The notes beneath the pieces were generated by a model. The model had not been told where the DNA came from. It saw nothing but the letters and a program-made list of their open reading frames with translations, and ran no database searches. Below, in pieces: positions 1 to 64,000 of a DNA stretch of 64,000 bases. Each line of letters starts with the position of its first letter. The stretch's first letter is position 1. The stretch comes from Tautonia marina (lineage in GTDB: Bacteria; Planctomycetota; Planctomycetia; Isosphaerales; Isosphaeraceae), in contig NZ_WEZF01000002.1 in NCBI RefSeq assembly GCF_009177065.1, forward strand, positions 62,001 through 126,000, in the 5' to 3' direction. A program made the position numbers and the translations under genes.

Positions 1-1
1 C

Positions 2-562
2 GACGCGTTCCAATACGCCGAGGAACTCGTTCGGTTTATCGCCAGCCACCCGAACCCGCCCGATCCCCGCGGCTTCGGGATTGGCGTCGCCGGCTTTCCG
101 GAAGGCCATCCTTCAACCCCGAATCGCCTTCATGAGCTTGACTACCTGAAACGGAAGGTTGACGCCGGAGCACAATATATTTGCACACAACTTTTCTTCG
201 AAAACCGAGACTTTTTTGACTTTCGAGAACGCTGTGAGATGGCTGGAATCACTGTGCCAATCATCGCCGGAATCATGCCGATCACGTCTCGCCAGGGAAT
301 GATCCGGATGGCTGATCTGGCACTTGGAGCACGGTTTCCGGCCCGACTCATTCGTGCAATCGAGCGATGTGCACCCGAGTACTCGACCGAGCAGGTTTCC
401 AAGGTCGGCATCCATTGGGCAACGGAGCAGTGTCGAGACTTACTCGATGCACACGTCCGAGGCATCCATTTTTACACACTGAACAAGAGTGACGCGACCC
501 GTCAAATATACGAAAATCTTGGCGTGAAAGACTCGATTGCCCTCCGAAGTTCTCCGGTATAA
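2..562 (+). CDS. metF: 5,10-methylenetetrahydrofolate reductase, 3' part (5' end outside window)
   Basis: The frame is open from base 2 and ends in TAA at 560-562, giving the last 186 residues of a protein of about 300. The enzyme is FAD-dependent and reduces methylene-THF to methyl-THF for methionine synthesis in the cytosol. The family's TIM-barrel C-terminal half is clear: GVAGFPEGHP near the visible start, then LDYLKRKVDAGAQYICTQLF, then VPIIAGIMPI, and finally GIHFYTLNKS. Each matches a MetF signature segment (the GHP loop, the G-A-x-TQ-x-F strand, the P-I-x-x-GIMP loop and the terminal H-x-Y-T-x-N). The gene continues upstream of the window, so start, promoter and operon partners cannot be judged. 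The next gene is convergent, 28 bases away. Confidence 0.95.
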   Translation, partial: DAFQYAEELVRFIASHPNPPDPRGFGIGVAGFPEGHPSTPNRLHELDYLKRKVDAGAQYICTQLFFENRDFFDFRERCEMAGITVPIIAGIMPITSRQGMIRMADLALGARFPARLIRAIERCAPEYSTEQVSKVGIHWATEQCRDLLDAHVRGIHFYTLNKSDATRQIYENLGVKDSIALRSSPV

Positions 563-590
563 TCGTCTCAAGTTCTACTCCACCGCTTGA

Positions 591-3500
591 TCAGGCTACG
601 CCAAGCGTTCTCCGCTCTGGGAATTGCGACCGCTTGGCGTTCGTCCAAATTGCCTCTAAGGCAAGTCGCTCGTATGCCAGAATCATCTTCTCGTACTCGC
701 GATCTTTCCTGCCTTCTCGTCTCCAAGCTTGTTCCAGTGGGGGAGAATCGAGAATCGATTCCAAGCGGGCGAGCAGAGTCTCAGGCTGGGTTGGATCAAA
801 CACGACGACGGTGGGGTCCGCCCGTACATACTCGTCGATCCCAATCACCTCGCTCTGAATCAAGGGCTTACAAAGCTCCTTCTTGATTGAAACAATCTCT
901 GGACTGAGATCACGCTGGGAGACATCCACAATCACATCAGCAGCAGCCAGTGCATTGTTTACGACAAAATCCTCGAACATTGAGATAAATCGAACTCGAC
1001 TCCCATGAAGCCGAGACGGTTCGGTTCGAGTGAGCCACTGCCCCAGTTCCGGAACACCAAGGATCAGAGCGACAACATCTCGATCTGAACGGACAAGTCT
1101 TGCCCTTTGATCGAGGAACATCCCGATCTGATCTTCCTCAGTATCGTGCAGACATGCCAAAACGATCGTCGATCGAGAGAGACCGAACCAACGGCGTGCG
1201 TCATCTCGTTCCGGTAACTCGGAAACAGGTCGCCCAGCCTCTCGAACGGTCTCAAAATTCCAGCACGTCTCGAGAGGCGTGTAGAGATTGCGAATTCGCC
1301 GGGCCGGGAAGACCACGCGAGACGCCTCGGAAAATGCTTGAATTGCTGTGTGCGCCCCATCGCGATCGAGTGTCAGAAAAGCATCCCGAAAATCAACTGC
1401 TTCCCGAATCGTCCAGATTGAAGGGATTCTTGCAAGCCGCGCGGCATGGAGAGTTGAATATTGATCGAGCCCGATGACGTGAATGAGATCATAATCGTGA
1501 TGGTCAAAGTGATCAGCGAGGATCTGAATCCTGTCCGCGATCGGTTGACGGTCGTCGATCGGCACGACAGAAACTGGGAAGCCTTCGTTCCGGAGCATGG
1601 TCCCCATTGCTCCGTCGATCCGACAACAGACTTCCGCAGCAAGCTTGCCCCGATGACGATATCCCTCGATCAGGTTTCTCACGAACCGTGACGACCCACG
1701 CCCATCGAGCCGACCGAGGTCGATCAGAACTCGAATTGGTTGATCCCCGAGTGACTCCGGAGCTGCCATCGGCCGCGTACTGATCCCCGGCTGATGATCG
1801 TCCCGGATCAGCGCCGGATGATAATAGGGGTCGGTTCGATGTCCCCAGCGTTCCAGAAAACGCTTCTCTTCTTGGGGGTCTAGTGTGAATCCTCGTGAGG
1901 CTCCCTCAAAATGGAACAATTCGGCCCTCGGCGCATAAACGCACCGAAGCCCAATCTCCGCAAGCCGCAAGCAAAAATCAACATCATTGAACCCAACAGC
2001 GAACTGGTGCTCGTCGAATCCGCCGATTTTCAAATAGGTGTCTTTTTTGACAAGCAGGCAAGCTGCCGTTACGGCACTGACATTCCGCGCAACCCGCTCA
2101 AAAAACTGAAGATCGGTGTGCCACCACGGAAGCCCCTTGAACAGATGACCGGGAGCACCGTCGAACAGATCCGTCACAATCCCAACGTGCTGAAGTCGTC
2201 CATCCGGATAAAGCAATCGCGCTCCCACCGCCCCCACTCCGGGAAGCTTTCCGTAACCGACCAGTTGACTCAGCCATTCGGATCGGACAACTTCTGTATC
2301 ATTGTTGAGAAGAACAACAAACTCAATTGTGTTTTCGAGGTTCTCAATTGCTTGATTATGAATTTTTGCGTAACTGAATCCACTTTCGTCATTTTCAATG
2401 CGGATCACCCGACATCGCGAGTCGAGTTGGGCAAAGTATTCGAGGGTTTCTTCCTCCTGGCTTCCGTTGTCGATCACAACGATTTCGTAATCCTGATAGG
2501 TTGTCCGCTCTCGAATGGATTCTAGACAGCGATGGAGCAGGTCCACCCGGTCCCGCGTTGGAATCAGGATGGCAACCTTCGGACCTCGATCCGGAAAATC
2601 CAACTCAAACGCCGGCACACGTAATCGTGAAGCCCAGGCAGGTTGAGCGATCCGAGCATCAATCCCCCTCCGACGAAGTGCACTGTCCAGAGCAAGGGCG
2701 GAATGACGGATGGTTTCCACAGAGCAGCAGTCAACCGGATCCTCTGCTGTTCGATTCGCTGGCACCGAACTAAGAACCCTGGGCACTCGCACGATTCGGT
2801 CAGACTGCTCAGCGATCCGCAGGACCAGATCGTAAGGCCAAGCCTGCCCAAACTCAGGTCGCAATCCACCGACCATCTCGAAGATTGATCGACGAACTGC
2901 GAACATACCTCCCACTGCCTGATAAGCAAGCATGAGTTCAGGAGACCATTCTGGGCGAAACCTGGGATCAAATCGATGCCCGTTTGCCTCGATCCGGTCT
3001 TCATCCGCGAAGATCAGATCAAGAGGCTCCTGGGTTGCGTCAATCGTTCGAGCGAACTCGAGGAGAGCCTCCTCATGAAGAATCGCGCAGTGGTTCACAA
3101 AAACAAGATAATCACTCGCAGATTGTTCCGTTGCCGTTTGGATTGATTCAACACGCCGGGGATCATCGCTGACAACGGTTGTCTGACCATCCGTCATGAC
3201 TGCAGCCAACTCGGAACCACCGACGAGCACCACATCTCGATCCGGATAACTTTGCCTTCGCACTGACGCCACCGTTTCTCGGAGTTGACGGAGATTGGTG
3301 TGGTCCTGCGGAACGATCACCGAAAAGGTGGGTCGATTCTCGAGCTGCTTCCAATGCGCAATCTGTTCTTCCATGGAAGAAGATTGATTCTGGAGCCAGA
3401 GTTCGTAGGGGTCTCGCCGAGGTGGAATCCATTGAAGAATGTCATTGCGATCTCGCGTCACCACAGGACGTTCTTGCTCGACCCTCGCCGGACACTCCTC

Positions 3501-4094
3501 GATCGTCGGTGCTTTCAATGGCTCCAAAGCATTCGCGTCATCAACCGGCACATCGGGCGCAATCGATTTGTCGCCAGGCGAGCGGAGCAAGCCAAGACGT
3601 TGACGCAGCGAACGCATCACTGTTCCTGGCATATGGACTCGTCTTCGAATCGCTCGTAACGCCCGAATTATCCGCTCAAGGGTCTGACTCAGGGCATGAC
3701 GGACCAAGGATGATCGAAGCGCCGCCAATTCGGCCTCCGCTTGCCGGAAGTCGTCGGAGGCCTGTCTGGACTGCTCGAACAGTTCGCTGATGCGTTGATT
3801 GCGCGACTCGACTTCCGATTCGAGCCAGGTGGCATACAGCTTGCGCTCGATCAGTTGGCCTCGCAGCAGCCGAATCAATCGATCTCGTTCGACCCGGCGG
3901 GAGTCTGCCGTCAAAATTCTCAGGGCCTGTTCCGTCAGGTGAGTGTCCAGACCATGGTTGATCTGATCTTCGATCCGATCGATCCATTCGTCCGAACTGG
4001 GTTGTCGCCAAGGCGAGTCCATTTTGGGATCGGCGACTCGCCGAGCGTTGGTGTTCATTGCCGAGTTGTTCGGCAGATGCACCTGATCGGACAT
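591..4094 (-). CDS. Multi-domain glycosyltransferase (coiled coil + two GT2 + GT4-like)
   Basis: About 1167 aa, probably cytosolic or membrane-associated, building surface polysaccharide or O-antigen-like glycans. Residues ~60-150 are charged and heptad-like, consistent with a coiled coil. Residues ~256-450 form a first GT2 fold with FADEDRI at ~362. Residues ~505-760 form a second, complete GT2 domain: VAILIPTRDR, then VVLLNNDTEV at ~593, then NDVDFCLRLAE. From ~790 to the end the sequence looks like a GT4 glycogen-phosphorylase-type fold (VLIDLGRLDGRGSSRFVRNL). The first GT2 domain looks weaker than the second and may be partly degenerate. The start ATG at 4094 has GGAG nine bases upstream; an ATG at 4109 and a TTG at 4139 are in-frame alternatives. 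Acceptor and donor sugars cannot be told from sequence. Confidence 0.85.
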   Translation of the reverse strand: MSDQVHLPNNSAMNTNARRVADPKMDSPWRQPSSDEWIDRIEDQINHGLDTHLTEQALRILTADSRRVERDRLIRLLRGQLIERKLYATWLESEVESRNQRISELFEQSRQASDDFRQAEAELAALRSSLVRHALSQTLERIIRALRAIRRRVHMPGTVMRSLRQRLGLLRSPGDKSIAPDVPVDDANALEPLKAPTIEECPARVEQERPVVTRDRNDILQWIPPRRDPYELWLQNQSSSMEEQIAHWKQLENRPTFSVIVPQDHTNLRQLRETVASVRRQSYPDRDVVLVGGSELAAVMTDGQTTVVSDDPRRVESIQTATEQSASDYLVFVNHCAILHEEALLEFARTIDATQEPLDLIFADEDRIEANGHRFDPRFRPEWSPELMLAYQAVGGMFAVRRSIFEMVGGLRPEFGQAWPYDLVLRIAEQSDRIVRVPRVLSSVPANRTAEDPVDCCSVETIRHSALALDSALRRRGIDARIAQPAWASRLRVPAFELDFPDRGPKVAILIPTRDRVDLLHRCLESIRERTTYQDYEIVVIDNGSQEEETLEYFAQLDSRCRVIRIENDESGFSYAKIHNQAIENLENTIEFVVLLNNDTEVVRSEWLSQLVGYGKLPGVGAVGARLLYPDGRLQHVGIVTDLFDGAPGHLFKGLPWWHTDLQFFERVARNVSAVTAACLLVKKDTYLKIGGFDEHQFAVGFNDVDFCLRLAEIGLRCVYAPRAELFHFEGASRGFTLDPQEEKRFLERWGHRTDPYYHPALIRDDHQPGISTRPMAAPESLGDQPIRVLIDLGRLDGRGSSRFVRNLIEGYRHRGKLAAEVCCRIDGAMGTMLRNEGFPVSVVPIDDRQPIADRIQILADHFDHHDYDLIHVIGLDQYSTLHAARLARIPSIWTIREAVDFRDAFLTLDRDGAHTAIQAFSEASRVVFPARRIRNLYTPLETCWNFETVREAGRPVSELPERDDARRWFGLSRSTIVLACLHDTEEDQIGMFLDQRARLVRSDRDVVALILGVPELGQWLTRTEPSRLHGSRVRFISMFEDFVVNNALAAADVIVDVSQRDLSPEIVSIKKELCKPLIQSEVIGIDEYVRADPTVVVFDPTQPETLLARLESILDSPPLEQAWRREGRKDREYEKMILAYERLALEAIWTNAKRSQFPERRTLGVA

Positions 4095-4251
4095 GACCGG
4101 CGACTCCATTCGGGGGGTCGTGTCGGATGTTGGGAGCAAGCGATCCTCAGGAGACCGCCAGGTCGATCCCTGGTGGCATACCGAGAATAATGAATGGGGT
4201 CAATCCGAACCGACGCTAGCACGTCGGTCCATCTCATCCAGGAGACTCGTT

Positions 4252-5559
4252 GTGAGCGCACCTGCTGCCCTTGTTGGTCTGCTCAGCCTGCTGGCGGCCT
4301 TCCCCCTCGGTTCAGGTCTGCCCGAACTCGAAGGCTCGTCTCTCATCCCGGCCGATGGAAACCGCGTGGTGGTGATCGGCGACAGCATCACGCAAGCCGG
4401 AGATTATGTTGTTTTCCTCGAGACGTTCCTGCTCACGCGATTTCCCGATCGTACCATCACCGTGATCAACCACGGTCTGAGCAGCGAAACCGCGGCCGGA
4501 ACCAGTGAACCGGATCACCCGTTTCCTCGCCCCTGGATTCACGATCGATTCGATCGCGACGTGACCGCCTGGAATCCCGACATCGTCGTCGCGTGTTACG
4601 GCATGAACGATGGGATTTATCACCCCTTCGCTCCCGAGCGATTCGAGCCGTATCAACGCGGCATCCTTCGACTGATCGATCGGTCTCAAACCGATGCAAC
4701 AGCGCGAATTGACCTGCTCACCCCTCCACCCTACGACCCCTACCAGCGACAGGTCAGCGACCCGGATGCCAGGGAGTTCGGCTACCGCTTCCCTGTGGTC
4801 AATTACGATTCCGTCCTGGCCCATTATGCGGCCTGGCTGCGATCGTTGGCCGGTGATCACCTCCTCGTCGCCGACGTGAATACCTCGCTGGCCAAACATG
4901 TTGAGAAGCGGAGGGCCGATCGGGTCAGTTTCACGATCATGCCCGATGGCGTGCATCCCAACCCGACCGGACATTGGCTCATCGCCCAGACCTTACTCAA
5001 AGCCTGGAATGTCCCATCAATCGTCGCCGAGGTCCAGATCGACGCCAAGACGCTCCAAACCTCATCCGATCAGGTGGCACACCTCACGAGACGCGATGGA
5101 GGGCTCTCGTTCACCTGGCGATCCCCCTTGCCAATGCCCATCGACCCACGCTGCGACCCGGAATCGATCCGTCTCGAACAGGTCGTTGATCGGCTAAACC
5201 GTTACCGCCTCACCGTCACGGGGTTGGAGGAAGGCCACTACCGCCTGCTTGCCTCCGAGTCGGGATCGGGGAAGCCTCAACCGATGCTCGTCGTGAGCTC
5301 TTCAGAGCTTGCCGAAGGGATCGACCTGACGAGCATCGCGGACTTTCCAACCGTCGTTGCCGCTCAGGGGATTTTGCAAGCGGTCGCCTCCCATCGATCC
5401 GCTCAGGCCCAGGCCTGGAGAGAATCGATCAAGAGCGGGGAACCTTCGAGCATTCCTCCACCCGGTGAGGATGATGATATGATGCGGCCGATCCGCGAGC
5501 AGTGCCAGCCACGCAACCTTCGCTTGCGAATTGAGCCGGTCGCGAACCAGACACCGTAA
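4252..5559 (+). CDS. Exported SGNH/GDSL-type hydrolase
   Basis: 435 aa. The chosen start is GTG 4252, which has AGGAG about eight bases upstream and opens directly into a hydrophobic signal peptide (residues ~5-25). A longer in-frame ATG at 4093 would run into the divergent glycosyltransferase gene. SGNH blocks are visible: VVVIGDSITQAG (nucleophile Ser at ~45), a Gly in INHGLSSET, CYGMNDG (Asn at ~119) and PDGVHPNPTGH (Asp/His ~232-235). This is the family of esterases and rhamnogalacturonan-acetylesterase-like enzymes that remove acyl groups from carbohydrates. The C-terminal ~180 residues add a beta-rich segment of unknown role. The next gene is convergent, 33 bases away. The substrate is unknown; a polysaccharide ester is an inference from family and export. 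Confidence 0.85.
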   Translation: MSAPAALVGLLSLLAAFPLGSGLPELEGSSLIPADGNRVVVIGDSITQAGDYVVFLETFLLTRFPDRTITVINHGLSSETAAGTSEPDHPFPRPWIHDRFDRDVTAWNPDIVVACYGMNDGIYHPFAPERFEPYQRGILRLIDRSQTDATARIDLLTPPPYDPYQRQVSDPDAREFGYRFPVVNYDSVLAHYAAWLRSLAGDHLLVADVNTSLAKHVEKRRADRVSFTIMPDGVHPNPTGHWLIAQTLLKAWNVPSIVAEVQIDAKTLQTSSDQVAHLTRRDGGLSFTWRSPLPMPIDPRCDPESIRLEQVVDRLNRYRLTVTGLEEGHYRLLASESGSGKPQPMLVVSSSELAEGIDLTSIADFPTVVAAQGILQAVASHRSAQAQAWRESIKSGEPSSIPPPGEDDDMMRPIREQCQPRNLRLRIEPVANQTP

Positions 5560-5592
5560 CGAGGCTCCGATCGGACCGGCCCCATTGCACCG

Positions 5593-6855
5593 TTACTCTT
5601 TGACGACCCGGACACTGACCGGGTCGTCGAAATCGGCATCGAGGGCCTTGGCCCGATCGAGGGTCAATTCTCCGGTTTGCAACCAGAGCCGATAGCGAAC
5701 GTTCAGTGGTTGATCTTCGGTCAGGAGGTACTCGAAGTACGAGCCAAAGCGGCCGTAATCCCGCTCACTATAGCGGGCCTCTTTGGGGTTCTCGGGATGG
5801 TCGAGGTACGCGACGGAATAGCGGTCACCGTCAATCACGAAGCTCATGGCGTTCCAGGGCAGATTTACCGGGCCCTCGCCCGTCTTCGGTTCCCAGTTTC
5901 TCGTTTCTCCAGGCTTCCCCGGGCCGTCGACACGGAGGTAATACGTCTGGTCCTTTGAGACTTCAGCCACATGGTTGTCCGCTCGGAAGTGGACTCCGGC
6001 ATGCTGAGGGTCGCCGTCGAGCTTCACCGGTCCGGCCTTGGTTTCGACCCGAGCGGCGAAGTCGATGAAATACCCTTCCTCCGCCGCGTAGGCGGTGACC
6101 TCCCGGGATTCGAGAGCGAAGATTTCCCCTTCCTGTCCATGCCAACCAACGGTGATGAGATGACGACCAAGCACCGGCCCGGCCTCCTCGGCAAGCGTTT
6201 CCTGATACGACTGGAAGGCGTTTCCACGGGCGTGCCAGACGTCGGCTTGCTTGTCGTCGCCGTAACTGACGCGATTAAACCCGAAGAACAGGCCCCGGTG
6301 GTGGGTGAACAGTCCACCCGCCCCTTTGCTGAGGCGTCGACCGTCGGGGGCGAACAGGTGGTGGAAGGGTTTGTAGGTCAACTCGCGAGCCTCAGGGCTC
6401 GACTCGTCCAGTTTGGGTCGCACGAGTTGTAAGATCGGCTGGTCTCCCCGGACGAGCAGATCCCCCTCGTCCGACGTCTTCCACGAGAACGACGGGATGC
6501 TGCTCAGGTCGGCACCGGATTCCGAAACGTCGAAGCGAACCGTCTCTCCCTTCGCCAGTTCGGGCAGGATGAAGTGAAGTTCTCGGACAACGCCATCGGA
6601 AGGCTCGCCGGGCTGGCTTAAGAGCGAGGGTTCGGTCAACTGGCCCAGCAGCGTCTCGCCATCGATCGACTTGAGAATCACCACATCGCCCTTGGCGAAC
6701 GCCTCGGGCAACGTCAGGACGGCGGAAACCGGTGTGCGAATGCGGTCGTGCGTTCCGGCATCGACCTCAATCGCGATCGACTGAGCCAGCCCTGGCAACG
6801 CCAAGAACAGAAGGATCGGCAGGGCACCCAGGGACACGGTAACACGGCGACGCAT
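5593..6855 (-). CDS. Exported DUF6807 (PmoA-family) protein
   Basis: 420 aa. The start ATG at 6855 has AGGAGAAG about six bases upstream and begins a clear signal peptide (MRRRVTVSLGALPILLFLAL...LAQS), so the longer frame to 6969 is not used. The body is beta-rich with KPFHHLFAPDGRRLSKG, THHRGLFFGF, HAGVHFRADN and NLPWNAMSFVIDG, segments typical of DUF6807, a family annotated as 'methane oxygenase PmoA' in many planctomycete genomes. That name is misleading: nothing here resembles the membrane-bound copper monooxygenase subunit. The fold is thought to be a carbohydrate-binding or carbohydrate-processing beta-sandwich. It is divergent to the Gfo/Idh/MocA gene beginning at 7032, a common pairing, so a shared role in sugar metabolism is plausible but unproven. 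Confidence 0.8.
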   Translation of the reverse strand: MRRRVTVSLGALPILLFLALPGLAQSIAIEVDAGTHDRIRTPVSAVLTLPEAFAKGDVVILKSIDGETLLGQLTEPSLLSQPGEPSDGVVRELHFILPELAKGETVRFDVSESGADLSSIPSFSWKTSDEGDLLVRGDQPILQLVRPKLDESSPEARELTYKPFHHLFAPDGRRLSKGAGGLFTHHRGLFFGFNRVSYGDDKQADVWHARGNAFQSYQETLAEEAGPVLGRHLITVGWHGQEGEIFALESREVTAYAAEEGYFIDFAARVETKAGPVKLDGDPQHAGVHFRADNHVAEVSKDQTYYLRVDGPGKPGETRNWEPKTGEGPVNLPWNAMSFVIDGDRYSVAYLDHPENPKEARYSERDYGRFGSYFEYLLTEDQPLNVRYRLWLQTGELTLDRAKALDADFDDPVSVRVVKE

Positions 6856-7031
6856 GGCAATCTTCTCCTGATTCCAAGACCAAACAAACCGCCATCGTAG
6901 CCCATCACCCGGAACGAGTCGCCCATCCGATCTGAAAAATCTTCTTTCAATCGCTGTTGGAGATGTCATCCTGGGAAATGCTTCGGGGCGAACAGGCCGC
7001 CCCGATATTCGACCACGGGGAGAGACCGCTC

Positions 7032-8471
7032 ATGGCTCGCACGACGCGACGGACATTCCTCTCGGGCTCGGTAGCGGCGATCGGCGCCGGGTTCGCGATT
7101 GGTGGAACCAAGGCCTCCGGCCGGATTCTTGGTGCCAACGACACCATCAATCTCGCTGTCGCTGGACTGAACGGCCGAGGCGGCGCCCATGTTGGCGAGT
7201 TCGCCGGAATGCCAGGGGTTCGCCTCAGTCACCTCGTCGATCCGGATGTCCGAACGTTTGACAAGCGCGTCAAGCAAACGGTCGAACGCGGCGGGGCAAC
7301 CCCGAAGACGGTGCAGGACATCCGCGAGGTGCTCGACAACCCCGATGTCCACGCCATCTCGATCGCAACGCCAAACCACTGGCACGCCTTGATGTCGATC
7401 TGGGCCTGTCAGGCGGGCAAGGATGTGTACGTCGAGAAGCCATGTAGCCACAACATCCACGAAGGTCGGATCGCCGTCGAGGCGGCTCGCAAGTACGACC
7501 GGATTGTCCAGCACGGCACGCAGGGCCGCTCCAGCCGATCATGGGCCGAACTGCTCGAAATCACTCGATCCGGCCGATACGGCAAGTTGCTTGTCTCCCG
7601 AGGACTCTGCTACAAGCCTCGCCCCAGCATCGGCTTCAAGCCGGTTCAGACACCCCCGTCGGAAGTCGACTTCTCGCTCTGGCTCGGCCCTGCTCAGGAA
7701 ACCCCGTTCCACGAAAATCTTGTCCATTACAACTGGCACTGGTTCTGGGACTTCGGCAACGGCGACATCGGCAACCAGGGGGTCCACCAGATGGACGTCG
7801 CCCGCTGGATGATTCCCGACGCAACCCATCCGACAAGCGTCGTGAGCCTGGGCGGTCGATTCGGCTACGAGGATCAAGGGGAAACCGCCAACACTCAGGT
7901 TTCCGTCATGGACTTCGACGGCACGATGCTCATCTTCGAGGTCCGAGGCCTTCCGACCGACGACTACAAGGGCCAGAAAGTCGGCAACGTCCTTCACTAC
8001 GAGGAGGGGATCGTCTCCGGTGGTCGCTTCTATCCGAAGGGTCAGGGAGACGGCGAGCCACTTCCCAGGGTTGACGCAAACCGAGGCCCCGGAAACGGCC
8101 ACTTCGCCAACTTCATCGAAGCCGTCCGGAGCCGGAAGACCGACGACCTGAACGCCGACATCCTGGAAGGGCACTATTCCAGCGCCGCCTGCCACCTGGC
8201 CAACGTCTCCTATCAACTTGGCGCTCCCGAGTCATTCGATTCCATCGACCAGGCCATCGGCTCCGATGAAGCCGTCCAGGAGACAGTCGAACGAATGGTT
8301 GAGCATCTCAAGGATGACAACGCTCTGGCGATTGAAGGGATGCAGTACCGTCTGGGCCGTCGGCTCCGCTTCAACCCGGAAACCGAGCGGTTCATCGATG
8401 ACGATCGTGCCAATGCACTGCTGACCCGCCCTTATCGCGCTCCCTTCGTGGTGCCCGAGTCACTGGCCTGA
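7032..8471 (+). CDS. Tat-exported Gfo/Idh/MocA family oxidoreductase
   Basis: 479 aa. The start ATG 7032 follows GGGGAGAG and encodes a twin-arginine signal, RRTFLSGSVAAIGAG (residues 6-20). The Rossmann domain follows with NLAVAGLNGRGGAHVG (~40-55), the strand ending LVDPD, IATPNHWH (~112-119) and the EKPCSHN motif (~135), in which the Lys is the family's catalytic or NAD(P)-contacting residue. The C-terminal alpha/beta domain holds HYNWHWFWDFGNGDIGNQGVHQMD, the planctomycete-type replacement of the usual G-x-x-x-D-x-G-x-H motif. The family carries out NAD(P)-dependent oxidation or reduction of sugars and cyclitols; the exported forms are thought to use tightly bound cofactor. The gene is divergent from the DUF6807 gene and ends in a hairpin at 8489-8530. 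A paralogue lies at 53124-54413. Confidence 0.9.
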   Translation: MARTTRRTFLSGSVAAIGAGFAIGGTKASGRILGANDTINLAVAGLNGRGGAHVGEFAGMPGVRLSHLVDPDVRTFDKRVKQTVERGGATPKTVQDIREVLDNPDVHAISIATPNHWHALMSIWACQAGKDVYVEKPCSHNIHEGRIAVEAARKYDRIVQHGTQGRSSRSWAELLEITRSGRYGKLLVSRGLCYKPRPSIGFKPVQTPPSEVDFSLWLGPAQETPFHENLVHYNWHWFWDFGNGDIGNQGVHQMDVARWMIPDATHPTSVVSLGGRFGYEDQGETANTQVSVMDFDGTMLIFEVRGLPTDDYKGQKVGNVLHYEEGIVSGGRFYPKGQGDGEPLPRVDANRGPGNGHFANFIEAVRSRKTDDLNADILEGHYSSAACHLANVSYQLGAPESFDSIDQAIGSDEAVQETVERMVEHLKDDNALAIEGMQYRLGRRLRFNPETERFIDDDRANALLTRPYRAPFVVPESLA

Positions 8472-8488
8472 GCCGGGCGGGATTTCCC

Positions 8489-8530
8489 GACACCTTTCCC
8501 CTCCGAATTGACCAAAGGGGAAAAGGTGTC
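8489..8530 (+). terminator. Hairpin terminator after Gfo/Idh/MocA gene
   Basis: Inverted repeat GACACCTTTCCCCT / AGGGGAAAAGGTGTC around a 12-base loop, with one unpaired A. It begins 18 bases after the stop codon. There is no strong T tract, so the class is uncertain. Confidence 0.6.
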
Positions 8531-8707
8531 GGGGCCGGCTTCTACATCCATCGCGATGAGAGGGACCTTTCCGAGACTTCATCCTGATCGTATGCAAGAA
8601 CCACTCAAGCCTCTCCCGACCTCAGCGAAGAACTGAAGAAGGATCCAACGAGATCGTTTCTCGACCTGACTCGCAGCGCGCAGATGCTCGGAGAGGATTG
8701 GCACTCA

Positions 8708-9067
8708 ATGTCCAAACGATGCCCCTATTGTGATGAGGAAATCCAGGACGCCGCGATCAAGTGCAAGCATTGCCTGACCTGGCTCGATTCTGGAAGAAAC
8801 GCCTCCCCCTTATCCCCGCATGCCTGGGATGTTGGGCCCGGCAAAGGCGGCTGGAGCTTGGGAACGCTCCGCCGACCAAAACATGACCGGATGGTTGCCG
8901 GAGTCTGCTCAGCCTTCGGTCGCCTGCTCGGCATCGATCCGACCTTGATTCGGATCACGTATGCCGTGGTCACGTTCTTCACGGCTGGCATTCCGGGAAT
9001 CATTCTGTATATCATCTTGGCGCTGGTGATTCCGATGGAAGACGACCCGGATCGCTGGACCGATTGA
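8708..9067 (+). CDS. Zinc-ribbon + PspC-domain membrane protein
   Basis: 119 aa from ATG 8708; an in-frame ATG at 8684 would add eight residues before the ribbon. The N-terminus is a zinc ribbon, CPYCDEEI...CKHCLTWL (two CxxC pairs, residues ~4-24). A low-complexity linker leads to a PspC domain: HDRMVAGVCSAFGRLLGIDPTLIRI followed by one long hydrophobic segment (~75-108) that can span the membrane. PspC proteins take part in phage-shock and envelope-stress signalling, but no pspA or pspF is nearby, so a stress role here is only inferred. A zinc ribbon plus PspC arrangement is common in large bacterial genomes. The gene is followed closely by the small membrane protein at 9099 and may be cotranscribed with it. 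Confidence 0.8.
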   Translation: MSKRCPYCDEEIQDAAIKCKHCLTWLDSGRNASPLSPHAWDVGPGKGGWSLGTLRRPKHDRMVAGVCSAFGRLLGIDPTLIRITYAVVTFFTAGIPGIILYIILALVIPMEDDPDRWTD

Positions 9068-9098
9068 TTGCTTGAGTGAGGGCCATTGCTTGATTGCC

Positions 9099-9341
9099 AT
9101 GACCACCACCCGGATCGGACTCGCCCTGCGCCTGATCGGTCCGGTACTGGAGATTGCCTGCATCGGTCTGTTGCTCGGCAATTTCGGTCACAATCGGTCC
9201 CTGTTTGGCCAACCCGTCGAGCCTCTGCTCTATCTCGGGGTGGCCCTTGGCCTGGCAATGGTGGCTCTTGGCCTCGGGCTCAGTACCGCTCGTCCCGGCC
9301 GGCGAACAAGACGCCCCAGTGATGCCGCTCGTCCGGAATGA
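9099..9341 (+). CDS. Small two-helix membrane protein, unknown function
   Basis: 80 aa from ATG 9099; a TTG at 9072 is an alternative and neither has a strong ribosome binding site. Two hydrophobic helices are visible (IGPVLEIACIGLLLG and LLYLGVALGLAMVALGLGL), followed by an Arg-rich tail RPGRRTRRP that would be cytosolic by the positive-inside rule. No family is recognised. It sits 31 bases after the PspC gene, which makes cotranscription likely, and before the queuosine-precursor transporter. It could be a real small protein or a fortuitous hydrophobic frame. Confidence 0.5.
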   Translation: MTTTRIGLALRLIGPVLEIACIGLLLGNFGHNRSLFGQPVEPLLYLGVALGLAMVALGLGLSTARPGRRTRRPSDAARPE

Positions 9342-9467
9342 TCGGCGCCCTTCTCTCCCACTCCGCTTCCGCCCGGTTGACCGGCACCGTCCTGTCAGCA
9401 TCTGATCGATCGGGAATCCCACGGCGGGGTTCCTGAACTGCCTGCCCTTTCTCGGACGGACCCCTTC

Positions 9468-10247
9468 ATGGAGTCAGTGAATGATCCCGCGCCTTCCCGA
9501 CCCGTGCCGGTGACGGGAGATCATGCGTCCCCGCTCACCATCGGCCGAATCCTACCCAGGGGTTACGGTCGAGTTTATCGTTATTACGACCTGATCATGG
9601 CCGCCTTTGTGACGGTCCTGCTCTGCACGAACCTGATCTCGGCCCCAAAGCGAGTCGAGATTGGTGGGTTCATCTTCGGTGCAGGTGTCCTGTTCTTCCC
9701 GATCAGCTACCTGTTCAACGACATCCTGACCGAGGTCTACGGCTACAAACGCTCTCGCAAGGTTGTTTGGGCCGGATTCGGAGCGCTCGCCTTCGCGGCT
9801 CTGGTCAGTCAGGTTGTGATCGCGCTCCCGGCAGCCTCGAACTGGCCGAATCAAGCGATCTGGGAAACCGTCTTCGGCGGCACCTGGCGGATTATCCTTG
9901 CTTCGATGGCCGGTTTCTTCGCAGGAGAGTTCATCAACTCATACACACTGGCGAAGATGAAACTCTGGACCGAGGGGCGTTATCTCTGGACTCGCACCAT
10001 CGGCTCGACCCTGACTGGAGAAGCGGCCGACTCGATGCTCTTTTACCCGATCGCGTTTCTCGGACGCCCTGGCTGGACCTGGGACGACGTGCTCACAGTC
10101 ATGATTGCGAATTACACGTTGAAGGTCCTGTGGGAAGTGGTTGCAACACCAATGACCTACGCGGTCGTGGGATTCCTCAAACGAGCCGAGCACGAAGACT
10201 ATTACGACCGTGACACGAACTTCACACCCTTCTCACTGGAAACCTGA
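9468..10247 (+). CDS. yhhQ: Queuosine precursor transporter (YhhQ/DUF165 family)
   Basis: 259 aa integral membrane protein. The family signature is clear: YYDLIMAAFVTVLLCTNLIS, VLFFPISYLFNDILTEVYGY with the conserved Asn-Asp and Glu-Val-Tyr-Gly (~85-95), then MAGFFAGEFINSYTLAKMK and RTIGSTLTGEAADSMLFYPIAF, where the EAxDS segment is diagnostic. YhhQ proteins import preQ0/preQ1 for queuosine tRNA modification. About 40 polar residues precede the first helix, slightly longer than usual, so the real start could be later, but no good internal ATG with a Shine-Dalgarno sequence was seen. No queuosine biosynthesis gene is adjacent. The gene converges on nuoM, leaving 101 bases between stops. Confidence 0.9.
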   Translation: MESVNDPAPSRPVPVTGDHASPLTIGRILPRGYGRVYRYYDLIMAAFVTVLLCTNLISAPKRVEIGGFIFGAGVLFFPISYLFNDILTEVYGYKRSRKVVWAGFGALAFAALVSQVVIALPAASNWPNQAIWETVFGGTWRIILASMAGFFAGEFINSYTLAKMKLWTEGRYLWTRTIGSTLTGEAADSMLFYPIAFLGRPGWTWDDVLTVMIANYTLKVLWEVVATPMTYAVVGFLKRAEHEDYYDRDTNFTPFSLET

Positions 10248-10348
10248 GCGGTCTGCATGGCCTCAAAACCTGTGTGAGCGAACGTCCAGCCAGCACGCAC
10301 GCTCGTCCAATCGTTCCAGGACGGAAGACGTGCCTTGCAGATGATGAG

Positions 10349-12043
10349 TCAGGGAACACGATTCGCCACTGAATCCAGAGGATCGGCATCATCGGCGAGG
10401 GCTTCGGTCTCAGGTTGGGGCTCGAAGCCGTTCGCCTCAACCACCGTTGCCACCACCCGATCCACGGCGGGGCTCATCCAGCCGATCAAGGATTGCGGGA
10501 AGATTCCCAGCCAGATTGTCAAAACAACCAACGGGGTAGCGATCAACCGCTCCCGGATCGAGAGGTCGGGTAAACCTCGAAGTGCATCGTTTCGTCCGAG
10601 CAATACTCGTTGAAGGGTCCAGAGGATGTACCCGGCCGTCAGGACGACAGAAGCCGCGGCAACCAGCGCCAGTACATAACTGTAGTTAAATGCCGAAAGC
10701 AGGACGAACACCTCGGCCACAAACCCACACAGACCAGGCAATCCCATCGATCCGAAGAAGATGAGGAGCGACACTCCGCCATAAACGGGCATAACGTTCA
10801 TCAATCCTCCCATGTGCCCGAGTTCTCTGGTGTGCAACCGGTCATAAACCACACCCACCAGGAAGAACATTCCGGCCGAGGTGATGCCATGAGCAATCAT
10901 CATGAACATCGCCCCGTTAACCCCATAGGCGTAATACTGCGGCGCGAAGAGATTCATGACCGCCAGTCCAAGCATCACATATCCCATGTGGCTGACCGAA
11001 CTATATGCAACCAATCGCTTGAAGTCTGACTGGGCCATCGCCGCCAGAGCACCATAAAGAATACTCACAACCCCCAGAACTGCGACGAACCAAGACAACT
11101 CGTAGGCGCCGATCGGCGCGAGCGGCCAGGCAAGGCGGATCAACCCATAACCGCCGATCTTCAGCAACACTCCGGCCAGAATCATGCTGATCGGCGTGGG
11201 TGCCTGGACGTGAGCATCGGGTAGCCAGGTGTGGAAAGGAACGGACGGCAGCTTGATCAAAAAACCGATCAAGAACAGCGTAAACACCACCGATTGCACA
11301 CCGAACCCGAAGATGGTCCCCGAGAAGTGCGCCGAGGCCCCCATCAGGCGAATGACGTCGAACGTATAGAGCGCCTCGGCTCCCTCCGGTGCATAGAAGT
11401 AGAGAATCAGAATGGCCACCAGGATGAAGACCGAGCCAAAGAGCGTGTAGAGCAGGAACTTGATCGCCGCGTACTCCCGATTCTCGCCCCCCCAAACCCC
11501 AATGAGGAAATACATTGGCAAGAGCATAAATTCAAAGAAGACAAAGAACAGGAACAGATCGAGCGCGAGGAAAACCCCCATCATGCTGCCCAGGAGGAGC
11601 AGAAAGAGCGAAAAATAACCTTTGATCCCCGTTTCGATTCCCCAGGAGGCCAGGCAAGCCAGCAGACTGATCAACGCCGTCAGCAGGACCAGACTCATGC
11701 TGATGCCGTCAAGCCCCAGAAAATACTGAATCTTGAAGTAGGGAATCCAGGGGCCTCGATAGACGAGATCGCCGGAGGCCTCGTCCACCGTGGGAAAACC
11801 GGTCTGAGCGTCCGCCGCCAGAACATTTCGTTCGGCCCGCGCCTGGAGTGAGGCATCGGGACTTCCTTCTCCAAGCGAGAGGAAGGCTCCAAAGGCCATG
11901 AGCGAGACCACGAAGGTCAGTGCCGTAATGCCAAGCGCCGTGGCCTTGATCGCCAGATCGTTCCGGCCTGGCAACATCAGGACCAGCGCGCTGCCAACGA
12001 CCGGGGCAGCCCAGAGCAGACTCAACAGCACGTTATCGCTCAT
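10349..12043 (-). CDS. nuoM: NADH-quinone oxidoreductase subunit M (antiporter-like)
   Basis: 564 aa with about 14 predicted membrane helices. Antiporter-type subunit M of complex I pumps protons in the membrane arm. Diagnostic segments are FFVFFEFMLLPMYFLIGVWG (the conserved TM5 Glu), LPSVPFHTWLPDAHVQAPTPISMILAGVLLKIGGYGLIR (TM7-8 broken-helix and Lys region) and FKRLVAYSSVSHMGYVMLG. Length is normal or slightly long for NuoM; the insertion is in the first periplasmic loop (~70-105), which is rich in charged residues. It lies 47 bases downstream of nuoL on the same strand. No nuoN follows: the next gene is a convergent transporter. Confidence 0.93.
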   Translation of the reverse strand: MSDNVLLSLLWAAPVVGSALVLMLPGRNDLAIKATALGITALTFVVSLMAFGAFLSLGEGSPDASLQARAERNVLAADAQTGFPTVDEASGDLVYRGPWIPYFKIQYFLGLDGISMSLVLLTALISLLACLASWGIETGIKGYFSLFLLLLGSMMGVFLALDLFLFFVFFEFMLLPMYFLIGVWGGENREYAAIKFLLYTLFGSVFILVAILILYFYAPEGAEALYTFDVIRLMGASAHFSGTIFGFGVQSVVFTLFLIGFLIKLPSVPFHTWLPDAHVQAPTPISMILAGVLLKIGGYGLIRLAWPLAPIGAYELSWFVAVLGVVSILYGALAAMAQSDFKRLVAYSSVSHMGYVMLGLAVMNLFAPQYYAYGVNGAMFMMIAHGITSAGMFFLVGVVYDRLHTRELGHMGGLMNVMPVYGGVSLLIFFGSMGLPGLCGFVAEVFVLLSAFNYSYVLALVAAASVVLTAGYILWTLQRVLLGRNDALRGLPDLSIRERLIATPLVVLTIWLGIFPQSLIGWMSPAVDRVVATVVEANGFEPQPETEALADDADPLDSVANRVP

Positions 12044-12090
12044 GATCGATCTCGAAGCAGGTTCGACCGGACAGGTTGCGCTGGCGGATC

Positions 12091-14304
12091 CTAGCGGCTG
12101 ATCCAGACGAAAATACCAACCGATAACACCACGAAGGCCAGGGAAAGCAGCATCAGGTATCCTCGCAGCTTGCCGGTCTGGAACCGTTGAAAAACGCTGC
12201 CGAAGATTCCGAGCAACTGAGCCACCAGTGTGACCAACCGATCGACGACCAGGCGGTCAACGGCCCGATTCCAACGACCCAGAATCACGACAAGCGAGGC
12301 GGCTCCATCGACGATCCCGTCGATCACAACCCGATCGAACCGTGCCAGACCGCGAGCGGTGCTCAGTACGGGGTTGACCACCAGGGCACCGTAGATCTCG
12401 TCGAGATACCATTTGTTGAGAAACAATGTGTAAAGCCCACCGAAGTGATGGGCCATGCGAGCCGGGTCAATCCGCCGAATCGTTTTGTTCGGATGATAGG
12501 CCAGAAACGCCAGTCCGACCCCGACGACCAGTACCAGGAGCGAGGTGGATGCCGCCCATACCTCCGCCGATCCCAGCGGTTGGGCCGGGATCGGTTCGCC
12601 GTATGCCAGCCAGTTCTCCAACACTGGATGAAACGGCAGACCGAAGATTGCCAGCGGCAGGATCGTCAACGGCCAGCCGATCACCACGGTTGGGATCGCC
12701 AGAATTCGCAGCGGCCAGGTGATCAACGGGCCGCTCTCATGGGCATGGGCGATCTGGTCGCCGTCGGCCCCCGATGCCGATCGTCGGGGTTCTCCAGTGA
12801 AGATCAGGAACCACATTCGGAACATGTAAAACGCGGTCATCGCTGCTCCCGCCGCAGGCAGAATCAGGAGCAGCAGATGTTTTGGTTCCGATCGCACAAA
12901 GTGAATCGTCGAGGCGAGAATGGCATCCTTGGAGTAAAATCCGCTGAAGAATGGGACTCCAGAGATCGCAAGGGTCGCCAGAAGCATCGTCATCGCGGTG
13001 ATCGGCATCTTCCGCCGCAGTCCCCCAAGCGGTCGCAGATCATACGTGTGAACCGCGTGGTGAATGCTTCCAGCACCGAGAAAGAGCAATGCCTTGAAAA
13101 ATGCGTGCGTCACCAGATGAAATAACCCGGCCGCCCATCCCCCGACCCCCAGCGCCAGCATCATGAAGCCCAGTTGGCTGACGGTTGAATAGGCGAGAAC
13201 CTTTTTATAGTCCACCTGAACCAGGGCAATTGTCGCGGCGATAAAAAGGGTGATGCCACCCGTGTACGCAATAACGAGTAAGACCTCTGCCGTGAACAGG
13301 GGAAAGAAGCGTCCGACCAGGTAGACCCCTGCCGCCACCATCGTCGCCGCATGGATCAGGGCCGAAACCGGCGTAGGCCCAGCCATCGCATCCGGCAACC
13401 AGACGTGCAGCGGAAACTGAGCGCTCTTCCCCACGCACCCGGCAAACACCCCTAGGCCTGCAAGTGCCAGCACCCAGTAGGGGATCAGTCGCTCAACACC
13501 TCCCACGGTGACCGGTACGATCTCCCCAGGATCGTCTGTCGAAATCCGTCCCAGAGCGTCCGTTTGCCTGGCGTCAACATGCGCCAGTCCCGCGTTCAAT
13601 TCCGCGATGTTGAACGTGCCGAACTGGGTCCAGAGCAATCCCAGCCCGAGCAGCATCCCGACATCGCCAATGCGGTTGGTGATGAACGCCTTGTTCGCGG
13701 CGTCGCTGTTGGACTTCTCCTCATACCAGAAGCCGATCAGCAAATACGAGCAAATGCCGACCAGTTCCCAGAAGATGAACACCATGAACGCATTGGCTGC
13801 TGCCACCAACCCGAGCATCGAGAAGCAAAACAGCGACAGGTAGGCGAAGAACCTTGGATAGCGAGGGTCGCCCGCCATGTACGACATGGAATAGACATGA
13901 ATCAACAACGCGATCAGCGTGACCATCACGAACATGATCACCGTCAGTTGATCGACGTAAATTCCTAGTGGAATCGTCAGCGGTCGTTCATCGGCCGAAA
14001 GTCGATCACCCAATGCGACCCAGGACCAGTGCCCTTCCCAGGCAACCTTCTCGACATGACTGCCTGTCGCAGCGTCCTCCTCCAGCGAGGAGTCATGGTG
14101 ATGCGGCGCGGGCATCCCACCCGTCTCGGCAAAGTACGCCACGAAGCCGATTGCCGCACACAGGAACGACACCCCAATCGCGCCGGACGCGATCCAGGCG
14201 TTCCAATGCCGTAATCCCCGGTTCGCCAAGATCTGGATGGCAAACGCAACCAGGGGGATCAAGACGGCAGCGACGTAGAGCCAGCCTTGCCACTGGTTCA
14301 TCAT
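12091..14304 (-). CDS. nuoL: NADH-quinone oxidoreductase subunit L (antiporter-like)
   Basis: 737 aa from ATG 14304 (MMNQWQGW); a longer frame to 14370 begins with an Arg-rich stretch that is unlikely to be translated. Segments typical of NuoL are FIFWELVGICSYLLIGFWYE, FITNRIGDVGMLLGL, AQFPLHVWLPDAMAGPTPVSALIHAATMV and VDYKKVLAYSTVSQLGFMM. The C-terminus has the extra helices expected for the lateral connecting arm (YLDEIYGALVVNPVL onward, then a last transmembrane helix LSLAFVVLSVGIFVW). The conserved TM5 Glu and TM8 region residues are present, so it should be active. It is followed by nuoM. The upstream neighbour is a PP2C phosphatase, not nuoK, so this pair is split from the rest of the complex I genes. 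Confidence 0.93.
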   Translation of the reverse strand: MMNQWQGWLYVAAVLIPLVAFAIQILANRGLRHWNAWIASGAIGVSFLCAAIGFVAYFAETGGMPAPHHHDSSLEEDAATGSHVEKVAWEGHWSWVALGDRLSADERPLTIPLGIYVDQLTVIMFVMVTLIALLIHVYSMSYMAGDPRYPRFFAYLSLFCFSMLGLVAAANAFMVFIFWELVGICSYLLIGFWYEEKSNSDAANKAFITNRIGDVGMLLGLGLLWTQFGTFNIAELNAGLAHVDARQTDALGRISTDDPGEIVPVTVGGVERLIPYWVLALAGLGVFAGCVGKSAQFPLHVWLPDAMAGPTPVSALIHAATMVAAGVYLVGRFFPLFTAEVLLVIAYTGGITLFIAATIALVQVDYKKVLAYSTVSQLGFMMLALGVGGWAAGLFHLVTHAFFKALLFLGAGSIHHAVHTYDLRPLGGLRRKMPITAMTMLLATLAISGVPFFSGFYSKDAILASTIHFVRSEPKHLLLLILPAAGAAMTAFYMFRMWFLIFTGEPRRSASGADGDQIAHAHESGPLITWPLRILAIPTVVIGWPLTILPLAIFGLPFHPVLENWLAYGEPIPAQPLGSAEVWAASTSLLVLVVGVGLAFLAYHPNKTIRRIDPARMAHHFGGLYTLFLNKWYLDEIYGALVVNPVLSTARGLARFDRVVIDGIVDGAASLVVILGRWNRAVDRLVVDRLVTLVAQLLGIFGSVFQRFQTGKLRGYLMLLSLAFVVLSVGIFVWISR

Positions 14305-14476
14305 GGCCTCGCTTCGAGGGGACCGGGCGACCGCCCCTCGTACCGCGACCGACGGGGGGCCTCGCCCCATCGTCCAACGAGCCCGGGAACGGAGCGAGGA
14401 AGGGAAAATAATGGCACAATTCCGCCCCGCGTTGCAAGTCCTCGTCGCACCTTCTCAGCCCTTCAACGCATTGGAA

Positions 14477-15397
14477 TCAGCTGTGACTGACCGAGAACCG
14501 AGCCAGAATCAGGGCAATGTTGTCTGGCGCTCCGGCATCGAGTGCCCGTTGCAACAGCGCTCGACACGCCTCACCCGGGTGAGCATGCTCGGAAAGCTCC
14601 TGAGCAATCACGGCATCGGGGACTGGTTCGGTCAATCCGTCCGTACACAGCAACAGGGCATCGCCGTCCTGAATTTGGAGCTTGTGGAGTTCGACGTAGA
14701 CCCCTTTGCTCGGTCCCCCAACCACGTTGGTCACGACATTACGAAGCCCTGATTGATAAGCGTCTTTTTCGGTAATCGCCCCTGAGTCAAGCAACATTTG
14801 CGCATACGTGTGATCGCGTGTTAGGCGAGCCAGCTGCCCATCGCGGAACAGATACGCTCGAGAATCACCGGCATGGGCAATGTACAGGGTCTCGCAGACC
14901 GAATAGGCCATCGTCAACGTCGTTCCCATTCCGGTCAACGCTCGATGAGATCGGGCCTTGCGGTAGACTTCCTGGTCCGCCTGCTCCAAGGCTTCTCGAA
15001 GCTCTTTCACGAGTTCGTCTTGTTCGCCGGGCTCGAAGTGAAGGAACCATTTGAAGCAATTCAGGACGAAGTCTTCCACGGTCGCAATCGAGAGGGCACT
15101 CGCCTGCTCTCCAGCCGCTTCGCCTCCCAGGCCATCCGCCACCACAAGGAGGTGGGCCATTTCCTCGGCGGCCCGGCCATCAGCTCGGTGCGGAATACTA
15201 CTCCGACAAACATCGAGCCGCTTGGTCAGTCGGGCAATCAGGAAGTTATCTTCATTGTTCGAACGACGGAGCCCCTGGTCGGTCAGTCCGTCGCAGCGGA
15301 CCCGGAGACAGACCTTTCCCCGGCCGGTTGTTGCGGGGAACTCGACGGTCGAGTCCTCGATCGGCGGGTAACGATCTTCAGGTATCGTGGTGGCCAT
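14477..15397 (-). CDS. PP2C-family serine/threonine protein phosphatase
   Basis: 306 aa cytosolic PPM phosphatase. All metal-binding motifs are visible: RRSNNEDNFL (~45), VVADGLGGEAAGEQAS (~88), GMGTTLTMAY (~140), IAHAGDSRAYLFRDG (~157), LLLCTDGLTE (~250) and GAPDNIALILA (~290). The two metal-coordinating Asp (in ADGLGG and in CTDGL/PDN) are intact, so it should be active. The enzyme probably opposes Ser/Thr kinases of the PknB type, which planctomycetes carry in numbers; no kinase lies in this window. The FHA protein at 31259 is a possible partner in phosphothreonine signalling, an inference only. ATG 15397 is preferred over the preceding GTG. The gene is 87 bases from the RND pump stop codon and co-directional with it. 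Confidence 0.92.
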   Translation of the reverse strand: MATTIPEDRYPPIEDSTVEFPATTGRGKVCLRVRCDGLTDQGLRRSNNEDNFLIARLTKRLDVCRSSIPHRADGRAAEEMAHLLVVADGLGGEAAGEQASALSIATVEDFVLNCFKWFLHFEPGEQDELVKELREALEQADQEVYRKARSHRALTGMGTTLTMAYSVCETLYIAHAGDSRAYLFRDGQLARLTRDHTYAQMLLDSGAITEKDAYQSGLRNVVTNVVGGPSKGVYVELHKLQIQDGDALLLCTDGLTEPVPDAVIAQELSEHAHPGEACRALLQRALDAGAPDNIALILARFSVSHS

Positions 15398-15483
15398 CAC
15401 AACAGTTCCAGGGGGGAAGTTTCGGCTCCAGAGACCACTACGTCGATCACCGAGATTTATCTCGCCTCAGAACGATCGACGTG

Positions 15484-18400
15484 TCAACGATGCTCCGACG
15501 CTGGGGCAGACACCGCCGACAGTTCTCCTGAGTCCGAGGAAGGCTCGGCACCGACAGGAGTCTCATCCCGGAGTCGGCCATCGTCATGAACCGAGAAGCG
15601 AATGCCGATTCGCCGGGTGAAGTTCGTCCACATGTCGAGCAACACGTAGAACACGGGCGTCACCACCAGGGCCAGCACCAGGGAAAGCATCTGGCCTCCA
15701 ATAATCACCTTGGCCATGCTCGCTCGCGATCCGGCCCCCGGCCCCTGGCCCAGCGCGATCGGGATCATCGCCGCCACGAGCATCACCGTGGTCATCAAGA
15801 TCGGCCGAAGCCTCAAATGGTTCGCCCCGACGACCGCATCGTGCCTCGGCCAGCCTTCACCTCTCAAATCGTTCGTGGCATTGACCTGAAGAATTCCGTT
15901 TTTCTTGACGATCCCGACCAGCATGAAGAGCCCGAACATGGCGTACAGGTCCATCGGCGTGTTCCAGAGAAGCATCGAGAGCAAACCGAAGGGAACCGTG
16001 ACCGGCAAGGCCATCAAGATCGCGATGGGTTGCAGCCAGCTTTCAAACTGCGCGGCCAGAATCATGTACATGAACACGGTCGAGAGGATAAACGCAACCG
16101 TAAAGTAAACAAACGTCTCTTCAAGGGTTTTTGCCTGGCCCGATACAACGGCTCGATACCCTGGCTCCATGCCGATCTCGTCGAGAATCTCATTAGAAAG
16201 CGAGACAATCTGGCCAAGTGGCATGGTGTCAGTCGGGTTGCCCAGAACGGTGACAATACGCTCTCGGTCGAGCCGTTCGATCTCGGTCGGGCCGAGATCC
16301 GATTCCAGACGGGCCAGACTCGTCAACTTCACCAGACCGGCTGTCGGAGATGCAAGATTGAGATTCTCGAGCGCCTCGGGTGAATTTCGGTCCTGAGGCT
16401 GGGCTCGAAGCCAGACATCGTATTGCTCTCCCCCATCACGGAAGGTGGTGATCGGCAAGCCACCCACCAGCACGCGAAGACTGTCGCCGATCGTCGCCAC
16501 CGGAATCTCCAGGTCGGCCGCCCGTTCCCGGTCGATCGCCACCCGGACCTCGGGCTTGCTCAGCGAGAGCGTGGTATCCAGGTCGGTAATGTCCCCATGC
16601 GCCTCCAACCGATCGACCAACTGTTGCGCATAATCGGCCAGTTTGTCTAGATCGGGCCCCGCAAGATTCATCTGGAAAATCTGAGCTCGACGTCCCCCTT
16701 GAAAGGCCGAAACATCGTTGACACTAATCCTCAGATCGGGGTACGACTTCAACAGCTCCCGAGCCTGATCCTGAACCTCAAACTGACTGATGTCTCGTTC
16801 CGATAGTTCTTCCATCCGTACATAGACTGATGCCTGGGTCACATCCCCCTGCCCCTTGACCTGCTGGCCGGTCGAGAGGGATCCGATGGTCGTGAACAGG
16901 TTCCTGGAGCCTGGCAAGGCGCGAATCCGTTGCTCCAGTTCTCGCATCACGCGGTCGGTCTGATCCAGGGTGTAGCCTTCAGGCGTCGTGACGACCACCT
17001 CGTATTCACTCTGATCGTCTCTCGGGATCAACGAGAATCCGGTCGCCATCCCAATCGGAGCGGTGGCGGCGATCGTCACGAAGGCAAGGGCCACGATGGC
17101 TCCCTTGTGTCTCAATGACCAACCAAGAATCCAGCCGTAGCTGCGATCCATGATTCGGTACACAAAGCCCGCCTTCGATTTCGCTGGTCCCGAATCTCGA
17201 ACCTCCTCAAGCTTCAAAAACCGGCTGCAAAGCATTGGCGTCAGGGTGAACGAGACGAACAGGCTCATTGCCACCGCAAAGGCGACGACAAATCCGAAGC
17301 TCGCAAAAAACCGCCCGACGATTCCCCCAATGAATGCAATCGGCAGGAAGATCACGATCAAGGACAGGCTCGTCGCGAAGACCGGCAGGGCAATCTCCCT
17401 CGTGCCGATCCGGGACGCCGTCATCCCATCCATTCCATCTTCCTCCATGTGTCGGAAGATATTCTCGTGAACCACCACCGCGTCGTCGATCACGATTCCG
17501 ATGGCCAAAATCAATCCGAGCATCGTGATGTTATTCAAGGTGAATCCCATCACATCCATGAACAGGAACGTCGGAATGATCGAGGTCGGAATCGCCAGGG
17601 TCGCGATGACAGTTGTTCGCCAGTCTCGGATGAACATCAAGATGGTTCCCGAGACGAGGATCCCGGCCAGGACCAGGTGAAATTTCACCTCCTCGATGGA
17701 TTGTTCGATGAACCGCGATTGGTCTCGAATGGTCACCGTCTCGATGTCTGGTGGCAGCGCTTCCCTGAGTTCGTTCAATCGCTCCTTGATCTCATGAGCC
17801 ACCTGCACGGTGTTGGTGCCCGACTGCTTCTGGATCACCAGGCTGACCGCATTCTGACCGTCGAGTCTCGCCAGCGACCGCGGCTCCTCGATCGAGTCTT
17901 CCGCGCGGCCAACATCCCGAATGCGGATGGGATACCCACCCCGGGTCGTGATGATCAGGTCGTTAAACTCTTGCTCTGTCTCCAACCGGCCCAGCACTCG
18001 GAGAATTTCCTCGCGGCTTCCCCGATCCACACGCCCCCCCGGAACCTCCAGGCTTTGCCGAAGCAATGCCGATCGCACATCGTCGATCGAGAGATTCAAC
18101 GCCGCCAGCGCATCGGTATCGACGATCACGTTCATCGCCCGAGTGCGACCACCCAAAAGCGAGATGGCCCCCACGCCACTGACCGTCTCCAACCGTTCCT
18201 TGATCTGTCGACGAGCAATCTCCGTCACCTCCCGGAAATCTCGTCGGCCCGAAACAGCAATTGTCAGAATCGGAATCGAGTCGGTTTCAAACTTGGAAAC
18301 CACTGGAGACTCAATGCCTTCCGGCAAAATCGGAAGCACCGCGTTGACCTTATCCCGGACCTCTTGCACCCCGACATCAGCATCCTTTGAGAGCTCGAAC

Positions 18401-18681
18401 TGGACCGTGAGAACCGAAATTCCCTCATAGGTCACGGAGCGAAGTTCCTCGATCCCGGAGATCGTGTTCAGGATATCCTCGATCGGCTTCGTGACCGAGG
18501 TCTCCATCTCCTCGACACTCGCGTTCGGCAAGACCACCGTGACCGACGCCACCGGGAACTCGACATCGGGGAACAGGTCCACTCCGAGTCGGTTGTAACT
18601 GACCACCCCCAGCACGACTGGGATCAACACAAGGACCCAGGTGAACACCGGCCGGTTGATGCAAACGTCCGAGATGGTCAT
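15484..18681 (-). CDS. RND (HAE1/AcrB-type) efflux pump inner-membrane permease
   Basis: 1065 aa from ATG 18681 (MTISDVCINRPVFTWVLVLIPVVLG, the usual RND N-terminus); the longer frame to 18786 has no better site. It carries the two periplasmic loops and twelve helices of the HAE1 type. GIVIDDAVVVHENIFRHMEEDG holds the tandem TM4 Asp of the proton relay, and MLVGIVKKNGILQVN holds the TM10 Lys. PTSIIPTFLFMDVMGFTLNNITMLGL precedes them. The pump exports hydrophobic compounds or drugs in a tripartite complex with the adaptor encoded just upstream (18885-20288) and an outer-membrane TolC-type factor not in this window. It is the last gene of the tetR-adaptor-pump operon. Confidence 0.95.
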   Translation of the reverse strand: MTISDVCINRPVFTWVLVLIPVVLGVVSYNRLGVDLFPDVEFPVASVTVVLPNASVEEMETSVTKPIEDILNTISGIEELRSVTYEGISVLTVQFELSKDADVGVQEVRDKVNAVLPILPEGIESPVVSKFETDSIPILTIAVSGRRDFREVTEIARRQIKERLETVSGVGAISLLGGRTRAMNVIVDTDALAALNLSIDDVRSALLRQSLEVPGGRVDRGSREEILRVLGRLETEQEFNDLIITTRGGYPIRIRDVGRAEDSIEEPRSLARLDGQNAVSLVIQKQSGTNTVQVAHEIKERLNELREALPPDIETVTIRDQSRFIEQSIEEVKFHLVLAGILVSGTILMFIRDWRTTVIATLAIPTSIIPTFLFMDVMGFTLNNITMLGLILAIGIVIDDAVVVHENIFRHMEEDGMDGMTASRIGTREIALPVFATSLSLIVIFLPIAFIGGIVGRFFASFGFVVAFAVAMSLFVSFTLTPMLCSRFLKLEEVRDSGPAKSKAGFVYRIMDRSYGWILGWSLRHKGAIVALAFVTIAATAPIGMATGFSLIPRDDQSEYEVVVTTPEGYTLDQTDRVMRELEQRIRALPGSRNLFTTIGSLSTGQQVKGQGDVTQASVYVRMEELSERDISQFEVQDQARELLKSYPDLRISVNDVSAFQGGRRAQIFQMNLAGPDLDKLADYAQQLVDRLEAHGDITDLDTTLSLSKPEVRVAIDRERAADLEIPVATIGDSLRVLVGGLPITTFRDGGEQYDVWLRAQPQDRNSPEALENLNLASPTAGLVKLTSLARLESDLGPTEIERLDRERIVTVLGNPTDTMPLGQIVSLSNEILDEIGMEPGYRAVVSGQAKTLEETFVYFTVAFILSTVFMYMILAAQFESWLQPIAILMALPVTVPFGLLSMLLWNTPMDLYAMFGLFMLVGIVKKNGILQVNATNDLRGEGWPRHDAVVGANHLRLRPILMTTVMLVAAMIPIALGQGPGAGSRASMAKVIIGGQMLSLVLALVVTPVFYVLLDMWTNFTRRIGIRFSVHDDGRLRDETPVGAEPSSDSGELSAVSAPASEHR

Positions 18682-18884
18682 GGCAGTTCCGGCCTCGAAA
18701 CAAAGAGTGACGTCGCGATCGAAGAATTCCGCCGTTCCCGCAGGGACCGTTTCCAATCGTGCCGCGAGTTGCAGATGCTGGTCCACAGCCCCCAGTCAAC
18801 TCGATCCAATCGCCTGGCCATCACGTGTGCTCAGGATCAACCAGGACCTGCCTCCTCAGAGACCGGGCGCTCCGCAGCAGATTC

Positions 18885-20288
18885 CTAGCCGTTTTGGTCC
18901 GGTTCCGGGACAGAAGCACGGTCCTTCTCGCTCGCCCTGGAATCCAGGTTCTCTCGAAGAACTACGGTGCTTCCGTCGGCCAGTCGGGTCTGGCCGCTGG
19001 TGACCACCACGGAGCCCTCGGGTAATCCGTCGAGAATCTCGATCATGTCACCCGACTGAACGCCGGTTCGCACCTGAACTTCGCTCACCCGATCCCCTCC
19101 ACTTGCGGGATCGATCAGAAACAGCTTGACCACGCCGGCAAAACGGACCACCGCCTCGATCGGAACAAGAGTCGCGTCATCCTCTCGCTGCGTCACGATC
19201 CGAGCCTTGGCAAAGCTCCCCGGGCGCAAGATCAATTCCTCGTTCGCAACCGTTGCCTCGACCTCAAAGGTTCGGCTGACGGGATCAATCCTCGGGTTGA
19301 TGCGGGAGATGGTGCCTTGAAACGTCTTGCCAGGATAAGAAGCCACGGAGATCTCCACGACCTGCCCTTCCGCGACGCGGGCGCCGAATCGCTCGGGAAC
19401 ATTCGCCCGAAGTCGCAGGGGATGTTCCAGCACCAGGTCGTACACCGGGTCACCCGGCCGGAGGAACTGCCCCTCCGCCACGTGCCTCTGACTAATCGCA
19501 TAGCGTAGCGAATCCATCGTTTCCACTCCTGGCGGAAGAACCGATGGCTTCGGAGCTTCGATCGTCATCTCCCGAAGGACTTCCGTGGCTTGCTCCATTG
19601 CCACATACGTCGAAAGGGCGTTCGCAATCACCGTCCGGGCGGTCAGGATGGCGTTGTCGAGTGCGGCCTCGGCCACCCTCACCTCACTCTCGGCATCCTG
19701 GAGTTCCTGCACGGTCCCCGCGCTCCGCGATGCAAGCTGTCGCTGGCGGTTCAGTCGGATTTCGGCCAGTTCCAGCGTCGCCTGAGCCTGCTTCACAGGA
19801 GGGGTGTTCCGAATAATTCGGATGACCTCGTCATTCTCTAGAATCGCTTCCGAGATGCCATACTGCGAGGTGAACCGATCCGCGACCTCCGACGAAATCC
19901 CCAGCTTCACCAGCTCTCCAAGGAGCCTCGACCGCGACTCCTCTACTGCGAATCGAGCATCGACTGGGTCCAGTTCAACCAGCGAATCGCCCGGATTCAC
20001 CCGATCTCCCACATCATGCTTCACGGCGATCACCCGGCCGGTCTGTTTCGAACCGAGCGTCACCTCTTCCCAGCCGAACAGGGTTCCGACCACTTCAATC
20101 GAACGCTCAACCGGTTGTCGGAGGGCAGGGGCTGTTGTCACCACGACCGGAGCGACCGGCTCGGTCGAGCCCTCAAGCGATTGATCACCGGCCTCCCCGC
20201 ATCCCGACCCCAGGAACCCCAGGATGCCCAGCAGCGGCACGAGATGAGCCGAGGTTCCCCGCCAACGCCGAGATACGATCGCGATCAT
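18885..20288 (-). CDS. RND efflux periplasmic adaptor (membrane-fusion) lipoprotein
   Basis: 467 aa from ATG 20288, which has GAGG six bases upstream. The N-terminal signal ends in LGFLGSGCGEA, a lipobox-like L-x-G-C, so it is probably a lipoprotein. The barrel-sandwich hybrid is visible (GRVIAVKHDVGDRVNPGDSLVELDP and VAEGQFLRPGDPVYDLV) and flanks an alpha-helical hairpin (~120-240). The beta-barrel segment reads GKTFQGTISRINPRIDPVSRTFEVEATV, typical of the RND adaptor family. The membrane-proximal region ends in LVPIEAVVRFAG...VRTGVQSGDMIEILDGLPEGSVVVTSG. The hairpin is longer than in AcrA, as in adaptors pairing with HAE1 pumps. The gene starts 26 bases after tetR and ends 203 bases before the pump. 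Confidence 0.93.
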   Translation of the reverse strand: MIAIVSRRWRGTSAHLVPLLGILGFLGSGCGEAGDQSLEGSTEPVAPVVVTTAPALRQPVERSIEVVGTLFGWEEVTLGSKQTGRVIAVKHDVGDRVNPGDSLVELDPVDARFAVEESRSRLLGELVKLGISSEVADRFTSQYGISEAILENDEVIRIIRNTPPVKQAQATLELAEIRLNRQRQLASRSAGTVQELQDAESEVRVAEAALDNAILTARTVIANALSTYVAMEQATEVLREMTIEAPKPSVLPPGVETMDSLRYAISQRHVAEGQFLRPGDPVYDLVLEHPLRLRANVPERFGARVAEGQVVEISVASYPGKTFQGTISRINPRIDPVSRTFEVEATVANEELILRPGSFAKARIVTQREDDATLVPIEAVVRFAGVVKLFLIDPASGGDRVSEVQVRTGVQSGDMIEILDGLPEGSVVVTSGQTRLADGSTVVLRENLDSRASEKDRASVPEPDQNG

Positions 20289-20314
20289 GGATTCCTCGAT
20301 CAATGAAGACCCCG

Positions 20315-20953
20315 TCACTCATTGCCCGTCCCGACACCCGTCCGATCCGCAGCAAACCCGAGCAGCAAATCCTCAACCAGGCGACGCGCCAATCCCGTCT
20401 CCAGGTTCGCGCCTTGATACAGATAATCCGCCGTGTAGATGGTGATCAGCCCTTGAACCACCGCGGCACAGCGCCGAGATCGATCCTCGGAGATCATCCC
20501 GGATCGCGCAAGGCGGCGCGTGGTTTCATTCAGGAGATCCGTCATCTGTTTGCCATAGACCGCCACTTGCGACGACAGCCCGGGCGTATTCGGCCCAAAG
20601 AACAGGGCATAGACAAACCGTGCCCGATCCGGCTCCTCTCGGCAGAACGCAAAATGCGCTTCGATCTGATCGCTGAGCGCTTCGACCGGATCACCCGGAC
20701 GCTCGGCGATCGAACGTAACTCCTCAATCAAGCGTCGCATCGGTCGCGAAAGCAGGGCCTGCGCCAACCCCTCCTTGCTCCCGAAGTGGTAGTAGAGCGT
20801 CGGCTTGGTCACTCCTGCCGCCTCGACGATCTCCCGGACTGAAGTCGCGTCGAAGCCCCGATCCGCGAAGAATCGAGCGGCGGCTCGAAGAATTTCACGA
20901 GCCGCATCGCGTTTCTGTTCGTCCGAAACCATCGTGCGTGCAGGTTCAGACAC
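20315..20953 (-). CDS. TetR-family transcriptional regulator of the efflux operon
   Basis: 212 aa. The N-terminal helix-turn-helix reads ILRAAARFFADRGFDATSVREIVEAAGVTKPTLYYHFGSKEGLAQ (residues ~20-63), a textbook TetR DNA-binding domain. The C-terminal ligand-binding half is divergent, as usual. The start is GTG 20953: a strong Shine-Dalgarno sequence GGAGGTGA lies five bases upstream, while the internal ATG at 20932 has none. It is the first gene of the tetR-adaptor-RND operon. A perfect 5+2+5 inverted repeat lies 18 bases upstream, directly after the promoter, so the protein very likely represses its own operon and is released by a pump substrate. Confidence 0.93.
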   Translation of the reverse strand: MSEPARTMVSDEQKRDAAREILRAAARFFADRGFDATSVREIVEAAGVTKPTLYYHFGSKEGLAQALLSRPMRRLIEELRSIAERPGDPVEALSDQIEAHFAFCREEPDRARFVYALFFGPNTPGLSSQVAVYGKQMTDLLNETTRRLARSGMISEDRSRRCAAVVQGLITIYTADYLYQGANLETGLARRLVEDLLLGFAADRTGVGTGNE

Positions 20954-20971
20954 CCTTCACCTCCGCGTGTA

Positions 20972-20983
20972 TACCGAACGGTA
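20972..20983. promoter_or_regulatory. Predicted TetR operator (TACCG-AA-CGGTA)
   Basis: A perfect inverted repeat TACCGAACGGTA lies four bases downstream of the -10 box, so bound repressor would cover the transcription start. TACCG-N2-CGGTA-like palindromes are a common TetR operator class. Assignment to the adjacent TetR is by position. Confidence 0.7.
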
Positions 20984-20986
20984 AGT

Positions 20987-21015
20987 AGTATGATTCCCTC
21001 CTCGAACCTCGTCAA
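20987..21015 (-). promoter_or_regulatory. Sigma-70-type promoter of the tetR-efflux operon
   Basis: Read on the minus strand: -35 TTGACG (21015-21010), a 17-base spacer, and -10 CATACT (20992-20987). Five of six -35 bases and four of six -10 bases match consensus. The operator follows immediately. Confidence 0.65.
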
Positions 21016-21357
21016 GATTTTGCCTGGTTTCGCCCGACCACCTGAGTTGAACGAGGGAATTCCCTGATCGGCCTGGATGGGCCCCCCGTTTCGGCAGGAG
21101 ATGGCCAGTCTGGCCTGGGTCCTTGTTTCGCCAGGCTCCTTATGCTCGGATGAACTCGTGGCTTCGAAGCGAGATCCAGCCCAATCGTGGCATGACCGCG
21201 TTCCGATCCACAAAACATCGGTCGCGACCCGGCGATCAAGGTTCACCGCGATCGTTTCTCTTTGGCCGCCCCGAGGATCTTGATCAACCGATCGCCCTTT
21301 GAAACGAGAGCGCACTGGTCCAGGCCCTCGCCCGACGACGTCCCTCGGAGTCTCACG
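21016..21357. other. Intergenic region without a gene
   Basis: This is the divergent region between the tetR promoter and the M28 peptidase. Short open frames cover parts of it, but none has a ribosome binding site or recognisable product. Presumably it holds the peptidase promoter. Confidence 0.5.
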
Positions 21358-22218
21358 ATGCCTTGTGTCCGTTCCGCCAGCCTCATGACTGGCCTGTTCG
21401 TGCTGATCTCGGCGCTCCCCGCGAGTGCACAGGAACCAGCGCCGATCCCCGTGTCTTCTGACGAGTTGCTCAAGGAGTTGGCGTCGGCTCCTCTCGAAAA
21501 TCCTGACCGGGTCCTCCGGCTCAAGGAACTGTTCGAACAGGCCGGAGCCCCCGCCGAGGCCATCTCGCTTCAAGAAGTTCCTGGACGGACCCCCGAAGAC
21601 CCGATCCTTCACAATGTGATTGCAACCAAACCGGGAGCAACCGACAAGGTCATCGTCGTCGGCGGCCATCTCGACAAGGTTCCAGCCGGCCACGGGATCA
21701 TTGATGATTGGTCCGGCGCCTGCATGACGACCAATCTCTATCAAGCCCTTAAGGATGTGCCCACGCAGCATACGTTCGCCTTCATGGGGTTTGCTCACGA
21801 GGAGCTTGGCCTGCTCGGTTCGCGACGATATGTCGAGGAACTTGGCGAGGAAGGGGTCGGCTCCATCCGGGCAATGGTGAACTTGGAATGCCTTGGCGCC
21901 GGTGGTCCGTTTGTCTGGTCGAACGGCTCGAACGACGACCTCGAAGCCATTGCCCACCGGGTCGCGATGGCCTCAGAACTCCCGCTCGAAAGCCACGTGA
22001 TCCGGGGAGTCGGGGCCGATTCCATCCCCTTCGATCAAGTCGGCATTCCCACCATCACCTTCGACGGTCTGCCGCTCGATCGCTTCGAGCTGATCCACTC
22101 AGACAAGGATCGCTTCGAGAATGTCGAGACCGAGGTCTACGAAACCACCTACGCCCTCGTTCTCAAGTACCTCCTGGAACTTGACCGATCCGAAGACATC
22201 CCGGAAAACAGTCGGTAG
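21358..22218 (+). CDS. Exported M28-family (aminopeptidase-like) metallopeptidase
   Basis: 286 aa from ATG 21358 (GGAG eight bases upstream), with a signal peptide MPCVRSASLMTGLFVLISALPASAQ. M28 enzymes are cocatalytic zinc exopeptidases. The ligand series can be followed: GGHLDKV (His), IDDWSGAC (bridging Asp), FAHEELGLLGSRRYV (catalytic Glu and ligand Glu), VNLECLG (fourth ligand position, Glu where most relatives have Asp) and IHSDKDRFENV (His). The protein is short because the PA-type insert of many M28 enzymes is absent. The longer frame from 21262 is rejected because the signal peptide sits at the chosen start. The DUF362 gene follows 45 bases later and is probably cotranscribed. Confidence 0.85.
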   Translation: MPCVRSASLMTGLFVLISALPASAQEPAPIPVSSDELLKELASAPLENPDRVLRLKELFEQAGAPAEAISLQEVPGRTPEDPILHNVIATKPGATDKVIVVGGHLDKVPAGHGIIDDWSGACMTTNLYQALKDVPTQHTFAFMGFAHEELGLLGSRRYVEELGEEGVGSIRAMVNLECLGAGGPFVWSNGSNDDLEAIAHRVAMASELPLESHVIRGVGADSIPFDQVGIPTITFDGLPLDRFELIHSDKDRFENVETEVYETTYALVLKYLLELDRSEDIPENSR

Positions 22219-22263
22219 GCCCTGCCGAATTCCCCTTCTCTTGCTCGATTCAGGAGTGAGCCG

Positions 22264-23463
22264 ATGCACGATCATCCCGCACCCGATGGACTTTGCGTCC
22301 CTCGCCGAGGCTTCCTGACCGGAGTGGCGGCTCTCTCTGCGCTGGGCGCGCTGAGGGCTTCGGCTCAAGAACCGGGGGCGGCAGTCGACCCCGCCATCCT
22401 TGACGGGCCGCTCGGCATCCCCGGCCCCTACCCCGGCCGAGTGATCGAAGTCCGCAAGCCGGGCATGATTACCAACGGCGTCCGAGATCGCGCCGCCATC
22501 AAGAGTGCTCTCGATCGCGGCATGGCCGAGCTGACCGGCGCGGACGATGCCGTTTCGGCCTGGCGATCGTTCTTCGAGCCCGGCGATGTTGTCGCCATCA
22601 AGATGAATCCTGTCGGCCGTCCCCTGGCGAACAGCTCGACTGAGCTGATGCTCGAAGTCGTCGAGGGGCTCAAATCCGCCGGCGTCAAGACGCGAGACAT
22701 GTTCGTCTTCGAGCGCTACCGATCGGAACTCATTGATGCCGGAATGCACGAAGGAGTTCCCGACGGCATCGCCTGGGGAGGCTTGACCTACGGCAACGAC
22801 CCGTCTCAGCTTGAGATCGCCTGGCCCGATGGCGACGCGGTTTCGGGCTACGACCCCGACGAATATGTCTCCATGAACCTGATCCACAAGGATCATGATC
22901 CCAAGGACGACCGCGCCTTCCGGTCGCACCTGGGCACCCTCATCACGCGCAAGGTGAACAAGGTCGTGCTCTTGCCGGTCCTGAAGGACCACGGCTCGGC
23001 CGGCATTACCGGCGCGCTCAAGAACATGAGCCACGGTCTGGTCAACAATGTCGCCCGGTCGCACAGCTCCGCGGAAGCAAACGTCTGCAACCAGTTCATC
23101 CCCGAGGTCGTAAACCATCCGATCATTCGGAAGAAGTGCGTCCTGCAAATCATGGACGGCATCGTCGGCGTCTACCAGGGCGGCCCCTTTGCCCGAGCAG
23201 AGAATCCTCACTGGACCTGGGAGAACAACGCCCTCTTGCTCGCCACCGACCCGGTCGCCATGGACCGGATCGAATGGGATATGATCGACACCAAGCGACG
23301 CCAGATGGGTCTGGCTCCGGTCGGTGCTGTCGGCAAGCTCGGCATCGATGCTGAACGGGAAGGATTCGACATGCGGCAACCCCAACACGTCGTTCTGTGC
23401 GGCTACCTTGGTCTTGGCGAATATCGTCCGGAAAAGATCGATCACCGCGTCTTCACTGTCTGA
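22264..23463 (+). CDS. Tat-exported DUF362 domain protein
   Basis: 399 aa. The ATG is preceded by AGGAGTGAG. The twin-arginine signal RRGFLTGVAALSALGALRASA occupies residues ~14-35. The DUF362 core runs from GDVVAIKMNPVGRP (~108) through VVEGLKSAGVK, FERYRSELIDAG, KVNKVVLLPVLKDHGSAGITGALKNMSHGLV (~235-265) and MDGIVGVYQGGPFA to ATDPVAMDRIEWDMID. DUF362 proteins often carry a ferredoxin module; none is present here, and only a few Cys remain. Function of the family is unknown. Export through Tat suggests a cofactor inserted in the cytosol. It lies downstream of the M28 peptidase and ends at a strong bidirectional hairpin. Confidence 0.85.
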   Translation: MHDHPAPDGLCVPRRGFLTGVAALSALGALRASAQEPGAAVDPAILDGPLGIPGPYPGRVIEVRKPGMITNGVRDRAAIKSALDRGMAELTGADDAVSAWRSFFEPGDVVAIKMNPVGRPLANSSTELMLEVVEGLKSAGVKTRDMFVFERYRSELIDAGMHEGVPDGIAWGGLTYGNDPSQLEIAWPDGDAVSGYDPDEYVSMNLIHKDHDPKDDRAFRSHLGTLITRKVNKVVLLPVLKDHGSAGITGALKNMSHGLVNNVARSHSSAEANVCNQFIPEVVNHPIIRKKCVLQIMDGIVGVYQGGPFARAENPHWTWENNALLLATDPVAMDRIEWDMIDTKRRQMGLAPVGAVGKLGIDAEREGFDMRQPQHVVLCGYLGLGEYRPEKIDHRVFTV

Positions 23464-23488
23464 GCCCACCGCAATTTCCCAAATCACA

Positions 23489-23524
23489 AAGGGCCCTGGC
23501 GAAACCGAATTCGCCAGGGCCCTT
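23489..23524. terminator. Strong hairpin between convergent genes
   Basis: A perfect 15-base-pair inverted repeat (AAGGGCCCTGGCGAA and its complement) around a six-base loop, placed between the stops of the DUF362 gene and the convergent repeat-protein gene. It probably terminates both transcripts. Confidence 0.85.
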
Positions 23525-23556
23525 CCGCGTTCAGACGCGACTTCGAGCATCACATC

Positions 23557-24918
23557 TTACGGGCACGTTAGGCACGTGGGCACCACAACGGGAACCATCG
23601 AGGTGACGGTCACTGGAACCGGGCGAGCCACCACACGAGGCACACAACGCTGAACCGTGACCGGGACCTGTTCTTCCACCAGGAACGGAACTTGCCGCTC
23701 AGCCGTTTCGGCGACATAGCGGACCTGACGGACAGGAATGCGTTCGACCCGTTCCTCGGTCACATAACGGCAGGTGGTCACCGGCACGCGTTCCACACGT
23801 TCCTCGGCCACCATCCGGGTCATCTGAACCTGATACGGCTCAACCCGTTCCTCGGTCACATAGCGGCAGGTGGTCACCGGCACGCGTTCCACACGTTCCT
23901 CGGCCACCATCCGGGTCATTTGAACCTGATACGGCTCAACCCGTTCCTCGGTCACATAGCGGCAGGTGGTCACCGGCACGCGTTCCACACGCTCCTCGGC
24001 CACCATCCGAGTTGTTTGCACTGGCACCTGTCGCACGCGGGTTTCGGCCACGTAAGAGGTTTCCGAAACCGTCCGTACGACCGGGCGGGAGACAAACACC
24101 CGCCGCGAAACGGTACGGGGAGGGCACTGGACCGCCACGGTTGCAAAGGCCTTCCTCTTGTGATGAAGACACCCCAGCAACCCATGAGGACGAGAACACG
24201 GATCCACCGGAACCGGCACGCGACGCTGGACGATCGGTCCGGGGACCACCTCCATCTGCGTCTCGAACGCTCCGCATTCCTGGACCACCTCACGTTGTGT
24301 GACAACCGGTCGCATGACCCGGTACGTCTGCTCGACCATCGAGGTCTCGACGACCGGACGCATGACCGTATAGCGTCGCTCACGCTCAGCCGTTTCGATC
24401 ACCGGACGCATGACCTGATAACGCCGCTCGCGTTGCTGGGTCTCGACGACCGGACGCATGACCGTATAGCGTCGCTCACGCTCAGCCGTTTCGATCACCG
24501 GACGCATGACCTGATAACGCCGCTCGCGTTGCTGGGTCTCGACGACCGGACGCATCACGGTAAACCGTCGCTCATGCTCGGCCGTCTCGTACACCGGCCG
24601 TGTCACCTGAAAGCGCCGTTCCTGCTCGACGGTTTCCACCACGGGGCGCATCACCTGGTACTGCTCGGTCCGGTAGGCCGTGCGAAACCGGGTCTGCATG
24701 ACCGTGGTGGGCTGGACCTCGTAGACCGTCTCGTAAACGGTCTGCATCACCGTCTCATATCGCGGTGCCATCGCCACGACGTCAATCGTCTGAACCACGG
24801 GCGCGGCACAGATCCGATAGGAAGCGGCACCACAATACGTGGCCTTCGCCGGAGCCGTCGTCCCCAGTACGAGCAGGGCCAGCGCGGCGAGCCGCGTCAA
24901 TCCCTGACTCTTTAACAT
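23557..24918 (-). CDS. Secreted VMRPV/YTV-type repeat protein, Cys-rich
   Basis: 453 aa from ATG 24918, with GGAGGTAAC just upstream. A signal peptide MLKSQGLTRLAALALLVLG...AKA is followed by repeat modules. The N-terminal half has about eight 16-residue units of the form [YF]xVMRPVxETxxRERR (~75-215). The centre is a Cys/His linker with CSRPHGLLGCLHHKR. The C-terminal half has 32-residue units built on YVTEERVEPYQV and MVAEERVERVPVTTCR (~300-410). The tail ends PTCLTCP. Planctomycetes encode large extracellular proteins with 'YTV' repeats proposed to form the proteinaceous cell wall; the YTVMRPV units here look related, though this is a resemblance I could not test. The Cys residues would allow disulfide cross-linking. 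Monocistronic, with a hairpin terminator beyond the stop. Confidence 0.75.
   Translation of the reverse strand: MLKSQGLTRLAALALLVLGTTAPAKATYCGAASYRICAAPVVQTIDVVAMAPRYETVMQTVYETVYEVQPTTVMQTRFRTAYRTEQYQVMRPVVETVEQERRFQVTRPVYETAEHERRFTVMRPVVETQQRERRYQVMRPVIETAERERRYTVMRPVVETQQRERRYQVMRPVIETAERERRYTVMRPVVETSMVEQTYRVMRPVVTQREVVQECGAFETQMEVVPGPIVQRRVPVPVDPCSRPHGLLGCLHHKRKAFATVAVQCPPRTVSRRVFVSRPVVRTVSETSYVAETRVRQVPVQTTRMVAEERVERVPVTTCRYVTEERVEPYQVQMTRMVAEERVERVPVTTCRYVTEERVEPYQVQMTRMVAEERVERVPVTTCRYVTEERVERIPVRQVRYVAETAERQVPFLVEEQVPVTVQRCVPRVVARPVPVTVTSMVPVVVPTCLTCP
23751..24016 (-). repeat. 96-bp in-frame tandem repeats (C-terminal module)
   Basis: Copies begin at 23751, 23847 and 23943 (exact 96-bp period; the third is partial). 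Adjacent copies differ by only a few bases. Each encodes the 32-residue EERVEPYQV/EERVERVPV unit. Confidence 0.9.
24361..24552 (-). repeat. 96-bp in-frame tandem repeats (VMRPV module)
   Basis: Two nearly identical 96-bp copies begin at 24361 and 24457; more diverged copies continue to about 24700. Each encodes two 16-residue VMRPV-x-ET-x-RERRY units. Confidence 0.9.
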
Positions 24919-25680
24919 GATTGTTACCTCCGAGCCGCCTGGCGGCTCTCCTCGCTGGTGCATCACTTAGTCGGCAAGACTCTGGTGCGATCGGAGAATC
25001 GGAACCATCCCTGGAGGATGTCTCCGCTCGCTCTCGACCAACGCTCCCCCGAATTCCTTCGGTACGATGCGATGATCGGATCGAACTCTCCAAGCCAATA
25101 TAACATGGGCAACTTGGATCGTCGGGAGAAAACACCTCGTTCGAACCACCCCTAACCCCTACAGGCCGCACATTTTCCCCATTCTTCGGAGTGTTGCGGT
25201 CCTGTTTCGGACTCCAGGGCAGTGAAGGAAGTAATTGGCTGGGGGAGCAATCCGAAGGATCAGCCTCGGCCCAGCACCTTAGGATGGAACGCAATCCGGA
25301 TGCCCGAGCTGCCTCCCCACCACACCGTCATTTCCGATCTTCATGCGGAAGAATGGGTTCAGTCGAATCCGTTGAATCGAATTGGCTCCTCAATCGATTC
25401 AACCGATCCCAGTTCGTGTCGTTCTTACAAGAACGAGCCCCGATCCATCACCTCAATGCAAATCACGCTCCTCGATCAGAGCCCAACGCGACGTCGATCG
25501 CGCCAGGATCGTTGAGCAACGCAATTCCAAGTGGACCGCACTTTTTCAAGATGTATTGAAACCCGTCTTCCAAAGCTCGATTTTCTGCTTTATACTGCGG
25601 GGTGATGACAATGCCCGCATACCAGCGATCTGCTCCGGTCTCTCCGATGAGGGAGAGCAACTTCAGAAGGGGGCGATGCG
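24919..25680. other. Long intergenic region, no confident gene
   Basis: 762 bases between two divergent genes. It should hold the promoters of both. A GAGCCGC-CTG-GCGGCTC hairpin (24932-24948) sits directly before the ribosome binding site of the repeat-protein gene. Base composition is less GC-rich and codon-like periodicity is weak. One short minus-strand frame (25463-25660) is listed separately as doubtful. Confidence 0.5.
25463..25660 (-). CDS. Doubtful small ORF, no recognised family
   Basis: 65 codons from a TTG at 25660, with the frame remaining open further upstream. The translation (GADRWYAGIVITPQY, then LEDGFQYILKKCGPLGIALL) has a balanced composition unlike the Arg/Pro/Ser-rich shadow frames of this genome, which is the only reason to list it. 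There is no good ribosome binding site, and an extended version would overlap the start of the divergent gene at 25681. It could be a remnant of a longer gene. Confidence 0.2.
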   Translation of the reverse strand: MLSLIGETGADRWYAGIVITPQYKAENRALEDGFQYILKKCGPLGIALLNDPGAIDVALGSDRGA

Positions 25681-26001
25681 ATGTCGCACGATCGGGCCAC
25701 GGTTCTGTCAGTGCGTATTGAGGCGTTCGAGGATACTCGGGAAGATTCCTTGATCGAATGGTTGGAGTGCTGGGAATGCGGGAGCCGACTGCTTCTGTCT
25801 CAGCCCGATTCGGAGGAACCCCACCGCTTCCTTGGGACGTGTGGAGACTGTGGGCAATGGTATCTCATCGAGCAGCCGGAAATGGTCTCCCGACTGTTCA
25901 TGATTGAACTGCCCCAACTCACGGAAACCGAACTGAACCGTCTGACCCAACCCACGCGCTCCCTCGCAGGGCCAGACCGAACGCTCCAGGCCGGGGCCTG
26001 A
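25681..26001 (+). CDS. Small Cys4 putative zinc-ribbon protein, unknown function
   Basis: 106 aa. AAGGGGGCG lies upstream of the ATG. The centre has two CxxC pairs, CWECGSRLLL and CGDCGQWYLI (~30-60), spaced as in a zinc ribbon. The flanks are acidic and Leu-rich. No family name is recognised; proteins of this size with a single ribbon are frequent in planctomycetes. It converges on the RNase R gene, leaving only seven bases between stops. Confidence 0.6.
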   Translation: MSHDRATVLSVRIEAFEDTREDSLIEWLECWECGSRLLLSQPDSEEPHRFLGTCGDCGQWYLIEQPEMVSRLFMIELPQLTETELNRLTQPTRSLAGPDRTLQAGA

Positions 26002-26008
26002 AGTCTTG

Positions 26009-28282
26009 TCAGGAACCGCGCTTTCGTCGTCCTTTTTTCCCAGGTCGCGGTGACCGCGCGCCCAGATGTTTGCTCGGGACGGATCCCCGTCGGAGCGATC
26101 GACGAGCCGGCCGACGTGACTCTGGCAGGGACTCGTCGTCGGGAACCTCCCCACTCAGGACCAGATCCAGTTCCCGGCGGTCGATATCCACCCGCCAGAC
26201 TCGCACTTCCACCTTATCTCCCAGGCGGAACCGCTGACCACGACGGCGCCCGACCAGGGTATGGGTCTGCCGATCCAGATCATAGTAGTCACTGTGCAAG
26301 CTGGTCAGATGGACCAGCCCCTCGACCGGCAGTTCGACAAGCTGACAGAAGAAGCCGAAATCTTCGACCCCGATAATCACGGCGTGAAACGTCTGGCCGA
26401 TCCGACTGCTGAGGTACGTCAGAAGCTTGATCCGGATCAGCTCCTGCTCGGCTGCCTCGGCCCTGCGTTCGGTTCGGCTGCAATGTTCAGCCAACGCCAC
26501 CAGTTCCTCCACCGATTCTTTCGGTCGCTTCCCACAGAGCTTCGCGAGCAAGGCGCGGTGGACCTGAAGATCCGGATAACGCCGGATCGGTGAGGTGAAG
26601 TGGCAATAATCATCCAGTGCAAGCGCGTAATGCCCTGCCCGCTCCGCCGTGTATTGGGCTCGTTTCAAGCTCTTCAGCAGGCCAAAATGCACGGCATATC
26701 GTTCCGGCTGATCGGCCGAAGCGTCAAGGACACGCTGCAACTCGAAGCGGCTTTGCGGACTGTCGATCGTGTAGCCCAAACTCCTGGCGAACTCGGCAAA
26801 GTCCCGAAGTTTCTCCGGCTGAGGATCATCGTGACCGCGGCGGAGGAAATCGATCTTGCGCTCGTTCAGGAATTCGGCGACGGCTTCGTTGGCCGCGAGC
26901 ATGAACTCCTCAATGACCTGGTGGCTTTCGTCATCTTTCGACAGGTGAGCCCCGATAACCTCCCCTTCATTGCCAAGCTCAACCTCAACCTCGGGCATGT
27001 TGAGTTCAAGGGCTCCTTTCGCAAATCGCCGTTTGCGCAAGATCATCGCGAGCGTGAGCATCTGGCAAAGCTGGCTATGGACCTCGGCAGCGACCCCTTC
27101 GATCGGCCGGTCCGGATTCATCATCGCCTCGTACGCCTGTTCATAGCTGAAGCGCTGATCGACCCGGATCGCCGATCGGACAAATCGCGCGTTTGTGCGA
27201 ACTCCATCCTCGTTAAATTCCAGGAGCGCGCTCAACGTGTAGCGTGTCTTCCCCTGCTGAAGACTGGCGAGGCTGTTCGAAAGGATCTCGGGGAGCATCG
27301 GAACGACGCGATCGGGCAAATAAACGCTATTTCCCCGCTGCTTTGCCACCCGATCCAGCTCAGAATTTGGGGGCACGAAATGGGAAACATCCGCGATATG
27401 AACCCCGAGTTCCCAGTATCCCCGCTCATCCCGCTTCAGGGTAATCGCATCATCGAAGTCGCGGGCGGTGGCCGGATCGATGGTCACCGTCAGCACGTCC
27501 CGGAGGTCGAACCTTCCCTCAACGTCCTCCTCGTCGAAGTCTCGGGCCTTCGACCGAGCCTCGTGAAGAACCTCTTCATCAAACTCATCAGGAATATTGT
27601 AAGCCCGAAGCACCATCAAGGTATCGACACCCGGCTGGCCTCGTGGACCGAGGACCTCGGTGATCACCCCTTCCCCTTCCATCTCGGCAGAGGGGAAGCG
27701 GACCATTTCGATGACCACCTTATCTCCCGGTCGAGCCCCCTTGGCACCCGGATCTCCCACGAAGATCGGTTCCTGGAAGGTCGTCTTGTCCACCCGGACC
27801 ACGCCGAAACCATCTCGCTCCTCGTAGGTCCCGACAAACACCCCAGAGGCCCGCTCGACCACCTGCAGGATCTTGCCTTGATGATTCATCCCCGGAGTCC
27901 GAGCTTTCCGGGTGATCTTGACGGCGACCTCGTCGCCGGTCGAAGCGTCGGCCGAGTCCTTGATCGGGATGAAGATATGATCGGCGCGATCCGTGGCTCC
28001 GAGCGGCCGGACAAAGCCAAACCCCTTCGAAGTGCGCCGGAAGGTTCCGATGATCGCCCCCTTCGCCCCCTTGGTTGCGGCGACGGCGGGCTTTTCCAAC
28101 GTCTTGTCCTTCGCGAGAACGAGCGTCCCCCGTCGGACCAATCGTTTCGCGGCCTTACGAAACTCGGTGTATTCGTCGGGTGCGAGTTTGAACGAGCGGA
28201 AGAGGGCCTTGACCGTCATGGGTTGGTAGTCGGGACGAGAGACGGCCCCGATCACCCTCGACTCATAATCCGGGATCGACAT
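26009..28282 (-). CDS. rnr: Ribonuclease R (3'-5' exoribonuclease)
   Basis: 757 aa from ATG 28282; the longer frame to 28327 overlaps the gap after yhaM. The order is that of the family: an N-terminal winged-helix-like region (~1-65), cold-shock domains (GAIIGTFRRTSKGFGFVRP at ~75-93 and GVFVGTYEERDGFGVVRVD at ~147), the RNB catalytic domain starting at LTVTIDPATARDFDDAI (metal-binding Asp cluster ~269-278), and a C-terminal S1 domain (FHAVIIGVEDFGFFCQLVELPVEGLVHLTSL). A Lys/Arg-rich tail (GKKGRRKRGS) ends the protein. The enzyme degrades structured RNA processively in the cytosol. It lies 74 bases downstream of yhaM and is probably cotranscribed with it. Confidence 0.95.
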   Translation of the reverse strand: MSIPDYESRVIGAVSRPDYQPMTVKALFRSFKLAPDEYTEFRKAAKRLVRRGTLVLAKDKTLEKPAVAATKGAKGAIIGTFRRTSKGFGFVRPLGATDRADHIFIPIKDSADASTGDEVAVKITRKARTPGMNHQGKILQVVERASGVFVGTYEERDGFGVVRVDKTTFQEPIFVGDPGAKGARPGDKVVIEMVRFPSAEMEGEGVITEVLGPRGQPGVDTLMVLRAYNIPDEFDEEVLHEARSKARDFDEEDVEGRFDLRDVLTVTIDPATARDFDDAITLKRDERGYWELGVHIADVSHFVPPNSELDRVAKQRGNSVYLPDRVVPMLPEILSNSLASLQQGKTRYTLSALLEFNEDGVRTNARFVRSAIRVDQRFSYEQAYEAMMNPDRPIEGVAAEVHSQLCQMLTLAMILRKRRFAKGALELNMPEVEVELGNEGEVIGAHLSKDDESHQVIEEFMLAANEAVAEFLNERKIDFLRRGHDDPQPEKLRDFAEFARSLGYTIDSPQSRFELQRVLDASADQPERYAVHFGLLKSLKRAQYTAERAGHYALALDDYCHFTSPIRRYPDLQVHRALLAKLCGKRPKESVEELVALAEHCSRTERRAEAAEQELIRIKLLTYLSSRIGQTFHAVIIGVEDFGFFCQLVELPVEGLVHLTSLHSDYYDLDRQTHTLVGRRRGQRFRLGDKVEVRVWRVDIDRRELDLVLSGEVPDDESLPESRRPARRSLRRGSVPSKHLGARSPRPGKKGRRKRGS

Positions 28283-28356
28283 GATCTCGCCCTTCGGGTC
28301 GCGGGATGGACCGAAGCCACGTTCCAAACGGTCCGACCACCGGCTCGAACGATGGT

Positions 28357-29358
28357 TCAGAACGCGTCCTCGTCGGTCGGGTCAGTTTCTGGGGGAGGCG
28401 ATCCCTTGAACAAGCGATGCCCAACGCTCGGATCGAACGAGGTCCAGGTCGATCCCGCCGCCGGGTCATCCCGAATCTGTCGGCAGTACGCAAAGACCTT
28501 GGCGTCAAAATTGTCGAGGTAGTGCAAGGCAATCGCTTCAGGAGTCATCGGCGGTTTCGGACTGCCGAACTCCGGCGGCCCGTGATGGCTGACGATCATA
28601 TGTTTCAGCCGCATCAGGAGTTCGTCGGGAAAGCGCTCGCCGGTCAGGTCGACCGTTTGGCGAACTTTCTCATCAAGCAATCCGATCCCCAGGACCAGAT
28701 GTCCAATCAGTTGACCTTGATCCGTGTAGCCAAACGCCCGCCCATAGTCGAGTTCGAGAATCTTCCCCACATCGTGCAAGAAGATCCCCAAAATCAATAA
28801 ATCTCGATTTAATGCCGGGTACAGGTCCGCAATCCGATCGGCCACTTCCATCATCGTCAAGACATGCTCCAGGAGCCCGCCTTGGTACGCATGGTGGACC
28901 CTGACCCCGGCCGGAGCACTGGTGAAGCGATGCAGGAACTGATCGTCGATCAGGAAGCACTCCGCCAGGGCCCGAAGGTGAGGATCGGACACGCCCATGA
29001 GGAGCTGACGAAGCCTTGCCGTCATCTCAGCCACTCCTCGGGAGGCCTGGGGCAGAAACTCCTCCAGGTCGAGTGACTCAGACGGGGTCGGTTCCAGTTG
29101 CCAGAGGATGAGCTGGACCGACCCTTGAAAGAGCTGGACCTTTCCCTTGGCTTTCACATAGTCGCCCGTTTCGAAACTCCGAGCCTGTTCCTCGGACGCG
29201 TTCCAGAGCCGGGCACTAATCGTTCCCGATCGGTCTCGCAGGTCGAGTTGCAGGTAGAGTTGTCCCTGACGATTCGATCGAAGCTGTTTCTCGGCGACGA
29301 GGAAGATTTCATCGACCGACTCACCGTTGGTGAGCTCTTTGACGTAGCGGCGCGTCAT
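28357..29358 (-). CDS. yhaM: YhaM-type 3'-5' exoribonuclease (OB fold + HD domain)
   Basis: 333 aa. An OB-fold nucleic-acid-binding domain comes first (FLVAEKQLRSNRQGQLYLQLDLRDRSGTISARLWN...VKAKGKVQLFQGSVQLIL, residues ~18-90). The HD metal-dependent domain follows: HHAYQGGLLEHVLTMMEVA (~155-172), LILGIFLHDVGKILEL (HD pair ~195), ELLMRLKHMIVSHHG (~245) and ALHYLDNFDAKV (~275). This domain order and motif set is that of Bacillus YhaM, which trims short 3' ends of RNA and single-stranded DNA. The C-terminus is low-complexity. ATG 29358 is used. The gene leads the yhaM-rnr pair, so two 3'-5' exoribonucleases are probably made from one message. Confidence 0.93.
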   Translation of the reverse strand: MTRRYVKELTNGESVDEIFLVAEKQLRSNRQGQLYLQLDLRDRSGTISARLWNASEEQARSFETGDYVKAKGKVQLFQGSVQLILWQLEPTPSESLDLEEFLPQASRGVAEMTARLRQLLMGVSDPHLRALAECFLIDDQFLHRFTSAPAGVRVHHAYQGGLLEHVLTMMEVADRIADLYPALNRDLLILGIFLHDVGKILELDYGRAFGYTDQGQLIGHLVLGIGLLDEKVRQTVDLTGERFPDELLMRLKHMIVSHHGPPEFGSPKPPMTPEAIALHYLDNFDAKVFAYCRQIRDDPAAGSTWTSFDPSVGHRLFKGSPPPETDPTDEDAF

Positions 29359-29508
29359 GGTGCGGGCAGTCGGTTGGGGCAGTGCGGCGGCGGATCGCGA
29401 CGGGACAATCAGTCCCCGGTCGCGAAGCCCCTGAAGCCTGGGTCGGGGTCGACGCGATCGGAAGGCTGATTCTAGGCCCGCCGGAACCAGTGGGTCAAGC
29501 CGACCAGG

Positions 29509-29541
29509 TCCCGCCCCCGGAAGGAACTCCGGGGGCAGGGA
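29509..29541 (-). terminator. Hairpin terminator after the CARDB-like gene
   Basis: Inverted repeat TCCCGCCCCCGGA / TCCGGGGGCAGGGA with a six-base loop and a bulged A. It begins 15 bases beyond the stop of the gene ending at 29557. Confidence 0.65.
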
Positions 29542-29556
29542 ACAGGCCGTGACTGA

Positions 29557-30843
29557 TCAACGACGCCCGAGCGAATCCCGCAGGGCCTGTCGAGCAGCGA
29601 GCCGAGCCGCCAGATCAACCGGTCGGGGACGAGCCGCCCCGATCGGCGCGATCGACTCCCGGTTCGGGAATCGATTGACCGGACGCTCGAAGTTCGGGAC
29701 CCGACGCAAGGCCTGGCGAAGCTCGATCGGATCGGGGGATCCGTCGGTCGGGAAGGGAGTCGGTGTGCCGGTCGGCGTATCGAACGGCGGGAACGGGAAG
29801 GGGCGATCCGGCGGGGAAGGAAGTCCCACCACACCGGCCGGTGGCAGTCCGAGGCCAGAGTCGGCCACCATCTGAGGCAGTTGCAACCTCACCCCATCCC
29901 CGTGATGGGAAGCCTGAGCAACCTCCATCGTCGCGACCGGCTCGATCACCACCCCCACGTAATAGGGCGCTCCGGTTTCGGGCAAGGCCACCGGGAGCAC
30001 GGCGTCAAGCAAGACGACGTTCGGCGGATCCACCAGGTTCACGTCACCCGGCACAAAGTTCTTTGTGGGAGCCTGCGACAACGGCAAGATGTTGTCGACC
30101 GTGAAGGTTCCCAGAACGATGTCATCAGGGCTGAAGGTCGTGTCCTGCGACGCGACGACCTGCACGATCGCCGGACCTTCCACGTTCGAGGGGGCCGCGC
30201 CGTAGTTGGCAACCTTCACCTGCGGGACAATCGTGTCCCCCGGATTCATCACCGGAGGCAGACCAAGCGCGATCGCCTGCAATTGTGGCTGGTTGGGCAC
30301 GATCTGGAACGTCTCGGCCTGGCGAAGCACGTTATTGGTGCGGTCAAGGTCTCGAATCAGTCGATCCGGGTCCAGTTCCAGCGTGATGAATCCGGTCTGC
30401 CCCAGGCCGGGGAACCCCATCGGTGGCATGTCGGGAAGGGTGAAGGTTCCCGTCACCTGAGCAAGTCGGTTCTGAGGAATCGCGGGAACATCAAGGGTTC
30501 CCAGCAAGACGCGATTCCGGGCCGGACCATGACCTCGGCTATTGAAGTAAACCGCAATCTCTGTGGGGCCGGCATCGGCGGTGCTTGCCGACCCTGGAAA
30601 CTGGGCAAGCGGTTCGGGAATCGAACTCTGTCCGAGGTTCGAGACCTCGACCGTCACCGAAATCGGTCCTCCATAAGCCCCGACCGGCCCGGTGTAGGCG
30701 TCTGCGATCGCCAGATCCGGAATCGAAAATCCCAGGGGGGTATAGGCCAGCAATTGCCGGCCTTCAAGGCTCTCCAGCGCGACCGGGGCCGATCGCCGTC
30801 GGGTTTTCCGCTCGTTGCCCCGCCGCGGGTGTCGCTCGGTCAT
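29557..30843 (-). CDS. Surface protein with LEPR-XLL-like motif and CARDB-like domains
   Basis: 428 aa from ATG 30843, where AGAGGTGG precedes the start; GTG 30852 is an alternative. The N-terminus is RHPRRGNERKTRRRS followed by LESLEGRQLLA, matching the LEPR-XLL type of N-terminal motif found on many planctomycete exported proteins. There is no classical signal peptide. Two beta-sandwich segments follow, PISVTVEVSNLGQSSI (~45-150) and GDTIVPQVKVANYGAAPSN (~200-320), with the D-x-x-x-x-V-x-N-x-G signature of CARDB cell-adhesion-related domains. The last ~80 residues are Pro/Arg-rich. It is likely a cell-surface or adhesion protein; ligand unknown. Confidence 0.7.
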   Translation of the reverse strand: MTERHPRRGNERKTRRRSAPVALESLEGRQLLAYTPLGFSIPDLAIADAYTGPVGAYGGPISVTVEVSNLGQSSIPEPLAQFPGSASTADAGPTEIAVYFNSRGHGPARNRVLLGTLDVPAIPQNRLAQVTGTFTLPDMPPMGFPGLGQTGFITLELDPDRLIRDLDRTNNVLRQAETFQIVPNQPQLQAIALGLPPVMNPGDTIVPQVKVANYGAAPSNVEGPAIVQVVASQDTTFSPDDIVLGTFTVDNILPLSQAPTKNFVPGDVNLVDPPNVVLLDAVLPVALPETGAPYYVGVVIEPVATMEVAQASHHGDGVRLQLPQMVADSGLGLPPAGVVGLPSPPDRPFPFPPFDTPTGTPTPFPTDGSPDPIELRQALRRVPNFERPVNRFPNRESIAPIGAARPRPVDLAARLAARQALRDSLGRR

Positions 30844-31258
30844 TGCAACCACCTCTCACTTCCCGGCGGCCGGGGGCAACACGCCCCCGTCCCTCCAAGT
30901 CGCTCGAATCTCTAGGGGGAGTCAGCCCGGACGGCGATCCAACCTGTCAAGCCAGACAGCGTCGTGCCGATTGGCCCGGAACCGACGAACATTTCTCTGC
31001 TCGTCTGTTGGTTCGTCCGATCAAGCCGGGCAACTTGGACCGAATTTTGAAACGAGGGCGGCCGAAGTTCGTTTCCTGCCAACAGGTTGCGAGGCACCGT
31101 CAACACCGAATGCCCCGATCAACCCGATTGCGACATCACCACCGATTTTACCGACACTCGCCCCCTGCCCTCATCCCCTCGGGGCGTGATCCCTCCCGAT
31201 AAACGCCCCCGAGCGTCGTCAACCACATGTCGCAGCCCCCTGCCCCGATACGGGCTCC
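30844..31258. other. Intergenic region without a gene
   Basis: 415 bases upstream of the CARDB-like gene and downstream of the FHA gene stop. Only Arg/Pro/Ser-rich shadow frames are present. It presumably holds the promoter of the CARDB-like gene. Confidence 0.5.
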
Positions 31259-31861
31259 TCAGCGCCGATCGGGGCGTACTTCTTCCTCGATCAACTTGAA
31301 GAAATCATCATCTTCGAGCGGAGCGGCGTTCGACTGCGGCGCCTCGGCCACCTCGTCCAGGGGAGCGGGCTCGGGGAAGCCCTCCGGAGCCGAAGGCGCG
31401 AACGACTCAGACTTCGGCCGAGAAGGCTCCTGCTTGGGCCTCGGTCGTTTCGATTCGGAGAACCCAGCCAGTTCCATCAAGGACGTTGGCTTGCGGGTCT
31501 CTGCCTCCCGCATCGCCTCTTCCTCTTCGAGAAACTGCTGACTGTCCATGAGTGGCGCGGTCGGCTCATAGTCGATGTGGAACAGGTGATTCGCAATCGC
31601 CAGTTCGTCGTCGGGCATGATCCCCTGAACGCGATTGAGCTTCTGTCCATTAATCTTCGTGCCGTTGGTGCTTCCGAGATCGCGAACGTGCCAGGTTCCA
31701 TTGATGAACGAGAGAACACAATGACGACCCGAGATGTTCTCAAAATCGAGTCGAATATCGCTCGAAGGTCGACGACCAATCGTCAACTCTTTCTTCTTCA
31801 ACGGAATCGGGTCGCCACCGCCGAGGGGCTTCATCAGACCTAGAAGTTTCTCGTCATGCAT
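31259..31861 (-). CDS. FHA-domain protein
   Basis: 200 aa from ATG 31861, with GGGAG eight bases upstream; the frame extends to 31957 but without a better site. The FHA domain occupies residues ~10-100 with all core positions: LTIGRRPSSDIRL (Gly-Arg), ISGRHCVLSF (Ser-x-x-His) and VRDLGSTNGTKINGQKL (Asn-Gly). FHA domains bind phosphothreonine peptides. The C-terminal 90 residues are acidic, Pro/Ser/Glu-rich and probably disordered, ending FKLIEEEVRPDRR. No kinase is adjacent. The PP2C phosphatase at 14477 is a possible functional counterpart. It is divergent from the methyltransferase gene. Confidence 0.9.
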   Translation of the reverse strand: MHDEKLLGLMKPLGGGDPIPLKKKELTIGRRPSSDIRLDFENISGRHCVLSFINGTWHVRDLGSTNGTKINGQKLNRVQGIMPDDELAIANHLFHIDYEPTAPLMDSQQFLEEEEAMREAETRKPTSLMELAGFSESKRPRPKQEPSRPKSESFAPSAPEGFPEPAPLDEVAEAPQSNAAPLEDDDFFKLIEEEVRPDRR

Positions 31862-32121
31862 CGTCTGGCTCCCGATGTCGCAGAGGCTCCAATCAGCTCT
31901 GACGATCGACGCCGTAGCGCCCTCGAATTCCCAGGCTAGCCTGCGTCCGTCAATCAAGGCAACCCTCAGGCACCCATTCTGGATGACGTGTTGAGGGTTG
32001 GATCGACAGACAATGGTCAGTACGATTTTCTACGACGAGATCGGACGGTCGGGACACACTTTTTTTCGAGGACCTTCCGAAGGCCCTCTCACCAACCTTG
32101 CAGCACCAAGAGGACCCCGGC

Positions 32122-32793
32122 GTGCTTCCGCGAGTGCTTGAACCCGAAGTGATGGACACCCCCGAGGAAGCTCACGACTACAACGCCATGAATCACGCCG
32201 AGGTCAATGCCCGCTTCGTGGCCGACCTCCTGACCGTTCATGGCCGCCCCGCTTCGGGAGACTGGCTCGACGTGGGGACCGGAACAGCGCTCATCCCCAT
32301 CACGCTGTGTCAACAGACGAGCGATTGCCGGATTCTCGGCACCGACCTCGCAGAACAGATGCTCTTGCTCGGGCAGCAGAATGTCAACGACGCGGGACTG
32401 GGTCAACGCATCCGACTCGACCGGGTCGATGCCAAGGCCATGCCCTACCCCGACCAGTCCTTCGAGGTGGTCCTCAGTAACTCGATTATCCACCATATCC
32501 CGAACCCTTTGGCCGTCATGAGCGAGATGGTCCGACTCGTCGCCCCTGGGGGCACGCTCTTCGTCCGAGATCTCGCTCGACCGAACAGCCGGGACGAGCT
32601 TGACCACCTGGTCCAGGTCTACGCCGGCCAGGAACCCGAACGGGCTCGGGCCATGTTTCGAGACTCCCTCCACGCCTCGCTGGCACTCGACGAAGTCCGA
32701 GAGATGGTCGCCTCACTGGGCTTGCCCCGCGACGGAGTTCAAATGTCCTCCGATCGCCACTGGACCTGGACCTGGCGGCGGCCGATCCGATAA
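32122..32793 (+). CDS. Class I SAM-dependent methyltransferase
   Basis: 223 aa. GTG 32122 is chosen because AGAGGA precedes it; ATG 32152 and TTG 32098 are in-frame alternatives. The Rossmann core shows motif I DWLDVGTGTALIPITL (~45), motif II ILGTDLAEQMLLLG (~72), RIRLDRVDAKAMPYPDQSFEVVLSN (~95-120, the UbiE-like acid-plus-PYPDxSFD segment) and LVAPGGTLFVRDLARP (~142). This is Methyltransf_11/25 type. The substrate is not deducible. The alpha/beta hydrolase gene starts 29 bases later, so the two are probably one operon. Confidence 0.9.
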   Translation: MLPRVLEPEVMDTPEEAHDYNAMNHAEVNARFVADLLTVHGRPASGDWLDVGTGTALIPITLCQQTSDCRILGTDLAEQMLLLGQQNVNDAGLGQRIRLDRVDAKAMPYPDQSFEVVLSNSIIHHIPNPLAVMSEMVRLVAPGGTLFVRDLARPNSRDELDHLVQVYAGQEPERARAMFRDSLHASLALDEVREMVASLGLPRDGVQMSSDRHWTWTWRRPIR

Positions 32794-32822
32794 CAAGTCC
32801 CACCGCCTGGAGTTGCCCCGTC

Positions 32823-33740
32823 ATGGCTTCGATCCCCGTGCCTGTCTTCCCGACCCCCGACGACCTGACCCTCCCCTGCCCTGGGGGCTCGAACCTCAAA
32901 GCCTGGCACTGGCGCAGCCCACAACCCCGAGCCATCCTGCTGATCTCCCACGGCCTGGGTGAACATGCCGGTCTCTACCGAGCATTGGCCGAGTATCTTG
33001 TGGCCACGCTGGACATCGATGTCCTCGGCGTCGACTTTCAAGGGCATGGCCGAAGCCCCGGCCGTCGTGGACATCTCGCTCGATATGAGCAGCTGATCGA
33101 CAACCTGGAGTCAGCGATCCTCTGGGCGAAACGCGTGCGCCCCGGCCTTCCTCGATTTCTCCTCGGTCACTCCAACGGGGGCGTGGTCGCCGCCCAGACC
33201 GTCCTGCGTCTCCCTCTCGCGGTCGATGGGCTCATCCTCTCCAACCCCGCGATTCAATTGAAATATCAGCCCCCCTGGCACAAGCTCGCCGTTGGCCACA
33301 CCCTGCGACTGCTCGCCCCCTGGATCACGATCAACGGTGCGTTACCTATCGAGGACCTCTCCCGAGACCCCCTTCAGCAACTTCAACTCGCTTCCGATCG
33401 TCTCATCCATACCCGAGTCGGCGCCCCGCTGTTCTTCGGTATGCTCAACGCCGGTCAGAATACGCTGGAACGGGCCTCGGAGTTCCAACTACCGTTGCTC
33501 CTCATCCTCGGCCCCGACGATCCGATCATCGATCCCGACACCGGACGTGCGTTCTACGACCGCTATGGCGGATCCGAAAAGACGTTGCTTGCCCCTCCGG
33601 GATTTCGCCACGATCCGCTGTTCGAGAAAGATCGGGGGCTGATCTACCAGGGGCTCGCCAGTTGGATCTTGACACGATGTTTAGCCCCCCGACCGTTCAA
33701 CGACACGCCCGACCTCGCCGACTCATCGACTCGATCCTGA
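32823..33740 (+). CDS. Alpha/beta hydrolase, lysophospholipase/monoacylglycerol-lipase type
   Basis: 305 aa. The serine-aminopeptidase/lysophospholipase layout is visible: LISHGLGEHAGLYRALAEYL (oxyanion region ~41-60), GVDFQGHGRSPGRRGH (~69-84), LGHSNGGVVA with Ser117 as nucleophile, LGPDDPIIDP with Asp ~233, and GFRHDPLFEKDR with His263. The nucleophile elbow is GHSNGG rather than the usual GHSMGG. There is no signal peptide, so it is cytosolic. Likely substrates are monoacylglycerols or lysophospholipids, by family only. It follows the methyltransferase gene, and its last 18 bases overlap the 3' end of the convergent heparinase-like gene. Confidence 0.88.
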   Translation: MASIPVPVFPTPDDLTLPCPGGSNLKAWHWRSPQPRAILLISHGLGEHAGLYRALAEYLVATLDIDVLGVDFQGHGRSPGRRGHLARYEQLIDNLESAILWAKRVRPGLPRFLLGHSNGGVVAAQTVLRLPLAVDGLILSNPAIQLKYQPPWHKLAVGHTLRLLAPWITINGALPIEDLSRDPLQQLQLASDRLIHTRVGAPLFFGMLNAGQNTLERASEFQLPLLLILGPDDPIIDPDTGRAFYDRYGGSEKTLLAPPGFRHDPLFEKDRGLIYQGLASWILTRCLAPRPFNDTPDLADSSTRS

Positions 33741-36533
33741 ACCTGCCGATCGGGCGATTCTGGGTACGATAAAGCGGTGCGGCCCGCGCAAGCTGCCGTT
33801 CGGAAATTGGTAGTATTCCGCCGCTCCGGTCTCCGGATGGATCAGAAAACCCGGCTCCTCCCGAACGACAATCCGAGCCCGTCGATCCGGGCCGTTCTTG
33901 GCATGGTCGATCGTCCAGGCTCGCGCGGCTTCACCCCCATGAGAGATGATCAGCGTCCGGCCCGCCAGGCGTTCCGGATCAGTCAGAGGCCCCTCGGTTT
34001 CGAACCATCCCGGCCCCTCCGGACCGGACGATCGCACGACCGCCCGAATTCTCCCCTCGACGCGTTGTTGCTCGGCTCGATGCCCCTCGTATTCCGCGAA
34101 CGTGCCGCCCACCAGGGTCACGCCCTCGGAGCGCACCCGGACGAGCAATCCGTCCGTGTTCAAGACCTTACCGTCCGTCAATCGAATCGATCGCGCCGAC
34201 CCGGGACTTGTGTTGAACAGAAGGTACTCAAGGCCCGTGACCGTCTCCAGCACGAGCAGGATCGTGCCTTCAGGCGATTCCACCCGCCCCACCCGCCGGA
34301 TTCCCGAATGCTCCGCAGGTTCGTAAAGGGTCACGAACGACGACTTCAGTTCCTCCTCATCACTCGACGATTTCCGAAGGATCAAGACTCCCCGGTCCTC
34401 TTCTGAGCGATCCGGAGCAAGCCCGGTGTAGAGGGCCGCTGTACCGGTGTTGAGCAGATGCAATCGGACCAGGGGGCCCGATGGCCCGTGCAACTCGGCG
34501 AGCGTGGGGCCCTCGACCCGCCCCTGCTGAAGCGCTGAAAACGCTCCAAAGGCCTGGAGAAACCAACGTCCATCTTCCACCCTGGCATCAGGGACATAGA
34601 CAATCGAGGCTGGAAGCAAGGTCTTTGGTCCCGGTTCGAGTGGTTGGAGCGTCCGCCACCGTGCCGACGAATTCGGAGGCGCATGAAAAATCGCATCATG
34701 CTGATGGCCCCCGTGGACCTCAAACACGCCGACCGCGAACCGAACATGCTCGTCGTGAACCACCGCCAGGGTATGCCGGTATCGGGAACTGCTCGACGGA
34801 TAGGCCCTTCGGTCACTCATCGTGACCACTTGCAGGTCCGGTTCCGCCGCAAAAAACAGGATGTCGCTGCCGGGAACGGGAATTCTCGCTTCGGCCGGTG
34901 ATTCTCGCTGGTTCAAGCCGTCGACGATCACCAGATTGTGCGCCGCCGAGGACCGTTCCCAGCCACTCGGCGTGGGTCCGTAGTCGTCCAGGTCGCCGAG
35001 GACGGTCTGCCCGCCGAAGGCCAGGCGAAGCCCGAGGCGATCATAGCGCGCCTCGCCGTAATCGGCGAAGCCTCGAAGCTCCAGATCAATGGCCGACTCT
35101 CCCTCCCCTGCCGAAAGCCTCGCCAGTCCCGCCCCTCCCAGCAAGGTCGGCGCGCGTGTAGGCTCTCGAAGCGGGGTCGCGGGCCACGAAACTTGCTGAA
35201 CCTGTTCCACGTTCGGGTCCAGAAGTGCCGCGTCGCCGGCCTTCCTTGCCAGCGGAATGACGGCCGCCAGGGAGGCTCCGGGGCGATCGTCATCCCGAGC
35301 CGCCGCCAGGTCGATCGGCTCCGCTCCAATCGCACCATCGAGGCTCCCCACCGCCTCTGGTACTCCGACAGAACCCAGTTCCGGAACCAATCCCTGAAAC
35401 CAGCCATCAATCAAGCCGACCACACGACAGTGTGCCTCCGGATCGGCCGATTTCCAGTGCCCATCGTGATAAAACCCCCGCCGAGCCAGTGCGTCAAGTG
35501 TCCGAAGACCCGCCTCCTTCAAGGCCGAGTCTTCCAGTAAGTGCCCGACGGCAAGCAACCCTCTCGCCGCGTAAATGGACTGCTCGTCGTGCGGGTCGGG
35601 ATGCCCAAGAAGAAACTGCGCTGAGGCGCGCAGGAGATCCTCCTCAATCGCCCGACCCGGGTCCGGTTCGTCCAGCAAGGTGCCCGCCTCGTCGATCGCC
35701 GGGTCGTCTCGAAGAATCGCATAAGCGATCACCAGATTCATCGGAACATTCAGCGCCCCGGATCGGTCCCACTTCGCAGATCGGAACCCCTCTCGGTAGG
35801 GTGGTTTGAGGTTTGCGGGCTGGAAATATTTCGGTTGGCTCGGATGATCGAAGTGGACCGCGTACTCCGGGTACACCTGGGCAAATCGCAGCAAGATCAC
35901 CGCGGCCAGGGTGACCATCTTCGGATCACGTTCGTCAGGCAAGGCATCGCGGTGCCGAACCGCCGCATACAGCGCGAACCGTGCCAGAAAGGTCCGGGCC
36001 AGATCGTCTCGCTTGGCATCCAGGTAAATCCGTTCCTGCGGATAGCGGGCCTTCGTTGCTTCGACGAGGTGATACGGATACTGGTGCGTCACACCATGCA
36101 GCACCTCAACCGCCTGCGACGGAACCGCGTTGTTCACCTTCGCCGGAATCGCATCGTTCGGAAATGTCGCCTCACAGGTCCGGCAGGTCAGTGCTTCCGG
36201 CGATTGGACCGACCAGGAGAAGGTCTCCCCCGTCTCAACGGCATCACACGAGGGACAGCGGACGTAATACAATCCCGCCTGCTTGGGGACCAGGTCGGCC
36301 ACCGCCTTGGGTTCGAGCGCCAGCAGCGCTTCCACGTCCGGATCGGCCCAGAACTCATCTTGCCAGGCCGTCGGCAACGCGAAAAAGGCGAAGGGATCGT
36401 GTTTGGGAATCGAGGGGGCCGACTGCCCCTGGCAAATCCCCGGAAGAATCAGACCGGTCAACACGACCAAGCCCCGAACCGACCGAGCGGAGATCGAATT
36501 CGGGCCACGACGCTGCGGAGGCTGGAAGGTCAT
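33723..36533 (-). CDS. Exported heparinase II/III-like polysaccharide-processing protein
   Basis: 936 aa from ATG 36533, which opens a signal peptide (SVRGLVVLTGLILPGICQGQS); the frame runs back to 36647 without a better start. A Cys4 ribbon-like segment (YYVRCPSCDAVETG...TCRTCEATFPND) comes at ~75-125. It is followed by an alpha-rich toroid region (~150-430) and a beta-sandwich C-terminal half containing AAHNLVIVDGLNQRES and RYRHTLAVVHDEHVRFAVGVFEVHGGHQHDAIFHAP, which resembles the heparinase II/III family His-containing motifs. Such proteins are uronate-polysaccharide lyases, so a role in degrading acidic polysaccharides is likely. It overlaps the convergent hydrolase gene by 18 bases. Catalytic residues were not assigned. 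Confidence 0.75.
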   Translation of the reverse strand: MTFQPPQRRGPNSISARSVRGLVVLTGLILPGICQGQSAPSIPKHDPFAFFALPTAWQDEFWADPDVEALLALEPKAVADLVPKQAGLYYVRCPSCDAVETGETFSWSVQSPEALTCRTCEATFPNDAIPAKVNNAVPSQAVEVLHGVTHQYPYHLVEATKARYPQERIYLDAKRDDLARTFLARFALYAAVRHRDALPDERDPKMVTLAAVILLRFAQVYPEYAVHFDHPSQPKYFQPANLKPPYREGFRSAKWDRSGALNVPMNLVIAYAILRDDPAIDEAGTLLDEPDPGRAIEEDLLRASAQFLLGHPDPHDEQSIYAARGLLAVGHLLEDSALKEAGLRTLDALARRGFYHDGHWKSADPEAHCRVVGLIDGWFQGLVPELGSVGVPEAVGSLDGAIGAEPIDLAAARDDDRPGASLAAVIPLARKAGDAALLDPNVEQVQQVSWPATPLREPTRAPTLLGGAGLARLSAGEGESAIDLELRGFADYGEARYDRLGLRLAFGGQTVLGDLDDYGPTPSGWERSSAAHNLVIVDGLNQRESPAEARIPVPGSDILFFAAEPDLQVVTMSDRRAYPSSSSRYRHTLAVVHDEHVRFAVGVFEVHGGHQHDAIFHAPPNSSARWRTLQPLEPGPKTLLPASIVYVPDARVEDGRWFLQAFGAFSALQQGRVEGPTLAELHGPSGPLVRLHLLNTGTAALYTGLAPDRSEEDRGVLILRKSSSDEEELKSSFVTLYEPAEHSGIRRVGRVESPEGTILLVLETVTGLEYLLFNTSPGSARSIRLTDGKVLNTDGLLVRVRSEGVTLVGGTFAEYEGHRAEQQRVEGRIRAVVRSSGPEGPGWFETEGPLTDPERLAGRTLIISHGGEAARAWTIDHAKNGPDRRARIVVREEPGFLIHPETGAAEYYQFPNGSLRGPHRFIVPRIARSAGSGSSR

Positions 36534-36676
36534 GGAGCGGGATCCTTCCCAGATGTTGAGGGGATCAAACCGTCCGGGTTGAGCAACCTCAGGCAGCGAC
36601 GCATCGCCGGACGGTCTCCGGGCAGTCCGTCCTGAACTGCCCGGCAATCAGATTTAGTTCGAAACGATTATGCCGA

Positions 36677-36958
36677 TCAGGCCACAGGGATCAATTCCGC
36701 ATCGAGACGGCCCTCGATGAGTTCGTACAGCCGGACGGGTCCAACCTTTTCCCCCGGACCGAGTTTGACCTTCGCTTGACGGTCCCTGGCCCGTTCGAGC
36801 TGTCCCTCGGAATGGATCGAACAGTAAACCCCGTAGTTTCTCAGCTCCTTTTGAGTTCCGTCGGTCCAGGGCGCGGCGACCTTGTGGATGGCGGGCCGAT
36901 CACAGCCCTCAACATTGCAAACAGGCGTATAGTGATAAAACAGACTCGGATGGCTCAT
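36677..36958 (-). CDS. Small Cys/His putative zinc protein, unknown
   Basis: 93 aa from ATG 36958 (GAGGACC upstream). The sequence VCNVEGCDRPAIHKVAAPWTDG, then ELRNYGVYCSIHS, carries a C-x4-C and a C-x2-H pair about 30 residues apart, a plausible single zinc site. The last third (LGPGEKVGPVRLYELIEGRLDAELIPVA) is not Cys-containing. The gene resembles short conserved proteins seen in planctomycetes, but I know no function. The longer frame to 37087 starts in Arg/Ser-rich shadow sequence and is not used. It lies between the heparinase-like gene and a divergent S9 peptidase. Confidence 0.65.
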   Translation of the reverse strand: MSHPSLFYHYTPVCNVEGCDRPAIHKVAAPWTDGTQKELRNYGVYCSIHSEGQLERARDRQAKVKLGPGEKVGPVRLYELIEGRLDAELIPVA

Positions 36959-37171
36959 CGGTCTGGTCCTCGTTCGGACGAGCCGTTTGCCGCGATGCGT
37001 GTCGGTCCTCCGATTGGGCCGAGAACCACGCGGCGACGGGGGGCATGAACAGACGTGGCAGCAACTGCGGAACCCCGTCATCATCAATTGTAGAACGACT
37101 CGACCAATCTCCCAAGTTCAACCTGACCGCGAATCGGGTGCCGAAGATCATTTGATTCAGGAGGCGACCTC

Positions 37172-39151
37172 ATGGATGGTCTGTGGATGACCCCGTTCCT
37201 CTGGTGTCTTGGACTGACCATTCCGGCTCAGATCGGCCAGGTCGATCCTCCGCCAGCGATCTCGACCGAGGGGGTTCCGCCCATCTCCAAGGCCCTCGAG
37301 CGCTCGCTGGCGCCGTACCGGACCGTTCCCGGCTTTGGCTTCGGAGGATGGCTTGGCGACCGTCGGGAACTGCTCATTCGAGCCGGAGCCGCCCCCTCGG
37401 GGCAGGTCTTCAGCGTCGTCACTCCGGGAGCGGCCCCTCGGCAACTTTCACGGCTTTCGGCGCGATTGCTCGGAGTTGAGCCTCGGCCTGGGCGCAATCA
37501 GTTCGTCCTACTTTACGACACCGAAGGGAATGAATCCGTTCAACTCGCGCTGAGCGACACCCGAACGGGCCTGCGTGGCCGTCTGACCGACGGTCACTCC
37601 CATCACGCCGACCCCCGATGGAGCCGGGACGGTCAGACCCTTGCCCTGACCAGCGACGCACGCAACGGCCGCGATTTCGACGTGTACCTGATTCGACCCG
37701 ATGACCCCGACCCGTCACCCTCCCTTCTGGCCAAAGCCGAAGGACTGGTCACCGTCGAAGACTGGTCTCCCGACGACCGCGCTCTGCTTGTGGTCGAGGT
37801 CAACGCCGGCCAGAACGTTCGGGTGCGAACAATTGACGTGGAAACGGGAGCCTCAACCGTCCTTGTTCCCGGCCCCGGCACCTCTGGCGTCCATAGCCCG
37901 GCCTCCCCTCGGTGGTCCGCCGATGGTCAGTCGATCTTCCTAACCCTCTACGACGGTGGTGAATTCCGACGCCTTGCCCGGCTCGACCTCGCCTCCAACC
38001 GCCTCACAATTCTCTCGAACACGATCGAGACGGACGTCGAGTCCTTCGCCGTGGCCGACGACGGGAAAACGCTCGCCGTCACGGTCCATGACGATGGGTA
38101 TTCCTCGCTCCGGATTCTTGACGCCGAAAGCGGCCGAGAGCTGTCTCGTCCCGACCTCCCCGGCGGCCAGATCGACAGCCTAAGCTTTCGTCCCGGTTCC
38201 ACCGAGGTCGCCTTTAACCTCGAAACCACCCGAGAGCCGTCTCAGGTCTACTCCGTAATCGTGCCCACGGGGGTAGTCGTTCGATGGACGCGGAGCCTGC
38301 CCGGGAGCACAGGCGTTCGCCTCCCCGACCCTCCAGAACGCATTCGCTATCCGTCGTTCGATGGTCGTGAGATTCCGGCCTTCGTCTATCACCCCGATCC
38401 CCGCCGATTTCCCGGTCCTCGACCGGTTCTCATCGACCTGCACGGCGGTCCGCAGGCCCAGGCCCGCCCCTCGTTCCTCGGCCCCGACGCCTACATCGTG
38501 ACCGAACTGGGCATCGCCCTGGTGGTTCCGAATGTCCGGGGCTCGAGCGGTTACGGCATCTCGTACTTACAGCTCGACGACCGCGACCATCGTGAAGATG
38601 CCGTCCGAGATGTCGGTGCCCTGCTCGACTGGATCGCCCGACAGCCCGAGTACGACCCGAACCGACTCATCGTCCGGGGAGGCTCGTATGGCGGTTATCT
38701 CGTGCTTGCCTCGCTGGCCCGGTTCGGCGACCAGATCACCGCGGGCATCAACCTCGCCGGCATCTCAGACTTCGAAACCTTCATGGCCGATCAGCCGGCG
38801 CTGCGGCTCGAACTCCTTCGACTCGAATTCGGCGACGAACGCGACCCGAACACCCAGACCTTTTTTCGAACCATTTCCCCGCTCCGTCGCGCCGACCAGA
38901 TCACCAGCCCCCTGCTCGTCGTTCAAGGGCGGAACGATCCGCGCGTTCCGGTCGCCGAGGCCCGACAGATCGTCGATGCTGTTCGCCGTAACGGCGTCCC
39001 GGTCTGGTACGTCCTCGCCGAGAACGAGGGGCACGGCTATTCCCGCGCCGAGAACCTCGAATACCTTCGGGCCGTCGAAGCAACGTTTCTGGTCGAGCAT
39101 CTTCGCAAGACCCGTTTGCCACCCGACGACGCCGAACCCTCAGCCCCCTGA
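37172..39151 (+). CDS. Exported S9-family (prolyl oligopeptidase-like) serine peptidase
   Basis: 659 aa. AGGAGG lies seven bases before the ATG. A short signal peptide (MDGLWMTPFLWCLGLTIPAQ) leads into a beta-propeller domain with TolB/WD-like repeats (SRDGQTLALTSDARNG, SPDDRALLVVEVNAG, SADGQSIFLTLYDGG; ~60-390). The C-terminal alpha/beta-hydrolase domain begins at RIRYPSFDGREIPAFVYHP. The catalytic triad can be placed: Ser505 in GGSYGGYLV, Asp589 in GRNDPRVPV and His621 in NEGHGYSR. LHGGPQAQARPSF carries the oxyanion HGGP motif. The enzyme should cleave short peptides outside the cytoplasm. Its last 12 bases overlap the convergent membrane glycosyltransferase gene. Confidence 0.93.
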   Translation: MDGLWMTPFLWCLGLTIPAQIGQVDPPPAISTEGVPPISKALERSLAPYRTVPGFGFGGWLGDRRELLIRAGAAPSGQVFSVVTPGAAPRQLSRLSARLLGVEPRPGRNQFVLLYDTEGNESVQLALSDTRTGLRGRLTDGHSHHADPRWSRDGQTLALTSDARNGRDFDVYLIRPDDPDPSPSLLAKAEGLVTVEDWSPDDRALLVVEVNAGQNVRVRTIDVETGASTVLVPGPGTSGVHSPASPRWSADGQSIFLTLYDGGEFRRLARLDLASNRLTILSNTIETDVESFAVADDGKTLAVTVHDDGYSSLRILDAESGRELSRPDLPGGQIDSLSFRPGSTEVAFNLETTREPSQVYSVIVPTGVVVRWTRSLPGSTGVRLPDPPERIRYPSFDGREIPAFVYHPDPRRFPGPRPVLIDLHGGPQAQARPSFLGPDAYIVTELGIALVVPNVRGSSGYGISYLQLDDRDHREDAVRDVGALLDWIARQPEYDPNRLIVRGGSYGGYLVLASLARFGDQITAGINLAGISDFETFMADQPALRLELLRLEFGDERDPNTQTFFRTISPLRRADQITSPLLVVQGRNDPRVPVAEARQIVDAVRRNGVPVWYVLAENEGHGYSRAENLEYLRAVEATFLVEHLRKTRLPPDDAEPSAP

Positions 39152-40846
39152 TCGTCGCGCGAGCCGGGTGTTTTCCGGGAAGGGCACGTACTCGAAGACC
39201 AGGAACCGCTCTTCCCGACCCATCCCGTGATCGATGATCCCGCCGTTGACCGTGTACGAACGCACGTCTCGAAGCTGGAAGTGAAGACTCATGACGTCCA
39301 GCCAGGCCGCCAGGCCCAGGTCGAAGCGGGGGTCGTCGTTGTAGATCACAATCCGAAGCGGGTGATCCTCGGACACACGATCAAGCCTCGGTCGCGCCGT
39401 GTCCCGATCCGCCGGCAAGGCAATCGCCTGGTTCGCCAGGTACAGTTCCAGCCGACCGAGCCGCCAGTATGTGCCGTCAAACGTCGTTCCCCGCATTGCC
39501 CTGCTACAACCGACCTCCGCCCCTCGGGCCACTTCGGGCCAGAACCATCGAGCGAAATCGCGGGTTCGCTGATCCTCTCGCGTCCGATACGGCATGACCA
39601 GATCCGTCGTGAACAATCCTGCCCCGATCAGGACCAGACCCACCAGGACTTGCTTAATCCGTCGATCACGGCCACCTTCCAACACGGTTCGGTTCAGGAT
39701 GCTTGCGGCCCCGGCCCCGATCAACAGACAAAGGCTCGGCGCGAGGTGCTGCATCGTCCGGGCCGACCCACCATACGGATATCGCCCCAACATCGCCGCC
39801 AGGAAGGTCATTCCCATCGGGGCCAGCAAGACCGCCACGAGCCCTCGATTCCCCCCCCTCCAGAGGGCGATCACGCCCGCGACCGCCAGTACTGTCGAAA
39901 CCAGGCTCGCCCCGTTCTCCCCTCCGATCGGATAGCCGAAGGACTCCCCCACATGGGTCATCAGCAACCATTGCGGCAATCGAAGCGGTTCGTCGAACGG
40001 TGGAAAGGCCGCCGCCCAGTATCCTTCTCGATAGGTTGAGGAAACCGCGTCGCTCTGCTCTCCCGTGCTCAGCGTATAAACCGCCAGAAACGCCAGGCCG
40101 ACCACTCCCAGATAGACCGCCCAGAGCCTTAGCAGTTTCCAATCCGGTCGTTTCACGGCCCAAGCCCAGAGAGTCGGCACCATTGCCACGCCGATCCCCC
40201 CTGCCACGAACGTCGCCGGATGCGAGCAGATCATTGCCACCGGAGCCAGCAGGACCAGAAGCCAGAGACTCCCGGTCCGCTCCGGTTGCCTGAGCCAGAC
40301 AATCGCCGGGAGTAGCAGAACGATCGCCGCGAGCAGGTCGAAAGCATACGGCTTGACCTCCACCGCATGACGAATCGGCGCGTACGACACCGCAAACACC
40401 GCAACCGCCAGCAACGCCGCCACCGGATTGAACGCCCGCCTCGCCAGCCAGGCAAAGCCAGGAACCGCGACGATTCCGCAGACCGCCGGAGCCAGTCTGA
40501 GCGACCACTCCGAAGGACCAAGCAGGACCACCACCAGGCGTTCGACCCACAGGAACCCAATCGGCGCAACTTGAGCGAAGGCTAGGGGTTCCATCAACTC
40601 CCCAAACCCTCGTCCCAGCAAGTTCACCGCAACCATCGCCTCGTCGCCCCACAACGGACGATCCGCCAGAGAGCGGACCAACCGAATCAGGACGCCGAAG
40701 ACCACGAATCCCACCAGCGCACAATTGATCAAGAGGATTCGATCGTGTGGCTCCACCGGTTCGGCCGCAACCGGCTCAACGGCCCCGAAGTCTCGGCTCG
40801 GCCGGAACCGACGAGTCCGCCGGACTCCTTCGGCAGACGTCTCCAC
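39140..40846 (-). CDS. GT39/ArnT-like integral membrane glycosyltransferase
   Basis: 568 aa with about 10-12 hydrophobic helices. The GTG start at 40846 is supported by GGAGG eight bases upstream. The first periplasmic loop reads LVRSLADRPLWGDEAMVAVNLLGRGFGELM, in which the Asp-Glu pair corresponds to the catalytic acid region of dolichyl/undecaprenyl-phosphate-sugar transferases (GT-C fold). A second conserved segment is SYAPIRHAVEVKPYAFDLLAAIVLLL. The C-terminal ~150 residues are soluble. Members move a sugar from a polyprenyl phosphate to lipid or protein in the periplasm; the acceptor is unknown. It is the only obvious GT-C enzyme here. Its stop overlaps the S9 peptidase stop region by 12 bases. 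Confidence 0.85.
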   Translation of the reverse strand: METSAEGVRRTRRFRPSRDFGAVEPVAAEPVEPHDRILLINCALVGFVVFGVLIRLVRSLADRPLWGDEAMVAVNLLGRGFGELMEPLAFAQVAPIGFLWVERLVVVLLGPSEWSLRLAPAVCGIVAVPGFAWLARRAFNPVAALLAVAVFAVSYAPIRHAVEVKPYAFDLLAAIVLLLPAIVWLRQPERTGSLWLLVLLAPVAMICSHPATFVAGGIGVAMVPTLWAWAVKRPDWKLLRLWAVYLGVVGLAFLAVYTLSTGEQSDAVSSTYREGYWAAAFPPFDEPLRLPQWLLMTHVGESFGYPIGGENGASLVSTVLAVAGVIALWRGGNRGLVAVLLAPMGMTFLAAMLGRYPYGGSARTMQHLAPSLCLLIGAGAASILNRTVLEGGRDRRIKQVLVGLVLIGAGLFTTDLVMPYRTREDQRTRDFARWFWPEVARGAEVGCSRAMRGTTFDGTYWRLGRLELYLANQAIALPADRDTARPRLDRVSEDHPLRIVIYNDDPRFDLGLAAWLDVMSLHFQLRDVRSYTVNGGIIDHGMGREERFLVFEYVPFPENTRLARRSGG

Positions 40847-40980
40847 CGTGTTGCCTCCGGTCCGCAGAAGTTCACCCCCCAGTCCGTTTCCGGGGCGTTT
40901 GCCAAGGGCTCAAACGGTTCTTTACCCGATCGTCGTGAATCTCGCATCCCGAATTACTCTCGACCGGAGCTCAGAACCAA

Positions 40981-41643
40981 TCACCCCGGACGGTCCCAGA
41001 CGAAATGCCCCACGAGGAGCCCCGCCACAAAAGCCAGAAAGAGTGCGATCAGCACAAACAACGACCACGAGAGGACCGCCAGTCGCGGAATGACCACGTC
41101 TCGGCTCACCCGAGGCCGCATCATCGCCCCGTTCGGCCCCCCCGGATCCGGCGACTCAGTCAGGACCTGGGGTCCCAGGGACGGAGACGGCTCCTGAATC
41201 TTCAACCCAATCGCCTCGTTCGCCGGCGCTTCGACCGCTTCGACCCGACCAGGTTCGGTCACACGACGCCCCGGCTCCGGATCAAAACCGGCCTGTCCCG
41301 CCGCTGGGTCATCCTGATCTCGTTCGGGCTCTTCCTGAGTCTCACCCGTCTCCTCCGGAAACAGGTTTCGAAGCTCGTCTGAACTCAGCTCGACCGCATC
41401 AAAAAAGCCCGAGGACGATTGATGTTCCTCCAGGTTCGCATCCGGCGAAACGCTCGTTGGCCCGGACGAATCCTTCGGTGCCGATCCTCCTGAACCCGGC
41501 GGAGCCCCCCCGGCCATCGGTTCCGGCACGACCAGGGTCGTTCCACACTTCGGACAGTTCACGGCCCGACCGATCCGCGAGGGAGCGACCCCAAGCAGTT
41601 GACCGCACCGATCACATCGAAATTTCAACGGCTCGGAGGGCAT
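40981..41643 (-). CDS. Zinc-ribbon protein with C-terminal membrane anchor
   Basis: 220 aa. The N-terminus is a Cys4 ribbon: FRCDRCGQLLGVAPSRIGRAVNCPKCGTTLVVPEP (residues ~8-42), a form widely seen on planctomycete membrane proteins. About 130 residues of Pro/Ser/Glu-rich, probably disordered sequence follow. A single C-terminal helix (LAVLSWSLFVLIALFLAFVAGLLVGHFVW, ~187-215) anchors the protein with the ribbon in the cytosol. Function unknown. It lies 134 bases upstream of the GT39-like gene on the same strand and could be cotranscribed with it. Confidence 0.75.
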   Translation of the reverse strand: MPSEPLKFRCDRCGQLLGVAPSRIGRAVNCPKCGTTLVVPEPMAGGAPPGSGGSAPKDSSGPTSVSPDANLEEHQSSSGFFDAVELSSDELRNLFPEETGETQEEPERDQDDPAAGQAGFDPEPGRRVTEPGRVEAVEAPANEAIGLKIQEPSPSLGPQVLTESPDPGGPNGAMMRPRVSRDVVIPRLAVLSWSLFVLIALFLAFVAGLLVGHFVWDRPG

Positions 41644-42035
41644 GCCGAACGTACCTCAGAATCGTTCCCAACGAAATAATCGCCACGGTTCCATCGTCCT
41701 TCAGAGTACGACCGGTCACGTCCCACTGCCAGCAGACCGCCTCGGACCGCTCCCAACGCTTGACCGTGCCCGGCATTCCGACAGAATGAAACCAAGATGA
41801 CGGACGCATCGAACCGACATATCGTCTCAACGGCCCGGTCGAATCCCCGGGGGACCGCTCGACTCGCACCGCCCGAAGTTCTCTCTGGTCCTCCTCGGGT
41901 GGCGATTCAGGTCGAGATCGGTTCGGAATGAGACATAATCGCTCGGCCTGACCGGGACCGTGGTTTGACCCCGTCGCTTGTTTTGCCAACCGGGGCGACC
42001 TGAGGACGAACTTGGACCAACAGGGAGGCCCCAAG
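41644..42035. other. Intergenic region without a gene
   Basis: 392 bases between divergent genes. It carries only short shadow frames and presumably the promoters of both genes. A good ribosome binding site (GGGAGG, 42023-42028) ends it. Confidence 0.5.
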
Positions 42036-44393
42036 ATGGATCGAATCCGGCGACGGTACCGGCGGTTTCTCGACCGTGCTCTCCCCATCGTGGCGATGGC
42101 CGCGCTAGGCGGGTGGACCTTGCCGGAGGCCGGGGCCGATCAGGTCGTCCTGAAAAACGGAGGCTTGATCCGCGGGATCGTCGAGCGCGATAACGCCATC
42201 GTCACCGTTTACGACGGCCTGAAACGCACCGTTATCCGTCAAACGAAGATCGAGCAGATTTCACCCGAACCCCCCACCGCCCGCCAGGAACTGGAACGCT
42301 TCTCGCTCGTCCAGCCGATCGAGGTCCACGGCGGTGAGATGCCCTCTCACGCGCTCCGCATTCGAACCGCCCCCTGGGACGAGTTCGGCCAGCGACTCTT
42401 TGAATTCTCAAAATACACCGGCCGATCGCTCCGCGCCGAACGGATGAAACAGGCGATCAACGAGATCGGCCCCGACATCGTCAAATTCCGAGGCATCGAC
42501 GGCTTCTGGCTCGGTCAGATCGCCACCGACGAGGTTCCCAGAGACGTCATCCTCGGCCTCCTCGACCGGGTCGATCCGACCAACAAGAACGAACGCTTGC
42601 GGGTCGCTCGCTTTCTCATCCAGGCCCGGTGGTACGACGAGGCCCTGGCCGAGCTCGACCGCCTCGATTCCTCCTTCCCCGAACTTTCCTCGACCATCGC
42701 CAACGTCCGGCTCACGGTACGCGACCTTCAAACCCAGCGGGCCCTCGACGAGGCCAATCGGCTCGTCACCGTGGGCCAGCCTCGGGCCGCCGAAGCCCTG
42801 CTCACGACCTTCGATTCCGAAGGGGCCTCAATCACACTCCGTGATGAAATTTCCAAGGCCCTCCGAGAGCTTCAAGCCTCCCAGGAATCGCACCGCGTCT
42901 TCGCCTCGGATCTGCGATCGCTCCTCGACAATGCTCCCGAATCCATCTCACGTGATCTCCGCTCCGAGACGTTCGAGATTCTCCAGGCCCTTGCCGACGT
43001 TCCCGACGCCGCCGCTCCCCGTCTCTCGCCAGGCCGCGCGGTCACCGAGGCCGACGGTTCCCCCATCCCTCCCGAAGTCCGCCTCAGCCGAGCCCTCTCC
43101 TCTTGGGTCGTCGGCGCCGAGTACGCCGTCGATGATCCCTCAGACGTTCGTGATCTCTGGCAAACCCGAGCGAGCATTCTCGATTACCTCTCCTCAACCG
43201 ACCCTTCCGAGCGTGATCGCCTGCTCGCGGAACTCCTGGGCGGTTCGACCGACGACGAAGGAAACGGCCCCGAGCCGGCCGATCTGGAACGGATCTCCCG
43301 GATCATCCGGCACCTGCCCCCCCCCTTCGCCTCGGGCGACGTTCCCGCTGGTGGTGTCCCTTTGATCCGCCGCGTGATTGACGACGTGAACCCGACCCCA
43401 ACCGAGTACGCCATCCTTCTCCCGCCCGAGTACCACCCCTTGCGATCGTATCCGGCCGTCGTGGCCCTGCACGACGGTCGAGGAGCCCGATCGGCGCTCG
43501 ACTGGTGGGGCCCCGAAGCCGCCCGTAACGGCTTCGTCGTCATCGCCCCGGAATACATGGCCCCGTCCGAATCTCCTGATTACCGCTACTCCCCCGACGA
43601 ACACGCCGCCGTCCTCCTCTCGCTCCGCGACGCCCGCAAGCGTTTCTCCATCGATCCCGACCGCATCTTCCTCGGCGGCTCGATGCTCGGAGGCAATGCC
43701 GCCTGGGACATCGGCCTGGCCCACCCCGATGTCTTCGCCGGAGTCGCCACCCTTTCGGGAATTCCCGCCAAGCATGTCGCCCGGACTCGAGCCCACGGCG
43801 CCTACGTGCCCATGTTGATTGTCATTGGCGACCTGGCCACCGCCTCGACCGACAGCCTCGTCTTCGATCTGGCCAAGTCCATGATCAGCAAGACCTGGGA
43901 TGTAACCTATGTCGAATACCTCAAACGCGGCCTTGAGCCCCTTCCCGAAGAGCTTCCCGCCGTCTTCGATTGGATGAAGCATCGAACTCGGGAAACCCAT
44001 CGCAAGGACTTCGAGGTCGTCGCCTCCCGATCAAGCGACGACCGCTACTACGGCCTCGTCATCCGAGACTTCCTCCCCGGCCGCACTCCTGCCCCGGAAG
44101 CGGTCGATCCCCTCGGCACGAAGCTCGACCCAGCCACCATCACCTGTAAAACCAGCACCCTGAGCAACCTGATGGCCCTGACCGTCAGTGGCATGAACGC
44201 CATCGACATCTGGCTTGCCCCTGAATATTTCGACTTTAACGAGCGCATTCAGATTCGCATCAACGGCAAACGCCTCTTTTACGATCGGGTCAAGCCCGAC
44301 CTCCGCGCCTTGCTCGAAGACGTCCGCATCCGAGGCGACCGAACCCAGCTCTACTGGGCCAAACTGCCCCTCGGCGGCAAGCGTCCCGGATGA
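42036..44393 (+). CDS. Large exported protein with C-terminal esterase-like alpha/beta-hydrolase domain
   Basis: 785 aa from ATG 42036, seven bases after GGGAGG; a TTG at 42012 is rejected. An Arg-rich N-terminus then a hydrophobic stretch (ALPIVAMAALGGWTLPEAGA) form a signal peptide. Residues ~30-390 form a helical repeat region containing YDEALAELDRLDSSFPEL, which resembles TPR-like packing. The hydrolase domain begins near TEYAILLPPEYHPLRSYPAVVALHDG (~455) and has GGSMLGGNAAWDIGLAHPDVF (nucleophile Ser ~545) in the PHB-depolymerase/feruloyl-esterase style. A beta-rich C-terminal tail (~650-785) is unassigned. It leads a co-directional run to 48000 and ends in a strong hairpin. Confidence 0.75.
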   Translation: MDRIRRRYRRFLDRALPIVAMAALGGWTLPEAGADQVVLKNGGLIRGIVERDNAIVTVYDGLKRTVIRQTKIEQISPEPPTARQELERFSLVQPIEVHGGEMPSHALRIRTAPWDEFGQRLFEFSKYTGRSLRAERMKQAINEIGPDIVKFRGIDGFWLGQIATDEVPRDVILGLLDRVDPTNKNERLRVARFLIQARWYDEALAELDRLDSSFPELSSTIANVRLTVRDLQTQRALDEANRLVTVGQPRAAEALLTTFDSEGASITLRDEISKALRELQASQESHRVFASDLRSLLDNAPESISRDLRSETFEILQALADVPDAAAPRLSPGRAVTEADGSPIPPEVRLSRALSSWVVGAEYAVDDPSDVRDLWQTRASILDYLSSTDPSERDRLLAELLGGSTDDEGNGPEPADLERISRIIRHLPPPFASGDVPAGGVPLIRRVIDDVNPTPTEYAILLPPEYHPLRSYPAVVALHDGRGARSALDWWGPEAARNGFVVIAPEYMAPSESPDYRYSPDEHAAVLLSLRDARKRFSIDPDRIFLGGSMLGGNAAWDIGLAHPDVFAGVATLSGIPAKHVARTRAHGAYVPMLIVIGDLATASTDSLVFDLAKSMISKTWDVTYVEYLKRGLEPLPEELPAVFDWMKHRTRETHRKDFEVVASRSSDDRYYGLVIRDFLPGRTPAPEAVDPLGTKLDPATITCKTSTLSNLMALTVSGMNAIDIWLAPEYFDFNERIQIRINGKRLFYDRVKPDLRALLEDVRIRGDRTQLYWAKLPLGGKRPG

Positions 44394-44412
44394 TCGGCCC
44401 TCGCATGTTTTC

Positions 44413-44454
44413 CAGACCACCGAGGGGAGGAGCCCGCCTTCCCTCGGTGGTCTG
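44413..44454 (+). terminator. Strong hairpin terminator with T-rich tail
   Basis: A perfect 14-base-pair inverted repeat (CAGACCACCGAGGG / CCCTCGGTGGTCTG) followed by TTTCG, 20 bases after the stop of the esterase-like gene. Confidence 0.8.
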
Positions 44455-44612
44455 TTTCGTACCCCGTCGGGTCGCAAGCCGGCGGTGGCCCGATCATCCA
44501 TCAATTTCGATCAATCGCTCCCTCCCTGGCACCGGGCGACGCGATCGGTACAATGGTCGCCATTGGCTCACCACCCCGCCTCGATTCAGTCCCGGATGAT
44601 CCGGAGCGATCC

Positions 44613-44933
44613 ATGCCCTCGGCAAATGAACTGTACGATCAGGCTGTCGATCTGCGAGACGCAGGAGACAAGGAAACCGCCGTCACCAAGCTGAAGGAAG
44701 CCGTCGAGGCCGAACCCGACCATACGCTCTCTCACGGCCTCCTGGCCCGCCTCTGCGTTGACCTCGGCCTGTTCGACGACGCCATCCTGCACGCCCGTCG
44801 GGTCGTGGAACTCGAACCGGAAGATCCCTTCAGCTACACCGCCCTGTCCGTCATCTGCCAACGCTGCGGACGTATCCCGGAAGCGGAAGACGCACTGGCC
44901 AAAGCCCGCATGATGCAAATGGGGCTCGATTAA
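44613..44933 (+). CDS. Small TPR-repeat protein
   Basis: 106 aa from ATG 44613, with GGAG seven bases upstream. Nearly the whole protein is tetratricopeptide sequence: LYDQAVDLRDAGDKETAVTKLKEAVEAEPDH, then HGLLARLCVDLGLFDDAILHARRVVELEPED, then YTALSVICQRCGRIPEAEDALAKAR. Each has the W/L-G-Y-A-P pattern, giving three TPR units. TPR proteins scaffold protein-protein contacts; the partner is not evident. It is cytosolic (no signal). It lies between the esterase-like gene's terminator and the M20 gene, so it probably has its own promoter. Confidence 0.85.
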   Translation: MPSANELYDQAVDLRDAGDKETAVTKLKEAVEAEPDHTLSHGLLARLCVDLGLFDDAILHARRVVELEPEDPFSYTALSVICQRCGRIPEAEDALAKARMMQMGLD

Positions 44934-45062
44934 GTTCCGTCCTCCGAACCCGCTCCATGCGTGACGCGCGAGGTTTCCTCGCCATCCTCCTACGGGAAGC
45001 GCCAGACCAGATTGCTTGATCTCCACCCCGTTGATTCGCCCCTCGATCCCGGAGCCCCGTCG

Positions 45063-46379
45063 ATGATCGCCCCCCTCGTGGTTCTGCTCGCCTCGCTTCC
45101 CGGACCGATCGCCCCCCCCTCCGGAGCCGATGCCGCCTGGATCGAAGCCGAGATCGACGGGCTGATCGACCTCTACCAGCATCTCCACCAGCATCCCGAG
45201 CTCTCCAACTTCGAGCAGCAAACCGCCACTCGAATCGCTCGGGAGCTTCAAGAGGCGGGCGTCGATGAAGTCACCTCCGGCGTGGGTGGCCACGGGGTCG
45301 TCGGTGTGATTCGCAACGGAGAAGGCCCGACCGTCCTCGTCCGAACCGATCTCGACGCTCTTCCGGTCGTTGAGGAGACCGGATTACCTTACGCCAGCAC
45401 TGTCACCACGACCGATGACGCCGGCGAGACGGTCGGCGTGATGCACGCCTGTGGACACGACGTGCACATGACCTGCTTCGTTGGCACGGCGCGATGGCTC
45501 TCCGACCATCGAGACGCCTGGTCGGGCACCGTCCTGCTCGTCGCCCAGCCGGCTGAGGAACGCGTCAGCGGCGCCCGAGCCATGCTCGACGACGGCCTAT
45601 ACGATCGCTTCCCCCGCCCCGATTTCGCCCTCGCCCTGCACGTTGCCTCCGATCTTCCCAGTGGCCGTGTCGCGTATTGCGCCGGCCCGGCCCTGGCGAG
45701 CGTGTCCAGCGTCGATATCACCGTCAAGGGAAAAGGAGGCCACGGCGCGTTCCCTCACCGAACGGTTGATCCAATCGTGCTGGCCGCCTCACTCGTTATG
45801 GAATTGCAGACAATCGTCAGTCGAGAGGTCGCCCCAACCGATCCGGCCGTCGTCACCGTCGGCTCGTTCCAGGGAGGTTCGAAGCACAACATCATCCCTC
45901 CCGAGGCAACGCTCAAGCTCACGCTTCGCTCCTACAAATCCGAGGTCATGGATCAACTTCTCGACGGCATTCAGCGCCGTACCCTCGGGCTCGCCCACGC
46001 CCACAACGCCCCCGAGCCCACCATCACCGTTGGCGATTCCACCCCGCCGACCGTCAACGACCCTGATCTCGTCGCTCGGGTCGTCCCGGCCCTGGAAACC
46101 GCCCTCGGCCCCGACCGCGTTGTACCAACCGACCCGGTCATGGGAGCCGAGGACTTCGGCCTTTTCAGCCTCGATGGCGCCATCCCCGGCTTCATGTTCT
46201 GGCTCGGCACCGCCTCGGCCGATCGCGTTGCCGCCGCTCAAAATGGTGGCGATCCCCTTCCCTCACTCCATTCCCCCCTGTTCGCCCCCGAGGCTCACCC
46301 GGCCGTCGCCACCGGCGTCCGTTCCATGACTGCGGCCGTGGCCGAACTCCTTCCCCGGGGTGGAGCAGAGAACCGCTGA
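45063..46379 (+). CDS. Exported M20-family amidohydrolase/peptidase
   Basis: 438 aa from ATG 45063 (GGAG nine bases upstream). A short hydrophobic leader (MIAPLVVLLASLPGPIA) suggests export, unlike most cytosolic M20D members. Hallmarks are IDLYQHLHQHPELSNFEQQTA (~33-53), VRTDLDALPVVEETGLPY (~93-111), MHACGHDVHM (zinc ligands ~125-134), LLVAQPAEERVSGA (catalytic/ligand Glu pair) and the dimerisation lid KGKGGHGAFPHRTVDPIVLA. The terminal part, DPVMGAEDFGLFS, holds the last ligand region. This is the IAA-amino-acid hydrolase/N-acyl-L-amino-acid amidohydrolase subfamily, which removes acyl groups from amino acids or peptides. The HD gene begins 31 bases after the stop. Confidence 0.92.
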   Translation: MIAPLVVLLASLPGPIAPPSGADAAWIEAEIDGLIDLYQHLHQHPELSNFEQQTATRIARELQEAGVDEVTSGVGGHGVVGVIRNGEGPTVLVRTDLDALPVVEETGLPYASTVTTTDDAGETVGVMHACGHDVHMTCFVGTARWLSDHRDAWSGTVLLVAQPAEERVSGARAMLDDGLYDRFPRPDFALALHVASDLPSGRVAYCAGPALASVSSVDITVKGKGGHGAFPHRTVDPIVLAASLVMELQTIVSREVAPTDPAVVTVGSFQGGSKHNIIPPEATLKLTLRSYKSEVMDQLLDGIQRRTLGLAHAHNAPEPTITVGDSTPPTVNDPDLVARVVPALETALGPDRVVPTDPVMGAEDFGLFSLDGAIPGFMFWLGTASADRVAAAQNGGDPLPSLHSPLFAPEAHPAVATGVRSMTAAVAELLPRGGAENR

Positions 46380-46410
46380 GTTCTACCGAATCGAGGGTTC
46401 ACCAAGTCCC

Positions 46411-46989
46411 ATGAGTGTCTCGTACGACCAGGCCTGGAACCTGCTGCACGATTGGACTTCGTCCCCTTCGCTGCTCTTGCACGCGAAGACGGTCGAGGCC
46501 GTCATGATTCAGGCGGCCCACCGCTATGGTCGCGGTGCCGACGACGAGCAGCGCTGGGCGATCACCGGCCTGCTGCATGATGCCGATTACGACCGTTGGC
46601 CCGACGAGCACCCCCGCCGAATCGTCTCCTGGCTTCAAGAGCGCGACGAGCCCGAGATCGCTCACGCCATCTCGGCCCATTTCACCCGCTGGGGAGTCCC
46701 CGCCGAGACTCCCCTCGATCGCGCTCTGCTTGCCTGCGACGAGCTGACCGGCTTCATCGTCGCCTGCTCCCTCGTCCGGCCCGAGGGGATCACCACCCTC
46801 GGTTCATCGAGCGTCAAGAAGAAGCTCAAGGATCGCTCCTTCGCCGCAAAGGTCGATCGTGACGAGGTTCGCCTTGGGGTCGAACAGCTTGGGGTGTCGC
46901 TCGATGATCACATCCGCTTCATCATCGAAGCCCTCACCCCCCACGCAATCGACTTCGGCATCGGTCCCCGGGCTCCCCGCGATTCCTGA
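46411..46989 (+). CDS. HD-domain metal-dependent phosphohydrolase-like protein
   Basis: 192 aa from ATG 46411; a GTG at 46360 is also in frame but would overlap the M20 gene. The N-terminal part AWNLLHDWTSSPSLLLHAKTVEAVM (~7-31) and ITGLLHDADYDRWPDEHPRRI (~51-71, the HD pair) are typical of the HDIG-type cytosolic hydrolases. LLACDELTGFIVACSLVRPEG follows (~110-130) with the conserved second Asp. The family acts on nucleotides or phosphate monoesters; the specific substrate is unknown. It lies directly after the M20 gene and is probably in its operon. Confidence 0.87.
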   Translation: MSVSYDQAWNLLHDWTSSPSLLLHAKTVEAVMIQAAHRYGRGADDEQRWAITGLLHDADYDRWPDEHPRRIVSWLQERDEPEIAHAISAHFTRWGVPAETPLDRALLACDELTGFIVACSLVRPEGITTLGSSSVKKKLKDRSFAAKVDRDEVRLGVEQLGVSLDDHIRFIIEALTPHAIDFGIGPRAPRDS

Positions 46990-47157
46990 CGTTCCTCGTC
47001 TTGCTCCGGATCAGATCACCTCTGCCACTCGGTAGCCCCGCCCGATTCGGCCCATTAGAATCGCCTTCTTCGGTCCCTTGCCGAGGACGGCGATCGCCTG
47101 GCCGATCCCGTCGCGGCCTCAAGACTCTCCCTCGACGCTCAACCGGAGCCGACCGCG

Positions 47158-48000
47158 ATGTTCCCAAGCCTGACCCTCCGCACCCTCGCCGCCCTCGGCC
47201 TGATCGCCGGGGGCACTCTCGCCCTGGAGGCCGCGATGTCGTCGCAGCAAGATGCCCCAAAGCTCGGCTACGACGATACTCCGTTCCTTCCGGGCGGCAC
47301 CTACCGCGTGCATGACGGCACCCGTCCCCAACCGACCGTGATCGACCCCGGGACCTCCAGCACCCAGGAATCGCCCGGTCAGCCCCCGTCCGATGCGGTC
47401 GTTCTCTTCGACGGCTCCGACCTGTCTGCCTGGGAGTTGCCGAACGGTCAGGAGGCCCCCTGGGACATCAAAAACGGCTCGATGGTGATTGCGCCGAGAA
47501 CCGGATCGATCCAGACGAAGCAGGAATTCGGCGACTGCCAGCTTCACCTCGAATTCGCCAGTCCCGAGCCCGCCACCGGAGAGGGCCAGGGGCGCGGCAA
47601 CAGCGGCATCATGTTCTTCGGCCGTTACGAGATTCAGGTGCTCGACTGCTTCGAGAATCAGACCTACCCCGACGGCCAGGCCGGAGCGATCTACGGCCAG
47701 TATCCGCCCCTGGTCAACGCCTCTCGGCCTCCCGGTCAGTGGCAGACCTTCGACATCATCTTCAAGGCACCGAAGTTCAATGACGACGGCTCCGTTGCCG
47801 AACCGGCCTACGCGACCGTCTTCCACAACGGCGTCTTGCTACACCACCACACGCCGCTCCTCGGCGCTGTCGCCTTCCGAGCAGTTGCTCAGTACCAGCC
47901 CCACGGCCCCAAAGGCCCATTGATGCTTCAGGATCACGGCAACCCCGTCCAATTCCGCAACATCTGGATCCGGGAACTAAAGGGCTACGACGAGGGTTGA
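47158..48000 (+). CDS. Exported DUF1080 (3-keto-disaccharide hydrolase family) protein
   Basis: 280 aa from ATG 47158 (GGAG upstream). A signal peptide (LTLRTLAALGLIAGGTLALEAAM) is followed by a linker and then a concanavalin-like beta-sandwich. The DUF1080 signature is visible: VVLFDGSDLSAWE (~80-93), FGDCQLHLEFASP, GRGNSGIMFFGRYEIQVLDCFEN (~146-168) and a terminal GNPVQFRNIWIRELK. The family includes 3-keto-glycoside hydrolases that work with Gfo/Idh/MocA-type oxidoreductases in a redox-assisted cleavage of glycosides. Two exported Gfo/Idh/MocA enzymes are present in this window, although none is adjacent, so cooperation is a hypothesis. It ends at a strong hairpin. Confidence 0.88.
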   Translation: MFPSLTLRTLAALGLIAGGTLALEAAMSSQQDAPKLGYDDTPFLPGGTYRVHDGTRPQPTVIDPGTSSTQESPGQPPSDAVVLFDGSDLSAWELPNGQEAPWDIKNGSMVIAPRTGSIQTKQEFGDCQLHLEFASPEPATGEGQGRGNSGIMFFGRYEIQVLDCFENQTYPDGQAGAIYGQYPPLVNASRPPGQWQTFDIIFKAPKFNDDGSVAEPAYATVFHNGVLLHHHTPLLGAVAFRAVAQYQPHGPKGPLMLQDHGNPVQFRNIWIRELKGYDEG

Positions 48001-48032
48001 GCCCTCTGGCCCGCTCGTTTCCCAAACGCAAA

Positions 48033-48074
48033 AACGGGGACGGTCACCACGCCCAGGTGGTCACCGTCCCCGTT
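48033..48074. terminator. Hairpin between convergent genes
   Basis: An 18-base inverted repeat with one mismatch (AACGGGGACGGTCACCAC and its near-complement), loop six bases, between the stops of the DUF1080 gene and the minus-strand gene at 48134. It probably serves both. Confidence 0.8.
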
Positions 48075-48133
48075 CAGTTCACTGCGGAGATCGCAAGCGT
48101 TGAGCCTGCCGATCGGCTCGGGACGTGCGATTC

Positions 48134-48583
48134 TCACGAGTTCGGGATCGGGAACAGTTGCAAGTTCTGAATGCGCCAGACTCCGCCGTCCTGCCGGACG
48201 CGGACTTGCACGAATTGCAAGATGAGCGAACCGCCGAGATCCGGTTCGAAGGTTCCGCCGATCAGCAGCATCTCCGGCCCGACGAATCGAGCATATTCGA
48301 CCACGTTTCGTGACGTGGTCTGAGCCGAATCCTTGAACAGGTCGGCATAGAGTTTTTGAATCCGCTCTTTCCCCTGGTAATGCTGCGTCTCCAAACTGCT
48401 GTCCGTCTTCGAATACAGCGTGATGACCGCATCATCCGTGTAGGTTGCCGCCATTGCGGCGGCATCCTTGGTATCGAAGGTCGCAGCCCCCGCTTCCAAA
48501 AGTTGGGTCGCGGTGGCTGTGGCATCCTGGGCCGGAGCAGCGGTCCAGGCCAGCAACAAAACGCTTAGTGTCAACGATGCCAT
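48134..48583 (-). CDS. Exported NTF2-like (SnoaL/DUF4440-type) protein
   Basis: 149 aa from ATG 48583, which has GGAGGG eight bases upstream; the frame to 48634 adds a non-signal stretch. The signal peptide is MASLTLSVLLLAWTAAPAQ. The core begins ATQLLEAGAATFDTKDAAAMAATYTDDAVITLY (~25-57) and ends RVRQDGGVWRIQNLQLFPI, the helix-plus-curved-sheet pattern of the NTF2-like superfamily in the SgcJ/DUF4440 style. Members bind small molecules or are catalytic; no catalytic residues were recognised. It is a monocistronic gene between hairpin 48033-48074 and the STAS gene. Confidence 0.75.
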   Translation of the reverse strand: MASLTLSVLLLAWTAAPAQDATATATQLLEAGAATFDTKDAAAMAATYTDDAVITLYSKTDSSLETQHYQGKERIQKLYADLFKDSAQTTSRNVVEYARFVGPEMLLIGGTFEPDLGGSLILQFVQVRVRQDGGVWRIQNLQLFPIPNS

Positions 48584-48802
48584 GAGAGGAACCCTCCGAT
48601 TTGATGGGGAGGAAGTGGTTGTAAATCTCATCATACACCCCTCCCGCTAGGAATCCCAACGTCTTCGCATCTCTACCGGGAACCCATGTCACGACCCTGA
48701 CCGACCCTCGGATCACCACTCAAATCCTCTGCCCCCATCTGGTCGGGCGGCCAGGATGGTTTTCCCGTTGCGCTCTCTCCTGAACGGCTTCGCAGGGTCG
48801 AG

Positions 48803-49165
48803 TCAGTCACTCGAAGCCCCTGCGATGGCGTCGTCCTCGGAAATGAGCATGACCCGATCCAGACGGGTGATCGCAAAGAACTCTCTCAGATGAGGATTCA
48901 GACCGCAGAGCCTGAGCCTTCCACCCGACGGCCGGAGCTGGCGATCCAGACGGATCAGGGAACCAAGCCCCAGGCTCGACAGGAATTCGACCTGGGAGCA
49001 ATCGAGCACCAGGTCCGACCAGCGCCGAACCATCGCTTCTTTAATCAAGACCGCGCCCAGTTCCTCCGGCAGCTTGGGGGTGAGCAACACAATCTGCACG
49101 AACCCGTCTTGCTGGGAGACGCGATACGAGTCCTCGACGCTTCCCGCTGGAGCAAGGCTCATCAT
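48803..49165 (-). CDS. STAS-domain anti-sigma-factor-antagonist-like protein
   Basis: 120 aa from ATG 49165 with GAGGATGG upstream. A single STAS domain covers most of the protein: DGFVQIVLLTPKLPEELGAVLIKEAM, then DLVLDCSQVEFLSSLGLGSLIRLDRQLRPSGGRLRLCGLNPHLREFFAITRLD. The FLSSLGLGSLI loop carries Ser residues where SpoIIAA/RsbV-type proteins are phosphorylated. Such proteins release sigma factors from anti-sigma kinases in response to PP2C action. No RsbW-type kinase is adjacent; the PP2C at 14477 belongs to the Ser/Thr PPM group and a link is speculative. Confidence 0.88.
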   Translation of the reverse strand: MMSLAPAGSVEDSYRVSQQDGFVQIVLLTPKLPEELGAVLIKEAMVRRWSDLVLDCSQVEFLSSLGLGSLIRLDRQLRPSGGRLRLCGLNPHLREFFAITRLDRVMLISEDDAIAGASSD

Positions 49166-49320
49166 GATCCATCCTCGTCAGACGTCTCGAAGACTCAACC
49201 CGATCGGCCCTGAGTCGCTCTGGCCGACCTCAGCAACCTCCCAGGTGCCGGGTCTCCCCGGGCGAATGCCACAGCTCACCGCATTCAATCCCTGGCCTCG
49301 AGGGCGTTGCCCCTCTCAAC

Positions 49321-50466
49321 TCACCCCGATCGCCGCTCCGAACACGTGGAAAAGGCTGGTTCCGCCCCCGGGAGTTGATCTCCCATCACGAACGAGGCAA
49401 CCGTTTCCCCCACGGCCGGCCCATGCTTGAAGCCGTGCCCCGAGCCGCCCGTGACGATCCACGCGTTGTTCAACCCCGGCAACCGATCGGCCAGGAATCG
49501 ACCGTCGATGGCTTCGGTATACTGACAAACCGACGCGGCAATCAAGGGTGCATCCGCCATTCCGGGAAACCGAGTCGCCAGAAAAGACCGCGCATCGTCC
49601 AGTCCCTGGGCCGAGGGCGTTCGGTCCCCGGTCGTCGGGTCGAAGGCAGGACCACGGTGATCGTCCGCGACCTTGAAGCCCCCGACGTCTCCATCGCCAG
49701 GAACGCCGTACCAGAACCGCGCTCCGTGATACGCCCACACCGGCAATCGCCCCGGCCCGAACCGATCATCCCCCGGTGGCGTCCCAAACACAAAGATCTC
49801 CTGTCGAGTCACCGGTAACGACCAGCCGAGCAGACGATCGAGCACGGCCCCTTGCCAGGGCCCCACGGCGAAGACAAATGCATCCGCTGTCACCCGTGAA
49901 CCATCCGCCAGGCGAAGATCGTCCATCCGGCCCGATCGAATCGTTCCCGGCTCCACCCACGACGATTGATACGATCCCCCCTCGGTAACGAGCGCGTCTC
50001 TGACCACCTGACAGGCTTCTCTGGCCCGAAGCGCTCCGGCTCCCGGTTCCAGGATCGCTCCCTCCAGGTCGTCAGTTCGAATCTGCGGATAGGCGACCGC
50101 CAGTTGATCGGCGTCGAGCCATTCATGCGGCACCGACGCATTCGTCAGATTCGAAAGCAATCGCTGCTCCACCTCCGAGCGCTTGGGCGCCAGCCAGACC
50201 AGGCCCATCGGGTCGAACAGGCGACGCCTCGATCGCTCCTGCTCCTCCATCCAGAGCTGTCGAGCCCTGCCTGCCAGCCGAACCATGTCCGGGTTCTCGT
50301 ACGACTGCCGAAAAACCCTCGTGGCCCCTCCCGAACTCGCCCTGACATGCCCTGGTCCCCAGGCATCGATCAGAACAACCTCACACCCCCGTCTCTGCAG
50401 GTTCAACGCCGTCCAGCCTCCAAACGCCCCTGCACCCACCACTGCCACCCGCCCTTGCGTGCTCAT
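49321..50466 (-). CDS. FAD-dependent oxidoreductase, monomeric sarcosine oxidase/MTOX-like
   Basis: 381 aa from ATG 50466, preceded by GGAGGGGAGGGG; the frame to 50664 starts in unrelated sequence. The ADP-binding fold is VAVVGAGAFGGWTALNLQRRGCEVVLID (residues ~7-34). GATRVFRQSYENPDMVRLA (~48-66) fits the DAO family. The C-terminal signature VCQYTEAIDGRFLADRLPG, then GGSGHGFKHGPAVGETVA, keeps the Cys that in monomeric sarcosine oxidase carries covalent FAD, and the SGHGFK motif. The enzyme would oxidise a secondary N-methyl amine or amino acid to imine with release of peroxide. It is cytosolic. No glycine-betaine genes are nearby. Confidence 0.88.
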   Translation of the reverse strand: MSTQGRVAVVGAGAFGGWTALNLQRRGCEVVLIDAWGPGHVRASSGGATRVFRQSYENPDMVRLAGRARQLWMEEQERSRRRLFDPMGLVWLAPKRSEVEQRLLSNLTNASVPHEWLDADQLAVAYPQIRTDDLEGAILEPGAGALRAREACQVVRDALVTEGGSYQSSWVEPGTIRSGRMDDLRLADGSRVTADAFVFAVGPWQGAVLDRLLGWSLPVTRQEIFVFGTPPGDDRFGPGRLPVWAYHGARFWYGVPGDGDVGGFKVADDHRGPAFDPTTGDRTPSAQGLDDARSFLATRFPGMADAPLIAASVCQYTEAIDGRFLADRLPGLNNAWIVTGGSGHGFKHGPAVGETVASFVMGDQLPGAEPAFSTCSERRSG

Positions 50467-50717
50467 GCCCCTCCCCTCCGTTATTGGTGTTGAGTCCGTT
50501 CCTGGTTCGATCCGCGCCGTCCGTGGCAACACCGATCGATTCCTACCTGTCACCGCCACCGCCCCGTGGGTTCGACACCGCTCACACCACCTGAGAATCG
50601 CAGATTTCCGCCCTCTTGAAAGACCTGTCTTCCTCACGATCCGAGCCGGTCGAAGCCGGCCCATCTTCGAATCCGCGATCCGGCGGAAATGTCTCTATTT
50701 TTTTTGGGAGGCTTGGC

Positions 50718-50723
50718 TATAAT
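50718..50723 (+). promoter_or_regulatory. -10 box (TATAAT) of first RRM gene
   Basis: A perfect TATAAT lies six bases before the conserved leader block; the expected -35 region (around 50695-50700) is poorly conserved. The paralogous gene has TACCAT at the equivalent position (52363-52368). Confidence 0.6.
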
Positions 50724-50729
50724 CATCCT

Positions 50730-50891
50730 GGCTGGTTGGATGATCGAGCAAGCGATGCAGGTTCTCTCAGAGCTCGCCTCTGCTTTCCCGTTCCCACCTT
50801 TCCTGCCGATCGGGCGACTGAAGCCCCGTCCCACTCGACCCGGGACCTTCCACTGGGGGTCGTTGAATGCTCAATGCCCAGGAGATCTTTG
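50730..50891 (+). promoter_or_regulatory. Conserved 5' leader of RRM gene 1, candidate cis-regulatory RNA
   Basis: About 162 bases lie between the -10 region and the GTG start. Block A (50730-50754) begins GGCTGGTTG and ends GAGCAAGCG; 23 of 25 bases are identical in the second RRM gene's leader. Block B (50798-50846) shares CTTTCCTGCC, TCGGGC, AGCCCCGTCCC and CCCGGGAC. The A-B gap is 43 bases here and 42 there. Block A would sit at the 5' end of the transcript. The blocks are not coding, because reading frames differ and neither matches a protein. Confidence 0.65.
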
Positions 50892-51311
50892 GTGGGCAAG
50901 AAGTTATATGTCGGTAACCTGACCTTCAAGGTCGACAGCTCCGAGCTCGAGCAGCTGTTTTCGCAGTACGGCACCGTCCAGAGTGCCCAGGTCATCCAGG
51001 ACCGCGACACCGGCCGCAGCAAGGGCTTCGGCTTCGTCGAGATGGACACCGATGAGCAGGCTCAGGCCGCCATCGACGGCTTGCACGATTACGATTACGG
51101 TGGTCGTCGCCTGACCGTCAACGAAGCCCGTCCTCGCGAGGATCGAGGCGGCGGCGGTGGTCGTGGCGGCTACGGTGGCGGCGGCGGCGGTGGTCGTGGC
51201 GGCTACGGTGGCGGCGGCGGCGGTGGTCGTGGCGGCTACGGTGGCGGCGGCGGCGGTGGTGGTTTCAGCGGCGGTCGTTACGGCGGCGGCGGCGGTGGTG
51301 GTCGGTATTAA
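50892..51311 (+). CDS. Glycine-rich RRM RNA-binding protein 1
   Basis: 139 aa from GTG 50892, with AGGAG seven bases upstream; the in-frame ATG 50874 would add six residues, but the paralogue aligns at GTG. One RRM covers residues 1-82: RNP2 LYVGNL (~5-10), RNP1 KGFGFVEM (~44-51), and the aromatic residues for RNA stacking are present. The tail is Gly/Arg/Tyr-rich (RGGY repeats, ~85-139), as in RNA-chaperone-like proteins. The same layout occurs in cyanobacterial Rbp proteins, several of which are cold-induced. It probably binds single-stranded RNA and remodels mRNA. The gene has its own leader and hairpin terminator. It is a close paralogue of the gene at 52542. Confidence 0.92.
   Translation: MGKKLYVGNLTFKVDSSELEQLFSQYGTVQSAQVIQDRDTGRSKGFGFVEMDTDEQAQAAIDGLHDYDYGGRRLTVNEARPREDRGGGGGRGGYGGGGGGGRGGYGGGGGGGRGGYGGGGGGGGFSGGRYGGGGGGGRY
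51162..51260 (+). repeat. 33-bp tandem repeats in RRM 1 tail
   Basis: Three copies of a 33-base unit begin at 51162, 51195 and 51228, each coding RGGYGGGGGGG. They are internal to the RRM 1 coding region and the likely site of replication slippage. Confidence 0.9.
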
Positions 51312-51427
51312 TCCAACCGCGTGACCAATTCGATCCGATCACAGTAGGCTGGCTCGATCACCAACTGTCTTCGGTCGTTTGATCCTCGATCGTGGGGTCC
51401 GATTCGTCCGACTCTTGCGAAATAACG

Positions 51428-51465
51428 ACGCCGGAGTCCTCGCAATCCTTGCGAGGCTCCGGCGT
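51428..51465. terminator. Hairpin terminator shared by RRM 1 and the convergent stress-type gene
   Basis: An 18/17-base inverted repeat (ACGCCGGAGTCCTCGCAA / TTGCGAGGCTCCGGCGT, one bulged T) with a three-base loop, followed by TTCGTTT. It lies 116 bases after RRM 1 and 32 bases beyond the stop of the minus-strand gene at 51498. Confidence 0.85.
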
Positions 51466-51497
51466 TTCGTTTGCGCAGGGTTGTTGCAACGAGTCCA

Positions 51498-52028
51498 TCA
51501 ATAGCGATCGATCCGTGCCGCACCCGCAGTGCGCCAGTCCGACTCGATCGCCCGGGCATCGGCCTCCGAAGCGCACTCAACCCCGAGGACAATCCCCCCT
51601 TCGGCCACCCCGGCTTCGTATTCCTTCGCATGGTCCTCGGGAATCCCCCAGCCCACCAGCGCCCCGACCAGGCCACCCGTCAGCCCACCGGCCCCCGCGC
51701 CGGCCAGACCCGCGGCCAGTGGTCCAGCTACCACCAGCCCCAGCCCCGGAAGAATCAGACTGGTCCCAATCGCCGCGATCGCCCCAATCAATCCCCCCGT
51801 AATCGAGCCGATCGCCCCACCAACTCCCGAACCCTCCAGCGCCTTGTTCCCTTCCTCCGTGCCGACCGTTCCTTCAGGGTAATGACGCTTCCTTGCCTCA
51901 TCCGTCATCACCGTACTGATTCGGTCGTGGCTGTATCCTCGATCCAGGACCGCCTGATACGCCTTGTCCGCGCTCGCCCGATCCTTGAACAGGGCGCTGA
52001 CCATCGTTTGCGTCGTGGTGCTCATCAT
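51498..52028 (-). CDS. Glycine-zipper, YflT/general-stress-type membrane-active protein
   Basis: 176 aa from ATG 52028, with AAAGGAGGAG upstream, an excellent Shine-Dalgarno sequence. The N-terminal ~45 residues (MVSALFKDRASADKAYQAVLDRGYSHDRISTVMTDEARKRHY) match the general-stress-protein 17M/YflT-type domain, as does the terminal VECASEADARAIESDWRTAGAARID. Between them lies a very Gly/Ala-rich stretch with two hydrophobic segments (VGGAIGSITGGLIGAIAAIGTSLILPG and AAGLAGAGAGGLTGGLVGALVGW), a glycine-zipper pattern that can insert in membranes. Proteins of this kind are often induced by general stress. The gene sits between the two RRM genes on the opposite strand. Confidence 0.8.
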   Translation of the reverse strand: MMSTTTQTMVSALFKDRASADKAYQAVLDRGYSHDRISTVMTDEARKRHYPEGTVGTEEGNKALEGSGVGGAIGSITGGLIGAIAAIGTSLILPGLGLVVAGPLAAGLAGAGAGGLTGGLVGALVGWGIPEDHAKEYEAGVAEGGIVLGVECASEADARAIESDWRTAGAARIDRY

Positions 52029-52362
52029 GCTGCTCCTCCTTTGCGTGTCTCAAGATGATCCCACCAGGAGTCCCCAACGATCGGGGACGCCAGTTCAGAC
52101 CATCCGGGCTTGAAAACCCATCCGAGAATATCTGCAACTTCCGCACCAAGACGGCCACCTCACCCGCCTCCCTCCCAAACCGAACCACCCGCGGCTCCAA
52201 ATCACCGCAACATAAAATAGATTCTAATAAAGGATGATGTATAAGTTTTCAACTACTTTCTCAACAGATCTCCTTGCTCGTTCATCGCATTCCCGCACAG
52301 AGCCATTCAATCAAATTTTCGAATTCGAAAAAAAGCCTCTTCCCCCCGTCGGGGTTCCCTGG
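52029..52362. other. Intergenic region, partly AT-rich, no gene
   Basis: Upstream of the stress-type gene and of the second RRM gene. The 52210-52330 stretch is unusually AT-rich (ATAAAATAGATTCTAATAAA near 52213), in contrast to the surrounding GC-rich DNA, and probably holds promoter or UP elements. No tRNA-like or repeat structure was seen. Confidence 0.5.
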
Positions 52363-52368
52363 TACCAT
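52363..52368 (+). promoter_or_regulatory. -10-like box (TACCAT) of second RRM gene
   Basis: TACCAT occupies the same place relative to conserved Block A as TATAAT in the first RRM gene. It matches consensus at four of six positions. Confidence 0.45.
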
Positions 52369-52375
52369 TCATCTC

Positions 52376-52541
52376 GGCTGGTTGAATGATTGAGCAAGCG
52401 TATCCGTTCTCTTCAAGCACGCTTCTCGCTTCCCTCTCTCGTCTTTCCTGCCTCTCGGGCTCCGATCGCTGAGAGCCCCGTCCCCCTCGGCCCGGGACGT
52501 GTCTTGCGGGGTCGATTCCCCCTCCTTTCTGGGGTGGTCTG
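52376..52541 (+). promoter_or_regulatory. Conserved 5' leader of RRM gene 2, candidate cis-regulatory RNA
   Basis: 166 bases from the Block A start (52376-52400) to the TTG start. Block B is 52443-52498. Both blocks match the first RRM gene's leader in order, spacing (42 versus 43 bases) and distance to the start (43 versus 45 bases). The intervening bases differ much more, so the blocks, not the whole leader, appear to be under selection. Confidence 0.65.
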
Positions 52542-52865
52542 TTGTCAAAGAAGCTCTACGTCGGCAACCTGAGCTACCAGGTTGACGATTCTTCTCTCGA
52601 AACCCTCTTCGCTCATTTCGGCTCGGTTCAGAGCGCCCAGGTGATCCAGGATCGCGACACCGGCCGAAGCAAAGGCTTCGGCTTCGTCGAGATGGACACC
52701 GAGAACGAAGCGCAAGCCGCAATTGATGGCCTGCACGATTACGAATACGGTGGTCGCCGTCTGACCGTCAATGAAGCCAAGCCCCGAGAGCCCCGCACCG
52801 GTGGCGGTGGTCGTGGCGGCTACGGTGGCGGCGGCGGATACGGTGGTGGCGGTCGCCGCTACTGA
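52542..52865 (+). CDS. Glycine-rich RRM RNA-binding protein 2
   Basis: 107 aa from TTG 52542, with GGGGTGG about four bases upstream. One RRM (KKLYVGNLSYQVDD, RNP2; SKGFGFVEMDTEN, RNP1) is followed by a shorter Gly/Arg tail (GGGGRGGYGGGGGYGGGGRRY). The RRM is about 80% identical to that of the gene at 50892, including the run SAQVIQDRDTGRSKGFGFVEMDT (~31-53). It is likely a recent tandem duplicate with the same RNA-chaperone role. Using TTG as start fits the paralogue's GTG; no ATG is available in frame nearby. The hairpin at 52949 terminates it. Confidence 0.9.
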   Translation: MSKKLYVGNLSYQVDDSSLETLFAHFGSVQSAQVIQDRDTGRSKGFGFVEMDTENEAQAAIDGLHDYEYGGRRLTVNEAKPREPRTGGGGRGGYGGGGGYGGGGRRY

Positions 52866-52948
52866 GCCGCACCCACCCATCGGTCAGTTGCTTGACTCGG
52901 GGATCGCTCGAGTCGAGCCACCGACCTGACTCGCTCTCACAACAACTT

Positions 52949-52990
52949 GGCCCTGGTCACCCCGCTTTCACAATTCGGGTGACCAGGGCC
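52949..52990 (+). terminator. Hairpin terminator after RRM 2
   Basis: Inverted repeat GGCCCTGGTCACCCCG / CGGGTGACCAGGGCC (one bulged C), loop 11 bases, 84 bases after the stop. Confidence 0.7.
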
Positions 52991-53123
52991 TCGATCGTTT
53001 TCCGGCCGGACATTCCGGCCCCTTCGCCCTGCAGCGGACGCTCGCTCGCTCGAACACAAAACAAGCCGGGACATGCCTCGCATGCCCCGGCTCGATTAGC
53101 TTGATCACGCGTTCACAAGCGAC

Positions 53124-54413
53124 TCAGACCGTCGGTTCCCAGCCTTCGGCGTACTCGCGCTTCCAGTATGACATCGCCTCATCGTCGTTCTGGATCTTGC
53201 CGTTCGACGGATCGCACTTCAGCGACCGGCCGACCCGATGGGCAATGTTCCCCAGGTGGCAGAGCAAGGTGCTCTTCACCCCCTGCTCGATCTCCGCGTT
53301 CAGCGCCAGCGGCGTGTCGTTGCGGATCGCATTGACGAAGTTCGTCAGATGCTCAGGCTCGCCCAGCACCCCTCGCACCGACTTCACTTCCTGGCCCGCG
53401 TTGTCCTTGATCGTGTACGACCCGTTGCCGAACATCTCCAGGGCACCGTCGGTCCCGAAGAAGATCACGAACGGCGCCGGGGCGTTGCCGTTGCAGCTCA
53501 GCCCCTGCCAGTCGGCCGAGATCCGGTTCGGGAACTCGAACGACACCGTGTGGGTGTCCGGCGTCTCCTGCTCGTCGTCAAAGACGTAGCGCCCGCCGGT
53601 GCTCACCACCGAAATCGGCAGATCCACGCCGAGACCCCAGCGCACCAGGTCGAGCCCATGCACGCCGTTGTTGCCCAGCTCGCCGTTGCCCCAGTGCCAG
53701 AACCAGTGCCAGTTGTAATGCACCACGTTGCTCTTGAACGGCCTCCGAGGGGCAGGGCCTTGCCACAGTTCGTAGTCAATCTGGCTCGGCGCTTCCGAGG
53801 GATCGGCAGAGCCAATCGAGCCGCGACGGCTGTTGTAAAACGACCTCGCATGGTAGAGCCGACCGATCGCGCCGTCCTTGATCGCCTCCACCGCTTCGAT
53901 CAACTGCGGGCTGCTCCGTCGCTGCGAGCCCATCTGCACGGCCTTGTTGTACTTGCGGGCCGCCTCGACCATCATCTCCCCTTCCCAGGGGTTATGACAG
54001 GCCGGCTTCTCCACATAAACATGTTTATCGGCCTTGCAACCGAGAATCGTTGCCGGCCCGTGCCAGTGATTGGGAGCCGCGCAGACCAATGCATCAACGT
54101 CCGGATCGTCGAGAATGCGTCGGAAATCCTGAATCGCTTCCGGGCTCTGATCGCCAACCGTCTTGCGAACCGCGTCAGCGCCCGCGTCGGCCCGATCCTG
54201 GTCCACATCGCAGCAATACTTGACCGTCACGCCCGGGGTCTTGGCAAAGCCGGTCGCCAGCGCTCGGCCTCGGCTCAGGCCCATCACCCCAACCGTCACC
54301 CGATCATTCGGCGCATTGCCGCTCGCCCAACCCTTGGCCGCTGTGAACGCCAGGGAGCCCACGGCAACTCCCGAGCCCCCCAGGAACCCCCGACGATTGA
54401 TCGAACCGGTCAT
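53124..54413 (-). CDS. Tat-exported Gfo/Idh/MocA family oxidoreductase
   Basis: 429 aa from ATG 54413 (GGAGGG upstream). The Tat signal NRRGFLGGSGVAVGSLAFTAA (~6-26) precedes a Rossmann fold with RVTVGVMGLSRGRALATGF (~38-56), KYCCDVDQDRADAG, CAAPNHWHGPATI (~112) and VYVEKPACHNPWEGEMM (EKP Lys ~134). The C-terminal part reads VVHYNWHWFWHWGNGELGNNGVHGLDLVRWGLGV, the same HYNWHWFW...GN signature as the paralogue at 7032. It should oxidise or reduce a sugar derivative in the periplasm with bound NAD(P). The gene is divergent from the TIM-barrel isomerase at 55221 across an 807-base region. Confidence 0.9.
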   Translation of the reverse strand: MTGSINRRGFLGGSGVAVGSLAFTAAKGWASGNAPNDRVTVGVMGLSRGRALATGFAKTPGVTVKYCCDVDQDRADAGADAVRKTVGDQSPEAIQDFRRILDDPDVDALVCAAPNHWHGPATILGCKADKHVYVEKPACHNPWEGEMMVEAARKYNKAVQMGSQRRSSPQLIEAVEAIKDGAIGRLYHARSFYNSRRGSIGSADPSEAPSQIDYELWQGPAPRRPFKSNVVHYNWHWFWHWGNGELGNNGVHGLDLVRWGLGVDLPISVVSTGGRYVFDDEQETPDTHTVSFEFPNRISADWQGLSCNGNAPAPFVIFFGTDGALEMFGNGSYTIKDNAGQEVKSVRGVLGEPEHLTNFVNAIRNDTPLALNAEIEQGVKSTLLCHLGNIAHRVGRSLKCDPSNGKIQNDDEAMSYWKREYAEGWEPTV

Positions 54414-55220
54414 GGTCGCTGCCCTCCAGATCGCGTCGTGTCTCAATCGGACTCAGGCCGGACAATCCGCGATCGGCACGCGAATCCCCCGGCATCAAGG
54501 TGCCAGGCTACGCGGTCGAGCCCCCAAAGTCCAGCATCACGCGATCCAACGACCAACCCGCGCGGCAACACACCGAACGAATTAATTAAGAAAAACGTCC
54601 AGGACGACTCCTGCACATAAATCTTTTAATTAAGCCAAGCTTAAGTCGCGAGCAACGAAAGCCTTGACCCGAAGCCGATCGCGGCATCCTGCCAGTGATC
54701 GGCCCCGGATCGGGCTTCTCGAACACGCCACGAACCCATGAAGACGAGGGGAATCCCCCGCTTCGGCGCGTTCACGGAACAGACCCCGAACAGCGCGTCC
54801 TTGCAGTCCGGGAGCGTTCCGTTCTTTTTTTCGTGCAATGCGGAATTCGTTCAGCCCCGCGAGCGATTCGCGGCAGATCCGAGCAGATCGCATGAACGCC
54901 ATCGTCAATCGGGGACCTCTTGAACTGAAGCACCTGACCTGGCATCTTTCGTCGGTGTTCCCCCGAATGACGATTGCCAAAGTACGACGTGTTTCAAAAA
55001 CCGTCAAGTCTTTTGTAACAATTTTTCGGATACCTACCCTGGCGATCATTGCCCCATCTGATCGCCGTCTCTCAGGTCTCCGCGCGGGGTTTCAACAAGA
55101 TTGGATTCCGAATCGTTCGTGGACTCGACACCATCGGAACGGTGCCCGTCTTGTCCCAACTGCTCCCAAACGTCAAGGTGAACCATCGTCCCAGGAGCCC
55201 CGGAATCAAGGAGCGAACCC
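54414..55220. other. Long divergent intergenic region, no confident gene
   Basis: Only Arg/Ser-rich shadow frames are present, with no ribosome binding site that fits them. An AT-rich nested dyad at 54582-54633 (listed separately) and a pyrimidine-rich tract near 54825 are the only features seen. The promoters of both flanking genes must lie here. Confidence 0.5.
54582..54633. promoter_or_regulatory. Nested dyad: TTAATTAA boxes flanking CAGGA-CGAC-TCCTG
   Basis: Two TTAATTAA palindromes (54582-54589 and 54626-54633) lie 44 bases apart start to start. Almost exactly midway is the inverted repeat CAGGA-CGAC-TCCTG (54600-54613); the two symmetry centres differ by one base. The A-rich (AAGAAAAA) and T-rich (ATCTTTT) sides are also roughly complementary. 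It lies about 170-220 bases upstream of the Gfo/Idh/MocA start. Confidence 0.5.
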
Positions 55221-56213
55221 ATGCGCATTGGACTGGATTGCTACACCGTGAGCCACCTGGGCCTCACTCCGGCCGATTCGCTTCAGTTCGCCGCGTCGCT
55301 CCAGCTCGACGGCGTCCAGTTCCTCGAACCTGCGGCCCTCGTTCCCGACCTTGCCCCCGACCGCTTCAAACAGCTCCGTCGAGATGCCGACGCCCTCAAC
55401 CTTTACCTCGAACTCGGCCTGCCCAGTCCCAACCCGTTCGGACAGCTCAGCCCCCCCACCGCACCGATCGACCCGGCCGAGCGCGCCTCCTGGTTCCGTC
55501 CCCACCTGGAAGCCGTCGCGGCTCTCGGCCTCCCTCATGCCCGCATTTTCATCGGTAATCGTCATGACCGATTTCGAACCGATGTCCCCTGGTCGCGGCA
55601 GTGCGAGGCCGCCGCGCAAACGCTCCGCGCCATGCGGGCCGATTTGCTGGCCCTCGGGCTGCGACTCGGGGTGGAAACCCATGCCGATCTGACCTGCGAC
55701 GAGTTGCTCCGGCTCATCGACACGGTCGGCGATGACATCCTCGGGGTCACGCTCGATACCGGCAATCTGCCCATGCGTCTCGATGACCCCCTCCTCGCCG
55801 CCGAACGACTCGCCCCTCTGGTCGTGATGACCCACACCAAGGACGCCGTCCTCGCCTTCACCGATCGCGGCCTCTGCTGGCAGGCTCGCCCGGTCGGCGA
55901 GGGATGTATCCCGATCCCCGCCATGCTCGACCTGCTTCACCGGCACAACCCTGGCCTCAACCTCTCCATCGAGCTACACCCGAGAACCTACGACCTGCCG
56001 ATCTTCGACCCGTCCTGGCTGGCCTGGTTCCCCACCCTCGAACCCGCGTCACTCGCCGCCGTCGTTCACCTCGCGGAGGGTTGCGAGCGCCGATTCGCCG
56101 ATGGCAGCATGCCCCACCCGACCGAGGTCGAGGCCCTTCCCTGGCCCGAGCGTGCTGAAGCCTGGATCACCCGCTCTGCGGCCTTCCTTCGCTCCCACCT
56201 GCCGACCTCTTGA
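55221..56213 (+). CDS. Sugar phosphate isomerase/epimerase-type TIM-barrel protein
   Basis: 330 aa. AAGGAG lies seven bases before the ATG. The AP-endonuclease-2/xylose-isomerase-like barrel starts with MRIGLDCYTVSHLGLTPAD, followed by LQLDGVQFLE (~30-39), HARIFIGNRHDR (~105), LRLGVETHADLTCDELLRLI (metal-ligand Glu ~155), GVTLDTGNLP (~178), VVMTHTKDAVL (~200) and LNLSIELHPRTYDLPIFDPSW (last Glu ~250). Those Glu/Asp/His positions correspond to the metal site of isomerases and epimerases. It is cytosolic. It is divergent from the exported Gfo/Idh/MocA oxidoreductase, so both may handle the same sugar or cyclitol derivative. Confidence 0.87.
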   Translation: MRIGLDCYTVSHLGLTPADSLQFAASLQLDGVQFLEPAALVPDLAPDRFKQLRRDADALNLYLELGLPSPNPFGQLSPPTAPIDPAERASWFRPHLEAVAALGLPHARIFIGNRHDRFRTDVPWSRQCEAAAQTLRAMRADLLALGLRLGVETHADLTCDELLRLIDTVGDDILGVTLDTGNLPMRLDDPLLAAERLAPLVVMTHTKDAVLAFTDRGLCWQARPVGEGCIPIPAMLDLLHRHNPGLNLSIELHPRTYDLPIFDPSWLAWFPTLEPASLAAVVHLAEGCERRFADGSMPHPTEVEALPWPERAEAWITRSAAFLRSHLPTS

Positions 56214-56236
56214 GGCACCACCCCCCGTCCGGTCCC

Positions 56237-57391
56237 TTACTCCCCTTCGATCGGCTGCTCTAGGTAGAGCTTGAGGTAGCTTTCGTAACGACACTCATAA
56301 ATTTGATCGCGTGCAAGAGCATCCTTCACGGCGCAGTCCGCTTCATGAATATGCGAGCAATCCGGAAATTTGCAGTGCGGAATATACGCTCGAAACTCGA
56401 TGAAATACTGCTCCAGTTCCCAGGGCTCGACATCCCACAGTTCAAACTGCCGAAGGCCCGGGGTATCGACCACGTACCCCCCTTGCTCCAACCGTAAGAG
56501 TTCCGCATAGGTCGTTGTGTGTTTCCCCTTGCGCGTCCAGGACGACACCTCGCCGACCTTCAGGTTCAAGCCCGGCTGCACGACATTCAGCAACGAGCTT
56601 TTCCCGACACCGCTTTGCCCCGAAAGCGCCGTCGTCCCCTGCCCCAGCACCTCCCGCAGACGATTAATGCCCAGCCCACTGCTGGCCGAACAGGGAATCA
56701 CTTCATATCCAAGCTGCGCGTACAACCCAAACACCCACTGATAATCCGCCAAATCGACCAGATCCGCCTTGTTCAAGACGATGATCGGCCGCACTTCCCC
56801 CTTCTCCGCCGAGATGAGATACCGATCAATCAATGGGAGCTTCAGTTCCGGTTCGGCAAAAGCCGAGACAATCAGCAGTTGATCGACATTGGAAACAATC
56901 ACGTGTTCCCGGTGCCGGTAGCCTCGCGTGACGGTCCCCGACCGCGGTTCCACTTTCTCGATCACCCCCTGGTCTTCGCCGCTCGGTCGGAACCAGATCC
57001 GGTCGCCGACGGCGACCACGTTCCGTCCGTCGATCGCCAGATTCTTCAGAACCCGACGAACCCCGCACCGGTACCGCCTGCCGTCCTCGGCCTGCACGAC
57101 CGACTCCAGGCCATGCACCCGAAGCACCCGACCGGACAGGCATTCCGACAGATCTACCGCCAGAGCGCCCAGCGGATCGTCTCCCGATCCCGACTCGGGC
57201 GACTGCCCATCCACTTCCTGCATCACGGTCCGATGGCGCGACAATGCCCCTTTCGCCCGCACGCGCTCGGCCGAGACCGGGTCGGCCCCTCGAACTTCCC
57301 CCCCTTCGAATCGGCGGGTCAAATCGTTCGATCGGGTGCGGGTCTGGCGATTCTTTCGAAACGCCACGCGGACCTTTTTCTTTTTCGACAC
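56237..57391 (-). CDS. rsgA: Ribosome small-subunit-dependent GTPase A
   Basis: 384 aa; GTG 57391 begins MSKKKKVRVAFRKNRQ. The N-terminal OB-fold (SGRVLRVHGLESVVQAEDGRRYRCGVRRVLK...VAVGDRIWF, ~87-135) is followed by the circularly permuted GTPase: IIVLNKADLVD (G4, ~208-218), TALSGQSGVGKSSLLNVV (P-loop, ~263-280), SSWTRKGKHTTTYAELLRL (switch, G2) and VVDTPGLRQF (G3). The C-terminal zinc motif is CKFPDCSHIHEADCAV. The enzyme releases assembly factors from 30S subunits late in maturation. The basic, low-complexity N-terminal ~80 residues are longer than usual. The gene converges on the isomerase gene and is divergent from the collagen-like gene. Confidence 0.95.
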   Translation of the reverse strand: MSKKKKVRVAFRKNRQTRTRSNDLTRRFEGGEVRGADPVSAERVRAKGALSRHRTVMQEVDGQSPESGSGDDPLGALAVDLSECLSGRVLRVHGLESVVQAEDGRRYRCGVRRVLKNLAIDGRNVVAVGDRIWFRPSGEDQGVIEKVEPRSGTVTRGYRHREHVIVSNVDQLLIVSAFAEPELKLPLIDRYLISAEKGEVRPIIVLNKADLVDLADYQWVFGLYAQLGYEVIPCSASSGLGINRLREVLGQGTTALSGQSGVGKSSLLNVVQPGLNLKVGEVSSWTRKGKHTTTYAELLRLEQGGYVVDTPGLRQFELWDVEPWELEQYFIEFRAYIPHCKFPDCSHIHEADCAVKDALARDQIYECRYESYLKLYLEQPIEGE

Positions 57392-57807
57392 GGTTCGGAA
57401 CAGCCCCCAGGTTCATTGAGCATCGGTGAGACGACCTAAAGATCCCCTTACGAAAGGAAGGGTATGGAGCGGCCCGAGCCAGTGTCAATCACTCAGGACC
57501 AGTCCTCCCGCAACTTCCCGCAATCTCCGCACCAACCCCTCCTTCCTGATCGAAGCGATCAGTCCGAGACCACGCTGATGCGAGGAGACACCGAACCGCC
57601 CCGATCGGTTCGAGAGTTCACCCCTTCCTTTATGAGCGACAGCCCGAGAAGGTTGCCTCCAATCGTCGCGGAACCGCCCGGTTGTTGGCGCGACCTCAAC
57701 GGCACGGATACCATCAAGGCATCTGATCAAATCACACGAGCCGGAGCGGACGACCATCCTCGATCCGCTTCCAGCCCCGGAGTCGATCCAGACGAAAGGA
57801 CGGTCCC
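57392..57807. other. Divergent intergenic region without a gene
   Basis: 416 bases between rsgA and the collagen-like gene. Overlapping shadow frames exist, none with a convincing start. It should hold both promoters. No repeat or hairpin of note was seen. Confidence 0.5.
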
Positions 57808-60354
57808 GTGCGCGTCGACCCGAACCGAGCCCCTGCCCTCGCCCTTTGGTTCGTCGCGATGCTCGCGATCGCGGGCTCGCCCTACGGTGCGAACGCTCAA
57901 GGTCCCGCCGCTCCGGGCGGCGCATTCCAACGGGGAGCCCCGCCCGCGGCTGGCGTTGGTGGTCCCGCGGGTGGGCCCGCCGGCGGTCAGGCGGCCGGCC
58001 AGGGCGGCTATGGGCCTCCCGGTGCCTCAGGTGGCTATGGGCCTCCCGGTGCCTCAGGTGGCTTCGGACAGCCCGGCTTTCCCGGACAGCCCGGTCTTCC
58101 GGGACAGCCTGGCCCCTCGTCCGAGGATGCCGGTGCGACCACTCGCGAAGCCCCGGTCGATCTCGATGCCGTTCCGGTCGATACCGCTCCGCTGGCTCGC
58201 TACATCCCGGAAAATGCGTACGGAGCCTTTCTTGAATTCAACGGCCTGAACGCCGCGGCCGACGCCTGGCAAGGGTCCTCGGCTTATGCCCTGCTCAACG
58301 AGACGAGCCTTGGCGAAATGCTCCGCGAACTGATCGCTCAGTTCATCGAGGCCGCTCCCAACGCTCCGGCCGGGGTCATGACCGGCCCCGAAGTGGCTGC
58401 CGTGCTGGAACACCTCGCCCGGCATGGGCTCGTGATCGCCTCGCCCCAGAACGCGGAAAACGAGGTGTCCGAGACGATCCTCGTTCTTCGAGGCGCCGCG
58501 CACCGAGAGGTCCGTCCCCTTTTCGGCAAGCTCATCGGCACCATCGCCGCCGAAGGCGCCAATCCGCAGGTGGTTAGCAAAACCGGTGATCGCCGTGTCG
58601 TCGTCATGGACACCCCACCCAAGGCAATGGAAAGGGTGAATGAATGGGTCTGGTGGATCGAAGGAGACGACCTCGTGTTTGTCTTCAACGGCCCCGATGC
58701 CGCCGACCAGATTATTTCGGTCATCGACGGCCAAGCTCCGAACGCCGAGAACGACCCCGTGCGTCAGCAACTGATGGCCGTCGAGAATGGGTTTCGCCCC
58801 CTTGCCGTCGGCTCGCTCCGGTTCGATCGTCCCGGAGCCGACGAGGCCGAACGCTCGATGGTCGAGGCAAATGGTCTGACCCGCATTGATCTCCGGTGGG
58901 GATTCGACGGCTCGGATTCCCTGACGGTCGTGGGCCTGGAAGCTCCGGCCCCCCGTAAAGGGTTCATGACCATTTTCGATCAACCAAGCATCGCCATGAG
59001 CGAGCTGCCGCCGATCCCTCGTGATGTCGAGAACCTGACCATCCTTTCGGTCAATCCCTCGGGAATGTACGATGCGTTGATCGAATTCGCCGATCAGTCG
59101 TTTCCCCCGCTCGCTGCGCCGCTGCGAGCCTTCGAGGAATCCGTCCGCACGCGCGGACGGCTCGAATTCCGAGACGAGGTCCTCTCCGAACTCGGCCCGA
59201 AGATCGCCGCCTACACCTTGCCGAAGCCCGCCTCTCAGCCGGCCTCGGGCAACCCTCTGGCCGGCATCATGAACGCCCTCGGCGGGCTCGGCCTTCCCCA
59301 GTTCGTCGTGGCGATCGAGCTGCAAAACGGCTCGGCATTCACCAGCAAACTCGACGGAATGATCCTCGCCATCAATGATCAACTCGCCGAGCTGCTACCG
59401 CCTCCCCCCCCACCTGCCGAAGAAGCCAATCCCGGGGCCTTTGCCCCCGGCGGTCAGCAAGGCCGACAGGGAGGAGGTCCTCCCGGTCAACCCGGCGGCG
59501 ACCGGAACCGGGAAGAACCCCCCGAGCCTCCGAAGTTCTCGATGACCCTGGCCGAACCCCGAACCTATTTGCTCCGGCTTCCCGAGGGCCTCTACGGTCT
59601 GACCGGGTATCAGCCGACCATCACGATGGGACAAAACCATCTCATCTTCGCCTCGAATCCGGTGGCGGCCCGTCAATGCCGAGAGCTGGAACAGGCCGAA
59701 GGCTCGGAACGCTGGTCACCCCCCGCCGACCTCGCCGGTCGCTTGCCTGGTAACTTGACCATGCTCGTGGTCAATGATCCCAGCCAGTCCCTTCCCGCGT
59801 CCATCGCCGGATTACCTGCGTCCCTGAACGCCGCGATGGCCTCCGCCGCCTCAATGGCCGACCCTGGTGGACCCTCGGGTGGTGCCGCAGCAGAGATGGG
59901 CGAGCCCCAGCGCGGCGGCATGCGATCCGGCCCCGGTGGCCCTCCCGGCGCGAGTGGCTTCCCTGGAGAACCCGGCATCAGTCCTCCTCCCGGTGCGAGC
60001 GGCTTCCAGGGTCAGCCCGGAGACATTCCTCCTCCCGGCGCGAGCGGCTTCCAGGGTCAACCAGGCGGCCCCGGATATGGAGGAGCTCCAGGAATGGCCT
60101 CACCTCCAGGCGCTCCCGGGGCTTCTCAGAATCAAGCCGGCCCGACCACGATCCGTTTGGCCCCGTCGTTGCTTCCTTCTCCCGACTCCCTCCGACGCTA
60201 CCTGGAATCCGCCGTCTATTCGGTTTCGGCCGATGACGCCGGCATCCGGATCGAGGCTCGGGAAACCCTGCCCGGTCAGTGGAGCCTGGGGGGCCTGGGC
60301 TCCGGCGCCTCGCTTTCACTCCCGGTTTCGATTGCCCCAGGCGGTCGGAATTAA
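57808..60354 (+). CDS. Large exported protein with collagen-like Gly-X-Y tracts
   Basis: 848 aa from GTG 57808 (AAAGGA eight bases upstream), which opens a signal peptide (ALALWFVAMLAIAGSPYGANAQ). Residues ~30-110 are a Gly/Pro tract of collagen-like GXY type (GPPGASGGY, then GQPGFPGQPGLPGQPGPS). The centre (~130-640) is a folded region of unrecognised family containing LARYIPENAYGAFLEFNGL and repeated small beta segments. A second collagen-like tract (~705-780: GASGFQGQPG units) precedes a folded C-terminus. Planctomycete genomes carry many such unknown exported proteins. It may be a structural or adhesive surface component. Both tracts contain near-exact DNA repeats, so length variation between strains is likely. 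Confidence 0.8.
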   Translation: MRVDPNRAPALALWFVAMLAIAGSPYGANAQGPAAPGGAFQRGAPPAAGVGGPAGGPAGGQAAGQGGYGPPGASGGYGPPGASGGFGQPGFPGQPGLPGQPGPSSEDAGATTREAPVDLDAVPVDTAPLARYIPENAYGAFLEFNGLNAAADAWQGSSAYALLNETSLGEMLRELIAQFIEAAPNAPAGVMTGPEVAAVLEHLARHGLVIASPQNAENEVSETILVLRGAAHREVRPLFGKLIGTIAAEGANPQVVSKTGDRRVVVMDTPPKAMERVNEWVWWIEGDDLVFVFNGPDAADQIISVIDGQAPNAENDPVRQQLMAVENGFRPLAVGSLRFDRPGADEAERSMVEANGLTRIDLRWGFDGSDSLTVVGLEAPAPRKGFMTIFDQPSIAMSELPPIPRDVENLTILSVNPSGMYDALIEFADQSFPPLAAPLRAFEESVRTRGRLEFRDEVLSELGPKIAAYTLPKPASQPASGNPLAGIMNALGGLGLPQFVVAIELQNGSAFTSKLDGMILAINDQLAELLPPPPPPAEEANPGAFAPGGQQGRQGGGPPGQPGGDRNREEPPEPPKFSMTLAEPRTYLLRLPEGLYGLTGYQPTITMGQNHLIFASNPVAARQCRELEQAEGSERWSPPADLAGRLPGNLTMLVVNDPSQSLPASIAGLPASLNAAMASAASMADPGGPSGGAAAEMGEPQRGGMRSGPGGPPGASGFPGEPGISPPPGASGFQGQPGDIPPPGASGFQGQPGGPGYGGAPGMASPPGAPGASQNQAGPTTIRLAPSLLPSPDSLRRYLESAVYSVSADDAGIRIEARETLPGQWSLGGLGSGASLSLPVSIAPGGRN
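58006..58059 (+). repeat. 27-bp tandem duplication (collagen-like tract 1)
   Basis: Two identical 27-base units (58006-58032 and 58033-58059), each coding GYGPPGASG. Confidence 0.9.
59938..60072 (+). repeat. 45-bp tandem repeats (collagen-like tract 2)
   Basis: Three 45-base units begin at 59938, 59983 and 60028, each coding a variant of PPGASGFQGQPG. The second and third differ at only a few positions before the end of the unit. Confidence 0.85.
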
Positions 60355-60446
60355 TCGTCCCGACGGGATGCGCAGCCGGCTTCGCGGTTCGATGGTTGCT
60401 GCGAAGGCATTTGCGAGCTAAGGAGATTGAGTTGTCCGTTCAATTT

Positions 60447-60480
60447 TGCGGGAGCCGGTCGTTCAAGCCCGGCTCCCGCA
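60447..60480 (+). terminator. Hairpin terminator after collagen-like gene
   Basis: A perfect 12-base-pair repeat TGCGGGAGCCGG / CCGGCTCCCGCA with a 10-base loop, 93 bases after the stop. An outer AGGAGAT / ATCTCCT pair (60421 and 60483) extends the dyad. Confidence 0.75.
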
Positions 60481-60569
60481 CGATCTCCTGAGATCGAAAC
60501 CGTCGTTCGTTCCGTGTCAATCACGCCCTCCGATCCTCAATGCTTGCGTCACGCAACAGGAGGCGTCTG

Positions 60570-61019
60570 ATGGAATTGGTGACCGAAATCACCGCCCGAC
60601 TCGAAAACAAGCCCGGTCGGCTCGCCAAGATCTGCGCGGCCTTGGCTCATGAAAAAATCAACATTCGAGCCATGAGCGTCATGGATTCCGGCGAGCGCAG
60701 CGTGCTCCGGATGATTGCCGAGCCGGTCGACTCCACGCAACAGGTCCTCACCTCGCTCGGCGTCGAGGCCGAGTTCCACGAGGTCATGGCCGTCGAGCTG
60801 GACAACAAGCCCGGCGCCCTCGCCAAGCTGCTCCAGCGCTTGGCCGACGAGCATATCAACATCGAATATGCCTACACGTCGGCCATCGGACAGGGGCGGG
60901 CCCTCGGCATCTTCCAGACCGATAACCCCAAGAAAACGGCTCAGGTCCTGTCCATCGCCTCTCACTCCGGAAACGGCTCAGACCGCGAGAGTGGCCGTCG
61001 GCCGCTCCATACCCGCTAA
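60570..61019 (+). CDS. Tandem ACT-domain protein
   Basis: 149 aa from ATG 60570 with AGGAGG six bases upstream; the frame extends to 60540 without benefit. Two ACT domains are visible: VTEITARLENKPGRLAKICAALAHEKINIRAMSV (~3-36) and EVMAVELDNKPGALAKLLQRLADEHINIEYAYTS (~76-109). ACT domains bind amino acids and regulate metabolic enzymes; stand-alone tandem ACT proteins are often called acetolactate-synthase- or amino-acid-binding regulators. No partner enzyme is adjacent, so the ligand is unknown. The tail ends SGNGSDRESGRRPLHTR and is disordered. It lies downstream of the collagen-like gene but after its terminator. Confidence 0.88.
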   Translation: MELVTEITARLENKPGRLAKICAALAHEKINIRAMSVMDSGERSVLRMIAEPVDSTQQVLTSLGVEAEFHEVMAVELDNKPGALAKLLQRLADEHINIEYAYTSAIGQGRALGIFQTDNPKKTAQVLSIASHSGNGSDRESGRRPLHTR

Positions 61020-61127
61020 CGAACCGGATCGCCCCGGTGTGAATACCGGCCCTCCGGATCGCCCAGCCCGGCCATCGCCGAAAACGGTCCCGAGGGCCTC
61101 ACTCCACGCCGCGATCGGGTGAGCGGA

Positions 61128-61997
61128 TCAGGCCAGCGGATCGGGGAATCCAACACCGGCCCGTGCCGATCGTTCTCGAAGCGGTCCCACCGCCGACTCA
61201 GGCAAGGCGATTCCGCGCCGTTGCGTCTCCGAACGGTGCCGTTCCCACGTTTCCGGAAAGATCCATCCCGCCGGAGCGCGCTGCCCTTCCAGAGCCTCAG
61301 CGACCCGTCGGTGGAACGAGCCGAGCGACTCGAAGGCCGCAACGGCCAGGGCCACGACCACCACTTCCTGGTTTCCTGAGAGCAGGAGCCAGGGCGCCAC
61401 CCGATCGACGACCATCCGCATCGGCTCGTCATCGGTCGTCGGCGACTCGTCCTCGCCTCCGGCATCCCCCAGAATCGAGTCAAAGATCAGAGGGATCCCT
61501 TCGGGAGCGGGAATCGCCGCCGATTGCGCTGACCCCGGCCCCAGTACCAGACCCAGAAAAGGGCCGATCGCCAGTTCGGCCGCGATCGCCGCCGCCGGCC
61601 CCGCCGAAGGAGGCACGCCGATCACCCGAACAACCCCCACCCCTGTATCTCTCGCCTTCTGACCCGCGATCTCCGCCGCCCTTGCCAGCAAAAGTGGCGG
61701 CAATCCCCTTTCGGCCTCCAGCACCGCCGTCGACGCATGCTCCGGCCCAACCCGCCCCGTCTGCTTCGGATCAAAATCTCCGTGATCCAGCCGCGTCAGC
61801 CAGTCATTCAGCCCAACGATGCCGAAATCGCGAGCACCAACCGCATCATACCAGAGCAGCAACCGCCCCAGCGCCGAGGCTCGCTCTCGGGCCAGGCCCG
61901 CCCGTGACAGCAACTCGGTGGCCACTCGCCGAAGGTCGTCCGGCCGATAGCGGGGGGATTCGCTCACGATCGTCACGCTCCAGGGCGGTTCACTCAA
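61128..61997 (-). CDS. Degenerate malate/L-lactate dehydrogenase (Ldh_2)-like protein
   Basis: 289 aa. The start is uncertain: TTG 61997 is used, and no ATG is available nearby. The N-terminal part (RPDDLRRVATELLSRAGLARERASALGRLLLWYDAVGARDFGIVGLNDWLTRLDHGDFDP, ~18-77) aligns with the Ldh_2 N-terminus, and TGVGVVRVIGVPPSAGPAAAIAAELA (~118-143) with its central G-[IV]-G-x-V strand. The residues that in active members follow (the catalytic His and the nicotinamide contacts in S-x-x-H-x-G-x-x-x-Y) are not seen: PPSAGPAA replaces them. The protein is also about 50 residues short. It probably lost dehydrogenase activity. Confidence 0.55.
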   Translation of the reverse strand: MSEPPWSVTIVSESPRYRPDDLRRVATELLSRAGLARERASALGRLLLWYDAVGARDFGIVGLNDWLTRLDHGDFDPKQTGRVGPEHASTAVLEAERGLPPLLLARAAEIAGQKARDTGVGVVRVIGVPPSAGPAAAIAAELAIGPFLGLVLGPGSAQSAAIPAPEGIPLIFDSILGDAGGEDESPTTDDEPMRMVVDRVAPWLLLSGNQEVVVVALAVAAFESLGSFHRRVAEALEGQRAPAGWIFPETWERHRSETQRRGIALPESAVGPLRERSARAGVGFPDPLA

Positions 61998-62083
61998 AGG
62001 ATGACACGCGGATCGCCACTCCTTCCCAGTTTACCGCAGAACGCCCGAATGCCCAATCCCCCCCCGCCTTGCCTCGCCACGGC

Positions 62084-62608
62084 TCACGCCTCAAGGATCA
62101 ATCCCTCGGCCCCCTCGCCCCGTTCCCACTCGCGGCGGACCCGAGACAGCCCAAAGGCGCAGAGTTCGAATTCGACGCTCAATCGCCTCAAGACCGGGGC
62201 CTGATCCCCTTCGTAAGTGCTTGCCAGATAGTACGATCGCTTTCCTTGTTCCTGGAAATCGATCAGATGATCCACCGCCAGCGCCCGCCGAAGCTTCGGT
62301 AACGCCTCCGGATACACTCCCGACCAGAACAGGGTGAAATCCCCGACGTGGCGATGACATTCGCGTCGGCGTTCCTCGTCGCTCGACGACTCCGCTTCGG
62401 CAATCATCCCCACCACTTCCGTCAACCGGCGTCCTTGTCCGTCGGCAATCGGATACATCGCCTGCGACGGCACAAACCGCGCCAGCAAGCCCGCCACATA
62501 TCCCACCAGATGCGGGTCGGCGATACCCAGTTCTCCTTGAAACGTGTTCTCGGTAATCCCCCGAAACATTCGATGCAACGGATGGCGATCGGAAACGTCT
62601 CGCGTCAT
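62084..62608 (-). CDS. Conserved-looking protein of unknown function
   Basis: 174 aa from ATG 62608 (AGGAG ten bases upstream). The frame runs to 62794 but that part is shadow-like Arg/Pro sequence. The translation MTRDVSDRHPLHRMFRGITENTFQGELGIADPHLVGYVAGLLARFV...RVRREWERGEGAEGLILEA has balanced composition, many charged residues and no signal or membrane helix, so it is likely cytosolic. ECHRHVGDFTLFWSGVYPEALPKLRRAL is the most distinctive segment. I recognise no family. It is divergent from the beta-CASP gene at 62887 and lies 86 bases from the Ldh_2-like gene stop-start boundary on the same strand. Confidence 0.65.
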   Translation of the reverse strand: MTRDVSDRHPLHRMFRGITENTFQGELGIADPHLVGYVAGLLARFVPSQAMYPIADGQGRRLTEVVGMIAEAESSSDEERRRECHRHVGDFTLFWSGVYPEALPKLRRALAVDHLIDFQEQGKRSYYLASTYEGDQAPVLRRLSVEFELCAFGLSRVRREWERGEGAEGLILEA

Positions 62609-62886
62609 GGTTCGGGCGCTCCTCACCCTGGGGGACGGAAACGATCGAGGCACACCAACGACCTGGCCTGTCTCGAAAAACCGCGCGTCGCTCGGCCATG
62701 CAAATCCTACGCCAACCCTCCGAATCGGACAACCCTTTCTCCAAACCCCTCCTTCTCGAAGCGCTCCCTTGAAGCAACATGGAACTCGTGGCATGATGAG
62801 AGGTTATCGAATGTTCCGTGTCCTCCGTGTTGGCGGGTGAGCCCCGACCCTGGGGCCCGGTTTGGACGGAGGGAGGAGGGGTCGTT

Positions 62887-64000
62887 TTGCGTATCTCGTT
62901 CCACGGCGCGACGAAGCAGGTCACGGGAAGTGCCCATCTCGTCGAGATCAACAATCGCCGCATCCTGCTCGACTGCGGACTCTTCGAGAGCGACCGTTTC
63001 AACCCTGAAAGCCCGAACCGCCAGTTCGACTTCGATCCCGCGTCACTCGATGCCGTCGTCGTCTCCCACTCCCACAACGACCACATCGGTCGCCTTCCCG
63101 TCCTCATCCGGCACGGCTTCAAGGGGCCGATCTACACCACCCCCGCCACCGCCGACATCCTCAACATCATGCTGCGCGACAGCGCCCGCATCCAGCGAGA
63201 GGATGCCCGCAACGCCCAGCTCCGGAATCCCGACTCCGAACCCCTCAGCCCCCTGTTCGAGCTTTCCGATGTCGAGTGGGTCATCGAACGGCTCGTTCGG
63301 CTCCCCTACGAACAGCCCGCCGAACTGCTTCCCGGCATCACCCTCACCTACCACGACGCCGGCCATATCCTCGGCTCGGCCATGGTCCAGTTCGACTTCA
63401 AGGAAGGGGACCAGCAGCGCCGCTTCCTCTTCACCGGCGACCTCGGCCGGCGCGACATGGGGATGCTCCACAACCCTACCGTTGTCAAGGACATCGACGT
63501 CCTCGTCTCCGAAAGCACCTACGGCGCCAAAGAACTCGACATCTACGACACCCTCCTGAAGCAGCTCCACGCCATCGTCCTGCGTGCCATCCGCCTCCAG
63601 AGCAAGATTATCATCCCGGCCTTCAGTCTCGGCCGAACCCAGAAGATGATCCACAGCTTCCTCGAACTGTTCCACGAGCACCGGGTCAAGCCGGTCCCCA
63701 TCTACGTCGATAGCCCCCTCGCTACCCGCCTCACCGAGGTCCACCGCGACCACCCCTCCTGCTACACCCCCGAGTCCATCAAGCTCCTCGAATCCGACGG
63801 CTCCCTCTTTAACGCTCCCGAGCTGCACTTCTGCCCCACCTGGGACGATTCCCGACGCCTGAACTACCTGAACGGCCCGCTCATCATCATCGCTTCCAGC
63901 GGCATGTGCGAGGCCGGCCGCATCCGACACCACCTCCGCCACGCCGTCGAAGACCCCGACAACGCCATCGTCATCGTCAGCTATCAGGCCGAGAAAACCC
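62887..64000 (+). CDS. Beta-CASP metallo-beta-lactamase-fold RNA-processing protein (3' end outside window)
   Basis: At least 371 residues, running off the window end. TTG 62887 is chosen because AGGAGGGG precedes it. The protein begins LRISFHGATKQVTGSAHLVEI. MBL motifs are visible: VVSHSHNDHIGRLP (motif 2, HxHxDH form), DAGHILGSAMV (motif 3, His), FLFTGDLGRRD (motif 4, Asp), then the beta-CASP segment with VSESTYG (motif A, Asp/Glu), IIPAFSLGRTQ (motif B) and IIASSGMCEAGRIRHHL (motif C region). This is the family of RNA-specificity-domain exonucleases and endonucleases related to RNase J and CPSF-73. It should cleave RNA in the cytosol. Confidence 0.92.
   Translation, partial: MRISFHGATKQVTGSAHLVEINNRRILLDCGLFESDRFNPESPNRQFDFDPASLDAVVVSHSHNDHIGRLPVLIRHGFKGPIYTTPATADILNIMLRDSARIQREDARNAQLRNPDSEPLSPLFELSDVEWVIERLVRLPYEQPAELLPGITLTYHDAGHILGSAMVQFDFKEGDQQRRFLFTGDLGRRDMGMLHNPTVVKDIDVLVSESTYGAKELDIYDTLLKQLHAIVLRAIRLQSKIIIPAFSLGRTQKMIHSFLELFHEHRVKPVPIYVDSPLATRLTEVHRDHPSCYTPESIKLLESDGSLFNAPELHFCPTWDDSRRLNYLNGPLIIIASSGMCEAGRIRHHLRHAVEDPDNAIVIVSYQAEKT

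What the first reader, a model, noticed from the sequence alone, without database searches (positions are those of the whole stretch)
23557..24918. Secreted 96-bp-repeat protein, possible minor member of the planctomycete YTV/wall-protein class
The protein alternates 16-residue VMRPV-ET-RERRY units with 32-residue EERVxPYQV/VTTCR units, at nearly exact 96-bp DNA repeats in two separate blocks. It has a signal peptide and many Cys. Known: planctomycetes have proteinaceous walls with YTV-repeat proteins. The shared period of two unlike repeats (96 bp in both) suggests coordinated selection on repeat length.
Basis: partly seen in the sequence, partly recalled or inferred. Interest (0 to 1): 0.5.

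Follow-up and report, generated by a model that had tools for sequence, protein, structure and literature searches.

The report
Planctomycete wall protein, two matched arms
This gene encodes a secreted protein of the planctomycete YTV cell-wall family, and comparison with its relatives suggests that its two repeat blocks are the two arms of one very long folded-back ribbon, kept matched in repeat size and, mostly, in repeat number.

Summary
The gene (minus strand, 24918 to 23557, 453 aa) carries two arrays of near-exact 96-bp repeats. They lie in separate halves, and both are doublets of a 16-residue unit. Pfam YTV (PF07639) matches at E 2.7e-38. The nearest named relative is Tautonia sociabilis (Isosphaeraceae), and 34 of 36 family genomes hold an orthologue.

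The new result is that the two halves evolve as coupled arms. In Isosphaeraceae the arm lengths differ by a fixed +15 residues in 27 of 34 orthologues, at three lengths, and in 12 of 12 assemblies of 60 contigs or fewer. The period (28, 30 or 32) agrees between arms in 150 of 156 proteins. In nine relatives mixing 14- and 16-residue units, unit order agrees in an antiparallel register at 73 of 75 boundaries (shuffles 41 +/- 5). The patterns are nearly palindromic, so a parallel register fits almost as well (76 of 81); order does not settle direction. AlphaFold2 models of two distant members both give an antiparallel hairpin in one register, at low confidence (pTM 0.22-0.23). One complete genome breaks the equal-number rule.

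The gene is an ordinary member of a known family. I found the arm coupling described in none of my literature searches.

The parts
23557..24918 (-). CDS of the YTV-family secreted repeat protein, 453 aa (ATG at 24918-24916, stop 23559-23557)
   Evidence: PF07639 E 2.7e-38
24927..24931 (-). Shine-Dalgarno-like GGAGG 8 bases before the ATG
   Evidence: read from the sequence
24841..24918 (-). signal peptide, residues 1-26, AKA^TY
   Evidence: by eye: basic N-region, hydrophobic core, A-x-A site; similar in the congeners
24244..24780 (-). N arm, residues 47-225: 16-residue YxVMRPV units, 32-residue doublets (the TRF array 24343-24618 lies inside)
   Evidence: YTV profile 146 bits on the N-terminal part alone; AF2 strands 47-109 and 141-225
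24118..24243 (-). spacer = predicted hairpin tip, residues 226-267, not repetitive; 9-32 residues between profile anchors in Isosphaeraceae orthologues
23581..24117 (-). C arm, residues 268-446: 16-residue EERV/PVTTCRYV units, 32-residue doublets (the TRF array 23747-24009 lies inside)
   Evidence: AF2 strands 268-352 and 384-446; the equivalent arm of relative L052 matches PF07639 at 37 bits
23560..23580 (-). C-terminal tail, residues 447-453 (PTCLTCP)
   Evidence: similar in most of the 20 aligned family members

Best explanation
The gene encodes a secreted structural protein of the planctomycete cell envelope, a YTV-family (PF07639) wall protein. After export the chain folds back on itself. 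The N-terminal array (residues 47-225) and the C-terminal array (268-446) are the two strands of one antiparallel two-stranded beta ribbon about 180 residues (roughly 60 nm) long, with the spacer as the turn. Units of one arm lie opposite units of the other. A change of unit length or number in one arm puts the arms out of step unless the other arm changes too, so both arrays keep the same period and, mostly, matched length, even though recombination keeps copying repeats within each array. Ribbons of many copies then presumably lie side by side and are fixed by cysteines into the SDS-resistant wall. Shown here: family membership, two-arm architecture, coupling of period, length and order of unit lengths, within-gene homogenisation. 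Predicted only (AF2): the hairpin, its antiparallel direction and register. Inferred: pairing within one chain, lateral assembly, cross-linking, wall location of this particular protein.
For: YTV profile, E 2.7e-38; the C-terminal arm of a distant relative also passes the YTV cut-off, so both arms are YTV-derived. AF2 of the window protein: strands 47-109/384-446 and 141-225/268-352, all i+j = 493. AF2 of distant relative L095: six strands, all i+j = 444, arms of 152 and 152 residues. Both give the same register (+5) against homologous tip landmarks despite spacings of 56 and 39. Isosphaeraceae: C minus N arm length is exactly +15 in 27 of 34 orthologues (one truncated row dropped), at 179/194, 195/210 and 211/226; permutation mean 18.1, 0 of 20000 reach 27; 12 of 12 in assemblies of 60 contigs or fewer. 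Another subfamily: +16/+16 (L201) and +32/+32 (L194) among 12 proteins. Best double period equal in both arms: 32/32 in 142, 30/30 in 4, 28/28 in 4 of 156 proteins, 6 discordant. Order of 14/16-residue units: one antiparallel register fits 73 of 75 boundaries in 9 genes, shuffles 41.0 +/- 5.3, maximum 59 of 5000 trials. Within-gene homogenisation: the two complete window C-arm 96-bp units are 97.9% identical to each other but 75-92% to the matching units of congeners. YTV proteins are major wall components in Gemmata and top-scoring wall proteins in Tuwongella (PMC5287468, PMC8567305, passages read).
Against: Direction is not proven by unit order. The unit-length patterns are nearly palindromic, and a parallel register chosen freely fits 76 of 81 boundaries (anchored at the C-arm outer end) or 69 of 81 (anchored at the N-arm outer end), against 73 of 75 antiparallel; with the offset free for each gene the parallel order does as well (69 against 67 hits in 8 genes; good shifted parallel fits also). 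My earlier parallel controls (38 of 67 and 31 of 49) held the offset fixed and were unfair. Both AF2 models have low global confidence (pTM 0.23 and 0.22, mean pLDDT about 65), and AF2 may favour long hairpins for such sequences. Seven of 34 Isosphaeraceae orthologues break the +15 rule, including the closest relative G003 (one 32-aa unit fewer in the C arm); all seven are in assemblies of 70-620 contigs, so repeat collapse is suspected but not shown. In the complete genome G415 (L227) the C arm has about four more units than the N arm. L229, L230 and L232 (20-30 contigs) also have unequal arms. Cysteines do not face each other in the AF2 register (2.2 per 1000 pairs at +5, among the lowest of the offsets scanned); charge pairing is inconclusive. 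The unit-order test cannot be read in the window protein itself, whose units are all 16 residues. Its wall location was not tested.
Confidence: 0.6

Rival explanations
1. Antiparallel N-arm to C-arm pairing, but between molecules: the chains are extended and the N arm of one pairs with the C arm of the next (domain-swapped dimer or open-ended fibre).
For: Equal periods, matched lengths and matched unit order constrain N arm against C arm but do not say whether they belong to one chain. A wall polymer could well use swapped strands.
Against: Both single-chain AF2 models place the turn in the spacer in the same register, but multimers were not modelled. Landmarks flanking the tip keep a 54-residue spacing in the 28 proteins listed, which suits a defined turn.
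Confidence: 0.18
2. N arm and C arm lie side by side in parallel, for example in neighbouring molecules stacked in one direction.
For: Parallel registers fit the order of 14/16-residue units at up to 76 of 81 boundaries, almost as well as the antiparallel one.
Against: The best parallel registers fit slightly fewer boundaries than the antiparallel one (94% and 85% against 97%). Both AF2 models are antiparallel. Within one chain a short spacer cannot bring long arms into parallel.
Confidence: 0.1
3. The arms do not pair. Each forms its own repeat structure (for example a beta-solenoid or an extended chain), and the shared period is inherited from a common ancestral repeat.
For: Both arms are recognisable as YTV repeats, so common descent is real; the parallel (same-order) fit is good, as an in-order copy would give.
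Against: The two arms keep distinct consensus sequences across the 30- and 32-residue classes, so they had diverged before the period changed, yet they changed together. Linked length changes within Isosphaeraceae and in L194 and L201 are not expected from old common descent.
Confidence: 0.08
4. Neutral tandem-repeat slippage or assembly artefacts, with no structural meaning.
For: Repeats are homogenised within each gene, and some draft assemblies disagree in copy number.
Against: Agreement is best in the most contiguous assemblies (12 of 12 at 60 contigs or fewer against 15 of 22 above; Fisher p 0.036). The reading frame and architecture are conserved between families.
Confidence: 0.04

Closest known systems
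YTV-domain proteins of Planctomycetia (Pfam PF07639), including cell-wall YTV proteins of Gemmata obscuriglobus (PMC5287468), Tuwongella immobilis (PMC8567305) and the YTV protein in the essential gene set of Planctopirus limnophila (PMC10632474)
   Same: YTV profile, probable secretion signal, restriction to the class, 16-residue repeat units, two arrays around a conserved spacer (the last two seen in relatives here; the three named proteins themselves were not aligned)
   Different: The window protein is Cys-poor for the family (12 Cys), and its C arm is too diverged for the Pfam profile. Arm coupling or a hairpin is not described in the passages that I read
Long two-stranded beta hairpins of pore-forming toxin stems (lysenin, epsilon toxin, CDTb pores) and phage tail or collar proteins
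   Same: long antiparallel hairpins; weak structural matches only (best Z 3.3, rmsd 15.0 over 118 residues)
   Different: no meaningful sequence similarity, much shorter hairpins (general knowledge); the resemblance is only 'a long hairpin', not kinship
DUF6449 (PF20047)
   Same: the EERV arm alone scores 34.2 bits against a cut-off of 23.5; the whole protein 25 bits
   Different: I read this as a cross-hit of a V/E-rich repeat: it is partial (profile positions 74-111 of 152), and the whole-protein match is dominated by YTV

Membership tests
YTV (PF07639) planctomycete wall proteins | Pfam YTV profile above its curated cut-off | tested here: met
   130.2 bits against 21, 5 stretches
YTV (PF07639) planctomycete wall proteins | restricted to class Planctomycetia | tested here: met
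   Of 393 Planctomycetota genomes 101 match; 99 are same-class (own included) and 2 are weak single hits elsewhere in the phylum; 0 of 14 control genomes. Nearest named relative Tautonia sociabilis, class Planctomycetia
YTV (PF07639) planctomycete wall proteins | secretion signal | tested here: met
   by inspection only; no signal-peptide predictor was available
YTV (PF07639) planctomycete wall proteins | cysteine-rich | tested here: inconclusive
   12 Cys in 453 aa, low for the family
YTV (PF07639) planctomycete wall proteins | present in the SDS-insoluble wall | not testable with these tools
   shown for relatives only (PMC5287468, PMC8567305, passages)
Antiparallel two-arm hairpin proposed here | arms of matched length and period | tested here: met
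   window gene 179/194 by anchors, the family offset +15; 27 of 34 orthologues. A complete-genome exception exists in another family (L227)
Antiparallel two-arm hairpin proposed here | mirror (antiparallel) rather than parallel order of unit lengths | tested here: inconclusive
   antiparallel 73 of 75, best parallel 76 of 81 in 9 relatives; not readable in the window protein, whose units are uniform
Antiparallel two-arm hairpin proposed here | predicted structure with constant i+j | tested here: inconclusive
   two AF2 models agree but pTM is 0.23 and 0.22
Solved long-hairpin folds (pore toxins, phage tails) | significant structural match | tested here: inconclusive
   Foldseek best E 1e-5 with TM about 0.1; VIA Z at most 3.3 on a low-confidence model; no E <= 0.001 for the second model

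The most novel reading that the evidence does not exclude
The protein wall of Planctomycetia is built from giant two-stranded antiparallel beta ribbons. A ribbon's length is written genetically as a count of repeats in two matched arms of one gene, and the two arrays co-evolve in unit number, unit length and unit order like the halves of a zipper. This would be an architecture without a solved counterpart.
Probability: 0.4. Interest if true: 0.85.

Novelty: new member of a known kind. Interest (0 to 1): 0.62.

Why it matters
The make-up of the planctomycete wall has been discussed since the 1980s (references cited in PMC8567305). YTV proteins are among its main components where examined, and one is in the essential gene set of P. 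limnophila, yet no solved structure matched the family profile by sequence here. The coupled-arm rule gives the family a concrete fold hypothesis with checkable predictions: ribbon length from gene length, register, and the effect of unpaired against paired repeat deletions. It is also an unusual case in which tandem-repeat evolution in one half of a gene is tied to the other half. The window genome shows no transpeptidase (PF00905) match, while 10 of 14 controls do, which fits a wall carried by protein.

Tried and rejected
Alternation of two repeat kinds: rejected, the kinds occupy separate halves. Relation to solved structures by sequence: none. A viral source: no relative in viral contigs. 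Fold search: only weak matches to toxin stems and phage tail proteins, not meaningful at this model confidence. Cysteine-cysteine facing across the arms: not found at the AF2 register; charge and hydrophobic facing inconclusive.

Unit order as proof of antiparallel direction: tried and withdrawn. Searches seemed to reject the parallel order (38 of 67, 31 of 49), but that control kept the offset fixed. One search had already shown good parallel fits with a shifted offset, and searches confirm that parallel registers fit nearly as well.

First arm-length tests by motif search gave only moderate correlations because the anchors were inconsistent; replaced by profile anchors. In one search my unit pattern lost the tip-proximal unit in several proteins, giving false mismatches (L227, L228, L229, L231 scored 0-1); replaced by position-based tests. 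In one search two truncated duplicates (L208, L210) and a duplicate record (gc_L117) were in the list; removed. Searches stopped with script errors after printing part or all of their results; one search is used only as a guide, for the nine proteins it printed, and one search was replaced. Landmark test outside Isosphaeraceae: 23 of 45 measured proteins matched (permutation mean 4.2, maximum 15), but 87 proteins were skipped for lack of landmarks. No sigma-70-like promoter was found upstream. Gene neighbours (RNase R upstream, a convergent DUF362 gene downstream) are conserved within the genus but say nothing about function. Literature: eight searches listed no paper that, by title or abstract start, describes a hairpin or coupled arms in YTV proteins; the library lacks most subscription papers.

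Full report
What is there. The frame on the minus strand from 24918 to 23557 encodes 453 residues. A GGAGG stands 8 bases before the ATG. The N-terminus reads as a Sec signal peptide by eye. Tandem Repeats Finder gives 96-bp arrays at 23747-24009 (98% matches) and 24343-24618 (91%), each also scored at 48 bp. Autocorrelation of the protein peaks at lags 32, 16 and 48 in both halves, far above shuffles. The two repeat kinds therefore do not alternate. One fills the N-terminal half and the other the C-terminal half, with a non-repetitive spacer between, and both share a 16-residue unit arranged as 32-residue doublets.

Family. Pfam YTV (PF07639) matches at E 2.7e-38, 130 bits against a cut-off of 21. 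The N half alone gives 146 bits. The C half alone gives none, but the C half of a distant relative (L052) passes the cut-off at 37 bits. So the two 'unlike' repeats are both YTV-derived, and the C half has drifted. The nearest named relative is Tautonia sociabilis, Isosphaeraceae (83%). The protein search finds relatives in 39 of 40 related genomes, and a close orthologue at E <= 1e-60 in 34 of 36 genomes of the family. In the phylum, 101 of 393 genomes hold YTV: 99 of the same class and two weak single hits elsewhere. The window genome holds two further YTV-like genes, on C22 (792-aa frame) and C15 (551-aa frame, below the cut-off).

Known biology (papers; only the passages found were read). 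YTV proteins were the major constituents of SDS-boiled walls of Gemmata obscuriglobus (PMC5287468). Two Cys-rich YTV proteins scored highest in the wall preparation of Tuwongella immobilis and were found only in its SDS fraction (PMC8567305). A YTV protein belongs to the essential gene set of Planctopirus limnophila (PMC10632474). None of these passages describes a fold. No Protein Data Bank sequence matches the family profile.

The hairpin prediction. AlphaFold2 on the window protein with 46 sequences gives strands 47-109, 141-225, 268-352 and 384-446, besides two short ones at 229-236 and 257-264. They mirror exactly at i+j = 493: the N half against the C half, 179 residues against 179, turning in the spacer. 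A second prediction, for the distant Cys-rich relative L095 with 21 sequences, gives 47-198/246-397, 201-209/235-243 and 213-219/225-231, all at i+j = 444. Against two homologous landmarks at the tip, both models have the same register, +5, although the landmark spacing is 56 in one and 39 in the other. The second alignment contained the window protein and some of the same relatives, so the two are not fully independent. Global confidence is low (pTM 0.23 and 0.22).

Test 1, arm length. I measured the arms of 35 Isosphaeraceae orthologues with profile anchors. Five family genomes were left out (G012 without a match, G423 without one at 1e-60, G024 and G421 with a truncated frame, G430 without a locus). 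One measured row, L044, is cut by a contig end and was dropped. C arm minus N arm is exactly +15 in 27 of 34. This occurs at three lengths: 211/226 in 21, 179/194 in 4 and 195/210 in 2. Permuting gives 18.1 +/- 1.9, and 0 of 20000 reach 27. Permutation ignores kinship: the 179/194 set is one genus plus one other genome, the 195/210 set one genus. All 12 in assemblies of 60 contigs or fewer obey the rule, against 15 of 22 in more fragmented ones (Fisher p 0.036), as expected if short reads collapse near-identical 96-bp repeats; that cause is inferred. The closest relative, G003, is one of the exceptions. In another subfamily (12 proteins aligned) one member has +16 in both arms and another +32 in both arms. 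A cruder landmark test outside Isosphaeraceae agrees in 23 of 45 measured proteins (permutation mean 4.2, maximum 15), with 87 skipped.

Test 2, unit length. In 156 distinct YTV proteins (of 187 collected, some the same gene under two names) the best double period of the two arms is 32/32 in 142, 30/30 in 4 and 28/28 in 4. Six are discordant: two cut by contig ends (L044, L085), one with a broken frame (L071), two with almost no signal in the C arm (L174, L176), and one mixed (L117). Twenty further fetches, some repeating earlier genes, gave 13 of 32/32, 6 of 30/30 and one 32/30, L239, the same gene as L117. The window genome's own C15 paralogue is 28/28 while the window protein is 32/32.

Test 3, order of unit lengths. 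Some relatives mix 14- and 16-residue units. In nine such genes, measured outward from the tip, one common antiparallel register matches 73 of 75 unit boundaries; shuffled C-arm orders give 41.0 +/- 5.3, maximum 59 in 5000. An earlier version with eight genes gave 65 of 67, shuffles 35.0 +/- 5.2, and one gene per pattern gave 47 of 49. So the two arms carry the same pattern of long and short units. In L197 both arms also carry a 76-residue block of five units three times. I first took this as proof of mirror order. It is not: the patterns are nearly palindromic, and the best common parallel registers match 76 of 81 or 69 of 81 boundaries, while with offsets free for each gene the two directions tie. 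The antiparallel direction therefore rests on AF2, with only a slight preference from unit order. For the strictly alternating genes only the phase is tested.

What goes against it. L227 comes from a one-contig genome and its C arm is about four units longer than its N arm, so equal number is a strong tendency, not a law; L229, L230 and L232, from assemblies of 20-30 contigs, are unequal too. Cysteines rarely face each other in the AF2 register, so covalent bonds between the arms of one molecule are not supported; if cysteines cross-link, it may be between molecules. The data do not separate an intramolecular hairpin from a domain-swapped pairing.

Mechanism. Units within each array are homogenised by recombination: the two complete C-arm units of the window gene are 97.9% identical to each other, 89.6-91.7% to the matching unit of G003 and 75-76% to the matching units of G001 and G002. 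Copy number is therefore labile, yet the two arrays mostly stay matched. The simplest reading is selection for two arms that must lie side by side in register. At about 0.33 nm per residue (general knowledge) the window ribbon would be about 60 nm long. Lateral packing into the wall is inferred. The genome has no PF00905 transpeptidase match and one Mur-ligase-type match of unknown role.

Verdict. The gene is a conserved YTV-family gene, a known kind, most likely for a wall protein. Its repeat layout shows a family-wide tendency, two arms coupled in period, length and unit order, that I did not find described in the searches listed.

Noticed in passing
window 23692-24915, + strand: A 407-codon TTG-started antisense frame is open along most of the YTV gene, rich in HRHAFH/LGHH repeats; most likely a by-product of codon use in the repeats.
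   Followed up: no
window genome G000:C15 about 58.6-59.6 kb (L140) and G000:C22 37.3-39.1 kb (L139): Two further YTV-type proteins of the same genome: one with 28-residue periods in both halves, one of 761 aa with its PG tip motif at 373; same two-arm layout, different unit length.
   Followed up: partly
L083, L084, L086, L109 (search for related loci): Contigs titled Candidatus Kuenenia stuttgartiensis encode YTV proteins like those of Planctomycetia (L083, L084 and L086 resemble Isosphaeraceae ones); they look like mislabelled or misbinned metagenome records.
   Followed up: no
L197 (G033:C1 about 4.37 Mb) and G318:C1:817305-818420 (L170): L197's C-terminus departs abruptly from the family ending, as after a frameshift; the L170 match holds an in-frame TAA. 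Possible pseudogenes or sequencing errors.
   Followed up: no
window 51147-51295, 52805-52852: Tandem repeats of 33 and 18 bp with GGC/GGT/CGT-rich units, which could encode Gly/Arg/Tyr-rich stretches.
   Followed up: no
window 58006-58114 and 59941-60062: Tandem repeats of 27 and 45 bp in units that could encode Gly/Pro-rich stretches (GYGPPGASG-like).
   Followed up: no
window 23740-24009: The C arm alone passes the Pfam cut-off of DUF6449 (34.2 against 23.5 bits), probably a composition-driven cross-hit that could mislead automatic annotation.
   Followed up: partly
whole genome G000: No PF00905 transpeptidase match at 98% completeness, while 10 of 14 control genomes match; only one Mur_ligase_M match.
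   Followed up: partly
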